From Acidimicrobiaceae bacterium (GTDB taxonomy: Bacteria > Actinomycetota > Acidimicrobiia > Acidimicrobiales > RAAP-2), in NCBI GenBank assembly GCA_003164095.1, contig PLRX01000089.1, positions 1 to 64,000 on the forward strand: 64,000 nt of DNA. Reading direction: 5' to 3'. The notes beneath the pieces were generated by a model that searched no databases, was not told the DNA's origin, and saw only the letters and a program-made list of their open reading frames with translations. This document shows positions 1 through 64,000 of the stretch, piece after piece. Both the position numbers and the translations under genes were made by a program. The number at the start of each line of letters is the position of its first letter. The stretch's first letter is position 1.

Positions 1-1
1 C

Positions 2-1432
2 TCAGCCATGAGATCCTCCCGGTGCCTTCGGGGTCGAGGTGCCGGGAACTCGACCGGGCCGGTTGGCGGCTCCCTGGACTACTCCCGCACCGCTCGGGGC
101 GCCGGCACCTCCCGTGGTGGACGTAGGTGTGCCGTCCGAGGAGGGGCGATGGCCACCAACGGGGCGACTTCCTGCGGCAGTTGCTGCCCCGCCGGTCGTG
201 GCATCGCCGGCCGCACGGTCTCCCGCGCCGCCGCCGGTCGGCCCGCTGGCGTTCGGTCCAGTGGGGCTCGGACTCCCCGACGTGTTGGATGAACCGGTTC
301 CGGTGGCAGCGGGTGAATGGGCCGTGCTCGGGTCCGGGCCCTCGCTGGCCCCAGCGGCCGACCTCGCGCCGGCCTTGGCGGCCCCGGCCGCAGCTCCTAC
401 TCCGGCGGCTGCCGCGATCCCGACGGGTCCGGCCGCTGCACCGGCTTCCACGAGCGCTTTGCTGCCGCCTCCGCCTCCCATCATCTTCGCCGTACCGGCG
501 ACACGGCTCCCCATATAAGTCATCCGACCCGGCGCGCTGATCTGGGATGCCGCGGCTGCCGCGTGCTCGGTCGCCGCCGGTACATGCCTCAGGGCCATGG
601 GAAGGGCCAGCGAACCGAGGATGAGGAACGCCAGGCAGAGGAACAGGGTCGTCATGTCCCCACCGACCGCACCGGTGCTCGAGCCGGACAGCTGGCCGCT
701 GTTGAGGTCGGCGGCGGCCAGCACCATGAGCATGGTGATGACCAGTTGGGAGAGGATCGTGGCGATGATCAGATCGATCAACCGCTTGATCCAGTGGGCC
801 GTCCCGCCCCAGTAGAGCCCGCAGAGCGCCAGCGGTATGGCGAGCACCTCCAGATAGAGCAGCGCTCCCCGGAGGGCGAGGACGAACCAGATAACCAGGG
901 CGGCCAAGCCGGCCAGGGCCACGATGAGGGCCGCCGCCAACCCGGGCAAGCTGCTGCCACCGGTGCTGACGGTGGCCGAAAGGGCGAAATCGGACAGGTG
1001 ACCGAGGCCCTGCCCGAATCCCTGGTTGCCACCAAGGGCCACGTTCACCAGGAGGCCGCAACAGGCATTGACCAGGGTCAGGACGCCGGCGGTTACCGGG
1101 ATCGCGACAGCCGTCCCGATGGCCATCATGACTGGCGCCCCGAGACCTCGTTTCAGCACCGAGGTCAGGTCACCCCGTAGGGCGGCAGTCCCCACTCCGA
1201 TGAAGAGGATGGGCACGGACAGCCAGGCGACCACGGTGAGCATGGCCCGCCACGGGCCCTTGAACCACGATGTGAAGTCCGGGGTGGTGGTCGCCTGCAT
1301 GGCGTGGATCACACCGCCGATTGCCCAGCTGGTGAACCCACCGATCCCCTGAGAGATCGAGTGCCCGAACCATCCGACGATGTCCTGGCCAATGCCACCC
1401 AGAGGGTCGAACAGTGAGAGTCCGATGAGCAT
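2..1432 (-). CDS. TrbL/VirB6-like conjugal transfer polytopic membrane protein
   Basis: ATG at 1432 (MLIGLSLFDPLGGIGQDIVGWFGHSISQG...), many TM segments, Gly/Ala/Thr/Pro-rich C-terminal tail; adjacent to a pilin-like small TM protein. The longer listed ORF includes an artefactual N-terminus overlapping the upstream gene. Confidence 0.6.
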   Translation of the reverse strand: MLIGLSLFDPLGGIGQDIVGWFGHSISQGIGGFTSWAIGGVIHAMQATTTPDFTSWFKGPWRAMLTVVAWLSVPILFIGVGTAALRGDLTSVLKRGLGAPVMMAIGTAVAIPVTAGVLTLVNACCGLLVNVALGGNQGFGQGLGHLSDFALSATVSTGGSSLPGLAAALIVALAGLAALVIWFVLALRGALLYLEVLAIPLALCGLYWGGTAHWIKRLIDLIIATILSQLVITMLMVLAAADLNSGQLSGSSTGAVGGDMTTLFLCLAFLILGSLALPMALRHVPAATEHAAAAASQISAPGRMTYMGSRVAGTAKMMGGGGGSKALVEAGAAAGPVGIAAAAGVGAAAGAAKAGARSAAGASEGPDPSTAHSPAATGTGSSNTSGSPSPTGPNASGPTGGGAGDRAAGDATTGGAATAAGSRPVGGHRPSSDGTPTSTTGGAGAPSGAGVVQGAANRPGRVPGTSTPKAPGGSHG

Positions 1433-1433
1433 C

Positions 1434-1754
1434 TCAGCTGACCGAGGTGCCAAAGTTGAAGGCCCAGGTGATGAGGAAGACCCCGGCGCCAATGATGACG
1501 GCCCCGGCGAAGGCGGCCAGCACCTTGTGCTGGGAGACCGAGGTCCGGTTGATGGACCCGTTCTGGACTCCCCACCACAGACCGGCACCGCCGATGATGA
1601 GGCCGAGCAGGCAGGCGTAGACGGCCCACTGTTCGATCCCGCCAAGGAAGGACTGAACCTGGGACGAGCCCGGGAGCGAGCCGTTCGGGGTGATGGTGAA
1701 GTTGGCAGCCAAGAGGGGTGAGGCGATGTTCGGAACAAACGACTGAGGGATCAT
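1434..1754 (-). CDS. Small two-TM VirB2/TrbC-like (DUF6112-type) membrane protein
   Basis: 106 aa, N-terminal extracytoplasmic segment plus two hydrophobic helices (AVYACLLGLIIGGAGLWWG; VLAAFAGAVIIGAGVFLITWAF), directly upstream of the TrbL-like gene. Confidence 0.5.
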   Translation of the reverse strand: MIPQSFVPNIASPLLAANFTITPNGSLPGSSQVQSFLGGIEQWAVYACLLGLIIGGAGLWWGVQNGSINRTSVSQHKVLAAFAGAVIIGAGVFLITWAFNFGTSVS

Positions 1755-1814
1755 TGGACCTCCGGGGCTCTGGGCGGGACCGTGCGTCCTCGCCGTCGCC
1801 CATGTTCCGGATCC

Positions 1815-1940
1815 ACGTCACCCTCAACGTCACCCTGGTTGAAGAAGCCAGTGACCAGGGGCGTTGCTGAAGGCTCGGACGTCACCCTCGCGCCAGCAAG
1901 TGGTGCATGGGTTGTTGAGGTGACGTCGAAGTCACCTCAA
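1815..1940. repeat. Cluster of ACGTCACCCT direct repeats and inverted repeats upstream of the transfer genes
   Basis: ACGTCACCCT at 1815-1824, 1827-1836 and 1879-1888; CCCTGGT(1833-1839)/ACCAGGG(1854-1860) inverted repeat; perfect TTGAGGTGAC-gtcgaa-GTCACCTCAA at 1915-1940. Confidence 0.75.
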
Positions 1941-2087
1941 GCGGTGAGATCCCAGCGCCTGGACGTCCTCAGCGTTCTCGGTGATCAACATGCCGGTTCG
2001 TACGACCGGATCAAACCCAAGGCGGCTGAAAGGGAACCAGGTGCAACTCGGCGACCATGCCATCATTTGGTTGGCCTCGAGGCCGGC

Positions 2088-2357
2088 CTAGATGGCCACC
2101 CACCCCTTGCGAAAGATTTCGTTCATGCTCTCTTCGTTCAGGATGACGAGCGATCCGGGTCGGTCGGGGTTGATGGTGATCCAAACAGAGTCACCTGGGC
2201 CTACCCCAATCGACTTGATCTGATCAGATGGCAGAGTGACCTGGTTCCTCTGCCCGATCACTCGAGGTCCGTCTGGGTGTGCATCCACCACTACAGGATA
2301 TGAAAGTTCATATCCTGTGTCGATGCCCCGCTGGCGCCACACTTCCGGGCGTGCCAC
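2088..2357 (-). CDS. AbrB/SpoVT-type DNA-binding or antitoxin-like protein
   Basis: 89 aa with GQRNQVTLPSDQIKSIGVGPGDSVWI, an AbrB swapped-hairpin-like signature (QVTLP...IGV.PGD.V). Confidence 0.55.
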   Translation of the reverse strand: MARPEVWRQRGIDTGYELSYPVVVDAHPDGPRVIGQRNQVTLPSDQIKSIGVGPGDSVWITINPDRPGSLVILNEESMNEIFRKGWVAI

Positions 2358-2416
2358 GATGCGACCCGTGGCTGTCGGCGCGCTATCGGTGCAATGTCAC
2401 ACCCAGCCGTCAGAAT

Positions 2417-2430
2417 CGAACACATGTTCG
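2417..2430. promoter_or_regulatory. LexA/SOS-box-like palindrome CGAACACATGTTCG
   Basis: CGAAC-ACAT-GTTCG, matching the core of the actinobacterial CGAAC-N4-GTTCG SOS box; lies between the AbrB-like gene and the 2476 ORF. Confidence 0.6.
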
Positions 2431-2475
2431 TGACGGAGCAGCGCCGCAGCCATAACCATGCGAAGGGGACCTCTA

Positions 2476-2868
2476 ATGCCTGATGCGACCGCTCCGGAGC
2501 CTCAGTTCGCCACTTGCAAGTGTGAGGCAGCCGCTCAGCGGGCCGTGCTGGGTTATGAGGTTGCTGGTATCGCTGCCAGCATCGGACCCCTCGACCTGCC
2601 GAGACAGCGGGAGACAAGTTGCCGAGGTTGGGCGGTGACAGTTCCGAGCCTGGGTCGCGTTGAATGTGTTCTTGACTCCCGGGCGGATCTGAACGCTGTT
2701 GGCCCAGAGCTGGATCAACTGAGCAATGCGGGTTGGAGCGTTTGGGCGTTGGTGCCACTCGATCGCCTGTCGCGCGCCCACGAGGCGTTTCAGTCAGGCG
2801 TTGAGTTCGTTCAAGGCTGGTGGGAGAACAACGGGGCCATCGCCTTCACGGCGCCCGAAATCCCCTGA
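2476..2868 (+). CDS. Hypothetical protein (about 130 aa)
   Basis: ORF with purine-rich GAAGGGGA upstream of ATG 2476; ...GRVECVLDSRADLNAVGPELDQLSNAGWSVWALVPLDRLSRAHEAF...; no family confidently recognised. Confidence 0.6.
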   Translation: MPDATAPEPQFATCKCEAAAQRAVLGYEVAGIAASIGPLDLPRQRETSCRGWAVTVPSLGRVECVLDSRADLNAVGPELDQLSNAGWSVWALVPLDRLSRAHEAFQSGVEFVQGWWENNGAIAFTAPEIP

Positions 2869-2939
2869 TCCACAGCGTGGATGTCCTACCGTGGAGTTAG
2901 AGTCGCGATTTCGAGTCGGCTTCTGACGAACGGCAGGTC

Positions 2940-3884
2940 ATGGCACAGGCCATCTATACGCAGACGACCATCGCCATGGTCTGGGATTTTGACAAGACGC
3001 TGATCCCCGGGTACTCCCAGAAACCGATCTTTGAAGAGTACGGAATCGATGAAGCGCGTTTCTGGCGCGAAGTAAACGGCCTCGAGGACCTCTACCGGCG
3101 CCGGGATCTGCTCGTAGCCAAGGACACCGCGTATTTGCTCCACATGCTCTCGTACGTCAGAGAGGGAGCGATGGCCGGTCTCACCAACTCAAAGCTTGTC
3201 GAGCTTGGTGCCCGGATCGAGATGTGCCCTGGGATTCCTGACTTTCTCCCCCACATTCAGGAGCTCGTTGCATCTGACGATCGCTTCGCCAGCCACGGAA
3301 TCTCGGTCGAGCACTACATCGTCTCGACTGGGATCAGGCACCTGATCGAAGGCAGTTCCGTAAGCGCGCACGTTCAGAAGATCTGGGCCAACGAGTTCGT
3401 CGATCAACCTCCCGGCCCAGGCTACGACCCGGCCACCCATGAGTTTGAGGCAAATGATGGAGTGATTGCCCAAGTTGGGTACATGATCGACAACACCTCC
3501 AAAACCAGGGCCATCTTTGAGATCAACAAGGGTCCTGATGTCGAGGTGAATGCTCGGATGGCCGAAGAAGAGAGAAAAGTCCCGATAAAGAACATGATCT
3601 ACATTGCCGATGGGCCGAGCGATGTCCCTGTGTTCTCTGTCGTGGGCGTGAACGGGGGAAGGCGCCTCGGCGTCTATCAGACGGCGGAGCCCTCGAACTT
3701 CGAAGGAGTCAAGCAACTCGAGGACGATGCGAGGGTCGACAGCATTGCAGAGGCGAACTTCATGCAGGGTACGCAAGCGTGGAGGTGGCTTACGTCCGAA
3801 GTCCGACGAATTGGGACAAGGATCTGCGACGATCGAGATCGCTACCTCGCCGCCGTGAAGGCTCCTGCCGGGCACATCACCTAA
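2940..3884 (+). CDS. HAD-superfamily hydrolase/phosphatase-like protein
   Basis: DxDxT nucleophile motif MVWDFDKTLIP near the N-terminus; later YIADGPSDVPVFSVV resembles HAD motif IV. Confidence 0.75.
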   Translation: MAQAIYTQTTIAMVWDFDKTLIPGYSQKPIFEEYGIDEARFWREVNGLEDLYRRRDLLVAKDTAYLLHMLSYVREGAMAGLTNSKLVELGARIEMCPGIPDFLPHIQELVASDDRFASHGISVEHYIVSTGIRHLIEGSSVSAHVQKIWANEFVDQPPGPGYDPATHEFEANDGVIAQVGYMIDNTSKTRAIFEINKGPDVEVNARMAEEERKVPIKNMIYIADGPSDVPVFSVVGVNGGRRLGVYQTAEPSNFEGVKQLEDDARVDSIAEANFMQGTQAWRWLTSEVRRIGTRICDDRDRYLAAVKAPAGHIT

Positions 3885-4031
3885 CCGAGACAATCTCGAG
3901 GATCGGCTGGCACGACTTCGACCAGGTCCGGTCAGATCGAAAGTTGCGAAGTCTCCTGCCGGCGGTTGCGGAGCCATGGATCGAATCCCAAGCATGACGG
4001 CCCTGCCTTCCCCTACCACCCCCTGAGCCGT

Positions 4032-4047
4032 ACGAACACGTGTTCGT
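4032..4047. promoter_or_regulatory. LexA/SOS-box-like perfect palindrome ACGAACACGTGTTCGT upstream of the Ubl cassette
   Basis: 16-bp perfect palindrome containing CGAAC-ACGT-GTTCG, 47 bp upstream of the Ubl ATG at 4095. Confidence 0.65.
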
Positions 4048-4094
4048 GTAAGCTCTGAGTGGTCGGCGTGTGTCGATCGGTCAGGAGAAATGAG

Positions 4095-4367
4095 ATGCCC
4101 CCGGAAGAAGAGACTCAGGCCCATCCGGACCGGTTCGAGATCGTCGTCGACACCGTCGAGCACACCGTGCACGCCGCCGAAGTGAGTTGGAAGCATGTCG
4201 TGGATATCGCGTACCCGGGCCAGGCCGACGACCCGCAATACGTCTTCAAGGTCCAATACGAGGACGCCAGGAGCCATCCCACGTCGGGGACGCTGGTGAA
4301 GGGTCATCACGTAACCGTCGAGCGGAGTGGAACCACATTCAGTGTCCTTCGATCCGTGGTCTCGTAG
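4095..4367 (+). CDS. Ubiquitin-like protein (single multiubiquitin-type domain)
   Basis: 90 aa: RFEIVVDTVEHTVHAAEVSWKHVVDIAYPGQADDPQYVFKVQYED...GTLVKGHHVTVERSGTTFSVLRSVVS, beta-grasp-like pattern with L-x-x-G-x-x-V-x-V and G-T-x-F-x-V ending; AGGAG at 4083; directly followed by a ThiF gene. Confidence 0.75.
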   Translation: MPPEEETQAHPDRFEIVVDTVEHTVHAAEVSWKHVVDIAYPGQADDPQYVFKVQYEDARSHPTSGTLVKGHHVTVERSGTTFSVLRSVVS

Positions 4368-5526
4368 TCCCGACTTAGCGAGGCTCATCGCAGCGGGCTA
4401 CGAGCTGGAGTTGACAGGCGACGGCTACCTGCTCGTACGCAACATCCCGTACTTGGACGAACATCAATCGATCCAACGGGGATCGGTGGTCTCAAAGTTG
4501 GAATTGAATGGTGACGTGACGGTCAATCCAGTGGCTGACCACGTCGCGTATTTCGTGGGCACAACACCACATCGGTGGAACGGCGAGCAGCTGACGCCGC
4601 TGGCCGGTGCCAATCTTGTGCTCGCCGATGGTCGGATTGCTCAGTTTTCGATGTCGCTCAAGTGCCCGACGGAGGATCGCTACCCCGACTACTTCTCGAA
4701 GATCGAGTACCACGTGCAGAACATCGAGAATGAAGCGAAGCAACTCGATGCGGCGGTGACCTCGCAGACGTTCGGCCCATGCATCATCAAGAACGATGAG
4801 TGGCCTTTCGAATATGCCGACACCGCCAGTGGACGTGCGGGAATCGGTGCAACTAACGGACGCCTCGCCGGCCAGAAGATCGCCATTGTTGGCCTCGGCG
4901 GCACCGGCTCCTACATTCTTGATCTCGTCGCGAAGTGTCCGGTTGCCGAAATCCATCTCTACGATGGGGACCGCTTCTCAAGTCATAATGCCTTCCGCTC
5001 GCCCGGAGCGGCGAGCCTGGATGAGGTTCGAATCGGTAGACCGAAGGTCGAACGCTATGCGGAAATCTATTCGCAACTGAAGCGCAGGATCACACCCCAC
5101 CCCTACAACATCGATGCCGCGAATGTCTCAGAACTCGCAGCGTTCGACTTCGTCTTCCTGGCCATGGAGGGAGGAGCGACAAAACTCGCGATCGTCGAAG
5201 CGTTGGAAAACATGGGCAAGCCATTCGTCAATGCCAGCATGGGTGTCAAGAAGCCCGGCGACGGCGACCAGCTTCAGGCAGTCGTTGAAGTGAATGGAAG
5301 CACTGTCGACAACCGTGACAGTTTTCGGCAGACGGTCGACTTCGGGGAGGTTGATCCGGACGATCCGTACCTTGAGAACATTCAGGTTGCCGAACTCAAT
5401 GCCCTCAACGCGACGATGGCCGTTCTCTGGTGGAAGAAGTGGGCGGCGATCTACGTGAGCAACAAGCCAAATTTCGGAATGCTCATTGACACCTACCTCG
5501 ACGTATACACGACGTACCGTTCGTGA
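4327..5526 (+). CDS. ThiF/E1-like adenylyltransferase with DUF6791-type N-terminal domain
   Basis: IAIVGLGGTGSYILDLVAKCPVAEIHLYDGDRFSSHNAFRSPGAASLDEV is the E1/ThiF nucleotide-binding signature; N-terminal YLLVRNIPYLDEHQSIQRGSVVSKLEL and YADTASGRAGIGA match the DUF6791-ThiF architecture. GTG 4327 (or GTG 4342) overlaps the Ubl end. Confidence 0.85.
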   Translation: MEPHSVSFDPWSRSPDLARLIAAGYELELTGDGYLLVRNIPYLDEHQSIQRGSVVSKLELNGDVTVNPVADHVAYFVGTTPHRWNGEQLTPLAGANLVLADGRIAQFSMSLKCPTEDRYPDYFSKIEYHVQNIENEAKQLDAAVTSQTFGPCIIKNDEWPFEYADTASGRAGIGATNGRLAGQKIAIVGLGGTGSYILDLVAKCPVAEIHLYDGDRFSSHNAFRSPGAASLDEVRIGRPKVERYAEIYSQLKRRITPHPYNIDAANVSELAAFDFVFLAMEGGATKLAIVEALENMGKPFVNASMGVKKPGDGDQLQAVVEVNGSTVDNRDSFRQTVDFGEVDPDDPYLENIQVAELNALNATMAVLWWKKWAAIYVSNKPNFGMLIDTYLDVYTTYRS

Positions 5527-5933
5527 TGTCTACGATCACCGAAGTCACTTACGCCTTCGTCGACTCAGCTCCGGGGCAGCTGGAGCCAGGCAAGATCTAC
5601 ATCTCCACGAGGTACCGTGCGATCGTCCACCTCTGCCTTTGCGGGTGCAACGAGAAGGTTCTACTCAGACTTGATCCAGGCGAGTGGAGCTTCACCTTCG
5701 ATGGCCGAACAATCTCCATTCACGATTCCGTTGGCAACGTCGGGCTGCCTTGCCGATCGCACTACTTTGTGCGACGGAACCGGGTCCATTGGTTACCACC
5801 ACTTCTCGAAGTCGATCCTGAGGTGGCACTGGGTCAGAGATCCGCTCGCGACGAACAGAGCGAGAGGTCGACAACAAGGAGCTTTGCTCGCTGGTTCCGT
5901 CGGCGCCGATCCCGCCCTCCAGAAAACGCTTGA
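5526..5933 (+). CDS. DUF6527-family Cys-rich protein, partner of the Ubl/E1 cassette
   Basis: FVDSAPGQLEPGKIYISTRYRAIVHLCLCGCNEKVLLRLDPGEWSFTFDGRTISIHDSVGNVGLPCRSHYFVRRNRVHWL matches the remembered DUF6527 signature; start overlaps the ThiF stop as TGATG at 5524-5528. Confidence 0.8.
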   Translation: MSTITEVTYAFVDSAPGQLEPGKIYISTRYRAIVHLCLCGCNEKVLLRLDPGEWSFTFDGRTISIHDSVGNVGLPCRSHYFVRRNRVHWLPPLLEVDPEVALGQRSARDEQSERSTTRSFARWFRRRRSRPPENA

Positions 5934-5984
5934 GATGCTGGTCGCCGCGACACATGAATAACGCTCAGGCTCAGGACCAGACCA

Positions 5985-7226
5985 TTAGCGCTCTGGTGGA
6001 GGACACTCGATACCTGCGATCTGCATGAGCGCACAGAACGTGTCACGAGCTACCTTCCACTCGCCGTCGACGAGGACGGCGCGACCCTGTCGCCCGCGGA
6101 TCATCGGGGTGCCGCTAAAAGGCCCGGAGATGGTGAGGGAGAACACGACGCGGGCCTCGTGGTCATTCACAAATCGCAAGCCATCGACCTTCACCGATCG
6201 CTGGGACGGATCCTGGTCGATGCTGTGGCGTTGACCAGCAGCGAGAAGTGCCTCCCCGAGATTGGCACCTCCTTCGACGGCCGGGATGGAGCCGTCCGCT
6301 TCGTCGACATCGAGCATGCGTGCGAATGCGTCCTCGACGGCAGATCGGGCAGCTGATTCATCGTCTGGAGGTGGGCCAGGGATCGACGACCCGGGGGGAC
6401 CTTGAGGAGTGATCAGCTGGCTCAGCACGGACGAGTCCTGCTTTGGGCCAGGCTCCTGCTGTCGAAGTGCTCGAAGAGTCGCAGCCTGTTCGGATGTGAT
6501 GCCCTGTGACCGTTGCTCTACCGCTTCTTGTGAACTGAGCCCGGCGCCGATCCAATCAGCCACTTCCGCAAAAGGGATTCCGGCCGCCCACCACTCGCGG
6601 ATGACATCCCCTGGGCCGCGACCCTGGATGGCCAAGCGCCCAGCTTCGCCCGGAGTGAGGCCGAGGGCGTGCCACGTGTACGCGTCGGCGGCTTCGATCC
6701 CCATCGCTGCCCATCGCTGAGCTTCCTCATCCAGCCATTGTCTCTGGAGGTAGCCGTGCATGACCCTGGGGTCTCCACGTAGCAATCCACCTGCCATCAC
6801 CTGGCTACCGGTGACCGAAGGTGTCCGGCTGATCCAGGCGCTGGAGCCGAAAGAAGAACTCCGCGACCTGGACTGAGCCTGGGCTTGAGTGAAGGCTTCG
6901 ACTGGACCCAAGCCCTTCGCCTTTTCGGCCGATGCGGTGTCGATGTCGTAACCCATCTCGTGCCACAGGGCAGCTTCCGAGGAGTCGATCCCGGCGTCGC
7001 GCCATGCCTGGATGGTCGTGGGGTCCACCCCTGCCGCCATCCATTGGGCGGCTTCGAGACCCTCCGTCACTCCCTGTTGAATCCATGCTTCTGCACGAGC
7101 GATAGTGAAGCGCCAACTGCGCCAGATCTCGGCGTCACTGGGTTCGAATCCGGCTGCAATCCAGGCTTCCAACTGCTCAGGTTTGCTGTCGTCGGGTTCG
7201 GAGGCATCCACTCGTGTTCGCATCAC
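5985..7226 (-). CDS. Tryptophan-repeat protein (W-x2-AG-I motifs) with C-terminal NTF2-like/Mce-associated-like domain
   Basis: Repeated EAWIAAGFEPSDAEIW, QAWRDAGIDSSEAALWHEMGY, QRWAAMGIEAADAYTWHALGL, REWWAAGIPFAEVADWIGAGL; C-terminal VVFSLTISG...GRAVLVDGEWKVARDTFCALMQIAGIECPP. Confidence 0.65.
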   Translation of the reverse strand: MMRTRVDASEPDDSKPEQLEAWIAAGFEPSDAEIWRSWRFTIARAEAWIQQGVTEGLEAAQWMAAGVDPTTIQAWRDAGIDSSEAALWHEMGYDIDTASAEKAKGLGPVEAFTQAQAQSRSRSSSFGSSAWISRTPSVTGSQVMAGGLLRGDPRVMHGYLQRQWLDEEAQRWAAMGIEAADAYTWHALGLTPGEAGRLAIQGRGPGDVIREWWAAGIPFAEVADWIGAGLSSQEAVEQRSQGITSEQAATLRALRQQEPGPKQDSSVLSQLITPQGPPGSSIPGPPPDDESAARSAVEDAFARMLDVDEADGSIPAVEGGANLGEALLAAGQRHSIDQDPSQRSVKVDGLRFVNDHEARVVFSLTISGPFSGTPMIRGRQGRAVLVDGEWKVARDTFCALMQIAGIECPPPER

Positions 7227-7239
7227 TTGGACCTCGTGG

Positions 7240-8526
7240 TCACGCCGCGTCAGCCGCGCCGATGTCGATTGCTCGGGCCCACTCCGGGACGGACCCGCGC
7301 GGGTCCATCAGCCCGACGATCACGCGGATGCCCTTAGGCGCTGCCGCAGGCCATGGTGTGTGCCCGTCCGTCAGGACGACGATCAAGTCCGGCTTCGGGC
7401 GGAGCTCGGCCGCCTTGGCAAGCCCAACTCCCATGTCGGTTCCACCACCTCCGAGGAGGATGACGTCCTTGGCCTGCATCACCTTCTGCGCCTCGAAGGC
7501 CTCGGCATCGCAGCAGATGATGTCGAGCTGTCGACGTCCCACTCCCAGACTCCGGAGGACTCCGCCTACTTCCGCCAGGGACTGGGCGAGCATCCCGTCG
7601 TTCATGCTTCCCGAGGTGTCCAAGACCATGGCCACCTTCGGCAGAGGCTGGCGGAGACTCGGAAGGATCACGTCGCCCGAGATGGAGGACCGCCGAGATG
7701 GCTTGCGGTAGCTGAAGTCGACGCGACCGGCCACATCGGCCACGCCGCGACGCACTGCTGCAGCCAGTACCTGCTGCCATCGCACCGTCGGCTCGAGGAG
7801 TTCGCTGGCCCAGCGCTGCCAGCCGGCGGGCGTGTTCCCATAGAGCTGCTGGTGCTCTTTGATCTGCCGCGCGACCTCTCGCTCCAGGAGCTTCTGTGCT
7901 GCATCGGCGAGTCCTGAGCGATCGCTGTCCCAGGGCCGGCCCTGCCCGTCGCAGCCGCTCCCGCAATCTCCCTGGGACTGGTCATCCAGCCGCCCTGGTG
8001 GGAGCTGGAGATCCACAGCGCCCCCGAGGGCATCCCAATACTGTTCAGCGGTCCAACCGTCAGCGAGGCCAAGGGCGTGCGGAGTGACCGCGCCGTCCGG
8101 TCTCTTGGTTGTCCCAGCGACCAGATCATCGTTGATCTCCGCATCGGCCGCAGTGTTCCAACGTCGTTGGTCGGGATTGCCCTCGCTGACTGGTGCTTGA
8201 TGGCCGGACACCTCCCGGCATGGGAAGCGATCGCCATGGTGACGGAGCAAATGGCTGACCTGGTGGATCAACCAGAACCCCGTGGTCGGCACGTCCAACT
8301 CACTCATGACCTCAGGATCGAGGTACACATGCCACGACTGGTCGACGGGCAGCGCAGAGAGATCAAGTCGCTGGTCCGGGTGAAGGTCTAACTGGTCGAC
8401 GACGATGGGTTCGAGGGACAACAGAGCGCTCGCCATGTACGGCACCTGGTGCGCCGCCCACACGCGTGCGGCGGCCCACAGCCGCCGTTCTGTGGGACCC
8501 AACATGTCAAGCGATCCCTGTTTCAC
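7240..8526 (-). CDS. DUF2201-like VWA protein (metallopeptidase-like N-terminus plus von Willebrand A domain)
   Basis: MIDAS motif VAMVLDTSGSMNDG, GGGGTDMGVGL; N-terminal WLIHQVSHLLRHHGDRF resembles the zincin-like segment of this family. Confidence 0.75.
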   Translation of the reverse strand: MKQGSLDMLGPTERRLWAAARVWAAHQVPYMASALLSLEPIVVDQLDLHPDQRLDLSALPVDQSWHVYLDPEVMSELDVPTTGFWLIHQVSHLLRHHGDRFPCREVSGHQAPVSEGNPDQRRWNTAADAEINDDLVAGTTKRPDGAVTPHALGLADGWTAEQYWDALGGAVDLQLPPGRLDDQSQGDCGSGCDGQGRPWDSDRSGLADAAQKLLEREVARQIKEHQQLYGNTPAGWQRWASELLEPTVRWQQVLAAAVRRGVADVAGRVDFSYRKPSRRSSISGDVILPSLRQPLPKVAMVLDTSGSMNDGMLAQSLAEVGGVLRSLGVGRRQLDIICCDAEAFEAQKVMQAKDVILLGGGGTDMGVGLAKAAELRPKPDLIVVLTDGHTPWPAAAPKGIRVIVGLMDPRGSVPEWARAIDIGAADAA

Positions 8527-9619
8527 CTGGCCCCTCCCCGCTCAGAAGTCCTGCCGCTCGCAGGACGGGAGCGATCTCCAAGAGTCCACTCGGGAGCTCC
8601 GCTCCATCCGGGCGTGCTCCGGCCAACGCGCGCGCCGCCAGCGTGGCCACATCGGGTGCTTTCACGGCCACTCTCGCCACAACGCGCCATGCCGCGCTCC
8701 AGGATGCCGCATCCCCGTGGGCAATGGCGACGGTGGCGACAGCCGTCAAGACTGCGAAGGCTCGGTCGCTTCGTTCGGGAAGTTCGAAGCCGTCCGGATC
8801 GGCCAGGACCGCCTCAGGATCAGGCAAGTCCATGTTGGCCAGCCACGATAGGAACTCGATACCGGCGCCCTCGCCGACCGCGCCGATGACCAGGTGCATC
8901 CGGGCGCTTTCCGATGCGCCCACGGCATCACAGGTGGCGAGCAGCGTGGCCACCGAATCCCAGCTGCGAGGGCTCGGCCATCCTCGTCCAGCCTGATCGG
9001 CGATCTGGGGCACCTGGAGTGCCAGTGCCGGCCGCACCTCCAGAAACGCTCCGACGGCCGCCCTCACGGCCAGAGTCTGGGCATCGGACGGCGTGTGCCC
9101 CTCAAATACGGGCGGCGCACCGAAGCCCATGGCGATGCCCTTGGCCACGGCCTTCGCATCAACAGGCCAGTCCAGGTGGACCAGGCGATTCGCCAGGGGT
9201 GCTGACAGCTGCCATCCGTCGGCCGCCTCCTCGGGGGGATTGGCAGCTGCCACCACGCGGACGCTCTCGGGAAGGGCGAGATCGCCGACCACCCGCTCAA
9301 GCACGACCCGAAGCATTGCCGCCTGCACTGCGGGCGGGGCTGTCGTCAACTCGTCCAAGAAGAGCAGGCCGTGACCGGACGCGGCCAGCCTCCTCGCCCA
9401 GAGCGGCGGTGCCATCTGGACGGCCCCATCGATCACAACCGGTAGGCCGGCAAAGTCGGCAGGCTCGCGGATAGAGCCGATCACGACTTCGGTCGGCCAG
9501 CCAAGGGCCTCACCGAGAGCGCGTACGACCGATGTCTTGCCCGTGCCAGGACTCCCCCAGAGAAGAACCGGTACACCCGCCTGGACCGAGATGGACAGGG
9601 CCTCACTCACTGATGACAC
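8507..9619 (-). CDS. MoxR-type AAA+ ATPase
   Basis: Walker A LLWGSPGTGKTSVVRAL, Walker B HGLLFLDELTTAPPAVQAAMLRVVLE, sensor VRVVAAANPPEEAADGWQLSAPLANRLVHL. Confidence 0.85.
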   Translation of the reverse strand: MSSVSEALSISVQAGVPVLLWGSPGTGKTSVVRALGEALGWPTEVVIGSIREPADFAGLPVVIDGAVQMAPPLWARRLAASGHGLLFLDELTTAPPAVQAAMLRVVLERVVGDLALPESVRVVAAANPPEEAADGWQLSAPLANRLVHLDWPVDAKAVAKGIAMGFGAPPVFEGHTPSDAQTLAVRAAVGAFLEVRPALALQVPQIADQAGRGWPSPRSWDSVATLLATCDAVGASESARMHLVIGAVGEGAGIEFLSWLANMDLPDPEAVLADPDGFELPERSDRAFAVLTAVATVAIAHGDAASWSAAWRVVARVAVKAPDVATLAARALAGARPDGAELPSGLLEIAPVLRAAGLLSGEGPGETGIA

Positions 9620-9829
9620 GTCGATCGCAACTCACCTCCACTGCCCATTGTTCCAGATGCATGGCTTGAACCGTCCTGAACAGGGCAGCGTGCATTGCAT
9701 TCTGAATGTCAGGGGATTCCGCCGCTCCGTCTCGGTGATGACACCGGGGCTGCGATCACACTGACCTGGGCGTTCACCGAATCGGGTCGGCTTTAGGCGG
9801 AGACTCGCGGAGCCTCGGTCAATAAGACA

Positions 9830-10690
9830 TCAAGAGCTCGGCGAGTCGGCTTTGAGCGAGTACACGATCGTGACCTGGGCGCTGGCCTGTTGGGACCCCA
9901 CTTCCAGAGGAACGGCGGACGACTGGGCGGAGGTCCCCGCGGCGGAGTTGAAACCCGGGCTGGGCTGTGAGATTGGCGTCGTGTCTGTCAGCGAGCACAC
10001 CGGTCCGAGCCGTTCACTTGCGGATGCGGCCATAGTTTGGGCGTGGCTCACCGCCTGGTGAACTGCATCGGTCCGGGCATGGTCCTCGAGATTTCGGGTG
10101 TCCTTGATCGAGAAGGTTGCGGAGTTGATCTGGCCAGCATTCCCGGCGGCCCCGGAGACCGCGTCGATAACACTCCCAGCGGATGCAAGGTTGGTGATCA
10201 TTGCGGTGACGCTGTTATTGACGCCGTACCCGGTGAGCACCTCAGTTCCGTTCTTGAGTGTGTAGTTCGGTTGGACGCTTAGACCTGTCGTCTGGATGTT
10301 CTGTTTCGTCACCCCGCCGGCAGCGAAGGCCGCGATCACCGCCGCCGCAGCGGTGTTGTTGGACGCCAGGGCGGCCTGGGCCGTTGCCCCGGTCGTCGAG
10401 ATGGTGATGTCCACCGTGAGGGTGTCGGGAGTACCGGTCGCAACACCGGTTCCCTGAACCGTCAGCTTCGCTGAATTGGGGGAGCACCCCGGCACGCTCG
10501 CAGTCGAAGTGCTCCCTGTCGCACATCCGGTCGCAACGACGCCGGCCAGACCGACGGCGGCGATACCAACCGCGACGAAGTGATGGCGTCGCCCTGCAGT
10601 GCGTATCCGGGCAGGCACCTGAGCCTTAGTATCCGGGTCGACACCAGATCTACCTGGCACCTCAGATGTGTCGTCGGCGGTGTCGGACAT
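9830..10690 (-). CDS. SIMPL domain (DUF541) secreted protein
   Basis: LTVQGTGVATGTPDTLTVDITISTTGATAQAAL...VTKQNIQTTGLSVQPNYT...LTGYGVNNSVTAMI; N-terminal TM/lipobox-like ATGCATG; ATG at 10690. Confidence 0.8.
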   Translation of the reverse strand: MSDTADDTSEVPGRSGVDPDTKAQVPARIRTAGRRHHFVAVGIAAVGLAGVVATGCATGSTSTASVPGCSPNSAKLTVQGTGVATGTPDTLTVDITISTTGATAQAALASNNTAAAAVIAAFAAGGVTKQNIQTTGLSVQPNYTLKNGTEVLTGYGVNNSVTAMITNLASAGSVIDAVSGAAGNAGQINSATFSIKDTRNLEDHARTDAVHQAVSHAQTMAASASERLGPVCSLTDTTPISQPSPGFNSAAGTSAQSSAVPLEVGSQQASAQVTIVYSLKADSPSS

Positions 10691-10727
10691 GCCAATTCCT
10701 TCTTTCTGTGCTCGGGAGTGGAATTGA

Positions 10728-11558
10728 TCAACGGGATACGACGACAACCATGAACCACTGGTTCGGGACCTCGGCACACGACGGGGAAACGGTCGTGGCC
10801 TGCTGGTGCGATGCGGGTGGACAGGCGCTGGCGAGGGTTGCCGTGATCACCACATCACCAGGCTTAATGGCTTCGAAGACTGAGCTGCCCGACTGTCTCG
10901 CTCCATTTCGGGCCCTTCCCACCGCCCGCATGACGCCCGGATGAGTTCGGGACACACTTACAGGTAGTTCCTGGTGGAGCGTTGCCGAGAGACTTGAGGC
11001 GGAGGCGACGATCGGTGCCCCCCAGGACCCCGCTTTCGTCGCGGGCAGGCTGAGAGTGACCCGCTGGCCAACCTTGACGGTGACCGATGCCGGGGACGAC
11101 GTGACACCCGACGCGCCTGCAGCGCTGTTGGCACTGGCGAATCCTTGGATGACGGCTGCGGTAGCGAAGAACGCCCCGGCGCACCGGGACACTCCCGATT
11201 CCACGCTCACGGAGACGCATTCCGACTCGGTGCCCGCCCCCGATGGAGTGCCCACACTTGACGAGGGTCCGGAGGTAGCGGTGGAGCCTCCCACTGTAGG
11301 CGTCGGCACACGCGGGCCGGAGCCCGATGCCACCCGATTGTCCGTTCTTGCCGTAGTGGAGAGCACGCCGGTTCCCACTACCACCGCGATGATCGCAGCC
11401 ACGGCGCACCCGATCGTCGCCACAGTGCGGTGTCGCTTCACACGACGACGGCTGACATCGCCCATGAGTTCATTCGCGGAAGACCCCTTCGGCTGCCATG
11501 CCGACGAAACTTCGTCCATGGCTCTACGGAGCCGCGAGTCCAAGTCATCGGTTGTCAT
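10728..11558 (-). CDS. Single-pass membrane protein, probable anti-sigma partner of the downstream-numbered ECF sigma gene
   Basis: N-terminal cytoplasmic segment, TM TVATIGCAVAAIIAVVVGTGVL, Ser/Thr-rich linker; 4-bp overlap with the sigma gene. Confidence 0.55.
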   Translation of the reverse strand: MTTDDLDSRLRRAMDEVSSAWQPKGSSANELMGDVSRRRVKRHRTVATIGCAVAAIIAVVVGTGVLSTTARTDNRVASGSGPRVPTPTVGGSTATSGPSSSVGTPSGAGTESECVSVSVESGVSRCAGAFFATAAVIQGFASANSAAGASGVTSSPASVTVKVGQRVTLSLPATKAGSWGAPIVASASSLSATLHQELPVSVSRTHPGVMRAVGRARNGARQSGSSVFEAIKPGDVVITATLASACPPASHQQATTVSPSCAEVPNQWFMVVVVSR

Positions 11559-12181
11559 AGCTCATCCCTTTCGAGGCTCATGGAGCCGAGCATCGCCGAC
11601 AAGGAGGCGCGTGCTTTCGCCAGCTGGGACTTCACGGTCCCCACGCTGCAGCTAAGAATCCTGGCGATCTCGGCTTCAGGAAGATCCTCGTAGTAGCGGA
11701 GGATCACCGTTTCGCGTTGACGGGGCGGGAGACCACGGACTGCATCCATGACAATGAGGGAGTCGTCCGACGCAAGGGTGGTATCGGTGTCCGATCCTTC
11801 CGTCGACTGGCGATCGGGATCACTTGCGTAGATCCTGCGATTTGACCGGTCCTCGGTGCCACGTCGGCGAAGCCGCGACCTACACAGGTTGATGACAGCC
11901 GTCCGGAGGTACCAATGGGCACGCTCAAGGTGTCGGATCCGCCACCAATTCGAGAATGTTCGCAGGAATGCCTCTTGGACGACCTCTTCGGCTCCTCCGC
12001 GGTCACCGAGCAGGAGCGCCGCCAAACGGCACAATCCGTCGTAGTGCGTGACGAATAGATCTGCGATCTGCTCGTCACGATCGGATCTGGAGTCGTTCAC
12101 CGCGACATTCGTCCGATGATGGGCCCCGGCACCCAATTCAGCATTTGCCAGCGCCGGCAGCGGAACTCCCATACCTTCCAC
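11555..12181 (-). CDS. ECF RNA polymerase sigma factor (SigE-like)
   Basis: Region 2 VTHYDGLCRLAALLLGDRGGAEEVVQEAFLRTFSNWWRI and region 4 DAVRGLPPRQRETVILRYYEDLPEAEIARILSCSVGTVKSQLAKARASL. Confidence 0.85.
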   Translation of the reverse strand: MEGMGVPLPALANAELGAGAHHRTNVAVNDSRSDRDEQIADLFVTHYDGLCRLAALLLGDRGGAEEVVQEAFLRTFSNWWRIRHLERAHWYLRTAVINLCRSRLRRRGTEDRSNRRIYASDPDRQSTEGSDTDTTLASDDSLIVMDAVRGLPPRQRETVILRYYEDLPEAEIARILSCSVGTVKSQLAKARASLSAMLGSMSLERDEL

Positions 12182-12546
12182 GACGCACGGGGGTCCGGAA
12201 ACGTTGCCCGCGACGTCACCAAAGGCACCTGGACACGCTCAGGCCTTCAGCCACGCATCACGTCGAGTCACCTGGAACAGCCAAGGCCGCCCACCTATTC
12301 GATGGTCCATCGTCCTGCACCATCTCATCCAGGTCCACTCGGATGGCGCGCCTGTCTCCCGGCGGGGGGAGGCAGGCGGCCCTGCTTCGGATCAAGGCAG
12401 GTGGCGGAACCCACTCCCCGAAGAGGTAAGCCCAACCTATCGTGTGCCGAAGTCAGTTGGCGAGCGAGTGGCACCAGGGGAGCCCAATCGATCGGAAGGT
12501 ACGGTACGCGCTGCTTGTGTGGTCGTAGCTCAGCGCTGACACCGCC

Positions 12547-12658
12547 GTAGGACAACAAGGGTTGATTCAAAACAGTCGGAGCCGGGCGCCAGTTGGGGGA
12601 CCTCAGTCCGCCATTCCTGAGGGCAATCAGCCAGATCCTGTCCTATAAAATGTCCTAC
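12547..12658. repeat. Three TGTCCTAY-type repeats (possible integrase arm sites)
   Basis: GTAGGACA 12547-12554 (inverted), TGTCCTAT 12639-12646, TGTCCTAC 12651-12658, next to the putative att site. Confidence 0.4.
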
Positions 12659-12764
12659 AAACAGCGCCGTTAGCTGTCGTCGGATACCTTCCCCGTCGCC
12701 CATCATCGCAGGTCAGAACGTTGCGCACCGTCCGATGTCTGCCATAACGTAGCCTTGGGACGAA

Positions 12765-12806
12765 CTGATAATGCTGAGGTCACAAGTTCGATTCTTGTTA
12801 GCCCCA
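12765..12806 (+). pseudogene. 3' fragment of tRNA-Ile(GAT); putative attachment site
   Basis: CTGATAA anticodon loop, TGCTG, AGGTC, T-arm ACAAG-TTCGATT-CTTGT, acceptor TAGCCCC + A. No matching GGGGCTA 5' half or anticodon-stem partner (CAGCA) upstream. Confidence 0.7.
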
Positions 12807-12939
12807 CTCGATTTTCCCTGATCAGCACCAGTTGCTGCGGAAGAGCCGCTCAGCGGATCCGACTCCATGCCCCGGGGTGCGGCTGGCAGTCCAGGATCCC
12901 GGTCGTCGACCGTCACGGCGTCAGGATTAGGGTCCGCCC

Positions 12940-13563
12940 ATGGCCCCGGCACGCGAGTTCGTCCTTTTCGACCTGGGTGGTGTCCTGGTCGAATTGCGGG
13001 GCGTGACGACGATGCCCGAATTCGCCGGGATCGACGACGAGCAGGAGCTGTGGCGCCGTTGGCTCGGCTGCAGGTGGGTCCGCCGGTTGGAGAGCGGGGA
13101 CTGCGACCCCGAAGCATTCGCCCAGGATGTGGTCGACGACTGGCACCTGGCGGTTGGGCCCGAGGAATTCCTGGCGATGTTCGCATCGTGGCCGGTAGGG
13201 CCGTTGGTCGGGGCAGAGGACCTGGTGCGACGGACAGCTGCGGAGGTGCCCGTCGGGTGTCTCTCCAACACGAACGTGCTCCATTGGGACGGCAACGCCG
13301 AGCACTGGCCGTTGATGGAGGTGTTCGCTCACCGGTTCCTGTCACACCGAATGGGCGAGGTGAAGCCCGACGCCGTGGCGTTCGCCCGAGTCGCCGAGGA
13401 ACTGGCACTCCCGACCGACCGGATCCTGCTCCTGGACGACAACCAGGTGAACGTCGACGGGGCGCGTGCCGCCGGCTTCCAGGCGGAGCGGGTGCTCGGC
13501 GTAGGCGAGGCCCACCGTGTGTTGGGACTGGCCAGAGTGCTCCATCGCGGTCCTCAGGGCTGA
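12940..13563 (+). CDS. HAD family hydrolase (HAD-IA type)
   Basis: FVLFDLGGVLVEL N-terminus, PVGCLSNTN, GEVKPDAVAFARVAEEL, ILLLDDNQVNVDGARAAGF. Confidence 0.85.
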   Translation: MAPAREFVLFDLGGVLVELRGVTTMPEFAGIDDEQELWRRWLGCRWVRRLESGDCDPEAFAQDVVDDWHLAVGPEEFLAMFASWPVGPLVGAEDLVRRTAAEVPVGCLSNTNVLHWDGNAEHWPLMEVFAHRFLSHRMGEVKPDAVAFARVAEELALPTDRILLLDDNQVNVDGARAAGFQAERVLGVGEAHRVLGLARVLHRGPQG

Positions 13564-13767
13564 AGGGACCGTATCGGTAGGTCGGGGCACTGCCGTGTCT
13601 GCCGGCGCGCCACCGGGGCCAGGGTGACTATCCGGACGTCCCGGACTTGGGTGGCCCGAGCCCGATGAAGGCGGGCGCCCGGTCCGCATGCCCGGGCGGG
13701 CAGGGCGGCGCCTCGGGCGTTCGACCGGTCTCCTGCGGGACCCTGACGCCGAGCAGTCGTCCCCACG

Positions 13768-15339
13768 TCACAGCAGGCTGGGAATCACGGCCTCCACCAC
13801 GCTGGGCCCCGGGGTGGCGAGGGCACGCCCCAGTTCGTCGGCGAATTGCTCGGTCGTCTCGGCCCGGGCAGCGTGGAGCCCGAGGCCCTGGGCCAGTGGG
13901 ACGAACCCGATGTCAGGACGACCCAGGTCGAGCATGTCGCGGGCACGCGGCCCGGGCTCGGCGGCACCCACCCGGTCGAGCTCCATGTTCAGCACGGCGT
14001 AGGAGTGGTTGTTGAGGATGACGGTGGTCACGTCGAGGCCCTCGCGGGCCATGGTCCACCACGCCTGGATCGTGTAGAGGGCGCTGCCGTCGGCCTCGAG
14101 CGCCACCACCCTGCGGCTCCGGTCGGCAACGGCGGCGCCGACGGCCACCGGTAGGCCCTGTCCGATGGCCCCGCCGGTCAGGCACAACCAGTCGTGGGGC
14201 GGAGCGCCGGCCGTGGCTCCCGGGGCGAACAGACCAGAGGTGTTCCCCTCGTCGGACACCACCGCCCCCTCGGGGAGCAGCGCACCGAGCGTTTGGCACA
14301 CGGTCTGGGCCGACAACGCGCCGGTGGCCGGTGCGGGCCGCTCGGCCTGTTGGCGTGGTGCGGCCCCGGCCGTGGCGCCGACCAGGTCGGCCAGGGCGTC
14401 GACGGCCCCTGGCAGATCGTCGCCCGGGCCCGCCACCGGGTGCACGGTGCACCCGGTGGGCACCAGGTCACTCGGCTTACCCGGATAGGCGAAGAAGGAG
14501 ACCGGCGACTTGCCGTCGAGGAGGATCAGGTGGCGGATGCCGTCGAGGCGCATCATCGCGAACTCCGCCAGGTAGCCGAGGCGCTCCACCGGCGGACGAC
14601 CGGCACCCCGCTCGAGCTTCGCCGGGAACGTCTCGCACAGGAGCTCGGCGCCGGTCGAGGTGGCCAGATCGGCGACTGCGTCGAGCAGGGGGCCCGAGCA
14701 CGCGCGGCCGCCGATGAAGACGGCGCAGCGCTCGCCCGAGCGGAGGGCCGCCGCAGCCGCCTCGAGTACGTCCTGGTCGGGGGCGGTGCCGCCACCGGGG
14801 CCGGTGCCCACGCCGCCCGACGCATCCACGGGCACGCCGCCCTCCGACCACGAGACGTCGGCCGGGAGGATCAGGGTGGCCACAGCCCCGGGCGGCCCGA
14901 AGGCGGCGGCCAGGGTGTCCCGGGCGTCCGCGCCGACCTGTTCGGTCGACTCGGTGGTCCGGACGAACCTGGAGACGTTGCGGGCGACGGTGGCGATGTC
15001 CGACTGGAGCTGGGCGTCATACGGGCGGTGGGACAGGGCGTGGTCGCCCACGATGTTCACGACGGGGCTGTGGGCGCGGCGGGCATTGTGGAGGTTGGCG
15101 AGTCCGTTCCCCAGTCCGGGCCCGAGATGGAGGAGGGTGGACGCGGGCCGTCCGGCCACGCGGGCGTACCCGTCGGCGGCACCGGTGGCCACCCCCTCGA
15201 AGAGCGCGAGCACCCCGTGCATGCCCGGCTCGTCGTCGAGGGCGGCGACGAAGTGCATCTCCGAGGTGCCCGGGTTCATGAAGCAGGTGTCGACACCGTG
15301 GGCGGTGAGCGTGCGGATGAGGGACCGGGCACCGTTCAC
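13768..15339 (-). CDS. Acetolactate-synthase-large-subunit-like ThDP-dependent enzyme
   Basis: MNGARSLIRTLTAHGVDTCFMNPGTSEMHFVAAL...GVATGAADGYARVAGRPASTLLHLGPGLGNGLANLHNARRAHSPVVNIVGDHA. Confidence 0.85.
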   Translation of the reverse strand: MNGARSLIRTLTAHGVDTCFMNPGTSEMHFVAALDDEPGMHGVLALFEGVATGAADGYARVAGRPASTLLHLGPGLGNGLANLHNARRAHSPVVNIVGDHALSHRPYDAQLQSDIATVARNVSRFVRTTESTEQVGADARDTLAAAFGPPGAVATLILPADVSWSEGGVPVDASGGVGTGPGGGTAPDQDVLEAAAAALRSGERCAVFIGGRACSGPLLDAVADLATSTGAELLCETFPAKLERGAGRPPVERLGYLAEFAMMRLDGIRHLILLDGKSPVSFFAYPGKPSDLVPTGCTVHPVAGPGDDLPGAVDALADLVGATAGAAPRQQAERPAPATGALSAQTVCQTLGALLPEGAVVSDEGNTSGLFAPGATAGAPPHDWLCLTGGAIGQGLPVAVGAAVADRSRRVVALEADGSALYTIQAWWTMAREGLDVTTVILNNHSYAVLNMELDRVGAAEPGPRARDMLDLGRPDIGFVPLAQGLGLHAARAETTEQFADELGRALATPGPSVVEAVIPSLL

Positions 15340-16748
15340 GGACGGGCTCCTTCCAGACGGGGGGCGGTCAGGACCTTCCCGGGGTTGAGGATGCCGGCGG
15401 GGTCGAACGCGTGCTTGATCCGGCGCATCAGGTCCAGCTTCACCGGATCCTCCAGGTCGGTGAACGACGCCAGCTTGGCCGTGCCGATGCCGTGCTCGCC
15501 CGACACGGCACCACCGTGCGCCATACCGGCAGCGAGGATGTCGTGGACCAGCCGGTGGCGCACGTCCGGGTCGGACTGGAAGACCGACAGGTGGACGTTG
15601 CCGTCACCCGCGTGCCCGCATCCGACCACCAGGGAGCCGGTGGCTGCGGCGAGGTCCCCCACGTCGGTCAGGTAGGTCGGGATCGACGCCCGGGGCACGA
15701 CCACGTCCACGATGTCGTCGGCCCCGGCGGCCTTGGAGGCCCAGAAGGCGTGCTCGCGCGCCGCGATCAGCTGGTGGCCGGCGTGGTCGGGCAGCACGTA
15801 GACGTCGAGGGCGCCGAGCTCGGCCAGCTGGCTCGCCAGCGCCTCGGTGTCCTCCTCGAGCCGTTCGGGATGATGGTCCTCGAGCACGATCACCAGGTAG
15901 GCGAGTGCGGCGGCTCGCACGTCCTCGGGGATGCCGAGGTCGATACCGGCGTTGGCGGTGATGCCGGCCATCGAGATCATGTCGATGTACTCGACCAGGA
16001 GCGGTCCGACGCCGCTGGCCACCACTGGCGGGACGGCCCCGGCCACCAGGTCCATGGTGGGGAACGGTGCCAGTACGGTGGCCTGGTGCTCCGGCCTCGG
16101 GTGGAGGCGGAGGATCGCCCGGGTCACCAGGGCGAGCGTGCCCTCGGACCCGATCACCAACTGGGTGAGGTCGTAGCCGCTGGTGGCCTTGACGAACTTG
16201 CCACCGGTCGAGATGACCTCGCCGGTGCCCAGGACGGCCTCGAGGCCGAGGACGTGGTGGCGGGTCACCCCGTACTTGACGGCCCGCATGCCGCCGGCGT
16301 TCGTCGAGATGTTGCCACCGAGGCTGGCCGACTGCTCCCCCGGGAACACGGGGTAGACCAGGCCGAGCGGTGTGAGGGCGGCGTCGAGCTCGGCAAGGGT
16401 GACCCCGGGCTCGACCACGGCGACCTGATTGGCCGTGTCGATCTCCAGGATGGCCGACATCCGCTCGAAGGAGACGACGACGCCGCCGGCTACGGGCACC
16501 GACCCGCCCGACAGCCCGGTGCCCGAGCCACGGGCGGTCAGCGGAATGCCGAGTTCGCAGGCCACGGTCACGACCGCAGCCACTTCGGTGGTGGTGGCGG
16601 GGCGGACCACAGCCCCCGGCCGGACCGGGTCCAGGCCGAGCGCCTCGTCGTGGCAGAGGTCGTCGGGTACGGCGGCGCCCACGTCGACGTGGGCCACTCC
16701 ACAGATGGCGGCCAGCCGGTCCCCGATCGTCGACTCCACCGTGCGCAT
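15336..16748 (-). CDS. FAD-linked oxidase, glycolate oxidase GlcD / D-lactate dehydrogenase-like
   Basis: VRPATTTEVAAVVTVACELGIPLTARGSGTGLSGGSVPVAGGVVVS...VEPGVTLAELD...GGNISTNAGGMRAVKYGVTRHHVLGLEAVL; 4-bp overlap with the downstream gene. Confidence 0.85.
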   Translation of the reverse strand: MRTVESTIGDRLAAICGVAHVDVGAAVPDDLCHDEALGLDPVRPGAVVRPATTTEVAAVVTVACELGIPLTARGSGTGLSGGSVPVAGGVVVSFERMSAILEIDTANQVAVVEPGVTLAELDAALTPLGLVYPVFPGEQSASLGGNISTNAGGMRAVKYGVTRHHVLGLEAVLGTGEVISTGGKFVKATSGYDLTQLVIGSEGTLALVTRAILRLHPRPEHQATVLAPFPTMDLVAGAVPPVVASGVGPLLVEYIDMISMAGITANAGIDLGIPEDVRAAALAYLVIVLEDHHPERLEEDTEALASQLAELGALDVYVLPDHAGHQLIAAREHAFWASKAAGADDIVDVVVPRASIPTYLTDVGDLAAATGSLVVGCGHAGDGNVHLSVFQSDPDVRHRLVHDILAAGMAHGGAVSGEHGIGTAKLASFTDLEDPVKLDLMRRIKHAFDPAGILNPGKVLTAPRLEGARP

Positions 16749-16915
16749 ACCTCCCCGGGCCTGTCTCGCCACGCCCGAAGGACACGCTAACCCGTGGTGC
16801 CGGGTCGGCCCGGGCGCTCGCGACAGCTCGCACTCCCGGGCGGTCCCCGCGAATGGGAGCCGGGAGGACGCTTCGGTAGGCTGGGAGCCGTGGCAACCAG
16901 GAACTGGACTCGCTC

Positions 16916-17806
16916 GTGACGCCGGGACTGCACGGTGGCCACCGCGTCGCAGTCACGCTGCACAACCTGGTGACCCAGTGGAACACCGGGCCGTTCGCCA
17001 TCCTGACATTGGTCACCGTCCTGGTGGTGGGTGTCTGGTATGTGCAGTCGGCCTGGGCACTGTCGGCGAAGGGACGGACCTGGAGCCGCTGGCGCACGAC
17101 GTCGTTCCTCACCGGACTGGTGATGATCGATCTGGCCCTGCAGTCGCCGGTGGCCACGTTCACGATGGGCTACTTCGAAGCCCACGTGGTCCAGCATCTC
17201 CTGCTGATGGTCACGGCACCGCCGCTGCTCGCCCTCGGTGCCCCCATGACCCTCGCCCTGCAGACGTCGAGCCGACCGGTCAAGGTCCGGCTGCTCAGGA
17301 TCCTCAATTCCCAGGCGTTCCGCTGGTGGAGCCATCCGATCCCGTCCGCCGCCGTGTACTACGTCGGGATGTTCGCCTTCTTCCTGACGTCGGCGTTGGG
17401 CCTGGCCATGAGCCACATGTGGCTCATGGACCTCGTGAACCTGGCGTTCCTGATCGCCTCGATGCACTTCTGGTGGCCGATCGTCGGCATGGACTACATC
17501 CCGCACTGGCCGATGAGCCACGGAATGAAGATGGTGGCCCTTCTCATCGGTGTGCCCCTGGAGTCGTTCCTGGCGCTCGCCCTGATCATGTCGAGCCGGC
17601 CCGCGGCGTCGATGTACACCCTGGGTAGCACCCACTCCGGCGCCGCCATTCTCTGGATCGGCGCCGAGGCCTTCACCTTCCTGGCCCTGATCCCGATCTT
17701 CCTCCAGTGGCTGCGCGTCGAGGGGCGGCGCACCGTCCGGGTCGACGCCGAACTCGATGCGGCCTACGAGGCAGCCGGCACCACACTCACGCCCGTCGAC
17801 TACTGA
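16916..17806 (+). CDS. Cytochrome c oxidase assembly factor CtaG-like membrane protein
   Basis: Multi-TM protein with HVVQHLLLMVTAPPLLALGAP and SHMWLMDLVNLAFLIASMHFWWPIVGMD, typical of caa3_CtaG. Confidence 0.8.
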   Translation: MTPGLHGGHRVAVTLHNLVTQWNTGPFAILTLVTVLVVGVWYVQSAWALSAKGRTWSRWRTTSFLTGLVMIDLALQSPVATFTMGYFEAHVVQHLLLMVTAPPLLALGAPMTLALQTSSRPVKVRLLRILNSQAFRWWSHPIPSAAVYYVGMFAFFLTSALGLAMSHMWLMDLVNLAFLIASMHFWWPIVGMDYIPHWPMSHGMKMVALLIGVPLESFLALALIMSSRPAASMYTLGSTHSGAAILWIGAEAFTFLALIPIFLQWLRVEGRRTVRVDAELDAAYEAAGTTLTPVDY

Positions 17807-17822
17807 CCCTCCGGCCGCCCGG

Positions 17823-18899
17823 TCAGGCGGAGGCGAAGGTGTAGGTGAAGGGCACCGTCTTCGGCACGTCGGTGAAGGCGCTCTTCCCCTTGATGGTGAT
17901 GCCCACGATGACCGCCGAGGAGCCGACTTCGACGGTCATCGTCCCTTCAGCCGGGTAGGTCAGCACCTGTCCGGCCTGCTGCACGCCGCTGACCAGCGGA
18001 ATGGCCGAGGAGGAGCTGGTCACCTGGACCCAGCACGGACCGGAGGTGGCGACCACCACATCGAATTTCGAGGTGGCCACCGTGTACGAGGCACCGGATG
18101 ACGAGGTGCCGGTCGGCTGGACCGGGAACGCCTGACGGGGTGCCGGAGCCGCGGTGGGGGTCGAGGTGGATCCGCCGCCGGACGGAGACGCCGACCCGGC
18201 CGGCACGACCCGCAGGATGTGGGCGTTCGCCAGGACCTTGGGACGCACGGCCAGCAGCACTGACCCCACTGCGACGATCAGGACCAGGACGCCGACGATC
18301 CAGGTGAACGCCTTCAGCCACCCGGGCGCCTTCATGCGCCGACGACCCCGGGCCACCTGACGCCGCCCCTTGCGCAGGTCGGAGCGGGGCACCACCGGGA
18401 ACGTGCCCGTCGGAGGCCCCGAGGTGACCTGGTAGCCGTAGTTCCCCGAGGCACCCGACGCCGAGGTGATCCGTCCGCCGACCTGCGGCACCTCGCCCGT
18501 CTCGGTGAACGCCCTCAGGTGGTCGGGCCCCGTGGTGACAGCTGCCACCACGCTGGTCACGGCGGGAGTCGCCCGTGTGGTCGTCATGTCGCCGAAGTTC
18601 CTCCGTTGGGCGACGAACCGGGTGCAGATCGTGTCTTCGTCGAGGCCGAGGAGCGTGGCATAGCGGCGAAGGGTGGAGATGGCGAGGACCTCGTCGGGCA
18701 GGGACTCCAGGTCGTCGTGCTCGAGCGCCTCGATCTGGGTGATCGGGCGGCCCAGGCGGTCGTGGACGGTCAGCAGGTCGAGGCCGCGCTCGGCCCTGGC
18801 CCTCCGTAGCTGCGTCCCGACCGACTCGGCGGACTCAGCTGGCAGCTGGTCCTGACCGTCGCCGCCCCGGCGCGTCGTTCCACCTCGGGGGCGGTTCAC
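17823..18899 (-). CDS. RodZ-like protein: N-terminal HTH, TM segment and DUF4115-like C-terminus
   Basis: VGTQLRRARAERGLDLLTVHDRLGRPITQIEALEHDDLESLPDEVLAISTLRRYATLLGLDEDTI; TM; beta-rich C-terminus. Confidence 0.75.
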   Translation of the reverse strand: MNRPRGGTTRRGGDGQDQLPAESAESVGTQLRRARAERGLDLLTVHDRLGRPITQIEALEHDDLESLPDEVLAISTLRRYATLLGLDEDTICTRFVAQRRNFGDMTTTRATPAVTSVVAAVTTGPDHLRAFTETGEVPQVGGRITSASGASGNYGYQVTSGPPTGTFPVVPRSDLRKGRRQVARGRRRMKAPGWLKAFTWIVGVLVLIVAVGSVLLAVRPKVLANAHILRVVPAGSASPSGGGSTSTPTAAPAPRQAFPVQPTGTSSSGASYTVATSKFDVVVATSGPCWVQVTSSSSAIPLVSGVQQAGQVLTYPAEGTMTVEVGSSAVIVGITIKGKSAFTDVPKTVPFTYTFASA

Positions 18900-19064
18900 C
18901 TGGGGTCTCCTGACATGGTCCTGGGTGCAGCGTACTTGCCGGGGTGCCCGAATCGGCTGACGTGGAGCGGTCGACGTCGCCCGACGCGCCGCCGTGGGCC
19001 GCTGAGCCTTCCTTCGTAGTGGTCACCAGGGAGGACGAGGCGAGTGCCGGGACCAGGTCGCCGG

Positions 19065-20753
19065 TCAGGCCGGGCAGGCCCGGGGGTCCCAGGGCTGCAG
19101 TGGCGTGACCGCCGGAGTTGGCGCCTGGAACGGGGTATCCGATGAGGACGACGTCGTCGACGTCGTCGACGCAGACGCCGTGGTGGTGGTCGTCGCACCG
19201 GTGGCGGGAGTGGCCGTGGCCGGCGGACTGTCCACTGTGAACTGTGTGCCGGTCACGACCGTCACCTGGGCGCCGTCGGTGGTGGGTCCGAGGGCGGTGA
19301 TGACGGATCCGGACATCGACTTGGCAACGGCCTGCGCCGCGGCCTGGTCGACGGCGGTCCTGTTGGCGAAGTACACCACCGTCTCTGCTTCCGTACCGAC
19401 CGGGGTGGAGTCACCCACGCCGACCACGTGGTACCCGAGGGCCGTCAGGGCGTCGCCGGTGTCCGCGGCCTGGTCGGTGACGCCGGAACCGTTCAACACG
19501 GAGACGGTCACCGAGGAGGGAGCGGGAAGGGTGAGCCCGGTCTCGGTGTCCGTGTCGGGACCGATACCGAGGAACTTCTGGATGACCTGGTCGTCCTGGA
19601 CGTTGGAGGGGAACTCGATGTCGCCGTAGGAACCGCCCTTGTAGACGTAGGAGCCGAATTGGTCGACCTGGACCGGGAGCGTCAGCTGTGGAGCCGAGTT
19701 TGGATCCACTCCGTGGAAGTCGAGGACCATGTTGACCATGTCCGAGGTGGAGAACCGCTTGTCCACCTCCAGCTGGGGTGCCACCGAGCTGATGAGCTGC
19801 CCGTCGGTGATGGGGTTCGACAGCCCGTTCTTCGACACGGCGGTGCCCAGCACGCGGAGGAATTCGTGGTCGCGGCGGATGCGTGCGAGGTCGCTCTGGT
19901 TCTCGAACGGCCAGTAGTTGGGGTCGGACGTGCTGACACCGGGAGGCTTGTACTGGAGGTGCCGGGCCCGGACGACCTGCAGCGCGTGGACCCCGTCGAG
20001 ACTGATGCAGCCCGGTGTGAAGACCTGGAGTCCGGAGTAGGCGTCGAAGACCGGCTCGGGAAAGTACATCTTCACCCCGCCGAGAGCGTTGACCACGTTG
20101 GCGAAGGTGTCGAAATTGAGCACCACATAGTGCTGGATGGGGATCCCGAGGTTCTCGTTGATGGCGGACACCAGCTGGCTGGGACCCTCGTAGAGGGCGG
20201 CGTCGATCTTGTTCGCCCCGTCAGCGCGGGCATTGGGGACGAACAGGTCGCGCGGGATCGACAGGATGGACATGCTGCGCTTCGACGGGTCGAGGTGGAG
20301 GATCATCACCACGTCGCTGTTGACGCCGTTGACGCCGTCCGAGCACAGCCCGTAGGCGGCGTTCTGGACCGTGAGCGCGCAGCGGTCGGTCGACCCGACG
20401 AGCAGGATGTTCTCGGTGCCTGCGTCGGCACCGGCGCTCGGTACGTCGACGAGCCCCTTCACGTCGAGGCGGTGGATCTCCCCGTTGAGGTACCAGGCAT
20501 AGCCGGCGGTGCCGGCGACCGCCACGACCACCAGGACGCCGACCACGCCGAGGACCCACCAGAGTCTGTGGTGCCGAGGCCGGACCTGACCATGTCGCCG
20601 GGGGCGCCGCCTGCCGCCGGAGCGCGCCACCTGTTCCCCGAGGGAGCGCAGGCCGTGCTCGTCGAACGTGGAAGGGCCGGTTGCACCGTCCTGACGACCG
20701 GTCCGGACCCGGGCTGGAACGGCCCCGGGATCCTCTGGACCGTGGGAAGTCAT
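19065..20753 (-). CDS. LCP (LytR-CpsA-Psr) family protein with LytR_C domain
   Basis: SDVVMILHLDPSKRSMSILSIPRDLFVPNA...NKIDAALYEGPSQLVSAINENLGIPIQHYVVLNFDTFANVVNALGGVKMYFP; C-terminal VTVSVLNGSGVTDQAADTGDALTALGYHV. Confidence 0.9.
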   Translation of the reverse strand: MTSHGPEDPGAVPARVRTGRQDGATGPSTFDEHGLRSLGEQVARSGGRRRPRRHGQVRPRHHRLWWVLGVVGVLVVVAVAGTAGYAWYLNGEIHRLDVKGLVDVPSAGADAGTENILLVGSTDRCALTVQNAAYGLCSDGVNGVNSDVVMILHLDPSKRSMSILSIPRDLFVPNARADGANKIDAALYEGPSQLVSAINENLGIPIQHYVVLNFDTFANVVNALGGVKMYFPEPVFDAYSGLQVFTPGCISLDGVHALQVVRARHLQYKPPGVSTSDPNYWPFENQSDLARIRRDHEFLRVLGTAVSKNGLSNPITDGQLISSVAPQLEVDKRFSTSDMVNMVLDFHGVDPNSAPQLTLPVQVDQFGSYVYKGGSYGDIEFPSNVQDDQVIQKFLGIGPDTDTETGLTLPAPSSVTVSVLNGSGVTDQAADTGDALTALGYHVVGVGDSTPVGTEAETVVYFANRTAVDQAAAQAVAKSMSGSVITALGPTTDGAQVTVVTGTQFTVDSPPATATPATGATTTTTASASTTSTTSSSSDTPFQAPTPAVTPLQPWDPRACPA

Positions 20754-20829
20754 GACCCTCCACGTTAGTGACGCATGCCTCCGAATTGGTGGCAGCAGGT
20801 CGAAACCGCTGGTCAGAAGTGGTGTGGAG

Positions 20830-22395
20830 TCACTCAGGGCTGCTCTCGGGCGCCGTCGCGGTCACCTGGAAGTCCCCAGAGCGCAGGCGCAGCGTGTCGC
20901 GCCAGAAGCTGACGGTCCAGCTCGGCCAGTTGTTGGTGATCCTGCCCGCAGTGTCCTTGTACCAACTGGTGCAGTTACCGGCCCAGGCCGTCCGGCCCAT
21001 CAGCCGCTGGGTGCGCCGGTCGTCACGCAGGTAGGCGCCGTCGCGCACCACGACGGCGGCACCGGCCGTGCCGGTCATGGTCCGTGTCTGGGCGGCCAGG
21101 GCCTGCAGCACCAGGTTCAGCTGCCGCTCCACCATGAAGAGGATCGAGTTGTGGCCGAGGTTGGTGTTGGGTCCGTAGAGCACGTAGCAGTTCGGGAACC
21201 CGGCCACGGCTGTACCGAGGTAGGCATGGGCCCCCTCACGCCAGGACGCGGCGAGCGTGCGGCCCCGGACGCCGACCACCTCGATGTGCGACAGGAACGC
21301 GGTGGTGACGAATCCCGTGCCCCAGATGAGGACGTCCGCGGGGTGGCGTGCACCGTCGGCGGTCACCACGGCATCGGGCTCGACGCGTGCGACAGGGGAG
21401 TCGACCACTGTGACGTCGGGGCGCAGCAGGGCCGGGTACCAGTCGTTGGAGATGAGGATCCGTTTGCAGCCCACCGGGTAGTCGGGCACCACGGCGTGCT
21501 CGGGGAGCCGGTCGTTGACGACGTCGTCCCGGATCCCGTTGCGGAACATGTCCTGGACCTTGCGGCCGGCCCAGCTGTCGCGACGGAAGGTGACCCAGCG
21601 CAGTTCGAGGGTCCAGTAGATCCACCAGCGGTACGCGGTCCGCAGCGGTCCGAAGCGACGCAGGGCCTGTCGGGTGGTCCTTTGGTACGGGTGGTCCTTC
21701 TTGGGCCCGACGTAGCTGGGGCTGCGCTGGAACACGGTGGTCGACGCCGCCGCGGCGGCCACCGGCGGGACGAATTGGATGGCGCTGGCCCCGGTTCCGA
21801 CCACGGCGACCCGCTTGCCCTCCAGGTCGACGGAGTGGTTCCACCGGGCCGAGTGCCACGAGGGCCCGGCAAAACTGTCCACTCCTGCCACGTCGGGCAC
21901 ATGGGGGCGGTTGAGTTGACCGCAGGCGAACACGAGGGTGTCGGCCACGAGTGTCGCCGGACCGGCCGCGTCGACCAGATCGAGCCGCCACCTGCCGGTG
22001 GACTCGTCGAACCTGGCCGAGGTGACGGTGGTGCCGGTGCGGAGGTGCGGGGTGAGATTGTGGCGCCGGACGAGATCCTCGGCGTAGTCGAGGATCTCGG
22101 GCTGTTCGGCAAATCGCCGTGACCAGTCGGTCTTCGGTGCGAACGAGAAGGAGTAGAGGTGGGAGGGTACGTCGCAGGCCGCGCCCGGATAGACGTTGTC
22201 CCGCCAGGTGCCACCGACGCCGTCGGACTGCTCGAGGATGGTGAAGGACCGGACGCCGGCGCGGACCAGCTGGATGGCGGTGGCCAGCCCCGACAGGCCG
22301 CCGCCGACGATGGCGACCGCCGGGGTCGGGCGACCCTCGACCCGGGCCCGCCGGACCTCCCGTTCGAATGCTCTGTGCCCGATGTCCAGCGCCAT
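20830..22395 (-). CDS. Flavin-containing monooxygenase / NAD(P)/FAD-dependent oxidoreductase
   Basis: VAIVGGGLSGLATAIQLVRAGVRSFTILEQSDGVGGTWRDNVYPGAACDVPSHLYSFSF; second Rossmann RVAVVGTGASAIQFVP; ATG at 22395. Confidence 0.9.
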   Translation of the reverse strand: MALDIGHRAFEREVRRARVEGRPTPAVAIVGGGLSGLATAIQLVRAGVRSFTILEQSDGVGGTWRDNVYPGAACDVPSHLYSFSFAPKTDWSRRFAEQPEILDYAEDLVRRHNLTPHLRTGTTVTSARFDESTGRWRLDLVDAAGPATLVADTLVFACGQLNRPHVPDVAGVDSFAGPSWHSARWNHSVDLEGKRVAVVGTGASAIQFVPPVAAAAASTTVFQRSPSYVGPKKDHPYQRTTRQALRRFGPLRTAYRWWIYWTLELRWVTFRRDSWAGRKVQDMFRNGIRDDVVNDRLPEHAVVPDYPVGCKRILISNDWYPALLRPDVTVVDSPVARVEPDAVVTADGARHPADVLIWGTGFVTTAFLSHIEVVGVRGRTLAASWREGAHAYLGTAVAGFPNCYVLYGPNTNLGHNSILFMVERQLNLVLQALAAQTRTMTGTAGAAVVVRDGAYLRDDRRTQRLMGRTAWAGNCTSWYKDTAGRITNNWPSWTVSFWRDTLRLRSGDFQVTATAPESSPE

Positions 22396-22540
22396 GACTC
22401 CCCCTGCTTCCGCCTCCACCGGCGGGGGAGGCGCAAGACGACGATACCGGCGCCGAGAGGTGTCCGGCAGGGCGGAGCGCGAGCCCCTCGGGAGGACGAT
22501 CTCGACCGACGACCCGGACCCGTGCGAGCGGGGTAAATAC

Positions 22541-22548
22541 TCTAGACA
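22541..22548. promoter_or_regulatory. TCTAGACA element, possible GntR operator half-site, upstream of the permease
   Basis: TCTAGACA; its reverse complement TGTCTAGA recurs at 25131 upstream of the GntR gene. Confidence 0.4.
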
Positions 22549-22646
22549 CATCAGGTGCCGGGTGTTACGTTGCCGCTAGTCACGAGGGGTCCGCGACTGC
22601 AGTCCGACCGAATTGTTCGAGTGCAACGACGAGAAAGAGGACGCCA

Positions 22647-24242
22647 GTGCCCGAGGGAATTGAGCCACTCGAGATCGAACCCGAGCACCTGGGGGTGCGT
22701 TCGGACGAGGAATTGCTGGCGGAGCTCGGGTACAAGCAGGAGCTGAACCGGTCCTGGTCCGGGTTCTCCAACTTCGCCATCTCGTTCTCGATCATCTCGA
22801 TCCTGGCCGGCTGTTTCACAACGTTCTCCAGCGGGTGGAACGGCGGTGGCCCGGCCGCCATCGCCTGGGGCTGGCCGATCCTCGCCGCGCTGATCCTCTG
22901 CATCGGGCTGTGCCTGGCCGAGCTGGTGTCCGCCTACCCGACGTCTGGCGGCATCTACTGGTGGGCATCCAAGCTGGGCGGCCCGAAGGCCGGCTACTAC
23001 ACCGGCTGGCTCAACCTCATCGGCCTGCTGGCCATCGTGGCCTCGGTGGCCTACGGCTGCGCCACCTTCCTGGACCTGACACTGGGGTTCTTCTCGACCA
23101 GCTGGCACTCCGGGAGCCTCAACACCATCTTCCTGTTCTTCATCGGGATCCTGGTCATCGCCGCCGTCGTGAACATCTTCTCCAGCCACCTGCTGGCCAT
23201 GGTCAACAACGTCTCGGTGTGGTGGCACGTCTTCGGCGCCGCCGCCGTCATCCTGATCCTGGTCTTCGTGCCCCATCACCATGCGAGTGCGTCGATGGTG
23301 TTCACCTCGACCGTCAACAACACCGGGTTCTTCAGTGGGAAGACCCACGGGCTCGGATTCCTCATCGTGGTCCTGCCGATCGGCGGCCTGCTGACCCAGT
23401 ACACGATCACCGGGTACGACGCCTCGGCCCACCTGTCCGAGGAGACGCGCTCGGCCGCCGACACGGCGGCCAAGGGCATGTGGCGCTCGATCTTCTACTC
23501 GGCCATCGGCGGCTGGATCCTCCTCCTGGCGTTCCTCTTCGCCGTGCAGGACGAGGCCAAGGTCACGGCCGCGGGCGGCGGAGTGGCATCCATCTTCGCC
23601 CAGGCACTGACGTCCCGATGGGGTGCGACGGTGCTGCTGATCTCCACGCTCGGCCAGTTCTTCTGCACCATGGCGTGCATGACCAGCTGCTCCCGGATGC
23701 TCTTCGCATTCAGCCGTGACGGCGCCGTGCCCGGCCACAAGCAGTGGTCGCGGTTGAGCTCACGACGGGTGCCGGTCGGCGGCGTGATCCTGACAGCGGT
23801 CATCGGCATCATCCTGACGTCACCGGCTCTCATCCCGGTCGACATCGCCGGGGCCCCCGTGCCGATCGCGTTCTACGCAGTGGTGTCGATCGGCGTCATC
23901 GGCCTCTACTGGTGCTTCGCCATCCCGATCTGGCACCGCTGGCGTCTCGGCGAGAAGTTCAAAGCCGGCGGTTGGAGCGTCGGAGCCAAGTACAAGTGGC
24001 TGTGCGTCATCGCCCTCATCGATGTCGTCCTGTGCTCGATCATGGCGTTCATGCCGACGTCGAACCTCGGCGTGCCGTGGAGCAGCGGCTTCGGCCTGAA
24101 GTATGTCAATTACACGATCATCGTGGTCCCTGTGGCCATGATCGCCCTGTGGGTCTACTGGCACCTCTCCGTGAAGAAGTGGTTCACCGGCCCGCGCCAG
24201 ACGATCAACGTGTCCGACGAGGAGCTCGCTCAGGGGATCTGA
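22647..24242 (+). CDS. APC-family amino acid/amine permease
   Basis: About 12 TM segments; ELVSAYPTSGGIYWWASKLGGPKAGYYTGWLNLIG and GYDASAHLSEET are characteristic. Confidence 0.9.
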   Translation: MPEGIEPLEIEPEHLGVRSDEELLAELGYKQELNRSWSGFSNFAISFSIISILAGCFTTFSSGWNGGGPAAIAWGWPILAALILCIGLCLAELVSAYPTSGGIYWWASKLGGPKAGYYTGWLNLIGLLAIVASVAYGCATFLDLTLGFFSTSWHSGSLNTIFLFFIGILVIAAVVNIFSSHLLAMVNNVSVWWHVFGAAAVILILVFVPHHHASASMVFTSTVNNTGFFSGKTHGLGFLIVVLPIGGLLTQYTITGYDASAHLSEETRSAADTAAKGMWRSIFYSAIGGWILLLAFLFAVQDEAKVTAAGGGVASIFAQALTSRWGATVLLISTLGQFFCTMACMTSCSRMLFAFSRDGAVPGHKQWSRLSSRRVPVGGVILTAVIGIILTSPALIPVDIAGAPVPIAFYAVVSIGVIGLYWCFAIPIWHRWRLGEKFKAGGWSVGAKYKWLCVIALIDVVLCSIMAFMPTSNLGVPWSSGFGLKYVNYTIIVVPVAMIALWVYWHLSVKKWFTGPRQTINVSDEELAQGI

Positions 24243-24304
24243 CCCTCCGGCAACCGCTCCGGGCTCCGGGTGACGTCCGTACGCAACGGGCGCGGACGGG
24301 TCGG

Positions 24305-25081
24305 TCAGGTGATGCCGGTCTGCAGCGCGATCTTGATCCGGTCGGATCGGAAGATGTCCCGGGCGAACTCGACGGCCAGTCCGGCGGTGGTGAACGCCGT
24401 CCGGGTGATGAGCATGAGAGCCGAGCCCTGGTCCACCTGCAGCAGCTCGGCCTCGTCCGCCCGGGCGATGACCGGCTCGAGCGCCTCGACGGCCGAGGTG
24501 GGTCGTTGCCCGTAGGTGCGGGTCAGGAGACCGTAGAGCGAGCCGGACAGCCCGTAGTCGAGCAGGTCGGGGAAGGGACCGGTGGGAAAGAAGGAACGTT
24601 CGATGGCCAACGGCTCGCGTCGAGCGGTCCGCACGCGGACGATCTCGTGCACGGGCGTGCCGCGCTGGATCCCCAGCGCGCTCGCCACCTTGGCGTTGGA
24701 CGGGACGGTGGTGGCGGACACCACCCGTGCGCCGGCCCGCAGGTTCGATCGGCGCATCTGCTCGGTGAAGCCGGCCATGCCCGTCAGGTCGCACTCGATG
24801 CGCGGCTCCCGGACGAACGTGCCGCCGAGTCTCCCCGTCTTGCGCTCGAGTGTCCCCTTCCCCTCGAGGGTGGCGAGCGCCTGACGCAGGGTCATCCGGC
24901 TGACGCCGAGGGACGCGGCGAAGACGTCCTCGCGCGGTAGGCGGTCGCCGGGCACCAGGTCACCCCTCCCGATGAGGTCGGTGAGCCACCTGGCGATGCT
25001 GGCGTGCACCGGCGTGCCGTCCGGGGTGGGGAACGAGGGCGCGCCGGCCAGCCAGTCGAGGGGGGTCTCCGCGCGCGTCAC
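24305..25081 (-). CDS. GntR/HutC-family transcriptional regulator (UTRA domain)
   Basis: VHASIARWLTDLIGRGDLVPGDRLPREDVFAASLGVSRMTLRQALATLEGKGTLERKTGRLGGTFV wHTH; C-terminal effector domain; GTG at 25081. Confidence 0.9.
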   Translation of the reverse strand: MTRAETPLDWLAGAPSFPTPDGTPVHASIARWLTDLIGRGDLVPGDRLPREDVFAASLGVSRMTLRQALATLEGKGTLERKTGRLGGTFVREPRIECDLTGMAGFTEQMRRSNLRAGARVVSATTVPSNAKVASALGIQRGTPVHEIVRVRTARREPLAIERSFFPTGPFPDLLDYGLSGSLYGLLTRTYGQRPTSAVEALEPVIARADEAELLQVDQGSALMLITRTAFTTAGLAVEFARDIFRSDRIKIALQTGIT

Positions 25082-25130
25082 TGGGGCGATGCTACGGCAA
25101 CCCCCGGAGCGCCGGAGGCCACTGATATTC

Positions 25131-25140
25131 TGTCTAGACC
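25131..25140. promoter_or_regulatory. TGTCTAGACC palindromic element (GTCTAGAC), putative GntR operator
   Basis: GTCTAGAC palindrome in the divergent region between the GntR and phosphotransferase genes. Confidence 0.45.
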
Positions 25141-25213
25141 ATGGGCGGACGCCCAGGGCCACAGACCAGGGTCCGTCGTCGCAACGGGCGGTCAAGGCGC
25201 ACCAAGGGGGGTC

Positions 25214-26155
25214 ATGGACGGTTCGCAGACGGAGGCACCGGCGGTAGGTCCGACGCTGTCCCGATCCCTCTGCGACGCCGTGGACGTCCTACGGGGCCGT
25301 CCCCTGGAGGTGACGGAGCTGGCCGGCGGGTTGACCAACCGGAACTTCAAGGTCGTCACGCCCGAGGGCGCTTACGTGGTGCGGATCTCCGGGCCCGGCA
25401 GCGGTGCACTCTCGATCGACCGGGACAACGAGTACCGGAACTCGGTCATCGCGGCACGGACGGGCGTCGGCGCCCCGGTGCACGCCTACGTGCCCACCGA
25501 GTCGGCGCTCGTCATCGGTTACATCGAGGGTCGTACGTTCACCGACCAGGACTTCGACGCCCCCGGGGTGATCGATCGGGTGGCGGCGTCCTGTCGCCGA
25601 CTCCACGACGGGCCCCGCTTCGTCAACTCCTTCGACATGTTCGAGATCCAGGCCGGCTACCTGCAGATCGTCCTGGAGAGCGGGTACCGGTTGCCCGACG
25701 ACTACCTGGAGCACGCCCCGGCGGTGGAGCGCATCCGGGAGGCGCTCACGGTCCGCGCGGTGCCGACCGTCGCCTGCAACAACGACCTCCTCGCAGGCAA
25801 CTTCATCGATGACGGCGAGACCGTCCGACTGATCGACTACGAGTACGCCGGCAACAACGACGCCTGCTTCGAGCTCGGCAACATCTGGAGCGAGTGCCAC
25901 CTGACCCAGTGGCAGCTCGAGCACCTGGTCACCACGTACTACGGCCGGTTCCTGGCGAACAAGGTGGCCCGGGCACGGCTGCTGGGTCTGATGGGGCAGT
26001 ACGGGTGGACGTTGTGGGCCTCGATCCAGGAGGCGACGAGTGACATCGAGTTCGAGTTCTGGCCCTGGGGCATGGAGAAGTACGAGCGCGCCGTGGCCAC
26101 GTTCCGCGGTGCTGAGCTCACCCGCCTCATCGACGACGTCCAACGGGCCGACTGA
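25214..26155 (+). CDS. Choline/ethanolamine-kinase-like phosphotransferase (APH superfamily)
   Basis: LAGGLTNRNFKVVTPEGAYVVRISG; ACNNDLLAGNFIDDGETVRLIDYEYAGNNDACFELGNIWSE. Confidence 0.85.
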   Translation: MDGSQTEAPAVGPTLSRSLCDAVDVLRGRPLEVTELAGGLTNRNFKVVTPEGAYVVRISGPGSGALSIDRDNEYRNSVIAARTGVGAPVHAYVPTESALVIGYIEGRTFTDQDFDAPGVIDRVAASCRRLHDGPRFVNSFDMFEIQAGYLQIVLESGYRLPDDYLEHAPAVERIREALTVRAVPTVACNNDLLAGNFIDDGETVRLIDYEYAGNNDACFELGNIWSECHLTQWQLEHLVTTYYGRFLANKVARARLLGLMGQYGWTLWASIQEATSDIEFEFWPWGMEKYERAVATFRGAELTRLIDDVQRAD

Positions 26156-26208
26156 CGGCACCGGACGGCCCACCGACAACAATCCCTCTGACGACAAGGA
26201 CCCATGAC

Positions 26209-28671
26209 ATGAGTACGGACAACGGACTGCCCGATCGGGCGCAGGTGGTCATCATCGGCGGCGGCATCGTGGGTACCAGCGTCGCCTACCACCTGACCCG
26301 GATGGGGCGCACGGACGTGGTCCTGATCGAACAGGGCCAGCTGTCGTCGGGCACGACCTGGCACGCGGCCGGCCTGCTGGGGCAGCTGAGGGCGACGGAA
26401 GGTGGGACCCGGCTCGTGCAGTACTCGGCCCAGCTCTACAGCGACCTGGAGGCGGAAACGGGTCTCGCTACCGGATTCAAGCGGTGTGGGGGTGTGACCG
26501 TCGCCCGGACGGAGGACCGCATGGTGCAGCTGCGACGGACAGCGGCGACGGCCGAGGTCTACGACCTCGAGTGCGAGCTGATCAGCCCGGCTCGGGCCAA
26601 GGACCTCTACCCCGTACTGGAAACCGAGGGCCTGGTGGGCGCCATCTGGCTGCCCGGCGACGGGACCGCAAATCCGGTCGACGTCACGGCGTCGCTGGCC
26701 CGCGGCGCGCGGGACCGCGGCGCACGGGTCTTCGAGCGCACCCGGGTACTCGCCATCGGACAGGAGTCCGGCCGAGTGACCGGGGTCGTCACCGACAGGG
26801 GCACCATCGAGGCGGAGGTGGTGGTGAACTGTGCCGGCCAGTGGGCCAAGGCCGTCGGCGCCCTGGCCGGGGTCAACGTGCCCCTGCACTCGGCCGAACA
26901 CTTCTACGTGGTGTCCGAACAGATCGAGGGGGTCCATCCCGATCTGCCCATCCTGCGGGACCCGGATGGCTACACCTACTTCAAGGAGGAGGTCGGCGGC
27001 CTCGTCATCGGGGGGTTCGAGCCCGAGGCCAAGCCCTGGGTGGCACCCGACCAGCTGCCGTACCCGTTCGAGTTCCAGCTCCTCGACGAGGACTGGGACC
27101 ACTTCTCGATCATCATGGAGAGCGCGTTGGAGCGTATCCCCGCCCTCCATCACACGGGCATCCGGAAGTTCTACAACGGTCCCGAGAGCTTCACTCCCGA
27201 CAACCAATTCATCGTGGGGGAGGCGCCTGAGCTCGCCAACTTCTTCGTCGGTGCAGGATTCAACTCGGTGGGCATCGCCTCGGCCGGTGGGGCCGGCCGT
27301 GCCCTGGCGGAGTGGATCGTGGAGGGTGAGCCGACCGTCGATCTGGTCGCTCAGGACATCCGTAGGTTCGCGCCGTTCAACGGGAACAACCAGTGGCTCC
27401 ACGACCGGGTGGGCGAGATCCTGGGGCTCCACTACGGGGTCCCGTGGCCGAACCGGGAGCTCGTGACCTCCCGACCGTTCCGCAGGTCGCCGGTGTACCA
27501 CCTACTGCAGGCGGCCGGTGCCCAATTCGGCTCCAAGATGGGCTGGGAGCGCGCCAATGTCTTCGCGCCGGCCGGCGCCGAGCCCGTGCTCGACTACACG
27601 TGGGACCGGCCCGACTGGCTGACGTGGTCGGCGGGCGAGCAGGAGCGGACCCGGACGTCGGCGACCCTGTTCGACGAGACCTCCTTCGGCAAGCTGCTCC
27701 TGACCGGCCGTGACGCCGAGCAGGTGCTCCAGCGTCTCTGCACCGCCGACGTGGGCGTGCCGGTGGGGCGCGCCGTCTACACCGGCATGCTGAACAGCCG
27801 GGGTGGCTACGAGGCCGATGTGACGGTCACGAGGCTGGCCACAGACCGCTACCTCCTGGTCACGGGTTCGGCCTCCGTGCTGCGAGACCTGTCCTGGATC
27901 CAGCGGCACACGGCCCCCGACGAGCACCTGGCCGTGGTGGACGTGTCCTCCGCCTACGCCGTCTACGGCGTGATGGGCCCGCGTTCGCGCGAGCTGCTGC
28001 TGCGGCTGACCCGTGCCGACCTGTCGGACGCGTCGTTCCCCTTCGGCTCGAGTCGGGAGATCGATCTCGGGCACGCCACGGTGCGGGCCACCCGGATCAC
28101 CTATGTCGGTGAGCTGGGGTGGGAGCTCTACGTGCCGACCGAGTTCGCCGTGGGCGTCTTCGAGCTCCTCCTCGAGGCCGGCGCCGACCTGCCGCTCACC
28201 CAGGCCGGGTACTACGCGATCAATTCGCTGCGACTGGACAAGGGCTACCGCGCCTTCGGCGCCGACCTGACGCCCGACCACAACCCGGTGGAGGCGGGCC
28301 TGCGCTTCACCTGCAAGCTCGGCACCGACATCGACTTCGTGGGACGGGCCGCCGTCGAGCGGGCGGTGGTCGAAGGGCCCCGCCGCCGGCTCGTGTCCTT
28401 CCGACTGGAGGATCCGGACGCCATGATGTGGGGCGGCGAGCTGGTCCTCCGGGACGGCGTGGCCGCCGGCCAGGTGACCTCGGTGGCCTGGTCGGCCACG
28501 CTCGGCGTGTGCGTCGGTCTGGCGTACGTCTGGCGGCGCGACCGGGAGCCGGTGACGGCGGACCACCTGACGGAGGCTGTCTGGCACGTCAACGTGGGTG
28601 GACGCCTGCTGTCCGCCTCGGTGGGGCTCAAGGCACCCTACGACCCGGCCAACGAGCGCATCCGCTCGTGA
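26209..28671 (+). CDS. GcvT-family protein: FAD-dependent oxidoreductase fused to aminomethyltransferase (sarcosine/dimethylglycine dehydrogenase-like)
   Basis: VVIIGGGIVGTSVAYHLTRMGRTDVVLIEQGQLSSGTTWHAAGLLGQLRAT N-terminus; C-terminal GcvT domain GYYAINSLRLDKGYRAFGADLTPDHNPVEAGL. Confidence 0.9.
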   Translation: MSTDNGLPDRAQVVIIGGGIVGTSVAYHLTRMGRTDVVLIEQGQLSSGTTWHAAGLLGQLRATEGGTRLVQYSAQLYSDLEAETGLATGFKRCGGVTVARTEDRMVQLRRTAATAEVYDLECELISPARAKDLYPVLETEGLVGAIWLPGDGTANPVDVTASLARGARDRGARVFERTRVLAIGQESGRVTGVVTDRGTIEAEVVVNCAGQWAKAVGALAGVNVPLHSAEHFYVVSEQIEGVHPDLPILRDPDGYTYFKEEVGGLVIGGFEPEAKPWVAPDQLPYPFEFQLLDEDWDHFSIIMESALERIPALHHTGIRKFYNGPESFTPDNQFIVGEAPELANFFVGAGFNSVGIASAGGAGRALAEWIVEGEPTVDLVAQDIRRFAPFNGNNQWLHDRVGEILGLHYGVPWPNRELVTSRPFRRSPVYHLLQAAGAQFGSKMGWERANVFAPAGAEPVLDYTWDRPDWLTWSAGEQERTRTSATLFDETSFGKLLLTGRDAEQVLQRLCTADVGVPVGRAVYTGMLNSRGGYEADVTVTRLATDRYLLVTGSASVLRDLSWIQRHTAPDEHLAVVDVSSAYAVYGVMGPRSRELLLRLTRADLSDASFPFGSSREIDLGHATVRATRITYVGELGWELYVPTEFAVGVFELLLEAGADLPLTQAGYYAINSLRLDKGYRAFGADLTPDHNPVEAGLRFTCKLGTDIDFVGRAAVERAVVEGPRRRLVSFRLEDPDAMMWGGELVLRDGVAAGQVTSVAWSATLGVCVGLAYVWRRDREPVTADHLTEAVWHVNVGGRLLSASVGLKAPYDPANERIRS

Positions 28672-28726
28672 GCGGCGGGCGGTCAGTGGCTTGCCCCGGC
28701 CGCCCGGCCTCACCAGACTCGACGAT

Positions 28727-29530
28727 GTGACGGCTACGCCGACCGACCCCTCCGACGCCGTGCCCGACCCGACGCCCGAGGGCTCCTCGCCCTCGAGGCT
28801 GGCCCGGGCCAGGGCGGCATTCGCGCGCAGTCTGCGGACCTTGCTGGCGCCTGACGGGTTGCCCGCCGGGGCATCGGCCGAGCTGGAGTCCGCCCTCGGG
28901 GACATCGGCCGTGAGGCCCTCGCCCCCGGGCCCGGGCGGCTGCGCCGGATCCGGGGCGAGGTGGCGGCCGCCCCACCCCGGCTCCTCGACTGGATGTCGA
29001 CCCAGGTGATCGAGCACCCGGCCGTGGTCTACGACGTCGCGGGGGTGGAGGAGCTGTCGTCCCGTCAGACGAAGTCGATCCAGGCGGCGGTCGGTGCCCT
29101 GCAATTGGCGCTGGTGGGCGCGGCCTCGGCATCGACGCTCGAGGGCGGTCCCGTCATCGCCCTCGCCATCGACGGCGTCGTCGGACAGGTGGCGGCCGTC
29201 GTCCACGGCGTCTGCGACTGGTACACGACAGGGTCGTATCTGGTGCGTCGGCTCGACGGGCTCGGCCTCCGGGCCGACGCGGGGGAGATCCGCCGTCTGA
29301 CCAATGCCGCGCTCATGTCGAAGGGCAAGGCTGTCGACGAGCGGATGCTGGCCCGGTCGACCGAGCTCCGCCTGATCCGCCGGTGGTCGGGCAACGGGCT
29401 GGTCGACGCACTGCCGTTCGGTTCGTCGCTGGGCAAGGCCTCCGTCAAGGCGGCCGGGCGGATCGACCTCTCCGACCTGGAGCGCCTGGTGGCCGTGCTG
29501 CGCGCCGACGAACTCCCCCCGGGCCGGTAG
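28727..29530 (+). CDS. Hypothetical protein (possible EcsC-like)
   Basis: 267 aa; SRQTKSIQAAVGALQLALVGAASASTLEGGPVIALAIDGVVGQVAAVVHGVCDWYTTGSYLVRRL; family assignment weak. Confidence 0.5.
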   Translation: MTATPTDPSDAVPDPTPEGSSPSRLARARAAFARSLRTLLAPDGLPAGASAELESALGDIGREALAPGPGRLRRIRGEVAAAPPRLLDWMSTQVIEHPAVVYDVAGVEELSSRQTKSIQAAVGALQLALVGAASASTLEGGPVIALAIDGVVGQVAAVVHGVCDWYTTGSYLVRRLDGLGLRADAGEIRRLTNAALMSKGKAVDERMLARSTELRLIRRWSGNGLVDALPFGSSLGKASVKAAGRIDLSDLERLVAVLRADELPPGR

Positions 29531-29541
29531 GAGAGGGGAGT

Positions 29542-30321
29542 TCAGAGCACCTTGGCCAGGAACGACCGGGTGCGCTCGTGCTGCGGGTCGGTCAGCACCT
29601 GGGTCGGATCGCCCTGCTCGACGACCACTCCGCCGTCCATGAACACGACGGTGTCGCCCACCTCGCGTGCGAAGCCCATCTCGTGGGTCACCACGATCAT
29701 GGTCATGCCCTCGTTGGCCAGGTCGCGCATGACGTCGAGGACGTCGCCCACCAGCTCCGGATCGAGGGCCGACGTCGGCTCGTCGAAGAGCATGAGCTTC
29801 GGGTCCATGGCCAACGCCCGGGCGATGGCGACCCGTTGCTGCTGGCCACCGGACAGCTGGTTCGGGTAGCTGTCGACCTTGTCGGCCAATCCCACACGGG
29901 CGAGCAGGTCGCGGGCCCGCTCCCTGGACGCTCCGGAGGCGGCCCTTCGCACCCACACCGGCCCGGAGGTCACGTTGTCGAGCACGGACATGTGGGGGAA
30001 GAGGTTGAACCGCTGGAAGACCATGCCGATCTCGGCGCGCTTGGCGCAGACCTCACGGTCCTTGAGCTCATGGAGGCGGTTGCCGACCTCGCGATAACCG
30101 ACGAGCTCGCCGTCGACGCAGAGCTCGCCCCCGTCGATCTTCTCCAGGTGGTTGATGCACCGCAGGAACGTGCTCTTGCCGGATCCAGAAGGGCCGATGA
30201 GGCAGAGCACTTCGCCCCGGCCGACGGTGATGTCGATGCCCTTGAGCACCTCGAGGCGGCCGTACGCCTTGTGGACCGCGCGCGCCTCCACCATGGGCCG
30301 TGTGTCTGCCGGGACCGTCAC
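29542..30321 (-). CDS. Polar amino acid ABC transporter ATP-binding protein
   Basis: [88 protein letters not shown] at 30321. Confidence 0.95.
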
Positions 30322-31340
30322 ATCACTCCCTCGTGGTGGATCGGGACGGCGCTGGCGAGGGTCGGAACGGGAACGGCGGGCTGGCGACGGAGCGCCTGAC
30401 GGAGCCGCTGGAGGGGTGTGGGCGGGAGCTGCCTGGCGGAGCCCCGGGCGTAGTACCGCTCCACGTAGTACTGGCCGATCGTCATGATCGAGGTGAAGAA
30501 CAGATACCAGAGGCTGGCCACCATGAGGAGGGGCACCACCTGGTAGGTGGTGGAGGCGATGCTCTGGGTCGCCTGGAAGAGGTCGACGACGGCGATGGTG
30601 GAGACGAGTGACGTGGTCTTGAGCATCGAGATCGTCTCGTTGCCTGTGGGGGGGATGATGACCCGCATGGCCTGGGGGAGGATGATCCTGCGGAGCATCT
30701 GGCGCTTGGACATTCCGAGGCTGGCGGCAGCCTCGGACTGGCCCTCGTCGACCGAGATGATGCCGGCCCGGACGATCTCGGCCATGTACGCACCCTCGTT
30801 GAAGCTGAGTCCGAGCGCCCCGGCGACGAACGTCGTGATGAGCGTGTTGGAGTTGAAGGTCAGCAGCGCCGGCCCGAACGGCACCCCCAGGGTCAGGTGC
30901 TGGTAGAGGTAGGCGATCCCGAGGTACCAGAAGAAGAGCTGGACCAGGACGGGTGTGCCCCGGAAGAACCAGATGTACACCCAGGCCGCTCCCGACAGCA
31001 GGCGGCTGGGCGACAGGCGCATGACGGCGAGCAAGATGCCGATGAGGACGCCCGCCACCATGGCGATCACGGTGAGCTCCAGGGTCACCGTGATGCCCCG
31101 CAGTACGGGGGCCACGAACAGGTAGTGGCCGACCACGCCCCACTGGAAGCGGCCCTCGCGGACCCCTCCGCGGACCACGTGGGAGAAGAGCAGGCTGTTC
31201 ACCAGCATCGCCAAGAGGACGAGGATGACCACGCTGGCCACCCAGCGCCACGGGTGGCGCACGGGGACGATCGTCATGGTCGACGGACCCCGACCCGCGC
31301 CACCGTCAGCCGGTGGAGCGGGGCCGGTGGCGTCCGTCAT
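30318..31340 (-). CDS. Amino acid ABC transporter permease
   Basis: [29 protein letters not shown]...[54 protein letters not shown]; 4-bp overlap with the ATPase gene. Confidence 0.95.
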
Positions 31341-31367
31341 CGATCAGCCGCGTCGAGCGCCGCGGCC

Positions 31368-32306
31368 TCAGCTGGTGGCGCCGTTGATGGTGGCCGTGGT
31401 GACGGCGCCGGACTGCACACCCCACTTGACCAGGATCTGGTGGTAGACGCCGTTGGAGATCAGCAGGTTGACGGCTGCGGCCACGGGGGCGGCCATGCCG
31501 TTCCCCTTGGGGAGCGCGAGGCCGTACGGGGCCGGCGCGTAGGCGGTGCCGCTGAGCTGGAACACTCCGTTCGAGGTGGCGACGATGTACGCGGCCACCG
31601 GCGAGTCGGCGAACCCGGCGTCGGCCCGTCCGCTCGAGACCGCCACGTTGGCGTCGGTCTGGGTGCCGAATACCAGGACATTGGCCTTCGGCTTGCCGGA
31701 GGCTACGCACTTGGCTGCCTGGGTCTTGGCGTCCGCCTCCTCGGTCGTGCCGCTCTCGACGGCGATCGAGTGCCCGCAGATGACGCTGATGTCGTTGAAG
31801 ACCAGCGAGCTGCCCGTCTTGACGTAGAACGACTCACCGGCGCTGAAGTAGGTGACGAAGTCGACGACCTTCTGGCGGGCCAGCGTGTCGGTGAAGGAGG
31901 AGGCGCCCATGCCGTACTTGCCGGCGACGATGCCCGGGATGATGGTGTCGAAGGTGACGTTCACCAGCTTCGCCTTGAGGCCCAGGGTCTGCGTGATGGC
32001 GTTGGTGAGGTCGGCATCCATGCCCACGATGGTGCTGCCGTCGGGGGCGATGAACTCGTTGGGCGGATACGTGGCGTCCATGGCCACCGTCAGACTGCCC
32101 GCCGACTTGACCGAGGCCGGGACGGTCGCGGCAATGGCGGCGTTGGCCGGTTGGGTCGGGATCACCGTGGTCGGGATGGGCGGCGCCGTGGTCGTCGTCG
32201 TGGACGCCGGAGCCGCGGTGGTCGTCGAGCTGCTCGAATTGCTGGAGCACGCGGTGGCGACCAGCGCCAGTGTGCCGAGTGCGACGGCCACCGCCGTCTT
32301 CTTCAT
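31368..32306 (-). CDS. Amino acid ABC transporter substrate-binding lipoprotein
   Basis: Lipobox ALVATACSS; SLTVAMDATYPPNEFIAPDGSTIVGMDADLTNAITQTLGLKAKLVNVTFDTIIPGI. Confidence 0.95.
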   Translation of the reverse strand: MKKTAVAVALGTLALVATACSSNSSSSTTTAAPASTTTTTAPPIPTTVIPTQPANAAIAATVPASVKSAGSLTVAMDATYPPNEFIAPDGSTIVGMDADLTNAITQTLGLKAKLVNVTFDTIIPGIVAGKYGMGASSFTDTLARQKVVDFVTYFSAGESFYVKTGSSLVFNDISVICGHSIAVESGTTEEADAKTQAAKCVASGKPKANVLVFGTQTDANVAVSSGRADAGFADSPVAAYIVATSNGVFQLSGTAYAPAPYGLALPKGNGMAAPVAAAVNLLISNGVYHQILVKWGVQSGAVTTATINGATS

Positions 32307-32470
32307 GCCTCGGGTCGTCGATCGCACCGGTGAACCTCCACGTTCGTCCTGGTTGGGCGGCCCAAGTGTGCCACGGCCGGAGAACCCGGGGCCAACGTGG
32401 GCTGCAGACGCGGAACCACCGGCCGTGGTGATGACCGGCCGGTGGTTCGCAAGGTCTTGTCGGTTCCGCG

Positions 32471-33514
32471 TCAGGCGGACACCGGTTCGGGTTCCGGAGC
32501 CGACCCTTCGACCTGTGGCGGGCTGCCGGAGGTCCCGCCTCCACCCGGCCCCTCGACGTCGCGGTAGTGGTTGCGCCAGATGAGCCTGTACACCCGGGTC
32601 CACCGGGGGATCGACCGCAACCCCGGGATGAAGGGGACCAGGGCCAGCAGGATCGTCAGACCGATCATGATGGCGAACACCTGGAAGTCCCCGTTGGTCG
32701 AGTTGTTGGCCGGGGGCACCTGGTACCAGAGGGTGTAGAGCCACAGCCACGCCTGACCCGGCCACTGGCCCGTCTCGTTCATCATCCCCCACTGGTCGCC
32801 GGCCAAGTGGTCCTTCGTGGCCAGGCTGGCCAGGTACTGGCCGTCGGCGATGAAGAGGAGCGGCTTGGTGTAGTCGGTCCCGTAGAACTGCCGGGAGGCC
32901 AGCAGGGCCCCGTCGAGCGCACCGCTCCGGGCCATGGAGGTCAGGGCCGTCACGATGGTGCCGACCGGGCCGTAGTCACCGGCCGGTACGGTCAGCTTGC
33001 CGTCCGTGAACGTGGCGTTGGCCACGGCCTTCTCGTAGGCCGCCGTCCAGGCCGCCTGCTGGGTGGACGAGGCCGCACGGTACTCGGCCACCGCCGCCTG
33101 GACCTCGGGATCGTTCGGCAGCGTGCTGAGCGGCGCGAGGACGAAGTCGTTGGCGGTGTCGATCGGGTGGTGGACGCCCAGCCAGTGCTCAGGGGTGATG
33201 AAGCCGATCGACTGGGCGGTTCCGTTCTCGTTGTACGGAGGCCCGTAGCCGGCGGTGCCGCTGGTGCCGTCGAGCTCGGTGATGGCCGTCTGGGCGAAGT
33301 CGACCGGGTTGGCGGTCGACCACGACCGGACCGTCACCGGCTTGTCGTCCGGCGAGCCGAACACCACGGCCAGCCCCGTGACCAGGATCGCCACCACGAC
33401 GAGGGCGATCAGGAATTCTTTGACAATGTCGTAGCGCTCGTAGCGGCCCTTCCAGGCGACGGCGTCCCGGTCCTGGACGAACTTCTTGGGCTTCTTGTGG
33501 GTGTCGGCACTCAT
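32471..33514 (-). CDS. Membrane-anchored subunit partnering with the cytochrome b gene
   Basis: N-terminal TM EFLIALVVVAILVTGLAVVF, periplasmic domain, C-terminal TM; start overlaps the cytochrome b stop. Confidence 0.6.
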   Translation of the reverse strand: MSADTHKKPKKFVQDRDAVAWKGRYERYDIVKEFLIALVVVAILVTGLAVVFGSPDDKPVTVRSWSTANPVDFAQTAITELDGTSGTAGYGPPYNENGTAQSIGFITPEHWLGVHHPIDTANDFVLAPLSTLPNDPEVQAAVAEYRAASSTQQAAWTAAYEKAVANATFTDGKLTVPAGDYGPVGTIVTALTSMARSGALDGALLASRQFYGTDYTKPLLFIADGQYLASLATKDHLAGDQWGMMNETGQWPGQAWLWLYTLWYQVPPANNSTNGDFQVFAIMIGLTILLALVPFIPGLRSIPRWTRVYRLIWRNHYRDVEGPGGGGTSGSPPQVEGSAPEPEPVSA

Positions 33515-34230
33515 GCCTGCACCTCCGATGCGGCGGCCCCCGGCTCGACGCCCGGGGTCTCGTTCTTGGCCGCGAAGGGTGTCACCACGCCCCGCAGGCG
33601 GACCATCAGGACGTGGAGCCCGACCAGGGCGACCACGCAGAGCGGCAGGAGCACGATGTGCCACATGATCATCTGGCCGAAGTTGGTCACGTTGAAGATC
33701 GCGCCCGCCCCGGTCGAGTTGATGCCGTCCTTGGCCTGGGTGCTGATCCACTGGGAGTCGAAGTTCTGCTGGGACAGGTAGCCGGTGAACGCCGCCCCGA
33801 CCGAGACCAGGAACACGACCACACCGGAGATCCACGTCGCCTTGCGCTTACCGCGCCAGGCGGCCATGAAGAACTTGCCCCACAGGTGGACGACCATGGC
33901 GAACATGAAGATCTCGACGGACCACAGGTGCAGTGAGTTGACGAAGAGGCCCGTCGACGACACGTGCCACCAGTTGGGGCCGAAGATGGCGAGGACGAAC
34001 CCGGTGGCGATCACCACGCAGAGGGCGGAGATGGTGACCACGCCGAACACGTAGATCCAGGAGGCCACGTAGGCCGGTTGGCGGTCGGGCAGCATGCGCT
34101 GCGGTGGCAGGGCTTCGACGGCAGCCGTCCGGATCTTGGCCGTCCACTGGTCGGCGTCCTCCGGTCGGTCGGCGGCCTTGTCGAGGTCGGCTTGGTCGGG
34201 CCGTGGGGCCTTCGGGTCGGCGATGGTCAT
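33511..34230 (-). CDS. Cytochrome b N-terminal domain protein
   Basis: Paired histidines HLWSVEIFMFAMVVH and HIVLLPLCVVALVGLH consistent with bis-His b-haem ligation; 4 TM segments. Confidence 0.8.
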   Translation of the reverse strand: MTIADPKAPRPDQADLDKAADRPEDADQWTAKIRTAAVEALPPQRMLPDRQPAYVASWIYVFGVVTISALCVVIATGFVLAIFGPNWWHVSSTGLFVNSLHLWSVEIFMFAMVVHLWGKFFMAAWRGKRKATWISGVVVFLVSVGAAFTGYLSQQNFDSQWISTQAKDGINSTGAGAIFNVTNFGQMIMWHIVLLPLCVVALVGLHVLMVRLRGVVTPFAAKNETPGVEPGAAASEVQA

Positions 34231-34424
34231 CGGTCCCCTTCCTTGCTCTTGTGCGTCTTGAAGGGGATCAGGATGGCGGCGAAGAACACGACGACCATCA
34301 GGATGATGACGATCAGGTTCCCGTAGGACATCTGGATGAAGCCCCAGTGGATGTAGTTGCCTGGCTTGTTCAGATCGATCAGGGCTCCGAACAACGTGGT
34401 GAACACGAGTGCGATGGCTGGCAT
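34227..34424 (-). CDS. Small single/two-TM protein in the cytochrome b operon
   Basis: 65 aa hydrophobic; 4-bp overlap with the cytochrome b gene. Confidence 0.55.
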   Translation of the reverse strand: MPAIALVFTTLFGALIDLNKPGNYIHWGFIQMSYGNLIVIILMVVVFFAAILIPFKTHKSKEGDR

Positions 34425-34569
34425 GGGTTGACCTCCTGGTTCGGAGGCTACGGAGTCAGGGATGTGTCACACAGGGCCGAAAGTCCCTAGTAGGCCGTCC
34501 CGGAAGTCACGTCGGATCCTGTAGGGGTGCAATCGGGGCTGCGACACACCCGGTGGGTAGGTTGGACCG

Positions 34570-37281
34570 ATGACGTACCCGGGACCGCAGGCATTGGGCA
34601 GGAGCGTGGTGGTGGGCCCCGGTGCGCCACCGCCGGACGCTTGGGCAGACGCCCTTCGTGTCGTCGTGGGACCCGAGGCGCTGGCTTCGCCGTCGGCGGT
34701 CGTCGCCATCCTCCACGAGGCCTGGTCCGACCGGCGTCCCGTGGTCGTGGAGCTCGCCGTCGACCCGGAGGACCTGCGGGCGCCCGAGCGGTACGTCGGG
34801 CCGGTCCACGCGCTCGAACCCGGCTTCACCTTCTGGCGCGAGCGCCTCCAGTTCCTGGTGTGGGCCAACACGTACGACGCCCGGGACGGCCAGCCGGTCT
34901 GGTGGCACGGACGCAAACTGGCGCGCCGACTTGCCGACGAGGGGGTCGTGGAGGAGGGGCCGGCCGACGTGTCCCGCCTCGACGGCACCCCACTCTGGGT
35001 GGACGGCGGTCCGCCGGACCCGCCGGAGCCGGGCGACGGCACGGCCGTGGTGCACCGCTGGACGGCGGAGGCCGGTCGCCTCACCCCGTCGACGCGACTG
35101 TCCCCCGACGCCGACCTGGCGCCCGACCAGTTGGCTGCCGTCGATCACGCGGCCGGCCCGGCCCGGGTCATCGCCCCGGCAGGCTCCGGCAAGACGCGCG
35201 TGCTGACCGAGCGGCTGCGGCTCCTCGTGCGGCGTGGCACCTTCCCTGGTGCCGTCACCGCGCTCGCCTACAACACGCGGGCGGCCGAGGAGCTCCGCGG
35301 ACGTGCATCGGACGTGCTCGTGCCGGACGGACCTCACGTCCGGACGCTCAACAGCCTCGCCCTGTGGGTCTGCAACGCCTCCGGCCCCTCCGGCCGGCTC
35401 CGGGTGCTCGATGAGGCGGCCGTGCGCGACCTGGTCGGCGAGCTGTTCGAGGTCAAGCGGCAGGTCAACACGGACACCACCGCGCCGTTCCTGGCCGCGC
35501 TCTCACTCGTGCGACTCGGCCTGGTGTCCCCGGCCGCCGCCGAGGAGGCCTATCCGGACGCCTCGGGGTTGGCCGAGGGATTCGACGGATTCCGCACGAC
35601 CCTGGCCGAGCGCGGCCAGGTCGACTTCGACGAGCAGATCTACCGGGCCATCGAGATCCTCGTCACCGACCCGGTGGCCAGGGCGGCGGCACAGGTGCGC
35701 TGTCGGCGGATGCTGGTGGACGAGTTCCAGGACCTGACGCCGGCCCATCTCCTCCTGATCCGGCTGCTGGTCGCCCCGGGCTTCGACTGCTTCGGCGTGG
35801 GTGACGACGACCAGGTCATCTACGGCTACTCCGGCGCCACCCCGGAGTTCCTGATCGACTTCGCGTCGTACTTCCCGGGGGCGGCGGACCACCCGCTCGA
35901 GGTGAACTACCGCTGCCCGCCCGCCGTGGTCGACGCCGCCCGCCACCTCCTCTCCTACAACCACGACCGGGTGGCGAAGACGATCCGGAGTCCGGAGGGG
36001 CGGACCGATCCGGCACCGGGGAGGTCCGGCCTGCTGGCGGGTTCCGGTGCCGTGGTGGTGGAGCGGGCGGCGACGGACGCGCTGGCCGGGCGGGCCGTCG
36101 AGGTGATCGACGCCTGGCGGGCTGACGGGGTCGAACCCGGTGACATCGCCGTTCTCGCCCGGGTCAACTCGGCCCTGCTGCCGGTGCAGGTGGCCTGCCT
36201 CGAGTCCGACGTGCCGTGCACCACCCCGCTGACGACCCAGGTCCTGTCCCGCACCGGGATCCGCACCGCCTTCGCGTACCTCCGGATAGGGACCGATCCG
36301 GAGGCGATCCGCCGCGAGGACGTGCGCGACACCGTGCGTCGACCGTCGAGGGGGATCGCTCCCATGGTGGTGGACATGATGACCAAGCAGCGGACCACCT
36401 CGGTGAGCGACATCCGCCGCCTCGCGTCGCGCCTGTCCGGCCGTGACGTTCCCAAGCTGCTCTCCTACGCCGACGACCTGGAGGTGGTGGCCGCCGCCAC
36501 GTCCCGATCGACCGCCGAGGCCTTGGAGGCCATCCGGATCGGCATCGGCCTCGATGCCACCCTCGATACGCTCGACGCGTCCCGGGCCGGGGCCGACCGC
36601 TCCACCCATGCCGACGACCTGGCGGCCCTGGAGTCGGTGGCGCCCTTCCATCCGGACGCCGCCACCTTCGCCCACTGGCTGCGGGAGGTACTGAGCCGTC
36701 CTGCGGCAGCCGGCCCCGGTGTCGAACTCTCGACGGTGCACCGGATCAAGGGCAAGGAGTGGGGTCACGTCCTGGTGGTGGGCGCCTCGTCCGGCCTCTT
36801 CCCGCACCGGCTCAGCGACGACGTGGAAGGTGAGCGCAGGGTCTTCCACGTGGCGCTGACCAGGGCCGGGACCCAGGTGGTGGTCCTGGCCGACCGCGAG
36901 GGCCCGTCAGCCTTCCTCGGCGAACTGGACGGCACCACGCCCCACGTCGCGCCGAAACCGCTCGCGGCCGCACCACCGGACCCGCGTGCCGGTGGGAGGG
37001 AGCGACGGCGTGCGGCAACTCCGGGTCCGTCGGCCGCCGGGACCGGAGGCCCGGAGGAGGCGGCACTGCGGTCGTGGCGGTCGTCGGTCGCCCGCAAGGA
37101 TGGGATGCCCGCCTACGTCGTGCTCAACGACAAGGAGCTGGTGGGCATCGCCGAGCGGAATCCGGCGACCCTGGCCGAACTCGGCCGGTGCCGCGGTATG
37201 GGCCCGATCCGCCTCGAGCGTTGGGGCGACGAGATCCTGGCCGTTCTCGAGGGCGCGTCGGCACCGACCGCGGACGATTGA
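34570..37281 (+). CDS. UvrD/Rep-family ATP-dependent DNA helicase with C-terminal HRDC-like domain
   Basis: ARVIAPAGSGKTRVLTERL, MLVDEFQDLTPAHLLL, GVGDDDQVIYGYSGA, VHRIKGKEWGHVLVVGAS; C-terminal VLNDKELVGIAERNPATLAELGRCRGMG. Confidence 0.92.
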   Translation: MTYPGPQALGRSVVVGPGAPPPDAWADALRVVVGPEALASPSAVVAILHEAWSDRRPVVVELAVDPEDLRAPERYVGPVHALEPGFTFWRERLQFLVWANTYDARDGQPVWWHGRKLARRLADEGVVEEGPADVSRLDGTPLWVDGGPPDPPEPGDGTAVVHRWTAEAGRLTPSTRLSPDADLAPDQLAAVDHAAGPARVIAPAGSGKTRVLTERLRLLVRRGTFPGAVTALAYNTRAAEELRGRASDVLVPDGPHVRTLNSLALWVCNASGPSGRLRVLDEAAVRDLVGELFEVKRQVNTDTTAPFLAALSLVRLGLVSPAAAEEAYPDASGLAEGFDGFRTTLAERGQVDFDEQIYRAIEILVTDPVARAAAQVRCRRMLVDEFQDLTPAHLLLIRLLVAPGFDCFGVGDDDQVIYGYSGATPEFLIDFASYFPGAADHPLEVNYRCPPAVVDAARHLLSYNHDRVAKTIRSPEGRTDPAPGRSGLLAGSGAVVVERAATDALAGRAVEVIDAWRADGVEPGDIAVLARVNSALLPVQVACLESDVPCTTPLTTQVLSRTGIRTAFAYLRIGTDPEAIRREDVRDTVRRPSRGIAPMVVDMMTKQRTTSVSDIRRLASRLSGRDVPKLLSYADDLEVVAAATSRSTAEALEAIRIGIGLDATLDTLDASRAGADRSTHADDLAALESVAPFHPDAATFAHWLREVLSRPAAAGPGVELSTVHRIKGKEWGHVLVVGASSGLFPHRLSDDVEGERRVFHVALTRAGTQVVVLADREGPSAFLGELDGTTPHVAPKPLAAAPPDPRAGGRERRRAATPGPSAAGTGGPEEAALRSWRSSVARKDGMPAYVVLNDKELVGIAERNPATLAELGRCRGMGPIRLERWGDEILAVLEGASAPTADD

Positions 37282-37379
37282 CCTGGGCCACACCGTGTCC
37301 GGGGCGATCGGGAGGGCTCCGACCTACTCTGGCGTCAGGCCGCTGACTGCCGGCTCGTCCCACGCCCTGAGGAGACCCC

Positions 37380-38255
37380 ATGGAACTCGGCATCCACTTC
37401 GCCAACTTCACCCTGCCGGGCGGCCCCGGCGCCATCGGTCCGATCCTGTCCGACACGGCCCGTGCGGCCGAGGAGGCGGGGTGCTCGACCTTCACGCTCA
37501 TGGACCACTACTTCCAGATGGAGGAGTTCGCCGACCGTCGTGAGCCGATGCTCGAGGGCTACACGGCCCTCGGCTTCCTGGCGGGGCGCACCGAGCGGTT
37601 GCGACTGGGCCTGATGGTGACGGGCGTCACCTACCGGCACCCGGGCCTCCTGGCCAACATCGTCACCACGTTGGACGTCGTGTCCCAGGGACGGGCCCAG
37701 CTCGGGATCGGCGCCGCCTGGTACGAGCGGGAGCACCTCGCGTACGGGGTGCCCTTCCCCCCGCTGTCCGAGCGCTTCGAGCGGCTCGAGGAGACGCTGC
37801 AGATCTGCCACCAGATGTGGAGTGACGACGACGGCCCGTACGGCGGCACCTACTACCAGCTGGCCGAGACCGTCTGCTCGCCGAAGCCGGTGAGCACCCC
37901 CCGCCCCCCGATCCTGATCGGGGGGAGCGGTGAGCGGAAGACGCTCCGACTCGTCGCCCGCTATGCGGACGCCTGCAACCTCTTCGCCACCGAACCGGCC
38001 GAGGTGGCCCACAAGATCGAGGTACTGGAACGCCACTGCGTCGACGAGGACCGCGACCCCGCCGCCATCCAGAAGACGATCCTGGCCATGGTGGACCCGT
38101 TGACCGACACCGACGCCTTCCTGTCGTCGATGGAGGACTATGCGGCGTTGGGCGTCGACCTAGTTGAGGTCATGCCACTGGTCGAGGACCCGGCCACCTG
38201 GGCCGGGCGCCTCGGCGAGCGCGTCGTACCCCGGCTGGCTGAACTCGGGTCCTGA
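37380..38255 (+). CDS. LLM-class F420-dependent oxidoreductase
   Basis: RLRLGLMVTGVTYRHPGLLANIVTTLDVVSQGRAQLGIGAAWYEREHLAYGVPFP. Confidence 0.9.
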   Translation: MELGIHFANFTLPGGPGAIGPILSDTARAAEEAGCSTFTLMDHYFQMEEFADRREPMLEGYTALGFLAGRTERLRLGLMVTGVTYRHPGLLANIVTTLDVVSQGRAQLGIGAAWYEREHLAYGVPFPPLSERFERLEETLQICHQMWSDDDGPYGGTYYQLAETVCSPKPVSTPRPPILIGGSGERKTLRLVARYADACNLFATEPAEVAHKIEVLERHCVDEDRDPAAIQKTILAMVDPLTDTDAFLSSMEDYAALGVDLVEVMPLVEDPATWAGRLGERVVPRLAELGS

Positions 38256-38267
38256 CCGCCGGCGACC

Positions 38268-38753
38268 TCAGCCGGCCTTCTTCGCCGGTGCCTTGCGGGC
38301 CGTGGCCTTCTTGGCCGTGGCCTTCTTCGCCGTCACCTTCTTCGCCGGTGCCTTGCGGGCGACGGCCTTCTTGGCGGGCGCCTTGGCTGCGGGCGTGCGC
38401 TTCGCTGCGGCCCTCTTGGCCGGGACGCGTGACCGTGCCGACTTCTTGGCGGCACCCACCCGGCGGCGTGTGCGCCGCGTGGCGTCCCGTCCGGCCTCGG
38501 CGGCACGGTCCGTCTGCTCGTTGACAGCCTTCATCACGTCGGACACCAACTTGCGCTGACTCCTCAGCACCCGCTCGGCCACGTCGAACACGTCGTCGAC
38601 CATCCGCTCGAGGTCCTGCGAGACGGGCGGCACCAGGCGGTCCGCCTCACGCGTGATCCCCTTGGCCAGTTGGTGGCTGGCCTGGAGCAGCTCCTTCTCG
38701 GCCCGTTCGATCGCCCGTTCGATCCGTGTCCTGGTCTCCCTGGCCTCGGCCAT
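38268..38753 (-). CDS. Histone H1-like Lys/Ala-rich protein
   Basis: Helical N-terminus followed by AKRTPAAKAPAKKAVARKAPAKKVTAKKATAKKATARKAPAKKAG. Confidence 0.75.
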   Translation of the reverse strand: MAEARETRTRIERAIERAEKELLQASHQLAKGITREADRLVPPVSQDLERMVDDVFDVAERVLRSQRKLVSDVMKAVNEQTDRAAEAGRDATRRTRRRVGAAKKSARSRVPAKRAAAKRTPAAKAPAKKAVARKAPAKKVTAKKATAKKATARKAPAKKAG

Positions 38754-38866
38754 GTGCATCGCCTCCTTGGTCGTTGCGGCGTGCCCGCCGTCACCTGGAG
38801 CCATGGTGACCCTGCCCTCGATGTCTGACGAGGGGCGAACGTCCCAACTTGCGCGGCCGGCGTTGC

Positions 38867-40078
38867 TCAGACGGGTACGGGCGAGAAGCGCAGGGGCAGG
38901 CGCGCCGGCCCCCAGATGCCGAATGTGGCGGGTTTCCACTCGACGTGTCCGTCGACCCCCAGGTCCGGCATGCGCCGGGACAGGAGCACCAGTGCCTCCT
39001 GGAGCTCGGCGCGCGCCAAGGCGGCGCCCATGCAGTGGTGGATCCCGGACCCGAAGGTCATCTGCTGGGTCGTCCGCTCCCGGGTGATGTCGAAGGTGCC
39101 GGGCTCCTCATAGGTGCCCGGGTCGCGGTTGGCCCCGGCGAGTGACACCGACACGAGCGTGCCCTTGGGGAAGAGCACGTCACGGAAGACGACGTCCTCG
39201 GGGGTGACGCGTATCGTCCCCCTGACGGCGCCGAGGTAGCGCATCGCCTCCTCCACGGCCCGCTGGGCGAGTTCGGGCCGCTCCCGCAGCAGAGCCCACT
39301 GGTCGGGGTACTCGGCGAAGAGGGCGAGGGCGCACGCCAGCTGGTTACGGGTCGTGTCGGTCCCGGCCATCAGCACGGCGACGGCCAGGGCGACCAGCTC
39401 CTCGTTGGACAGGCGGTCGCCGGCCTCCTCGATGGCGATCAGCACGCTGAGCAGGTCGTCGCCCGGTGTCGTTCGGCGGGCGGCGATCAGGTCGGCGAGG
39501 TACGACTCGAGCGAGGCGTTGGCCGCCTCGATGAGCGGCAGGTCCTCGGCGAGGTTCTGGTTGAAGATGCGGAAGATGTCGGTGGCCCATGCCGAGAACT
39601 GGCGCCAGTCCTCCTTGGGGGCACCCAGCAGCTCACAGATGATCGGGATCGGATAGGGCTCGCACACGTCACGCACGAGCTCGCAGTGCCCGGAATCGCC
39701 GAACGCGTCGACCAGGCCGCCGACCACCTCGCGCATGAACGGTCGCAGGCGGTCGGCCGCCGCCGGGGTGAACGCCGGAGCAACCAGGCGGCGCAGGCGG
39801 GCGTGGTCCTCGCCCTCCATGGCCAGGATCGACGGCCGCCCCCGGTCTTCGACGGGCTCCATGCCGTTCATCTGGCGGAGCAGCGAGAGCGCATTGTGGA
39901 ACCGGCGGTCGCGCAGGAGGGACACGCAGTCCTCCTGGCGGCTCACGGTGAACCCCATCGGGGTCCGGGCCAGCCAGTGCCGCTCGCGGGCCTCGGCGAT
40001 GACAGCGAGCGACTCCTCGCGACCCATGCCGGCAGTGTCGACCATGGGTAGGTCGAGCTCGTACGCAGACGTCACCAT
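38867..40078 (-). CDS. Cytochrome P450
   Basis: AVLMAGTDTTRNQLACAL I-helix, EEAMRYLG ExxR-like, FGSGIHHCMGAALARAELQEAL haem-Cys loop. Confidence 0.95.
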   Translation of the reverse strand: MVTSAYELDLPMVDTAGMGREESLAVIAEARERHWLARTPMGFTVSRQEDCVSLLRDRRFHNALSLLRQMNGMEPVEDRGRPSILAMEGEDHARLRRLVAPAFTPAAADRLRPFMREVVGGLVDAFGDSGHCELVRDVCEPYPIPIICELLGAPKEDWRQFSAWATDIFRIFNQNLAEDLPLIEAANASLESYLADLIAARRTTPGDDLLSVLIAIEEAGDRLSNEELVALAVAVLMAGTDTTRNQLACALALFAEYPDQWALLRERPELAQRAVEEAMRYLGAVRGTIRVTPEDVVFRDVLFPKGTLVSVSLAGANRDPGTYEEPGTFDITRERTTQQMTFGSGIHHCMGAALARAELQEALVLLSRRMPDLGVDGHVEWKPATFGIWGPARLPLRFSPVPV

Positions 40079-40156
40079 TGGGGCACTCTCCGTCGGGGAA
40101 GGGACCCGACCAAGTTATCCCGGTCGCCGCAAGCGGGGCATCGCTAGGGTGCGGCA

Positions 40157-40917
40157 ATGGATGCCCTCGCTGCCGCAACTGCCATCGGACCTCCGCTCGG
40201 GACGGTGGGTGCCGCCTTCTACTTCTCGCCGGAGGCGACGGCGCGGGCCGAGGGGATCGGTCTGGACGTGGTCAGCCTCTACGCGGCCGGACGGGGGCCG
40301 TGCTCGGTGCGTGCTCGCCGGCCGAGGTCGACGAGGCCTTCTTCTTCTTCAAGTCCGGGCTGATCGCCGGGGTGGTCGAGGCGGCCCGGACGAAGGCCGA
40401 CCAGGGGGACATCCTCGCCGCGCACCTCGGGTCCGCCGACGACTTCGCCGATGCGACCTACGGATCGGTCGATCCCGCCGTGCTCGCGGCATTCGACGAC
40501 GCGTCGTCCCTCGTGGTCGAGGCCCTGCCCACGGGGCAATGGCCCCTGGTCGACGGCTACCGGGCCCAGCCGGTGCCGGTGCGGCCCACCGCTTCCGCCT
40601 ACCGGGGCGCGGTGCTCCTGCGTGAGCTACGGGGCGGTGTCCACCGACATGCGGTCGAGGCGGTCGGACTGAGCGCGGCCGTAGCGTGCCAGTTCGACCG
40701 GGGGGACGACTACTACCGGCTCCACGGCTTCGGCGACGCAGACCGCGTGCCCGAGACCCGGGCCACCCTGGCGGCGCGGGTGCAGGCCGAGGAGGCCACC
40801 GACGCAGCCGTGGCCGAGCTGCTGTCGGTGCTCGACACGACGCAACTGGAGAACCTGGTGACCGGGGCCGAGCTGCTGGCGTCCAGCGGTCCCGGGGTCG
40901 TCCTGCCCGGCAACTGA
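40157..40917 (+). pseudogene. SCO6745-like protein interrupted by a -1 frameshift
   Basis: Frame 2 MDALAAATAIGPPLGTVGAAFYFSPEATARAEGIGLDVVSLYAAGRG continues in frame 1 as AVLGACSPAEVDEAFFFFKSGLIAGVVEAARTKADQGDILA...; break at the GGGGG run 40293-40297. Confidence 0.65.
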
Positions 40918-40938
40918 GCCGACGGCGGGGTCGGGTGC

Positions 40939-41910
40939 CTACCCGACACCGGGGACGGCCACGAAGTTGTCGGAGGAGGGCACGACCTCACCCGACCAGC
41001 GGTAGGCCACGAGCGGGCGGCCCTGGTCGCGCACGGCGCTGTAGTCGACACACACTGCGTGCCGGCCGGCCGGTTGCGGTGTGCCCGTGAACCAATAATG
41101 GCCGAAGAAGACGGGCACCGGGTCGGAGTACCGGACGTCGTCGACACGGTCGACGGGCACGTCGGGCAGGCCGGGGTGCGCCAGACCGTCGAGCGTCCGT
41201 GAGCCGGGGGGCACCACGGCCAGGTCGCGCAATGACGTCGCCGACTCGTCCCACCACCGGACGCGGGTCGCCCACCTCGGGGTGCCTTCGGGGTCGACGA
41301 AGGCGAGGTCGTCGCCGAGCCGAACCTCTGGGCCTTTCAAGACGATCTCCACGGCGGTGAAGGTTTCGGTGCCCGGGGTGTTGGCCTCGAGCAGGAAGTC
41401 GTCACTGAGCGCCGTGCCCGGCGTCACCCACTTGTCGAGTACCGCCAGCGACGATGTGTGCCAGCAGGCGTGGGCCACCCGCAAGCCTCCGAGGTCGAGC
41501 CACAGGGGCAGGGTCCGGAACCACTCGAGGGTGGAGGCGTGGAGGGCCGAACCCTCACCGAATTGGTCGAGGAAGGCCTGGTGCTGGCGCCGGTTGTGGG
41601 GGCCGCGCCGACCCTGGTGGGTCCGGAGGTAGTCGCCGGGCCGCCCGGGGTGGACCGTGGCCCAGGACACGGCGTTGAACTCGTGGTTGCCCATGACCAC
41701 CTGCGCCGACCCGGCCTCGTGCATGGCCCGGACCAGCTCCACCACCCGCACCTGGCCGGCCCCCCGGTCGATCAGGTCGCCGACGAAGACCGCCTGATGG
41801 CCGGCGAGCCGGTAGGCGCCGTCGACCTCGGCGTACCCCAGCGCGGCCAGCAGACCCTCGAGCTTGTCGGAACTCCCGTGGACGTCACCGATGATGTCGT
41901 ATGCGGTCAC
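40939..41910 (-). CDS. Metallophosphoesterase (calcineurin-like)
   Basis: YDIIGDVHGSSDKLEGLLAALGY, AVFVGDLIDRG, QVVMGNHEFNAVSW, VAHACWH. Confidence 0.9.
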   Translation of the reverse strand: MTAYDIIGDVHGSSDKLEGLLAALGYAEVDGAYRLAGHQAVFVGDLIDRGAGQVRVVELVRAMHEAGSAQVVMGNHEFNAVSWATVHPGRPGDYLRTHQGRRGPHNRRQHQAFLDQFGEGSALHASTLEWFRTLPLWLDLGGLRVAHACWHTSSLAVLDKWVTPGTALSDDFLLEANTPGTETFTAVEIVLKGPEVRLGDDLAFVDPEGTPRWATRVRWWDESATSLRDLAVVPPGSRTLDGLAHPGLPDVPVDRVDDVRYSDPVPVFFGHYWFTGTPQPAGRHAVCVDYSAVRDQGRPLVAYRWSGEVVPSSDNFVAVPGVG

Positions 41911-42251
41911 GCGCGCTGCCTCCTCTCCGGCGGTCGGTCGCCCGGATGCGTCATACGGGGGACGTGTGGTCAGGCGGTTCGCCGGAACCACGGCGTGGTC
42001 GGGATCCACACGCCTGATCACTGCCAGTCTACGGGGGTGGTCCCGCAGCCGGACAGCGTGACGACGACCTTCGGTCGCCCGCGGTGTCGACCCTCGGAAC
42101 CGGGCGATGACACGATCTCCGACACGGCGGCTGACGAACGGGGCGTGGGCCGGTCCGCGAGCGGCCGCCAGGCGACCGGCCAGGACGCTGCGCCGGGGAT
42201 CCACGGACCCCACGGCGGCCAGCGCCGCCTCGTGTACCGCTGCATCGTAGG

Positions 42252-44000
42252 TCAGGCGGGGACGCCCTCGATGAATTGGTCTGACGCCGACAGGTCCTCG
42301 AACTCCTCGTTGACCTGGCGGTCGTGCTCCTGCTGATCGCGGAGAGCGGCCGAGCGCCGCCACCGGCCCACCAGCAGGAAGATCGTCGGGATGAACAGGA
42401 GCTCGCCGACCACGCAGATCAGCCACCACCGCTGCCACTCCTTCGGGGCGGCAGCCCGGGCGTTCAGCACGTCGCGACCGTGCGTCGAGAGGAACTCCCG
42501 GTCCGCCTTCGGGATGTGGGATGCGGCGATGAGATCGGCCGCGGCCACGGCGAACGGCACCCCACGCGCGGCATGGATCTGAGCGATGGCGGCCACCTCC
42601 GCCTTGCGGTTGGACGGATCGGCCTGCAGCTCGGCCAGGGTGGCAGGCTGGACGACCTTCAAGGTGGCGATCTGAGTCGAGTACCTGGCCTGCAGGGCCG
42701 CGGCCTGGGGCCCGTAGTCGGCGACGGGGGTCGCCGAGGGCACCACGAAGGGCACCACGAGGAAGGCACCCGCGGCGACGACGCGCAGGACCCAGCCCCA
42801 GATGGCGAGCCCGGTGGCCACGAGCGCCGGGTTCCGCCGCTCGAGGGTCTCGGTGTAGGCGGCCATCCACGGGGCGTAGGCGACACCGCGGGCGGCCGAC
42901 ATGATCATGATGACGACGACGAACGTCGCATAGGTGGTGTGGGGACGGGTGGCGAGCGCGGCGAAGACGAGGCCCATCCCGACTGCCACGATGCTCCCGG
43001 CCAGCATGAAGGGCTTCCTGACCCGGAGCTTGTCGGAGATGATGCCCACGCCGACCACGGCCACGGCGTCGGCCGACCAGAACCAGTTGCCCAACCCGTT
43101 GGCCTCCGACTGACTGAAGCCGAAGACGGACACGAAGTAGATGACGAAGAATCCCACGGCGGATAGGTAGATCAGGAGGAACAGGCTCACACCTATCGAC
43201 GGGATCACCGTGTCCCAGCCGACCATCTGGCGGAACGGGCGCTTCATGGCGTTCTCCACCTGGAGGCCGCGGGCCCTGACCTCAGCCAGCACGCGCTCCC
43301 GCAGCGACGTGATGAGCTGGTCCCGCAGGCTCGGGGCGAGTTCGCGGAGGAACAGCAGGGCCAGGAGGAAGACGACCAGCCCGACGGCACCGGCCACCCG
43401 GAACTGGAACTGCCAGTCGTGGGAATCCACCGTCTGGGAGGCGACCAGGGACACCGTCAGGCTCCCGAGGACGGGACCCAGCGTCCAGAAGCCCATGGCT
43501 GCGCCGCGACGCTGTTGGGGGGAGAAGTCGCGCACGAGCGCCGGTGTCGCCACCAGCACGATGCCCTCGAAGAAGCCGACCGTGGCGACGGCCAGGGCGT
43601 AGGTGGCCCGGGTGTGGGCGTTGGGGATTCCGAGGAAGGTGACGAGGCCCACGACCAGCAGGCCGACGACCACCATGTTCGCCCTGCCGATCCGGTCGGC
43701 GATCGACGCGATGAGGGACGAGACGGCACCGGCCACGCTGCTGACCACCACCACGGTCAGGTAGAAGCGGAAGGACATCTGGTAGTAGTTCAAGATCCGG
43801 AACGAGACGGACCCCGCCACGTACTGCTGGTAGTACATGACGATGCTGCTCACCACCACAAGCAGGAGCAGCAGGTACCGGGCACGGGTGGGGGGATAGT
43901 GGTGCAGCTCCCGCCGCCACAGGCGGGCGATGCCCGGAGCCGTGGCACCGGGCGCACGAACCGTGGCGGCGCCAACGGCTGGATCCGGGGCGCCGCTCAC
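42252..44000 (-). CDS. MFS transporter
   Basis: Polytopic, SLIASIADRIGRANMVVVGLLVVG motif; overlaps the TetR gene by 4 bp. Confidence 0.9.
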   Translation of the reverse strand: MSGAPDPAVGAATVRAPGATAPGIARLWRRELHHYPPTRARYLLLLLVVVSSIVMYYQQYVAGSVSFRILNYYQMSFRFYLTVVVVSSVAGAVSSLIASIADRIGRANMVVVGLLVVGLVTFLGIPNAHTRATYALAVATVGFFEGIVLVATPALVRDFSPQQRRGAAMGFWTLGPVLGSLTVSLVASQTVDSHDWQFQFRVAGAVGLVVFLLALLFLRELAPSLRDQLITSLRERVLAEVRARGLQVENAMKRPFRQMVGWDTVIPSIGVSLFLLIYLSAVGFFVIYFVSVFGFSQSEANGLGNWFWSADAVAVVGVGIISDKLRVRKPFMLAGSIVAVGMGLVFAALATRPHTTYATFVVVIMIMSAARGVAYAPWMAAYTETLERRNPALVATGLAIWGWVLRVVAAGAFLVVPFVVPSATPVADYGPQAAALQARYSTQIATLKVVQPATLAELQADPSNRKAEVAAIAQIHAARGVPFAVAAADLIAASHIPKADREFLSTHGRDVLNARAAAPKEWQRWWLICVVGELLFIPTIFLLVGRWRRSAALRDQQEHDRQVNEEFEDLSASDQFIEGVPA

Positions 44001-44578
44001 GAGAACGCGGCGATTACGACGGACACCGATCGGAGCAGGTCGGTCCGGAGGTCCTCGGGGTCGCCCATCTGGACCACCCAGTCGACGATCGCCCCGAGCC
44101 CGAGCCTCACCATCACGGTGGCGGCGGCCTCCGGATGGGTACCGGGGGCGAGTTCGGCATCGGCCACGGCCTCGCCGAAGGCCCGCTCCAGCTCCTGACG
44201 CATGCGCTGGAGGAGGAGGAAGCGGCCGGAGCCCATCGATGCCAGCACGCCGGACGCGAGGAGGCCCCGCACTAGCTCACGTTCGTGGTCGACGATTCCG
44301 GTCAGCAACTCGATGAGGTCCGTCACCCGGAACAGGCCGCGCGCGTCGAGCCCGGACAGGCCCTCGTTGAAACGGTGGACTCCCTCCGCCATCAACGCGG
44401 CGATCACGTCGTCACGCCCCCCGACCAACGCGTAGATGGTGGGGACGCTGACCTGAGCAGCATCGGCGAGTGTACGCATCGAGAGCGCTCCCACGCCCTT
44501 ACGGGCGATGAGATCGTGCGCCGCCTGGAGTATCTGGTTTCGGCGGCGGAGCTTGTTGGTGGTCCGGAGATCCTGCAC
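43997..44578 (-). CDS. TetR-family transcriptional regulator
   Basis: RRRNQILQAAHDLIARKGVGALSMRTLADAAQVSVPTIYALVGGRDDVIAALM. Confidence 0.9.
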   Translation of the reverse strand: MQDLRTTNKLRRRNQILQAAHDLIARKGVGALSMRTLADAAQVSVPTIYALVGGRDDVIAALMAEGVHRFNEGLSGLDARGLFRVTDLIELLTGIVDHERELVRGLLASGVLASMGSGRFLLLQRMRQELERAFGEAVADAELAPGTHPEAAATVMVRLGLGAIVDWVVQMGDPEDLRTDLLRSVSVVIAAFS

Positions 44579-44730
44579 ACGTGCACGTTATTGCACGCGT
44601 GCAAGATCCGCCTGCCCGGGGGAATCGGCCCGCCAGGTGCAATGCCTGTTCCGTGGTCATTTGTACACATCGGTCCTAACATCAGTGTTCGGTGCAGGGG
44701 CGGCTCCGCCTCACGGCCGGGGAGGGAGCC

Positions 44731-47700
44731 ATGGGACCCACACCGTCGGTTCCGGCCAGCGTGCGGCGCCCCGAGTCGTCTACCGGGCGGCCCGTCGTCC
44801 TGGTCGTCGACCCACAGCATTCGTTGCTGGACGACCTGGTGGTGGGGATGCTCGAGCGGTCGTCCGGCGTGCTCGACCCACAGTGGCCGGCCCGCACCGC
44901 CCCGGAAGTCCGCACTGTCCGCCACCGCGACGAGGCGCGCCGGACGCTGGAGACCGAGCCGGTGGTGGCAGTCGTCCTGATCCTTCCCGTGGGTGACCAA
45001 CAGGCCCACGAGCGCACGCGCGACCTGCGATCGGTGATCGCAGCGGTGCCGCTGATCGTCGTCCACGACGTTGGGTCCGGGGAACGTGCCGAATTCGTCG
45101 GGCGCGGCGCCGACGACGCCATCACCCGCGGGTCCCTGACCACCGCGCTGGTACCGGCGCTGGTGACGGAACTGCGCCGGCGACGCCGCACGACGCTGGA
45201 GGACCTGGTGGCGGCCCACCTCCTCGTCGACGTGCTGGCCTGGGAGTCGGGCTATGTCCTCCTCGATGCGGACGGGCACGTCGTGGAGAGCGCGCTGCAA
45301 TCGGGTGAGCCGTGGTTCGGGGGACTGACCGGGCTGCGGGCCGCCGACCTGGTCGTGCCCGGTGAAGTCGAGCGGTTCGAGGGCGCGCGGCGACTGGCCC
45401 AGCAGATCCCGTCGGTGGCCCGGACCGTGGTGGTCGAGGTCGTCGCGCCCGGGCCCGGACGCCGCTGGCTCGAGGTCTCGCTGGTGAACGTGTCCACGTT
45501 GTCGCCGCTCGGTGGCGTGGTGGCGACCCACCGGGACGTGTCCGATCAGCGCCGGCCGGCGCCGTTCCTGTCGGGATCGGGCCCGGGACTCCCGGGCACC
45601 CAGGTCATGGAGTGCCTGAGCGAGGGCGTGGTGGTGTTCGGGTCGGACGGGCGGATCACGGCTTGGAACGACGCGGCGTCCCGACTGCTCGGGACCCCGG
45701 TGACCGACGCACTGGCGGCGGACATCCAGGACATCGTCCCCCATCTGCGGCCGCCGACACCGTCGGAGCGCACGGGTGTCCCGGACGTCTGGGTCGACGA
45801 GTTCCGCAGCGTGCTGTCCGACGGCTCCGAGCAGGTGCTGGAACGGCGCTTCACCCGGAGGTGGGGAGAGCAGGGGGCCCTGTGCGAGACGGTGCTGGTG
45901 GTCTCCTCTGCGACCGAGGCCCGAGCCTCCGCCGCCCTCGCCCGGCGGTTCCAGGCCATCCTCGACTCGTCGTCGGAGGCCATCCTGTCGAAGACCACCG
46001 ACGGCATCATCATCACCTGGAACGGCGCCGCGGCCCGGATGTACGGCTACACCGCCGAGGAGGCGGTCGGTCAGCACGTGTCGATGCTGGTGCCGGCCAA
46101 CCGTCGTGCGGAGCTGGCCACGATCATGCACCGGGTCCTGGCGGGGGCCGGGGTCGAGCGGCTCGAGACCGTACGGCGGCGCAAGGACACCTCCGAGGCC
46201 GAGGTGATCCTCAACGTGTCGCCGCTGCACGACGACGACGGCAACGTGGTGGGCGCCATCACGGTCGCCTCCGACATCACCGAGCAGCGGGTGGCGGAGG
46301 CGGAGCGTGAGCTCGCCGAGGTCCACTTCGATGGGATGTTCCGACGGTCGGCCTTCGGGATGGCGTTGGCGGACCTGGTCGGCCGGATCACCGTGGCCAA
46401 TCCTGCACTGTGCGAGATGCTCGGTCACACGGCACGTGAGCTGGTGGGCCACCAGCTCTCGGACTTCGCTGCGGTGGGAGTGGCGACCGCCGACGACGGT
46501 GGACTCCCGTCCGTGCGGGAGGGCACCGACTCCTATAGCGACGAGCGCCGCTATCGCCGGCCTGAGGAGGTGGTCGTGTGGCTCCAGTGCAACGTCACCC
46601 TCATCCGGGGTCCGTCCGACGAGCCCCTGTACCTGATGGTCCAGGCACTCGACATCACGGCACGCAAGCGCATCGAGATGGAGCTCGAACACCGCGTGCT
46701 GCACGACGACCTCACCGGCCTGCCGAACCGTGCGTTGCTGAACGACCGCCTCGACCAGGCCCTGGCCTCCGCCCGTCGATCGGGAGCACAGGTGGGCGTG
46801 GTGTTCCTCGACGTCGACGGCTTCAAGCACGTCAACGATGCCCTCGGCCACGGCACGGGCGACAACCTGCTGGTCGAGCTGGGCCACCGGCTGTGCACCG
46901 CGGTGCGGCCCGACGACACGGTGGCCCGGTTCGGGGGTGACGAGTTCGTCATCCTGTGCGCCGATGTGGACATCGAGGAGACGGAGCAACTGGCCGAGCG
47001 GATCGGGGCCACCATGTCCGAGCGGTTCGACGTCGGAGGCCACGAGGTGGAGGTCCACGCCAGCCTCGGGATCACCGTGAGCGTGCCCGAGAGCACGGTG
47101 CAGTCGATCCTGTCCGAGGCGGACGCCGCAATGTTCCGGGCGAAGGATCTGGGGCGGAACCGTGCAGCCGTGTTCGACGACACCCTCCGCGCCCGCGCCG
47201 TCGAGTTCCTGGACGGCGAGAAGGCCCTGCGCCTCGCCATTGCCCGCCGCGAACTGGTCGCCTACTACCAGCCGATCATCGACCTGGCGTCGGGCCGACC
47301 CATCGGGGTCGAGGCGTTGGTCCGGTGGGTCCGGGAGGACGGCGGAGTCATTGCTCCGGACCAGTTCATCCCCCTGGCCGAGGCGACGGGCCTCATCGTG
47401 CGCCTCGGTGAGCTCGTGTTGCTGGAGTCGGCCGAGACCGTGTCGAAGTGGAACGCGGACGGCGCCGTTGACGGTGGGCTGTGGGTCAGCGTCAACCTGT
47501 CCGCCCGCCAGCTGTCCGAGCCGTCACTCGTGGAGACGGTCCGCCACGCGCTCGAGTCGACCGGGTTGCCAGCGGATCGGCTGCACCTCGAGGTCACCGA
47601 GACGGTGGTGATGGACGACGTGCGCGAGTCGATCGTACGACTCGACGACATCCGCGGCCTGGGCGTTCGACTGTCGATCGACGACTTCGGCACGGGGCAC

Positions 47701-48033
47701 AGCTCGCTCGCCTATCTGAAGCAGCTGCCCGTCGACACGCTGAAGATCGACCGTTCGTTCGTGGACGGGGTGGTCGACGACCCCGACGACCGGACCATCG
47801 TGGAGGCGGTCGTGAGTCTCGGCCGGGCGCTCGGGCTCACCTGTCTGGCTGAAGGGGTGGAGACGCCCGCCCAGCTCGAGGCACTGGTACGGATGGGATG
47901 CCAGCTGGGCCAGGGCTACCACTGGGCCCGGCCGATGCCGGCGGACGAGGCCAGACGGTGGTTCGAGGCCCGGATGCCGACGGTGCATAACGGTGGCGGA
48001 ACGATCGGGCCCTCGGACGTTACAGAGTCGTAA
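44731..48033 (+). CDS. PAS-GGDEF-EAL bifunctional cyclic-di-GMP signalling protein
   Basis: PAS repeats; HDDLTGLPNRALLNDRL...ARFGGDEFVILC (GGDEF) and YYQPIIDLASGRPIGVEALVRW...IDDFGTGHSSLAYLKQLPVDTLKIDRSFVDG (EAL). Confidence 0.95.
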   Translation: MGPTPSVPASVRRPESSTGRPVVLVVDPQHSLLDDLVVGMLERSSGVLDPQWPARTAPEVRTVRHRDEARRTLETEPVVAVVLILPVGDQQAHERTRDLRSVIAAVPLIVVHDVGSGERAEFVGRGADDAITRGSLTTALVPALVTELRRRRRTTLEDLVAAHLLVDVLAWESGYVLLDADGHVVESALQSGEPWFGGLTGLRAADLVVPGEVERFEGARRLAQQIPSVARTVVVEVVAPGPGRRWLEVSLVNVSTLSPLGGVVATHRDVSDQRRPAPFLSGSGPGLPGTQVMECLSEGVVVFGSDGRITAWNDAASRLLGTPVTDALAADIQDIVPHLRPPTPSERTGVPDVWVDEFRSVLSDGSEQVLERRFTRRWGEQGALCETVLVVSSATEARASAALARRFQAILDSSSEAILSKTTDGIIITWNGAAARMYGYTAEEAVGQHVSMLVPANRRAELATIMHRVLAGAGVERLETVRRRKDTSEAEVILNVSPLHDDDGNVVGAITVASDITEQRVAEAERELAEVHFDGMFRRSAFGMALADLVGRITVANPALCEMLGHTARELVGHQLSDFAAVGVATADDGGLPSVREGTDSYSDERRYRRPEEVVVWLQCNVTLIRGPSDEPLYLMVQALDITARKRIEMELEHRVLHDDLTGLPNRALLNDRLDQALASARRSGAQVGVVFLDVDGFKHVNDALGHGTGDNLLVELGHRLCTAVRPDDTVARFGGDEFVILCADVDIEETEQLAERIGATMSERFDVGGHEVEVHASLGITVSVPESTVQSILSEADAAMFRAKDLGRNRAAVFDDTLRARAVEFLDGEKALRLAIARRELVAYYQPIIDLASGRPIGVEALVRWVREDGGVIAPDQFIPLAEATGLIVRLGELVLLESAETVSKWNADGAVDGGLWVSVNLSARQLSEPSLVETVRHALESTGLPADRLHLEVTETVVMDDVRESIVRLDDIRGLGVRLSIDDFGTGHSSLAYLKQLPVDTLKIDRSFVDGVVDDPDDRTIVEAVVSLGRALGLTCLAEGVETPAQLEALVRMGCQLGQGYHWARPMPADEARRWFEARMPTVHNGGGTIGPSDVTES

Positions 48034-48075
48034 CAGCCCCTTCCCCTGATCGGCGGCCTGCGTAACGATTGAACC

Positions 48076-48930
48076 ATGGGATCGCTCGTCCACCTCCACC
48101 CCCACCGGGACACCGGCTCCGGTGCGGTCGGGACCGGGGTGCGCGAGGCCGGCGGGAACGACACGTCCAGCGATGCCGGACCGGTGTGGCTGCTGGGGGC
48201 TGCTGCCGTCCTCGCTCCGGTCGTCGTCGCCATCCTGCTCACACCGTGGCGCGATCGGCTGGCAACGGCAGACGATGCCCTGCTGCTCGTGGTGGTGATC
48301 GTCGCCGTGGCCACCTCGGGCCGTCGGTGGGCCGCCGCGTTGTGCGCCGTCAGCGCCGCGCTGTCGTTCGACTTCTTCCTCACCCGGCCCTACGAGTCGC
48401 TCCGGATCACCCGCAGCAGCGACCTGACGACCGAGGTCCTCCTCCTGGTGGTCGGCCTCCTGGTGGGTGACCTGGCTGCTCGTGGCCGGCACCACCGGAC
48501 CTCGGCCCGTGAGGGACGCGACCACCTCGCCGCGCTGCACGCCGTCACCGAGCTGGCCGCGGCCGGTGGGGAGCCTGAGGACGTGGCCCGTCTGGTCGAC
48601 GTCGAGCTCCGGCGTTTGCTGACCCTCCGCAGCTGTACCTACGCCACGGGCGACGGAGGCCTGGCCGCCCGACTGCGGCCCAGCGGTGAGGTCCGGGTGG
48701 GTGCCGTGGTCTGGAACACCCAGGACCTCGGGCTGCCACATCGTGGGGTCGACCTGCCGGTGCGCTCCGGCGGCGAGGTGGTCGGCCACTTCCTGCTGGT
48801 GCCCGAGCCCGGGGTGCCGGTGGGCCAGGACGTGCTGCTGGTGGCTGTGTCCCTCGCCGACCAGGTCGGCGCGGCCGTGGCCGCGGCGCACGTACCCGAC
48901 GTGGACGGCACCGTGACCATCAGGCGCTGA
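48076..48930 (+). CDS. DUF4118 (KdpD-like) membrane protein
   Basis: DDALLLVVVIVAVATSGRRWAAALCAVSAALSFDFFLTRPYESLRI, characteristic of DUF4118. Confidence 0.8.
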   Translation: MGSLVHLHPHRDTGSGAVGTGVREAGGNDTSSDAGPVWLLGAAAVLAPVVVAILLTPWRDRLATADDALLLVVVIVAVATSGRRWAAALCAVSAALSFDFFLTRPYESLRITRSSDLTTEVLLLVVGLLVGDLAARGRHHRTSAREGRDHLAALHAVTELAAAGGEPEDVARLVDVELRRLLTLRSCTYATGDGGLAARLRPSGEVRVGAVVWNTQDLGLPHRGVDLPVRSGGEVVGHFLLVPEPGVPVGQDVLLVAVSLADQVGAAVAAAHVPDVDGTVTIRR

Positions 48931-49162
48931 CGGAGGCCCGTAGGGGCCGGGTGCCGATTGACACACTCCCGCTACCGGCGGTTCCGGTTCACACAATGCA
49001 TGCACGCCTGCAATCCTCCGGAAACGAAGGCCACGTACGGTCGTTGCCACGAGGTGTACGACACCGTGCGCCCTCGACCCGAGGGGACCGGTCAGGGGCG
49101 GGCCCGACCGGCGCCTCCGGGGCCGACTCGACGGGCGGTACGGGAGGGCGAAGGACCGAGCC

Positions 49163-50692
49163 ATGGCCGCAGACCCAGAGGATGAGGGCAGGCCGTTCGA
49201 CGACGATCTCGGACCGCTGGCCGTGCTCGCCCGGGAGGGTTCGCTGATCGACCCGGGGGGCCACGCGCCGGCCACTCCGCACGTCATCGTCCTGTTCGGC
49301 GCCACGGGTGACCTGGCCAAACGGAAGCTCCTGCCCGGCCTGTTCCATCTGTCTCGCGCCGGGATGCTGCCCGACTGCCACATCGTGGCCACCTCGCTCG
49401 ACGCTCTCGACGAGGGTGAGTACCACGACATCGCCAGATCGGCCTGTGACGAGTTCGCCCGGGGCCTCATCACGAACGAGCACTGGGGCGAGTTCGAACG
49501 ACGCATCACGTATGTGTCCGGGCACCACGGTGTGCACGGCCTGGCCGACACGGTCCGGACTCTGGAGGCCACCTTCGACACCGAGCCCCGGCGGCTCCAC
49601 TACCTGAGCATCCCGCCCCATGCCGCCGATGCGGTCGTCCGTACCCTCGGCGAGGCGGGGCTCACCGACCGGGCCCGCGTCATCATGGAGAAGCCCTTCG
49701 GGACGGACCTCCACAGTGCCCGCCAGCTGAACTCCCTCGTCCGCGAGGTCTTCGACGACGACCAGGTCTTCCGCATCGATCACTTCCTTGGCAAGGAGGC
49801 GGCCCAGAACATCCTGGCGTTCCGCTTCGCCAACGGTCTGTTCGAGCCGATCTGGAACCGGCAGCACATCGACCACGTCCAGATCGACGTGCCGGAGACG
49901 CTCGGCGTCGAGTCGCGCTCTGCCTTCTACGAGCAGACCGGGGCCTACCGGGACATGGTGGTCACCCACCTCCTGCAGGTCCTGGCCTTCGTGGCCATGG
50001 AGCCACCGACCGAGCTCGAGCCGCGGTCGATCAACGAGGAGAAAAACAAGGTCTTCCGCTCACTCCGGCCGATCGACCCCGGCAACGTCGTCCGGGGCCA
50101 GTACGAGGGGTACACGCACGCAGACGGGGTGGCCCCTGACTCCGACACGGAGACCTTCATCGCCCTGCGCTGCGAGATCGACAACTGGCGGTGGGCCGGG
50201 GTCCCGTTCTTCCTGCGGACCGGCAAGCACCTGGCGGAGGGCGCCCGGATCGTGTCGATCGCCTTCCGTGAGCCGCCGAAGTCGATGTTTCCCGCAGGCT
50301 CGGGCGTGGGGACCCAGGGGCCCGACCACCTGACCTTCGACCTGGCCGACGCGTCCAAGCTCTCGCTCTCGTTCTACGGCAAACGGCCCGGTCCGGGAAT
50401 GAAGCTCGACAAGCTCAGCCTGCAGTTCGCGCTGCACGAGACCGAGGAGTCCGACAACGTCCTCGAGGCCTACGAACGCCTCATCCACGACTCGATGGCC
50501 GGTGACCAGACCCTCTTCACCAACGCGGAGGGGATCGAGCGCCTGTGGGAGGTGTCCCAGCCACTGCTCGAGCACCCGCCGGAGGTACAGCTCTACCGCG
50601 TCGGGTCGTGGGGCCCGCCGGCCATGCGCGAGCTGATCGCCCCCCGCTCGTGGCGGCTGCCGTTCGAGCGGGGATGGCGTCAGAAGCGGTGA
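49163..50692 (+). CDS. zwf: Glucose-6-phosphate dehydrogenase
   Basis: VLFGATGDLAKRKLLPGLFHL; RIDHFLGKEAAQNILAFRFAN signature. Confidence 0.97.
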   Translation: MAADPEDEGRPFDDDLGPLAVLAREGSLIDPGGHAPATPHVIVLFGATGDLAKRKLLPGLFHLSRAGMLPDCHIVATSLDALDEGEYHDIARSACDEFARGLITNEHWGEFERRITYVSGHHGVHGLADTVRTLEATFDTEPRRLHYLSIPPHAADAVVRTLGEAGLTDRARVIMEKPFGTDLHSARQLNSLVREVFDDDQVFRIDHFLGKEAAQNILAFRFANGLFEPIWNRQHIDHVQIDVPETLGVESRSAFYEQTGAYRDMVVTHLLQVLAFVAMEPPTELEPRSINEEKNKVFRSLRPIDPGNVVRGQYEGYTHADGVAPDSDTETFIALRCEIDNWRWAGVPFFLRTGKHLAEGARIVSIAFREPPKSMFPAGSGVGTQGPDHLTFDLADASKLSLSFYGKRPGPGMKLDKLSLQFALHETEESDNVLEAYERLIHDSMAGDQTLFTNAEGIERLWEVSQPLLEHPPEVQLYRVGSWGPPAMRELIAPRSWRLPFERGWRQKR

Positions 50693-50731
50693 CGCTCCGG
50701 GGGAAGGGACCGGCCCCGGGCGAGGACGACC

Positions 50732-52512
50732 GTGTCTGACGGGACCTGGGGCAGCGACGGCCAGGTCATCGTGTGCGGGCTCCACGGCGTGGGACTGCGC
50801 ACGGTCGAGCAGCTCCACCAGAGCCGTGTGCCGGTCGTGGTGGTCGATGACGCGCCGGACCCCCGACTGGCTGATGTGGTGGAGGGATGGGGTGTGCCGC
50901 CCATCCGGCGGAGTGCCCGGATGGGCGACGGGTTGGCGGGGGCCGGCCTCGACAAGGCCCAGGCGGTCATCTGCGTCGAGTCCGACGAGCTGGCCACCCT
51001 CGAGATCGCCATGCGCGTGCGCGAGGCGCGTCCGGACGTCCGTCTGGTGGTCCTGATGGCCAACCCGTCCGTGGGTCGGGCTCTCGAGCGCATCCTCGGG
51101 TCCGGGATCATCCTGGACCCGGCAGCACTCGCGGCACCCTCGTTCGTGGAGGTGTGCCTCCACCGCCCCTCGCACCGTCTCGAGCTCGGGGGCGAGCGGT
51201 TCGTGGTGGCCGAGGTGGCCGCTGGCGAGGACGAGGCGGCGGGCCGGACGTTCCGCAGCCGGTTCGGGCACCTGGCGCCCGTGGCCGTCGTGCCGGCGGA
51301 CGGCAGCGGCATCGTGTGCTGTCCCGGCCGTGACCACCCGGTGGCCGTGGGGGACCGGGTGACGGTCCTCGCTACCACCGCCGACCTGGACCGGGCGGGG
51401 GTCGACGTCGGCGAGGGCGACGGTCCGGCCGGCACGAGGATCCCTGTGGTCGAACGGGCCAGGCGCCGGTTGAACGCCCTCCGGGAGTCCAACGGCTGGG
51501 GCCTCACCGTGGTGGCGGTCGCTGTCTTCGTCCTCCTCGTCGTGGCATCGGCCGTCATCCGCGTCGGCTACGTGGTCCACGGGCCTCCGGGGCACCTGAG
51601 CACGCTGGAGTCGGTGTACTTCACGGTGGAGACTGTGGCCACTGTCGGCTACGGGGACTTCAACTTCTCGGGTCAGTCCCCCTGGTTCGTGGTCTTCGGG
51701 ATCGTCCTCATCGTGCTCGGGGTCGCATTGGTCTCGACGGTGTTCGCACTGTTCACGAACTTCCTCGTGAGCCGGCGCATCGACCAGTCGCTCGGTAGGG
51801 GCAAGGTGCCCGGCATGACCGGGCACGTGGTCGTGTGGGTCTCGGTGCGGTCGGCGTGCGGGTGGTGGAGGGTCTGGTGGCCGAGGGGCGCAAGGTGGTT
51901 GTCGTCGAACGCGATGCCGGCAACCGCTACCTCGACCGGGCGAGGGCGCTCGACGTTCCCGTGGTGATCGCCGACGCCACGCAGCGCCAGACGCACGCCA
52001 CCGTCAACCTGGCCGATGCCTCGGCCGTGGCCATCCTGACCAGTGCCGACCTCACCAACATCGAGACAGGGCTGGCGGTGCGCGAGTCACTGGGCGACCG
52101 GTGGGACGAGGTGCCGGTCGTGCTGAGGGTGTTCGACCGCGACTTGGCCAGGATGATGGAGCGGAACTTCGGGTTCCGCCACGTGCGGTCGACGTCGGCC
52201 CTGGCCGCTCCATGGTTCGTCGGAGCGGCCCTCGGTCTCGACGTGTTGGAGACCTTCTTCGTGGACCAACAGCCGTTCCTCGTGGGCCGGCTGGCCATCG
52301 TCCCGGGCGGGGGGCTCCAGGGCCTGGCCATGCAGGACCTGTCGGCCCGGACCAGGGTGGTGGCATTGGCCCGGGCGGCCACGGGCGGGACGCTCGAACA
52401 CCCACCCCGCCGGGGGACCCGTTTCCAGGGGGGTGACCGGGCCTATCTCCTCGGTCCCTACGACGAACTCCTCGACGTGCTCCGTCGGGACCAGCGGCCG
52501 TCGAGTTCCTGA
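50732..52512 (+). pseudogene. TrkA-N/RCK-containing potassium channel family protein split by a single-base frameshift
   Basis: Ion-channel pore TVATVGYGDFNF in frame 50732; second RCK domain GLGAVGVRVVEGLVAEGRKVVVVERDAGN resumes in the 51835 frame. Confidence 0.7.
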
Positions 52513-52671
52513 GCCATCACCCGACGTTCGCCCTCGCAGGTGTGACGCGGGACCGGATCGGACGATGGGGAGGATGATCGGGCATGATCGGTGCGACGCC
52601 GCGAGCCGGACCGGCGGACCGTCAGGGCAATCAGGACAATCAGGACGAACTGAGTGAGGTGGGGGGAACGC

Positions 52672-53934
52672 ATGATGCGCAAGCTCGTGACCGCTGCTGT
52701 CGCCGTGGCGGCGGCAACATCTGTCCTCGTCGGTGTAGCCGGCGTGGCGTCGGCCGCCCCGGCTCCAATGCAACTGGTCATCGGGCAGTCCCAGGCATTC
52801 GCCATCCTCGGGGCGTCGTGCGGCGGCATCCAGGAAGCCGTGACGACGAACGGCTTCGGCCCGTCCACCGGCTACCCGACGGGCGTGGTCCAGATGAAGA
52901 CTTCGTGCGGAGGCAGCGGCAAGGGCGGTGGCTACCACTCGACGACCTACACGGCGACGGCCGACGTGGTCTGGGACTTGACCGCGGCGGTCGTATCGAC
53001 ATCGGCGCCGGCCACCGGCGCCGTCACCGACCCGTCGTACAGCGCGTTCGACACAAGTGGCAACGAGGTCTACAACTCGGGGACCTCGGCGTTCCTGCTC
53101 CTGGCGCCGACCTACGTTCCGGTGCCACGGGTCACGGGTGACTCGGTCACCGTGGGCCCTGCCGCCGGTGGGACGTCGGTGACGATCACGGGCACCGGGT
53201 TCACCGCGGCCACGGCCGTGTCCTTCGGAGGCGTGCCGGCGGCGAGCTTCACCATCACCTCCGACACCTCGATCACGGCCGTATCGCCCGGCGCTGCGGC
53301 CGGAACGGTCGACGTGACCGTCACCTCGGCCGGAGGCACCGACCAGACCGGACCGTTTGACCTGTTCTCGTTCGTGGCCGCGCCGACGGTCACCTCACTG
53401 AGCCCGTCCTCGGGGCCGCTCAACGGAGGGAACCTGATCGTCGTCTCGGGCACCGGCCTGGCGGCGGTCACATCGGTCGACATCGGAGGGTCGTACGCCG
53501 CGGTCGAAGCGCAGGACGACACCTCGATCACCGTGATCGCTCCAGCGGGCGAATCCGTCGACAACTCCTCACTGCGGGTCACGTCCGTTGGGGGAACGGC
53601 TTCCGCCGCGTACGCCTACACCGCACCGGACCTGTGCGGCACGGGCTGCGTGTTCACGAGTCCCGCAACCGCGTCGGCCTTCGCGAATGTCCCATTCAGC
53701 TTCACCGTGTCGGCGAGCGGCTATGTCATCCCGTCCTTCACGGAGAAGGGCAAGCTGCCGAAGGGCGTCACCTTCGTCGAGAACTACGACGGCTCCGCCA
53801 CCCTGTCGGGTACGCCGGTCGTCGTCGGGCGACGGGCCCCCGCCGGCACCTATCGGGCCAAGGTCACGGCCACGTTCGCGTACGGCACGGCGGTCAAACG
53901 GATCATCCAACAAGTGGTCCTGACGGTCAGCTGA
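52672..53934 (+). CDS. Secreted protein with two IPT/TIG domains
   Basis: Signal peptide; VTVGPAAGGTSVTITGTGFTAATAVSFGGVPAASFTITSDTSITAVSPGAAAGTVDVTVTSAGG and a second TIG repeat. Confidence 0.85.
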   Translation: MMRKLVTAAVAVAAATSVLVGVAGVASAAPAPMQLVIGQSQAFAILGASCGGIQEAVTTNGFGPSTGYPTGVVQMKTSCGGSGKGGGYHSTTYTATADVVWDLTAAVVSTSAPATGAVTDPSYSAFDTSGNEVYNSGTSAFLLLAPTYVPVPRVTGDSVTVGPAAGGTSVTITGTGFTAATAVSFGGVPAASFTITSDTSITAVSPGAAAGTVDVTVTSAGGTDQTGPFDLFSFVAAPTVTSLSPSSGPLNGGNLIVVSGTGLAAVTSVDIGGSYAAVEAQDDTSITVIAPAGESVDNSSLRVTSVGGTASAAYAYTAPDLCGTGCVFTSPATASAFANVPFSFTVSASGYVIPSFTEKGKLPKGVTFVENYDGSATLSGTPVVVGRRAPAGTYRAKVTATFAYGTAVKRIIQQVVLTVS

Positions 53935-54000
53935 TCGGCCGCACCTGGTCGACAGTCGGCTCGGCCCGGTGTCCGCGAACTAGTCCGGGACGCCCGGCAG

Positions 54001-54016
54001 GTACCCTGAGGGGTAC
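54001..54016. promoter_or_regulatory. CsoR/CstR-type operator GTACCC-TGAG-GGGTAC
   Basis: Perfect 6-bp arms, 4-bp spacer, 20 bp upstream of the CsoR-family start. Confidence 0.7.
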
Positions 54017-54035
54017 ACGATCCGGAGGTAGACCC

Positions 54036-54305
54036 GTGGAATTGCCCGATGAGGTCGTCGACGACCTGCGCAAGCGGCTGCGGCGCGCCGGCGGTCAGGT
54101 CCAGGCCGTCGAGAAGATGCTGGCAGAGGGTCGCGAGTGCCGCGACATCGTCACCCAGCTGAGCGCGGCGATCAACGCGCTCGAGCAGACCGGCTTCCGC
54201 CTGATCGCGTCAGGCCTCACCTACTGCATCGAGCACCCGGACGAGGCCGCCGCCTCGGGCTACCCGCTGGACGAGGTGCAACGCCTCTTTACGAAGCTGG
54301 CCTGA
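54036..54305 (+). CDS. CsoR/FrmR-family (CstR-like) transcriptional regulator
   Basis: LRKRLRRAGGQVQAVEKMLAEGRECRDIVTQLSAAINALEQTGFRLIASGLTYCIEHP; two Cys 29 residues apart. Confidence 0.9.
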   Translation: MELPDEVVDDLRKRLRRAGGQVQAVEKMLAEGRECRDIVTQLSAAINALEQTGFRLIASGLTYCIEHPDEAAASGYPLDEVQRLFTKLA

Positions 54306-56013
54306 CGAGCGACCGGGCCGACGCGGTCCGGGCCGCCTCTGCCGCCCGCCAGGTGGCCAGCCCGCCGTCCAGGTTGCGTGCCTCGAGGCCCGACTCGTGG
54401 AGCAGCTCGGTGGCGGTGTGGCCGCGCTGCCCGACCTGGCAGAACACCAGGAAGGGCCCCGGCCCGAGCGTCGGCAGGTCACGTCGAAGGTCGTCGAGTG
54501 GCGCGTGGACCGCCCCCGGAATGCTCCCGGCCCGGAACTCGTCGAGCGTCCGGACGTCGAGCAGCGTCCACCCCGCGGCGACAAGGCTTTCCACCTCGGT
54601 GGCCTCGACCACGTCGCATTCGCCGGACAGGATGTTCTCGGACATGTACCCGAGCATGTTGACGGGGTCCTTGGCCGACGAGAAGGGCGGGGCGTAGGCG
54701 AGTTCGAGATCGGCCAGGGCCGGTGCCTGCGTGCCGGCCGACATGGCGGTCGCCAGGATGTCGATGCGCTTGTCCACCCCGGAACCGCCCACCGCCTGGG
54801 CGCCCAGGATGGTGCCGTCGAGCGGGTCGAACAGCAGCTTGAGGGTCATCTGCTCGGCGCCGGGGTAGTAGGTGGCGTGGTTCCACGGATGGGCGTGGAT
54901 GCAGCGGTACGGCCTGCCGACCGCCCGCAGCCGCGCCTCGTTCCACCCCGTCATGGCCGCGGTCCGGGAGAAGACCTTGACGATGGCGGTGCCGAGCGAG
55001 GGGACCGAGGGCCGATCGAGCCCGGCGATGTGGTCGGCCACCCGGCGGCCCTGACGGTTGGCCACGTTCGCCAATGCGACCAGGGACGACCCTCCGCTCA
55101 CCGAGTCGGTCTTCTCCACGGCGTCGCCGACCGCATAGATGTCGGGATTGCTCGTGCGCCCGGACCCGTCCACGGCGATCCCGCCCTGGGCGCCGATCGT
55201 GAGCCCGGCCATGACGGCCAGCCGCGTGTCGGGGCGGACTCCGATGGAGCCGACCACGAGGTCGGCGGGTAGGACGCGTCCATCGACCAGGATCACCGCA
55301 GTGTCCGTCACCTCGGTGACCGCCGCCCCGGTGACGACGCCCACGCCGTTCGCCAGCAGTTCGGCCTCCACCAGCACCGCCAACTCCGGGTCGAGGGGGG
55401 TCAGGACCTGGGCGGCAGCCTCGACCACGGTCACCTCGATACCGGAGCGTGACAGGTTCTCGGCAGTCTCCAAGCCGATGAACCCCGCGCCGATGACCAC
55501 GGCGGTCTGAGGGCGCGACGAGACGTCGCCCGCCAGGCGCTCGGCGTCCTCCACCGTGCGCAACGACCGCACCCGCTCGAACCCCGGGATCGGTGGGCGT
55601 ACCGACACCGCACCGGGACTGAGCACCAGCTTGTCGAACGCGATCTCCGTGGTGGACCCGTCGACGGTCGAGCGCACGGTCACCGTGCGGGCGGAGGGGT
55701 CGATGTCCACGACCTCGCTGTCGACCCGGACGTCGAGGCGGAAGCGCTCGTAGAGCTTCTGCGGCGTCTGGAGCAACAGGTCGTCCTCGTCCTCGATCAC
55801 CCCGCCGACGAAGTAGGGCAGCCCGCAGTTGGCATAGGAGACATGACCCGACCGCTCGAGCACGATGATCTCGGCCGACTCGTCGAGACGGCGGAGGCGT
55901 GTCGCCGCCGACATCCCGCCGGCCACGCCCCCGATGACGACCACCTGGCGTGGGCGGTTGGCGTCAACGGTGTCGTCGTGGGTGGACGTCGTTGGTCTCG
56001 GCATGTGACACAT
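54289..56013 (-). CDS. CoA-disulfide-reductase-like FAD oxidoreductase fused to C-terminal rhodanese domain
   Basis: VVVIGGVAGGMSAATRLRRLDESAEIIVLERSGHVSYANCGLPYFVGG; C-terminal LLDVRTLDEFRAGSIPGAVHAPLDDLR...VFCQVGQRGHTATELL. Confidence 0.92.
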   Translation of the reverse strand: MCHMPRPTTSTHDDTVDANRPRQVVVIGGVAGGMSAATRLRRLDESAEIIVLERSGHVSYANCGLPYFVGGVIEDEDDLLLQTPQKLYERFRLDVRVDSEVVDIDPSARTVTVRSTVDGSTTEIAFDKLVLSPGAVSVRPPIPGFERVRSLRTVEDAERLAGDVSSRPQTAVVIGAGFIGLETAENLSRSGIEVTVVEAAAQVLTPLDPELAVLVEAELLANGVGVVTGAAVTEVTDTAVILVDGRVLPADLVVGSIGVRPDTRLAVMAGLTIGAQGGIAVDGSGRTSNPDIYAVGDAVEKTDSVSGGSSLVALANVANRQGRRVADHIAGLDRPSVPSLGTAIVKVFSRTAAMTGWNEARLRAVGRPYRCIHAHPWNHATYYPGAEQMTLKLLFDPLDGTILGAQAVGGSGVDKRIDILATAMSAGTQAPALADLELAYAPPFSSAKDPVNMLGYMSENILSGECDVVEATEVESLVAAGWTLLDVRTLDEFRAGSIPGAVHAPLDDLRRDLPTLGPGPFLVFCQVGQRGHTATELLHESGLEARNLDGGLATWRAAEAARTASARSLVRPAS

Positions 56014-56063
56014 CCTCGTGGAGGGTCCGGATCGGAAAAAAGGGGAGTTCGACTCTGTTAACT

Positions 56064-56079
56064 ATACCCCTAGGGGTAC
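56064..56079. promoter_or_regulatory. CsoR/CstR-type operator ATACCC-CTAG-GGGTAC
   Basis: Contains the perfect 14-bp palindrome TACCCCTAGGGGTA in the divergent intergenic region between the CoADR-rhodanese and SQR-like genes. Confidence 0.75.
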
Positions 56080-56173
56080 TAACTTCCTACCACGGGACGA
56101 GGAGTCCCACCAGGCCGAGGAGCGTGGCGATGGACGGGGCGTGGGAGTGCGGGTGCGGAAGGCGTGGTGCGAC

Positions 56174-57415
56174 ATGCATCGCATCGTGATCCTGGGGGGT
56201 GGCACGGGAGGGACGCTCGCGGCCAACCGCCTCAGGAAGGCGTTTGGCACCGACGAGGCCGGCATCACCGTTGTCGACCGGGACGACGCCCACGTCTACC
56301 AGCCCGGACTCCTCTTCGTGCCGTTCGGGCTGACCCACCCGGAGGACATCACCCGACCACGCGGTCGCCAGCTGCGCGGCGGCATCGACTACAGGACCAC
56401 AGGTGTCGATCGGGTCGAGCCGGACCAGCAGACCGTCGTCCTCGCCGACGGATCCACCCTCGACTACGACGTGTTGGTGGTGGCCACCGGTGCGGTCCTC
56501 GCCCCCGAGGAGACCGAGGGTCTGACCGGCCCGGGGTGGATGGAGCGGGTCTTCACCTTCTACACCCCGGAGGGAGCAGCCGCACTCGAACAGGCCCTCG
56601 CGACCTTCGACCACGGCCGGCTGGTCGTCAACGTCGTCGACCTACCCATCAAGTGCCCGGTGGCACCGCTGGAGTTCTGCTTCCTCGCCGACTGGTTCCT
56701 CCGCGAGCGCGGCGTCCGCGACCGCGTCGACCTGACCTATGTGACCCCCCTCGACGGTGCCTTCACCAAGCCGGTGGCATCGGATCGTCTGGGAGGGATG
56801 CTGGCGGAGCGGGACATCGAACTGGTCACGGAGTTCAACACGGGCGAGGTGGACGGAGCAGGTGGCCGTCTCATCTCCTTTGACGATCGGGAGGTTCCCT
56901 TCGACCTGGCGGTCGTGGTTCCGGCCCACAACGGTGCGCCCTGCATCGTCCGGTCCGACGGGCTGGGCGACGAGTTCGGCTTCGTCCCGACCGATGAGCA
57001 TACCCTCCAGTCCACGTCCCACCCTGAGGTGTTCGTCCTCGGGGACGCCGCATCCCTGCCGGTCTCCAAGGCCGGCTCGGTGACCCACTTCGAGGGCGAG
57101 GTCCTCGTGGAGAACGTGCACCGGTTCCTCCGCGGAGAGCCGTTGGACGCCAGCTACGACGGGCATGTCAACTGCTTCATCGAGACAGGATTCCACAAGG
57201 CGATGCTCATCGACTTCAACTACGACATGGAGCCCCTCCCGGGCCACTACCCCGGGGACGTCGGGCTACCGCTCCTGAAGGAGTCCCATCTCAACCACCT
57301 CGGGAAGCTGCTGTTCCAGTGGGTGTACTGGCACAGCCTGCTGCCCGGCCGGGACCTGCCCGGTATCCACAGCACCATGCCCACGCGGGGCAAGCGACAG
57401 GCATCCGCGGTCTAG
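56174..57415 (+). CDS. Sulfide:quinone oxidoreductase-like FAD-dependent oxidoreductase
   Basis: HRIVILGGGTGGTLAANRLRKAF...HVYQPGLLFVPFG...VVDLPIKCPVAPLEFCFLADWFL...VFVLGDAASLPVSKAGSVTHFEGEVLVENV. Confidence 0.85.
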   Translation: MHRIVILGGGTGGTLAANRLRKAFGTDEAGITVVDRDDAHVYQPGLLFVPFGLTHPEDITRPRGRQLRGGIDYRTTGVDRVEPDQQTVVLADGSTLDYDVLVVATGAVLAPEETEGLTGPGWMERVFTFYTPEGAAALEQALATFDHGRLVVNVVDLPIKCPVAPLEFCFLADWFLRERGVRDRVDLTYVTPLDGAFTKPVASDRLGGMLAERDIELVTEFNTGEVDGAGGRLISFDDREVPFDLAVVVPAHNGAPCIVRSDGLGDEFGFVPTDEHTLQSTSHPEVFVLGDAASLPVSKAGSVTHFEGEVLVENVHRFLRGEPLDASYDGHVNCFIETGFHKAMLIDFNYDMEPLPGHYPGDVGLPLLKESHLNHLGKLLFQWVYWHSLLPGRDLPGIHSTMPTRGKRQASAV

Positions 57416-57430
57416 GAAGGAGAAGTCGCC

Positions 57431-57748
57431 ATGACGGTCACGAGCATCGCCGGCGTCGACGTCGACCTGAACGAAGAGGGGTTCCTGACGGATTCCTCGC
57501 AGTGGACCGAGGACATGGCCGTCGAAATCGCGCGGGGCGAGGGCATCGATCCGCTGACGGACCGTCACTGGGAGGTCATCCGCTTCATGCGGGCCGAGTA
57601 CGAGGCGAAGGGTACGGGGCCGACCGTGCGGATGCTCGGTAAGACCTCGGGGGTGCCGGTCAAGGAGCTCTACCAGCTGTTCCCCAAGGGCCCGGCCAAG
57701 TTGGCCGCCAAGATCGCCGGTATCCCCAAGCCGCGCGGCTGTATCTGA
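57431..57748 (+). CDS. TusE/DsrC-family sulfur relay protein
   Basis: 105 aa; DVDLNEEGFLTDSSQWTEDMAVEIARGEGIDPLTDRHWEVIRFMRAEYEAKGTGPTVRMLGK...FPKGPAKLAAKIAGIPKPRGCI. Confidence 0.92.
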   Translation: MTVTSIAGVDVDLNEEGFLTDSSQWTEDMAVEIARGEGIDPLTDRHWEVIRFMRAEYEAKGTGPTVRMLGKTSGVPVKELYQLFPKGPAKLAAKIAGIPKPRGCI

Positions 57749-57788
57749 CCTCGCCCGGCGGCGGGCACCACGAACGAAGGAGCGCACT

Positions 57789-58256
57789 ATGCCGGATCCG
57801 ATCGAGAAGGTGTCGATCATCATCTCCAAGGGTTCCCTCGAAGGGATCTATCCGGGCCTGATCATGGCCAACGGGGCCCGGGCCGAGGGCATCGAGGCCA
57901 ACCTGTTCTTCACCTTCTTCGGGCTCGATGCCATCCACCGCAAGCGCTTGGACCACATCAAGGTGGCAGCGGTGGGCAACCCCGGCATGCACATGGCGAG
58001 CCTGGTCGGCGTGCTGCCGGGGATGTCGGCCATCGCCACCCACATGATGGAGAAGAAGATGGAGTCGTTCGACATCCCCGGCATCCCGGAATTCATGGAA
58101 CTCATCGGCGACACGGGCTGCGGCATGTATGCCTGCAAGGCCTCGGTCGACCTGTTCGGGTTCTCCGAGGAGGATTTCATCGAGCAGGTCGAGGGCATCA
58201 TCACCGTCGGCGAGTTCTACGAGATCGCCGCCGGTGGCGAGATCATCTTCACCTGA
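57789..58256 (+). CDS. DsrE/DsrF/DrsH-like sulfur transfer protein
   Basis: KVSIIISKGSLEGIYPGLIMANGARAEGIEANLFFTFFGLDAIHRKRL...GCGMYACKASVDLFGF. Confidence 0.88.
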   Translation: MPDPIEKVSIIISKGSLEGIYPGLIMANGARAEGIEANLFFTFFGLDAIHRKRLDHIKVAAVGNPGMHMASLVGVLPGMSAIATHMMEKKMESFDIPGIPEFMELIGDTGCGMYACKASVDLFGFSEEDFIEQVEGIITVGEFYEIAAGGEIIFT

Positions 58257-58305
58257 GCCCACGGCGGCTGACGCAGCGAATCACGCGGACGATCCTCCGG
58301 GAATG

Positions 58306-58321
58306 ATACCCTCGGGGGTAT
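58306..58321. promoter_or_regulatory. CsoR/CstR-type operator ATACCC-TCGG-GGGTAT overlapping a start codon
   Basis: Perfect 6-bp arms; the last 2 bp are the first 2 bp of ATG 58320. Confidence 0.65.
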
Positions 58322-58475
58322 GTGTAGAGCCGTGACGTGCAAGCAGTGCGGGCGCCCGACCTGGAAGGGGTGCGGGCTCCACGTGGAGCAGGTGCTCGGT
58401 GACGTCGCCCCCGAGGACCGCTGCGCCTGCCGCACCGGATCGCCCCCGGCCAGGAAGCGTTGGTTCGGCCGCTGA
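58320..58475 (+). CDS. Small Cys-rich protein (51 aa)
   Basis: Manual translation: MCRAVTCKQCGRPTWKGCGLHVEQVLGDVAPEDRCACRTGSPPARKRWFGR*; resembles the short MCRxxTCxxCGKTTWxGCGxHV proteins of actinobacteria. Below the ORF track length cutoff. Confidence 0.75.
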   Translation: MCRAVTCKQCGRPTWKGCGLHVEQVLGDVAPEDRCACRTGSPPARKRWFGR

Positions 58476-58478
58476 GGC

Positions 58479-59126
58479 TCAGTCGCGGCGTGTCGGCCGG
58501 TGGCCGGGGCGTCCGCCACCGGTGTTGTCGCCCTCGGTGACCACCTCGACGACCGGTTCGGGACGGTCGTCGAACTCGGTGCGTAGCGCCCGCGACATGA
58601 CGGCGTGCTGCAGGTAGAGGGTGGTGATGTAGGTGAGCTCGAGGATCTCCTCATCGGGAAGTGCCTCGCGGAGGGCGTCGAACAGCCCGTCCGGCACGCG
58701 CCCGTGGTCGAGGGCCAGGCAGTCGGTATAGGCCATCACCAGGCGTTGGGTGTGGTCGAAGCAGTCGGCGGCCGCCCAGTGCGGGACGGCTCCGATGGCC
58801 TCCTCGGACACCCCGAGGGCCCGCAACGACTTGCAGTGCTGCGAGTAGACGAACTGGCTGCCTGCTGCCCACCCGACACGGGCCTGGGCCAACTCGCGCA
58901 GCACCGGGTCGAGGAGCCGCTTGGGGCTCTGGTAGAGGCCGAACCCCTGGACGGAGTGCTCGAGCACGTCCGGTACCAGGGCGAACACCGTCCACCAGTC
59001 GCCCGGGGTGCCGTCCGAGGTGCCCGGCTCCGCCACCGGGTCCCGGTCCTCGAAGAGCAGGTCGTACATCACCGTGACGATGGGCGCCTCCGCGTCCGCA
59101 CGCGGTACCTGGCGGAGCCGGGGCAC
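58479..59126 (-). CDS. Carboxymuconolactone decarboxylase / AhpD-like family protein
   Basis: LDPVLRELAQARVGWAAGSQFVYSQHCKSLRALGVSEEAIGAV; GTG at 59126 follows the VOC gene. Confidence 0.8.
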   Translation of the reverse strand: MPRLRQVPRADAEAPIVTVMYDLLFEDRDPVAEPGTSDGTPGDWWTVFALVPDVLEHSVQGFGLYQSPKRLLDPVLRELAQARVGWAAGSQFVYSQHCKSLRALGVSEEAIGAVPHWAAADCFDHTQRLVMAYTDCLALDHGRVPDGLFDALREALPDEEILELTYITTLYLQHAVMSRALRTEFDDRPEPVVEVVTEGDNTGGGRPGHRPTRRD

Positions 59127-59134
59127 CGTGGAAC

Positions 59135-59716
59135 TCAGGCAGTGGCCGCGTCGACGGCGCGGGCCGGGCTGTGGGACACGTCGGCGGGACCCAGCTCTCG
59201 GGACCAGCAGGCGAACTCGAGCAGGATGCCGTCGGGGTCCTGGAAGTAGATCGACCGCACGAACACGCCGGGATGCAGGTCGTCGGAGATGCCCCACTCG
59301 CTGTCGTCGTGGTTGGCCACGTCGGTGCAGTCGATACCCGCTGCACGGAGCCGGTCGCGGTACTGGTCGATCCTGTGCGGTGGCACGGCGAAGGCGACGT
59401 GGTTCATCGAGCCCACCGCGCTGGTGAGGCTGCCCTGGTCGGGCCGGCCGGTGGGCGCCGACACGCCCGGCACGCCGTCTGGGGCGTCAGGGAACCAGAA
59501 GAAGGCGAGGGCGTCGCCACCGCCGCAGTCGAAGAAGAAGTGCTGGCCCATGCCGCCCGGCAGCTCGATTGTCTTGATCAGGGGCATGCCGAGGACGTTG
59601 GAGTAGAAGTCCACGGTCCGGGCCATGTCCCGGCACACGAGTGCCAGGTGATTGATGCCCCGGAACTCGAAGCCGACGTCCCTCTCGTCGGGCATCCGCC
59701 CGTTCTGGCTGGTCAT
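59135..59716 (-). CDS. VOC-family (glyoxalase/extradiol dioxygenase-like) protein
   Basis: GINHLALVCRDMARTVDFYSNVLGMPLIKTIELPGGMGQHFFFDCGGGDALAFFWFPD. Confidence 0.9.
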   Translation of the reverse strand: MTSQNGRMPDERDVGFEFRGINHLALVCRDMARTVDFYSNVLGMPLIKTIELPGGMGQHFFFDCGGGDALAFFWFPDAPDGVPGVSAPTGRPDQGSLTSAVGSMNHVAFAVPPHRIDQYRDRLRAAGIDCTDVANHDDSEWGISDDLHPGVFVRSIYFQDPDGILLEFACWSRELGPADVSHSPARAVDAATA

Positions 59717-59838
59717 ACGCACTCCTCGCGACGACTGGCGGTCGGCCCGCGGTCACCACCGGAAGGGCGCCCGTCCTCAAACCGTACCGCCGGACGTGCC
59801 CGTGCGCCCGTACGCGGGCCACGAGCCGCCGGCGGACG

Positions 59839-60951
59839 TCAGGCGCCGTCGAGGGTGGCCAGCGCGTCGAGGTCGAGAGCCTGCTCGGCATGGCGGCGCG
59901 TGTTCGTGAGGAACATCTCGTCCCCTCGTTCCGTCTGCTTGACCATCATCGAGGCGCCCACCGCCATCATGAGGCCCCCGAAGCACTCGCGGCGATAGTC
60001 CTTCTGCAGCTCGTCGAGGGGGTAGTCCGTCACACCGTGGTCGCCGAGCGCGCGTTGGTAGCCGGCCAGCAGGTCGTCGACGTGGGCGCGGCGGACCTCG
60101 GGCTCGAGGCTGCCGCCAACGAAGTAGGCCAGGTCGTACGCGGCACCGCCCCAGTTGACGGTCTGGTAGTCGACGACGACAGGATCCGGGTCGCCGGGGG
60201 TGAACAGCATGTTGTCGAGCCGGAAGTCGGCGTGGACGACGGTGCCCGGGCCGCGTGGGCGCGCCATCCACTCGCCCAGCCGGGGGAGGAATGCCCTGAG
60301 CAGGTCCACATGGGCCGGCTCGAGGCGGTCGCCGTACCGCTCGAGGAAGCCCGGGAACACGCCGGTCACGATGGACGCGGTGAACGCGTCGCTGTCCGGC
60401 GTGGCCCGGTTGACCCACGGGCTGGCCGCCAGGTCGGGCGCCTCCCAGCAGGGGCCGTGCAGTCCGGCCATCTGGCGGAGCGCGGCCGCCGCGGTGTCGG
60501 CGTCACATCCGGCCAGCTCGTCGCCCTGACTCGCGCCGGTCACGTCCTGGAGCAGGAGGGTGAACCAGGCCTCCTCCGGGTCGACGGCGGCGAACAGCAG
60601 GCCGGGGTGGCGCACCGCCACGCGGGGGGCGATCTCGGCGTAGAAGCGCACCTCGACCTCGTAGGCACGCATGATCCGCCCGGTGGCATGGCTCTGTGGG
60701 TCACCCGAGGTGAATTTGCCGACCACCGTGGCGGGCCCCGTGCCGGCCGGCTCGTAGGTGAGGGCGAAGCGCACGGTGTCGGCCATCTGACCGGTGCCCA
60801 CCGGGGTCGGGACGACGCCGACGACACGTGCCGCCTCCGGGAGGAGGCCGCGGTCGGCCAACACGGACGTGAGCCACGCGGCATCCACGTCGGTCGCGCT
60901 CCGCCGGACCTCTGACGGCCCGCCGGCAGTCACCGGGCTGTGATCGGTCAT
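59839..60951 (-). CDS. Phosphotransferase-family (APH/EcKinase-like) protein
   Basis: GTVVHADFRLDNMLFTPGDPDPVVVDYQTVNWGGAAYDLAYFVGGSL. Confidence 0.88.
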   Translation of the reverse strand: MTDHSPVTAGGPSEVRRSATDVDAAWLTSVLADRGLLPEAARVVGVVPTPVGTGQMADTVRFALTYEPAGTGPATVVGKFTSGDPQSHATGRIMRAYEVEVRFYAEIAPRVAVRHPGLLFAAVDPEEAWFTLLLQDVTGASQGDELAGCDADTAAAALRQMAGLHGPCWEAPDLAASPWVNRATPDSDAFTASIVTGVFPGFLERYGDRLEPAHVDLLRAFLPRLGEWMARPRGPGTVVHADFRLDNMLFTPGDPDPVVVDYQTVNWGGAAYDLAYFVGGSLEPEVRRAHVDDLLAGYQRALGDHGVTDYPLDELQKDYRRECFGGLMMAVGASMMVKQTERGDEMFLTNTRRHAEQALDLDALATLDGA

Positions 60952-61000
60952 CGACGCCGGTCCATCTGCCTGCTCCCCCTGCACGTCGCCATGCCGCAAG

Positions 61001-61921
61001 CTACCCCGCGTGCCCCTCGTCGTGCCGGTGACGGCCGCGGTCGAGGTCCTCGGCAGCCACGGTCAGAAGTCGCTGCAGGTGCAGCCCGTGGCGGACGTCG
61101 AGCGCGTGGGGCTGCCCCGAGCGGGCCGTGGCCACGAACTCGTCGACCAGAGTGGCGGACGCCGACGCCGACACGCCCACAGTGGTCACCTCGAGTACAC
61201 CGTCAGGTGTGTAGACCTCGACGCCGGCCCGGGCCGGGTCGAGCGCGCAGTAGGCGGTCAGCGAGGCTTCGCTGACCGCACCGCCCTCGTGCTCGAGGAG
61301 GAGTCCGACCCACCGGTGGGCGTCGCCGTGTGCCCGGATGCCGACCACGCTGCCGAGCGCCGCGTCCAGCAGGTCGATCACGTGGGGCCCGAGGTCGAGG
61401 AGCGGGCCGTGCTGCAGTCGCCAGGGTGTGGCGAACATGCCGCCGAGGAACCCCCCGGTCAGGAACCACCCCCGACCCCCCAGGGGGCTCATGCCCGCCA
61501 TGGCTGCGAGCAGTGCTCGGACCTCCGGCACGTAGCGCCAGGTCAGGACCATCTGGGTGGGTACCCCTGCTTCCTGGACGACATCGCTCAGCCGTTCTGC
61601 GGCGGCCAGGTCGAGCGCCACGGGCTTCTCCAGCAGCAGCGCCTTGCCGGCCTGCGCCGCCCGGCCGGCGAGCTCGGCCTGGATGTCGGGCGGCAGGGCG
61701 AACACCAGCGCGTCGACCTCGTCGAGGAACCGGTCGAAGGACGCGTGTGCGGTCGCGCCGTGGGGCACCGCCAGCTCGGCGGCGGCTTCCTCCCGCCGCG
61801 CCCAGACCGCTGTGAGCTCGACATCCGGATGGGCCACCAGCGCCGGGACGTGGAACAGGCGCGCCCATGGCCCGGCCCCGACCACGCCCACTCGTAGGGG
61901 TCCCGCGCCTGTCGTCACCAT
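61001..61921 (-). CDS. Gfo/Idh/MocA-family oxidoreductase
   Basis: LRVGVVGAGPWARLFHVPALVAHPDVELTAVWARREEAAAELA...LLLEKPVALDLAAAERL. Confidence 0.9.
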   Translation of the reverse strand: MVTTGAGPLRVGVVGAGPWARLFHVPALVAHPDVELTAVWARREEAAAELAVPHGATAHASFDRFLDEVDALVFALPPDIQAELAGRAAQAGKALLLEKPVALDLAAAERLSDVVQEAGVPTQMVLTWRYVPEVRALLAAMAGMSPLGGRGWFLTGGFLGGMFATPWRLQHGPLLDLGPHVIDLLDAALGSVVGIRAHGDAHRWVGLLLEHEGGAVSEASLTAYCALDPARAGVEVYTPDGVLEVTTVGVSASASATLVDEFVATARSGQPHALDVRHGLHLQRLLTVAAEDLDRGRHRHDEGHAG

Positions 61922-61995
61922 TTCGGGCCCGTCCGTCGGCGGTGTGCTCGTGTCGCCCGTCGGTCCATGGTCGACCTCCTGTCGTGTGTCGGGCC

Positions 61996-62796
61996 TCAGT
62001 CGGCGCCGGCCAGGCGCGGCGAGACGATCAGGCCCCCATCGACGCGCAGGACCTGTCCGTTGATGAACGACGCCCGGTCCGAGAGCAGGAAGCCCACGGC
62101 GTGGGCGATGTCCTCCGGCGTACCGAGCCGACCGAGCGGGTTCTGTTCGGCCAGGCGGGCCCGACCGGTCTCGGACACCCCTCGGGCCGCTGTGTCGGTG
62201 AGGATGAAGCCCGGGGCGACGGCATTGCAGCGGATCCCGTCACGGCCGTACCGGGTGGCGACGTGTCGCATCAGCTGCTCGACGGCGGCCTTGGAGACGC
62301 CGTAGGCGACCCGACGGTGCTCGCCGATCGACGCCGATCCGGACGAGATCAACACGATCGACCCGCCACCCCGGGCACGCATGAGGGGAAGGACAGAGCG
62401 AACGAGCAGGAGTCCACCGGTGGCATTGGTGGCCAGGACCTTGTCCCACGTCGCGAGGTCGACGTCCTCGGCGCCGAGGTCTGTTCGGAAGTCGGTCCAT
62501 GCTGCGTTGTGGTCGAGGAGGTCGATGCCGCCGAAGTGGCGGGCCGTCGCGTCCACGGCCTCGGCCACCGAAGCGCCGTCGGACACGTCGCAGGTCAGGC
62601 CCAGCGCCTGGTGGCCGGCATCGACGAGCTCAGCGGCAACGGCACGCGCCGCGTCGCCGTCCCTGTCCGTCACGGCCACCCGTGCACCGAGCCGGCACAA
62701 ATGGCGGGCGGTGGCACTGCCGATGCCCCGGCCCGAACCGGACACGATGGCCACGCGCCCGTCGAGGCGGTCGCTGACATCAGTCGCGTCGGTCAT
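61996..62796 (-). CDS. SDR-family oxidoreductase
   Basis: VAIVSGSGRGIGSATARHLCRLGARVAVTDRD; YGVSKAAVEQLMRHVA (YxxxK); NAVAPGFILTD. Confidence 0.95.
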   Translation of the reverse strand: MTDATDVSDRLDGRVAIVSGSGRGIGSATARHLCRLGARVAVTDRDGDAARAVAAELVDAGHQALGLTCDVSDGASVAEAVDATARHFGGIDLLDHNAAWTDFRTDLGAEDVDLATWDKVLATNATGGLLLVRSVLPLMRARGGGSIVLISSGSASIGEHRRVAYGVSKAAVEQLMRHVATRYGRDGIRCNAVAPGFILTDTAARGVSETGRARLAEQNPLGRLGTPEDIAHAVGFLLSDRASFINGQVLRVDGGLIVSPRLAGAD

Positions 62797-63226
62797 GTGA
62801 GCACGGTACTCAATCGGGCCCGGACGCGAGCGAGCGCCCGTCCCACAGATCGGCGGGGACCGGGCGCTTGCTCTTCACTGTTCTCCGGAGGGGCGGTGGA
62901 TGGGGAGCGGCTACCGGGCGGAGATACTCTCCTGCCGTTGCAACGCTCTCACTACGAGCTGCTTGCCTTGTGGCTTCCCGGGCCGACGGGTGACCCCCCG
63001 TCTGCTCCCGCACCGCCCACTCTCAGAGCGGGCAACCCGTGCGTTTTCGCATCGGCGCCTCCTTCGGGTTCCTGTCGGAACCTCTGCGACAAGTGTAGGG
63101 ACGCACGTTCCGCGAAACGAGAGGCGAAGGTCCCGGAAACGTGCGACCCATCGGATCGCGTCGTCCGACCGCGCCGCTACGGTGGCCCGGGGGTGACACC
63201 GCCCCCGACACCGCCAGGAGGAACCA

Positions 63227-63982
63227 ATGCCCGACACGCTTGCCGCACTCCATGCCTCCGTGGACCGCCTGGCCACCGTTGCCGGCCCGTTGGCGCCGGA
63301 GCAGCTCACGGCGTCGGCCTACCCGAGCGAGTGGACGATCGCCGACACGCTCTCCCACGTGGGATCCGGTGCGGTCATCTTCCGCCGGGTCCTCGATGAC
63401 GCGCTGGCAGGCGTCGAGACACCCGGTGAGGCCTTTCCCGCCGTGTGGGACGAGTGGAACGCCAAATCGCCGGTGGAGCAGGGGGCGGACGCCCTGGTCG
63501 CCGACCGGAACCTCCTCGACCGCCTCGAGTCGCTGGGACACGACGAACGCGATCGGTTCCACGCCTCCCTCGGCCCGATGTCCGTCGATTTCGAGGGGTT
63601 CGTGGCTCTGCGGCTCAACGAACACGCCCTGCACACGTGGGACGTCGAGGTGGCGCTCGACCCGGCGGCCACCCTCGGGCCCGAGGCCACGGCATGCGTG
63701 ATCGACGGATTGGAGCGGGTGGCGGGCTACACGGCGCGGCCGACCGGTGTCGGGCGTACGGTCACCATCGTCACCACCGAACCCCGGCGAGGGATCACCG
63801 TCGTCCTCGGCAGCGACACCGTGTCCTTCGCCTATGGGGAACCGGTGGCCGACCCCGACGTGATCCTCCCGGCGGAGGCCTGCATCCGTCTCGTCTACGG
63901 ACGGCTCGACCCCGAGCACGCCGGCGGTGTGGAGGAGAGCCCCGTGGTGGACGAGCTCCGGCGGGTGTTCCCGGGGTCCTAA
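63227..63982 (+). CDS. Maleylpyruvate isomerase N-terminal (DinB-like) domain protein
   Basis: WTIADTLSHVGSGAVIFRRVLDDAL; FVALRLNEHALHTWDVEVAL. Confidence 0.88.
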   Translation: MPDTLAALHASVDRLATVAGPLAPEQLTASAYPSEWTIADTLSHVGSGAVIFRRVLDDALAGVETPGEAFPAVWDEWNAKSPVEQGADALVADRNLLDRLESLGHDERDRFHASLGPMSVDFEGFVALRLNEHALHTWDVEVALDPAATLGPEATACVIDGLERVAGYTARPTGVGRTVTIVTTEPRRGITVVLGSDTVSFAYGEPVADPDVILPAEACIRLVYGRLDPEHAGGVEESPVVDELRRVFPGS

Positions 63983-64000
63983 CCCCTGGCCTCAGGCCCG

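What the first reader, a model, noticed from the sequence alone, without database searches (positions are those of the whole stretch)
4032..4047. Perfect LexA/SOS-box-like palindrome directly upstream of the Ubl operon
ACGAACACGTGTTCGT is a 16-bp perfect palindrome containing CGAAC-N4-GTTCG, the core of the mycobacterial/actinobacterial SOS box. It lies 47 bp upstream of the Ubl ATG, in a promoter-proximal position. This predicts that the Ubl/E1 system is DNA-damage inducible, a testable link between a prokaryotic ubiquitin-like pathway and the SOS response.
Basis: partly seen in the sequence, partly recalled or inferred. Interest (0 to 1): 0.86.

Follow-up and report, generated by a model that had tools for sequence, protein, structure and literature searches.

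The report
SOS switch on ubiquitin-like operon
A short DNA switch in front of a bacterial ubiquitin-like gene cluster matches the switch this bacterium's own DNA-damage repressor (LexA) uses on its repair genes, so the cluster is probably turned on by DNA damage, a job done in most of its relatives by a different, locally encoded damage sensor.

Summary
4032-4047 is a perfect palindrome holding CGAAC-N4-GTTCG, 47 bp before the Ubl ATG. The host lexA has two perfect copies and two near copies of this box upstream, and ruvC, imuA', an alkB-like gene and a DEDDh-exonuclease gene carry it at their promoters. The box plus a -10 element 1-3 bp later occurs only five times in the 3.7-Mb genome, once at the Ubl operon. 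The closest ortholog (80% E1 identity) keeps the box (one mismatch) and the -10 in otherwise diverged DNA. A second perfect box (2417-2430) heads a gene pair whose second gene is a candidate phage-defence gene (PDC-S34). The box is not general: of 87 cassettes examined only three carry it. At least 59 instead have an ImmA/IrrE peptidase, usually with an XRE repressor, resembling the damage-activated CapH-CapP switch. Best reading: here the core SOS repressor has taken the place of the usual local damage switch on a Bub/Cap2-like E2-E1-Ubl cassette. Damage control of bacterial Ubl operons is already reported; direct LexA control appears new. Induction and LexA binding were not testable here.

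The parts
4032..4047 (.). LexA operator (SOS box), 16-bp perfect palindrome ACGAACACGTGTTCGT; core 4033-4046
   Evidence: Sequence; same motif at host lexA, ruvC, imuA' and others; conserved at the same place in ortholog L038
4049..4054 (+). Predicted -10 element TAAGCT (TANNNT), 2 bp after the core box; the operator would sit in the promoter spacer
   Evidence: Same spacing of TANNNT at the alkB-like, exonuclease and two other host SOS-type promoters, at recA and imuA' of related genomes, and in L038 and L039; inferred, no transcript data
4083..4087 (+). Ribosome-binding site AGGAG for the Ubl gene
   Evidence: Sequence, 7 nt before ATG 4095
4095..4367 (+). Ubiquitin-like protein (Multi_ubiq, single domain, 90 aa, no diglycine end; C-terminal Ser conserved)
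   Evidence: Pfam PF14452 7.5e-09; PDB relative 9cd2; alignment
4327..5526 (+). E1-like protein with N-terminal DUF6791 domain (weakly E2/UEV-like by predicted fold) and C-terminal ThiF/E1 adenylation domain
   Evidence: Pfam PF20590 8e-36, PF00899 1e-14; predicted structure, E1 part like BubCD Z 21.2 and ThiF Z 20.8, N-terminal part like E2/UEV folds and Cap2 E2 at Z about 5
5523..5933 (+). DUF6527 protein (conserved CxCGC...C, zinc-site-like), third gene of the operon
   Evidence: Pfam PF20137 2.2e-19; three-gene order conserved across phyla
2417..2430 (.). Second LexA box, CGAACACATGTTCG, 27 bp before the next gene pair
   Evidence: best PWM score in the window. No TANNNT directly after it
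2458..2868 (+). Unknown 136-aa protein, first gene of a pair conserved in the class
   Evidence: Homologs lie directly upstream of the HAD gene in many genomes of the class
2940..3884 (+). HAD-family phosphatase, candidate phage-defence gene (PDC-S34)
   Evidence: Pfam HAD 8.7e-08; PADLOC PDC-S34 8.2e-53

Best explanation
4032-4047 is an operator of the host's LexA repressor. In undamaged cells LexA sits in the promoter spacer of the Ubl operon (box 4033-4046, -10 at 4049-4054) and blocks it. DNA damage, or phage replication that leaves single-stranded DNA, lets RecA trigger LexA self-cleavage, and the Ubl / E2-like-E1 / DUF6527 operon is made together with the repair genes. A second LexA box at 2417 probably does the same for the neighbouring unknown-HAD (PDC-S34) pair, so this foreign island has two SOS-controlled candidate stress or defence operons. 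In most relatives the same damage-inducible logic is probably supplied by an XRE repressor and ImmA/IrrE peptidase encoded beside the cassette; here that pair is missing and the host SOS repressor stands in. Shown: motif identity, host LexA motif, promoter architecture, conservation in L038, absence of the local pair. Inferred: LexA binding, repression, induction, and the purpose of the modification.
For: Host lexA (TIGR00498 7e-68; cleavage Ala-Gly and Ser/Lys residues visible by eye) has two perfect and two near boxes upstream. The same box is at ruvC, imuA', an alkB-like 2OG oxygenase and a DEDDh exonuclease with GIY-YIG domain. Box + 1-3 bp + TANNNT is found five times in 3.7 Mb, about 0.08 expected. 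Nearest ortholog L038 keeps 13 of 14 box bases and TAGACT at the same offset while the flanks diverge; its box fits the ChIP-derived Streptomyces consensus tCGAAC-N4-GNNCGa (PMC9380542), and its host's own lexA box also has one mismatch. L039 has a perfect box with TAGGCT pointing toward the Ubl. Low GC (57-60% against about 70%) marks an acquired island. XRE/M78 pair beside most other cassettes, absent here.
Against: No binding or expression data. The bare motif is not over-represented genome-wide (19 found, about 17 modelled), so single sites can be chance. The box is absent from other actinobacterial cassettes, including four in the same class with the XRE/M78 pair. The second box lacks the -10 downstream and is not seen upstream of homologs of its gene pair. 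A sigma-70 consensus scan found no promoter, though it does not cover actinobacterial promoters. Gene starts and promoter positions were read by eye.
Confidence: 0.84

Rival explanations
1. Chance palindrome: GC-rich coding bias makes CGAAC-N4-GTTCG common, and this one has no regulatory role.
For: 19 perfect sites in the genome is what a Markov model of the sequence predicts; several sites lie inside coding sequence.
Against: R-N2-Y subtype at a promoter with a -10 at fixed spacing (about 0.08 such composites expected genome-wide, five found, four others at gene starts); conservation in L038 in diverged DNA; a second box 1.6 kb away.
Confidence: 0.08
2. The palindrome is the operator of a different repressor (for example a plasmid- or ICE-borne XRE or LexA-like protein) that merely resembles the SOS box.
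For: Most relatives are flanked by an XRE regulator; the island looks mobile (GC dip; plasmid copies).
Against: No XRE/M78 pair beside the window cassette; the sequence matches the host lexA, ruvC and imuA' boxes, and its spacing to the -10 matches other SOS-type promoters. TIGR00498 finds a single LexA in the genome.
Confidence: 0.06
3. LexA binds, but SOS control serves the mobile element (timing with transfer or excision) rather than a damage or phage response by the Ubl pathway.
For: One small ORF at the contig edge (1434-1754) resembles DUF6112 below the Pfam cut-off; 83 of 117 plasmids with a homologous cassette are mobilizable or conjugative; damage-triggered ICE control by ImmA-type peptidases is established (recalled knowledge).
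Against: The two boxes head a defence-candidate gene pair and the Ubl cassette; none was found at a recognisable transfer gene in the window. Relatives carry damage switches both on plasmids and on chromosomes.
Confidence: 0.15

Closest known systems
Actinobacterial LexA regulon (Streptomyces venezuelae LexA ChIP-seq, PMC9380542)
   Same: Same palindrome (tCGAAC-N4-GNNCGa there; CGAAC-N4-GTTCG here) at promoters of lexA and repair genes
   Different: The words ubiquitin and ThiF do not occur in the main text of that paper; here a Ubl-E1 operon carries the box
CapH-CapP, CapW and CapK-CapS controlled immune operons, including Bub operons (PMC13373217)
   Same: Ubl/E1 operons placed under DNA-damage control at the transcriptional level; most relatives of this cassette have an XRE + M78 pair like CapH-CapP
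   Different: Those use a dedicated regulator encoded beside the operon; here no such pair is present and the host LexA box takes the role. LexA is not mentioned in that paper
Bub pathway (BubA/BubB/BubCD; PDB 9ea4, 9eav)
   Same: Top structural match of the E1 domain is BubCD (Z 21.2, tied with ThiF); compact Ubl-E1 operon
   Different: Sequence match to BubCD is weak (1.2e-05); gene set here is Multi_ubiq + DUF6791-ThiF + DUF6527
Type II CBASS Cap2 (E2-E1 fusion)
   Same: Order of domains: E2-like fold then E1; N-terminal domain aligns with the Cap2 E2 part (7to3, Z 4.9)
   Different: No nucleotide cyclase found beside it; no cysteine is invariant in the E1-protein alignments; low Z
PADLOC PDC-S34
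   Same: HAD gene 2940-3884 matches at 8e-53
   Different: Candidate only; no mechanism known to me

Membership tests
LexA operator (SOS box) of the actinobacterial type | Palindrome CGAAC-N4-GTTCG or close variant | tested here: met
   Perfect at 4033-4046
LexA operator (SOS box) of the actinobacterial type | Same motif upstream of the host's own lexA | tested here: met
   Two perfect and two near boxes at L016 2160-2290
LexA operator (SOS box) of the actinobacterial type | Same motif upstream of host recA | tested here: inconclusive
   Host recA starts at a contig edge; present at recA of related genome G755
LexA operator (SOS box) of the actinobacterial type | Overlaps the promoter of the controlled gene | tested here: met
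   TANNNT 2 bp after the core, as at other SOS-type promoters here; transcription start not mapped
LexA operator (SOS box) of the actinobacterial type | Bound by LexA and derepressed by DNA damage | not testable with these tools
   Needs EMSA/ChIP and RT-qPCR
CapH-CapP controlled operon | XRE repressor and M78 peptidase encoded beside the operon | tested here: not met
   Absent in the window; present by HExxH-bearing M78 hit in 59 of 87 cassettes, 41 of 41 checked members confirmed by Pfam
Bub operon | E1 domain homologous to BubCD | tested here: inconclusive
   Best structural match but weak sequence match, tied with ThiF
Bub operon | Full gene set BubA-BubB-BubCD | not tested
   The defining papers (Gong 2025, Ye 2026) are not in the held library
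Canonical E1-Ubl conjugation | Ubl ending in glycine, catalytic cysteine in E1/E2 | tested here: not met
   Ubl ends in conserved Ser without diglycine; no invariant Cys in 17- and 30-sequence alignments of the E1 protein

The most novel reading that the evidence does not exclude
A ubiquitin-like modification pathway is a full member of a core bacterial SOS regulon: LexA has displaced the dedicated CapH-CapP-type damage switch, and the modification acts in the damage response itself rather than only against phage.
Probability: 0.2. Interest if true: 0.8.

Novelty: new variant of a known kind. Interest (0 to 1): 0.56.

Why it matters
Bacterial Ubl-E1 operons are known or suspected immune or stress systems and are often wired to DNA damage by a dedicated regulator beside them. 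This case suggests that the wiring, not the regulator, is what is kept: when the local switch is absent, the host's central SOS repressor can do the job. It gives a simple test (one operator, one repressor, one inducer) of whether Ubl modification belongs to the damage response, and a sequence signature (LexA box + 1-3 bp + TANNNT) to find further SOS-controlled defence genes.

Tried and rejected
General conservation of a LexA box: CGAAC-N4-GTTCG (up to one mismatch), proteobacterial CTGT-N8-ACAG and alphaproteobacterial GTTC-N7-GTTC scans of 700 bp upstream of 83 cassettes found no convincing box beyond L038; the 1-mismatch hits (9, against 5 and 1 for two control patterns) include several inside the Ubl gene. 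The PWM hit in L044 lies inside the M78 gene and was discarded. Counting bare perfect sites as proof of a regulon was dropped after Markov models predicted the same number. Phage records gave no relative of the E1, and IMG/VR only one. The WYL and kinase regulator classes were checked only in part: one WYL protein (L089), and ATPase/winged-HTH layouts in L057 and the Cytobacillus plasmid that might be CapK-CapS. Fold matches of the DUF6791 domain alone are nearly all E2/UEV proteins but at Z about 5, with no Foldseek match at E below 0.001: suggestive only.

Full report
What is there. ACGAACACGTGTTCGT at 4032-4047 is real and lies 47 bp before the ATG of a 90-aa Multi_ubiq protein. That gene overlaps a 399-aa DUF6791-ThiF protein, which overlaps a DUF6527 protein: one three-gene operon, 4095-5933. 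A second perfect core, CGAACACATGTTCG, lies at 2417-2430, 27 bp before a gene pair (2458-2868, 2940-3884). The second gene of the pair is a HAD phosphatase matching PADLOC PDC-S34 at 8e-53. The pair is real: its two genes are neighbours in many genomes of the same class. GC falls to 57-60% over 2-6 kb against about 70% beyond 13 kb, so this is probably acquired DNA.

Is it more than chance? The bare core alone is not. The genome has 19 perfect copies, and order-2 and order-3 Markov models predict 16-18. Three things lift the Ubl site out of this background. First, the subtype CGAAC-R-N2-Y-GTTCG occurs ten times (about 5 predicted). As I read gene starts, all ten lie at or just before a start: alkB-like, DEDDh exonuclease, a PcfJ-like gene, ruvC, lexA, imuA', an unknown gene, a DUF3048 gene and the two window sites. 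Second, the core followed after 1-3 bp by TANNNT, a -10 element, occurs five times in the genome, never in the reversed control, with about 0.08 expected. Only 0.5% of random positions have TANNNT so close. The Ubl promoter is one of the five. Third, the box is conserved in the nearest ortholog, L038 (80% E1 identity): CGAACACGTGATCG with TAGACT at the same offset, in otherwise diverged upstream DNA.

Does the host LexA use this motif? Yes. The single lexA (TIGR00498, 7e-68) has two perfect and two near boxes in the region it shares with a divergent LysM gene, an arrangement I recall from mycobacteria. The recA upstream region is missing because recA starts at a contig edge, but in related genome G755 recA, lexA, ruvC and imuA' all have the box (the ruvC, recA and imuA' names there rest on reading the translations). 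In G753, host of L038, lexA's own box also has one mismatch, so the L038 variant is plausible. It fits the ChIP-derived Streptomyces consensus tCGAAC-N4-GNNCGa (PMC9380542).

What happens in relatives? I examined 87 orthologous cassettes from many phyla. At least 59 have an ImmA/IrrE-type (M78) peptidase with HExxH close upstream, usually with an XRE regulator fused or adjacent and divergent; 41 of 41 checked are PF06114. NCBI annotation of plasmid copies agrees. This layout is that of CapH-CapP, in which DNA damage activates the peptidase to cleave the repressor; 219 of 544 Bub operons are reported to be associated with CapH-CapP or CapW (PMC13373217). The window cassette and L038 lack the pair and have the LexA box. 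L039, from the same class, has both. The other actinobacterial cassettes examined have no LexA box before the Ubl. So the LexA box is a rare, lineage-restricted form of a common theme.

What does the operon do? The E1 part is closest in predicted structure to BubCD (Z 21.2) and ThiF (Z 20.8). The DUF6791 part, predicted alone (pLDDT 87.7), matches almost only E2/UEV folds, Cap2's E2 part among them, but at Z about 5. No cysteine is invariant across the E1 alignments, and the Ubl ends in a conserved Ser with no diglycine, so the chemistry is probably non-canonical. Whether it is a Bub operon in the strict sense could not be tested: the defining papers are not held.

Mechanism. Best reading: LexA represses from the promoter spacer; RecA activated by single-stranded DNA causes LexA cleavage and turns on the operon, and likewise the unknown-HAD pair at 2417. 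Shown are motif, host motif, promoter geometry and local conservation. Binding, induction and biological purpose are inferred.

Defence context. L038's cassette lies next to type I restriction-modification genes hsdM and hsdS. In G754, another LexA box with the -10 signature heads a gene whose start resembles HsdR (weak, 3.9e-04). SOS control of defence-type genes may be a habit of this group.

Verdict. Observation confirmed; interpretation supported as a prediction. The link between Ubl operons and DNA damage is not new in itself, but direct LexA control in place of the local damage switch was not found in the papers searched and appears to be new. It is not conserved widely, and no experiment has been done.

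Noticed in passing
   Followed up: yes
4327-4827 (DUF6791 part of the E1 gene): Predicted fold matches almost only E2/UEV domains, including Cap2's E2 part, at Z about 5; DUF6791 may be an E2-like domain without a conserved catalytic cysteine.
   Followed up: partly
4095-4367 and orthologs: Ubl C-terminus is an invariant Ser with no glycine pair, and the E1 protein has no invariant cysteine: chemistry probably non-canonical.
   Followed up: partly
L187 1493-1514 and 1210-1473 (genome G754): LexA box plus -10 upstream of a gene whose N-terminus resembles HsdR (type I restriction), weak match.
   Followed up: partly
L048, L078, L114 upstream of the Ubl: Cassettes without the XRE/M78 pair have a large subtilase (S8) gene just upstream, a possible alternative protease partner or regulator.
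   Followed up: no
5985-9619: AAA (MoxR-like) ATPase and DUF2201 metallopeptidase/VWA protein followed by a large unknown gene, a possible further system beside the island.
   Followed up: no
L084 3717-5573: Ubl cassette of an Acidimicrobiales MAG preceded by a Rad50/SMC-like ATPase gene.
   Followed up: no

Follow-up and report, generated by a model that had tools for sequence, protein, structure and literature searches.

A probable ubiquitin-like activation cassette, serine-ended and JAB-less, with a predicted LexA box in an Acidimicrobiaceae bacterium

Introduction

Ubiquitin-type systems stand for a textbook glycine-and-cysteine chemistry, and the known E1 substrates of ubiquitin type end in glycine. 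A locus on contig PLRX01000089.1 of an Acidimicrobiaceae bacterium encodes a ubiquitin-like protein (Ubl), an E1-like protein and a DUF6527 protein, and the Ubl ends in serine. The question that this locus raises is what such a trio is for, and by which chemistry it could act. A first interpretation made from the letters of the DNA (the sequence-only reading) had seen in it a minimal Ubl-adenylation system, with a conflict or stress function suggested by its placement near conjugation genes. Here the locus was followed up in the window, that is, the whole stretch of 64,000 nucleotides analysed, and among its relatives in other genomes. The explanation that we favour, at a probability of about one half, is that the trio is an SOS-inducible, mobile Ubl-activation cassette, a JAB-less 'type 6e', in which the Ubl would be conjugated through the steps proposed below with a stress or anti-phage outcome.

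Gene organization of the cassette

The features of the locus are as follows.

4033-4046, no strand assigned: predicted LexA (SOS) box, perfect palindrome CGAACACGTGTTCG, 48 bp 5' of the Ubl start
4095-4367, plus strand: Ubl gene, 90 amino acids, one multiubiquitin beta-grasp domain (PF14452)
4342-4367, plus strand: overlap of the Ubl and E1-like genes, 26 nt, dual-coding, with the Ubl stop and the E1 GTG start
4342-5526, plus strand: E1-like gene, 394 amino acids, DUF6791 at residues 10-161 and ThiF adenylation domain at residues 170-390, both approximate
5526-5933, plus strand: DUF6527 gene (PF20137), 135 amino acids, predicted zinc-finger-like protein, all-beta apart from a C-terminal helix

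The three domain assignments of the sequence-only reading were upheld by Pfam profile searches, which identified the Ubl as Multi_ubiq (PF14452, E 7.5e-9, with a score over the gathering cut-off), the E1-like protein as DUF6791 (PF20590, 8e-36) followed by ThiF (PF00899, 1e-14), and the third product as DUF6527 (PF20137, 2.2e-19). The E1-like protein also matches the NCBIfam model PRK06153 over its entire length (8.7e-120), and Pfam gave no rhodanese domain match in it. The Ubl gene starts at ATG 4095, with an AGGAG ribosome-binding site 7 nt upstream, and the DUF6527 gene at ATG 5526, within the TGATG junction where that reading had placed it. The claim that the ThiF gene starts inside the Ubl gene was likewise sustained: GTG 4342 is most likely the E1 start, because in 76 of the 78 distinct loci the two genes share exactly 26 nt, counted from the E1 start codon through the Ubl stop codon. 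Given this conserved overlap, the alternative GTG 4327 is left without support. Ahead of the E1 start, the Ubl gene shows only a slight Shine-Dalgarno enrichment relative to shuffles.

Neither a JAB nor an E2 gene was found in the cassette, as had been claimed. Profile searches across the genome gave no match to Prok-E2_E (PF14462), and its two JAB domains are both encoded on contigs other than that of the cassette.

Conservation, spread and genomic surroundings

The locus set consisted of 80 loci from an E1 scan of bacterial and archaeal genomes plus 6 more from the same order, and with the window included it provided 87 E1 loci from many phyla. The Ubl gene lies directly upstream in 83 of them and the DUF6527 gene directly downstream in 86, on the same strand and in the same order; the sequence-only reading would have lost its basis had the E1 gene failed to co-occur with the other two. 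At one locus (L060) the Ubl was missed by the profile and found by eye, with the same tail as its relatives. The trio is thus a real conserved unit with a fixed order across phyla. Its E1 is matched by 119 plasmid records of PLSDB, most of the listed ones annotated as ThiF plus multiubiquitin, and the gene order also holds on plasmids, L092 and L093 among them. The distribution is patchy and mobile. A phage-borne system was considered and discarded: 50,697 phage records yielded no match and IMG/VR only 4.

The closest relative of the window cassette is L009, whose E1 is 80% identical. DNA similarity between the two is confined to 4123-5830, which gives each cassette a genomic setting of its own. 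The dN/dS values of this pair are 0.26 for the Ubl, 0.13 for the E1 and 0.19 for the DUF6527 gene, with dS near 1, and such low values indicate that the three genes are under purifying selection. The L009 contig also carries the type I restriction-modification genes HsdM and HsdS, at 6220-8731.

In the window the cassette belongs to a segment of about 12.2 kb (1-12181) whose genes have GC3 values of 0.64-0.76, compared with mostly 0.8-0.95 elsewhere in the window. The segment looks like a foreign island extending to the contig end, and no tRNA was found at the island edge within the window. The earlier placement of the cassette near conjugation genes was not borne out: the 578-amino-acid open reading frame at 2-1738 has no Pfam match, and only the shift in codon composition of this segment is clear. 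The island contains a HAD-like phosphatase gene (2940-3884) that matches the PADLOC phage-defence candidate PDC-S34 (8e-53); it was dismissed as a part of the cassette, as a search of the other loci detected no homologue of it. At 7240-9619, a DUF2201 putative metallopeptidase/VWA gene has as its neighbour an oppositely oriented gene for a MoxR-like AAA ATPase.

Predicted control by DNA damage

The palindrome at 4033-4046 fits the motif CGAACRNRYGTTYG, for which shuffles expect 0.05 matches per window. About 10 distinct sites occur in the 3.7-Mb genome, against none for the backward control; two of the other sites precede lexA, one is at ruvC, and further ones precede a 2OG-Fe(II) oxygenase gene and an RNase_T/GIY-YIG nuclease gene. 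The motif agrees with the LexA site of B. subtilis, CGAACN4GTTCG (PMC3091678). The window cassette therefore carries a predicted LexA/SOS switch of the same motif as that found at lexA. A second perfect box is located at 2417-2430, so that two of roughly ten sites of the genome fall in this island. This second box lies between a MazE-like gene (2088-2357, minus strand) and a 136-amino-acid open reading frame (2458-2868, plus strand), which is followed by the HAD gene.

No LexA box was found upstream of the other family members tested. Among 125 neighbour genes of the relatives, 32 match Pfam M78, 32 PADLOC capP and 17 capH, and CapP-like peptidases predominate among the upstream neighbours. 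An iterative search located CapP-like genes near 50 of 89 loci, a count that includes some near-duplicates and, the search being loose, may include other M78 peptidases. No CapP-like gene was found in the window, and adjacency to CapH/CapP is absent from the window copy. CapH and CapP turn on immune operons upon DNA damage and accompany many Bub operons (PMC13373217). Different copies of the cassette seem, from their flanking sequences, to use different DNA-damage switches. The predicted box of the window copy together with the CapP-like regulators elsewhere makes DNA damage a likely trigger, and hence a concrete condition under which to seek conjugates. The same two observations lend weight to the conflict or stress role proposed earlier, which now appears probable.

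These data also bear on the possibility that the trio serves addiction or the maintenance of a mobile element instead of defence. Genes of mobile elements are often SOS-induced, and the 119 plasmid records fit such a role. Addiction-like roles were indeed suggested for such operons in the account of Iyer 2006 (PMC1779556). No toxin or antitoxin partner was recognized inside the trio, however, and it is immune operons that typically have CapH/CapP regulators (PMC13373217). A maintenance module is accordingly held to be quite unlikely.

The Ubl tail and the E1 active site

The window Ubl terminates in ...FSVLRSVVS, with serine last, valine penultimate and no glycine. Serine is the last residue in 58 of the 59 aligned sequences and alanine in the remaining one; no member of this alignment is Gly-ended. 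The penultimate residue is Lys or Arg in 57 of 59, the window and L009 having Val. The tail could have been conserved merely through its overlap with the E1 gene, and this was countered by two loci, L046 and L052, in which the overlap and the first E1 residues are absent and the Ubls still end in RS. Because these two keep the RS tail, the Ubl tail itself appears to be selected, and the aligned sequences point to a serine maintained for its own sake, beyond dual coding. Several Ubls from operons that do contain JAB and E2 are Gly-ended (TTTEG, QTEG) or have NNG before a fused E2.

The AF2 model of the E1-like protein (pLDDT 91) has as its best fold match in the PDB the Citrobacter BubCD structure 9ea5 (E 3.9e-13), followed by UBA5, ThiF and MccB. 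The ThiF domain aligns end to end with BubC in a profile comparison (hhalign, E 4.7e-18). In the family alignment the ATP-site residues GxGGTG, D208, D210, N216, R219 and K235 are invariant or nearly so, and the window E1 keeps the P-loop and all five of the others. No invariant cysteine was found in the E1 across the 59 aligned sequences. All 59 have a tyrosine immediately ahead of the final helix motif, at position 343 or one residue off. BubCD has an invariant tyrosine, Y370, in the matching stretch, with its register relative to Tyr343 shifted by an insertion; Y370 was placed on the Citrobacter BubCD sequence along with the JAMM Asp104. The title of PDB 9eav names a Y370F mutant, and the role given here to Y370 is read from that title alone. 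Tyr343 may, we infer, act as a nucleophile.

The E1 homology to ThiF and MoeB would suit a sulfur-carrier system of the ThiS/MoaD type, in which ThiF would charge the Ubl for thiocarboxylate chemistry. A C-terminal GG is missing from the Ubl, though, and the E1 has no rhodanese domain match; the neighbours are rich in CapP-like regulators, with metabolic genes not prominent, and the distribution is patchy and mobile. All of this makes a sulfur carrier highly improbable.

Less easily set aside is an MccB-like E1, whose product, a nucleotide-linked Ubl (Ubl-AMP or a rearranged form), would be an effector or signal without protein conjugation. MccB adenylates a peptide whose C-terminal residue is not glycine, MccB structures are among the fold matches of the ThiF domain, and an E1 without an invariant cysteine and with no recognizable E2 at its side would suit such a product. 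Nevertheless, BubCD surpasses MccB in both sequence and fold match, the DUF6527 partner is common to Bub operons that have E2 and JAB, and the Ubl fold is eukaryotic-like. The MccB-like reading is in our judgement unlikely.

The window E1 departs from the family at several positions. The adenylation-site Asp is replaced by Glu (D276E), and Y124H, D297N, G299S and R316E affect other positions of about 95% conservation. Together with the loss of the penultimate Lys/Arg from the Ubl, these changes could mean that the window copy is decaying or altered, the subclade that it forms with L009 having lost key E1 residues and persisting as a binding scaffold. Such decay is difficult to reconcile with three intact reading frames, with dN/dS of 0.13-0.26 at dS near 1, and with the retained P-loop, D208, D210, N216, R219 and K235. 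Moreover, several of the changes occur twice in the 59 sequences, which suggests that they are common to the 80%-identical L009. A decaying or altered copy is thus decidedly unlikely, slightly more so than a maintenance module.

DUF6791 and DUF6527

DUF6791 occupies, at the E1 N-terminus, the place that the JAB domain (BubD) has in BubCD. That it is itself a JAB finds no support, a JAB profile having scored no better than shuffles. Comparison of DUF6791 with E2 profiles by hhalign gave E values of 0.006 (7 E2s) and 0.033 (14 E2s), against 0.047 for the unrelated DUF6527; the match is colinear across two strands plus the first helix, and it exceeds those of 100 out of 100 column-shuffled profiles. 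HMMER, in contrast, scored DUF6791 and E2 at the level of shuffled sequences, and DUF6791 is at most a tentative candidate for a fused E2. Position 77 in the E1 family, which belongs to DUF6791, is Cys in 50 of 59 sequences and His, Tyr or Ser in the other 9, the window among them, and these replacements dispose of C77 as a universal nucleophile of E2 type.

The DUF6527 proteins have the pattern CxCGC...CxSH, with invariant C37, C39, C41, C76 and H79 and the spacing C37-x3-C41-x34-C76-x2-H79. The pattern is that of a putative small Cys/His metal-binding, zinc-finger-like protein. The AF2 model (pLDDT 84, rising to about 90 or above across the first ~90 residues) is all-beta with a C-terminal helix, and no significant fold match to it was found in the PDB. 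Related DUF6527 proteins also follow operons of JAB type.

Proposed mechanism

The favoured explanation, the SOS-inducible Ubl-activation cassette, would operate as follows. Repression by LexA at the promoter (4033-4046) would be lifted by DNA damage, phage infection included. The overlapping and translationally coupled genes would then yield the Ubl, the E1 and the DUF6527 protein. The ThiF domain would adenylate the C-terminal serine of the Ubl. Transfer of the Ubl to its protein targets would involve no conserved E1 cysteine and might use a hydroxyl nucleophile, for example that of Tyr343. The parts for transfer and target recognition would be DUF6791 and DUF6527, replacing a stand-alone E2 and E3, and the expected result is a stress or anti-phage response. 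Counted against this explanation are D276E and the other changed residues, the penultimate Val, the Ser-ended Ubl, the lack of HMMER support for an E2 and the failure to find the LexA box in front of the other family members tested.

A more specific version of the chemistry can be put forward tentatively, as possible but doubtful: a cysteine-independent Ubl conjugation, switched on by damage, that would start from a mature Ser end, pass through an oxyester (for instance at Tyr343) and rely on DUF6791 and DUF6527 for E2- and E3-like roles. JAB processing would here be unneeded, because the Ubl would be made with its mature C-terminal serine.

Comparison with known systems

The operon survey of Iyer 2006 (Iyer, Burroughs and Aravind) contains a type 6e, given as a row of Table 1 whose footnote b describes a 'domain X' replacing JAB (PMC1779556). 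The subset concerned shares with the window a Multi-Ubl protein (one to three domains there), an E1 with a non-JAB N-terminal domain, a small Cys/His metal-binding protein and a sporadic, mobile occurrence (PMC1779556). From the description given there, we infer that 'domain X' is DUF6791. With upstream Multi_ubiq, DUF6791-E1 and downstream Cys/His protein all present, the cassette is, judged by its predicted products, a JAB-less type 6e variant. The window copy differs in its single Ubl domain and its predicted LexA box; the Ser tail, the 26-nt overlap and the absence of an E1 cysteine receive no mention in the type 6e account of that paper (PMC1779556). Of the sequence-only reading, the minimal Ubl-activation cassette stands and the conjugation-gene placement found no confirmation; it had overlooked the type 6e and Bub kinship, the Ser tail, the lack of an invariant E1 cysteine and the SOS boxes.

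The Bub pathway, BubA-BubB-BubCD (PDB 9ea4, 9eav; Gong 2025 and Ye 2026, as cited through PMC13373217 and PMC12687455), has in common with the window a Multi_ubiq Ubl and a homologous ThiF domain (BubC type). The likeness extends, for the cassette family, to a DUF6527 gene in annotated relatives, to the CapH/CapP association and perhaps to the conserved tyrosine before the final helix. In contrast, Bub has BubB/Prok-E2_E, separate or Ubl-fused, and a JAB (BubD), both missing from the window, where DUF6791 stands at the E1 N-terminus and the Ubl has a terminal Ser, unlike the TEG- or NNG-type glycine tails of several JAB-type operons. Because BubB and JAB are absent, the cassette is filed as a JAB-less 6e, a sister of Bub but not Bub. 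Phage protection even by Bub operons is not demonstrated, according to PMC13373217, and this too counts against the favoured explanation. Bub operons of JAB type with the Ubl fused to an E2-like domain were also seen on enterobacterial and other plasmids (for example L094, L095 and L112), some of them large and conjugative.

The structure 9cd2, entitled 'ZDHYS365 multi-ubiquitin domain protein', is a further member of this Ubl family (profile E 2.6e-25) and has 222 amino acids against the single-domain 90 of the window Ubl. It ends in ...TDKS, as in most relatives, and in its closest plasmid relatives the Ubl genes overlap the ThiF gene; at least one Ubl of the class has thus apparently been studied already. 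Only the Ubl is solved in 9cd2, the E1 and DUF6527 of the class being without a solved structure.

BilABCD and the Cap2 of type II CBASS share with the window the use of bacterial Ubl or E1-type conjugation in the setting of defence. They have a true E2 with an active cysteine and a JAB, whereas neither the stand-alone catalytic-Cys E2 nor the JAB of BilABCD was found in the cassette. What may be new here is the description of the class, by its Ser tail, its constant overlap and its E1 without an invariant cysteine, together with the predicted LexA box of the window copy. Being widespread, Ser-ended and JAB-less, and having no invariant E1 cysteine, the class offers a compact test of which parts of ubiquitin chemistry are dispensable.
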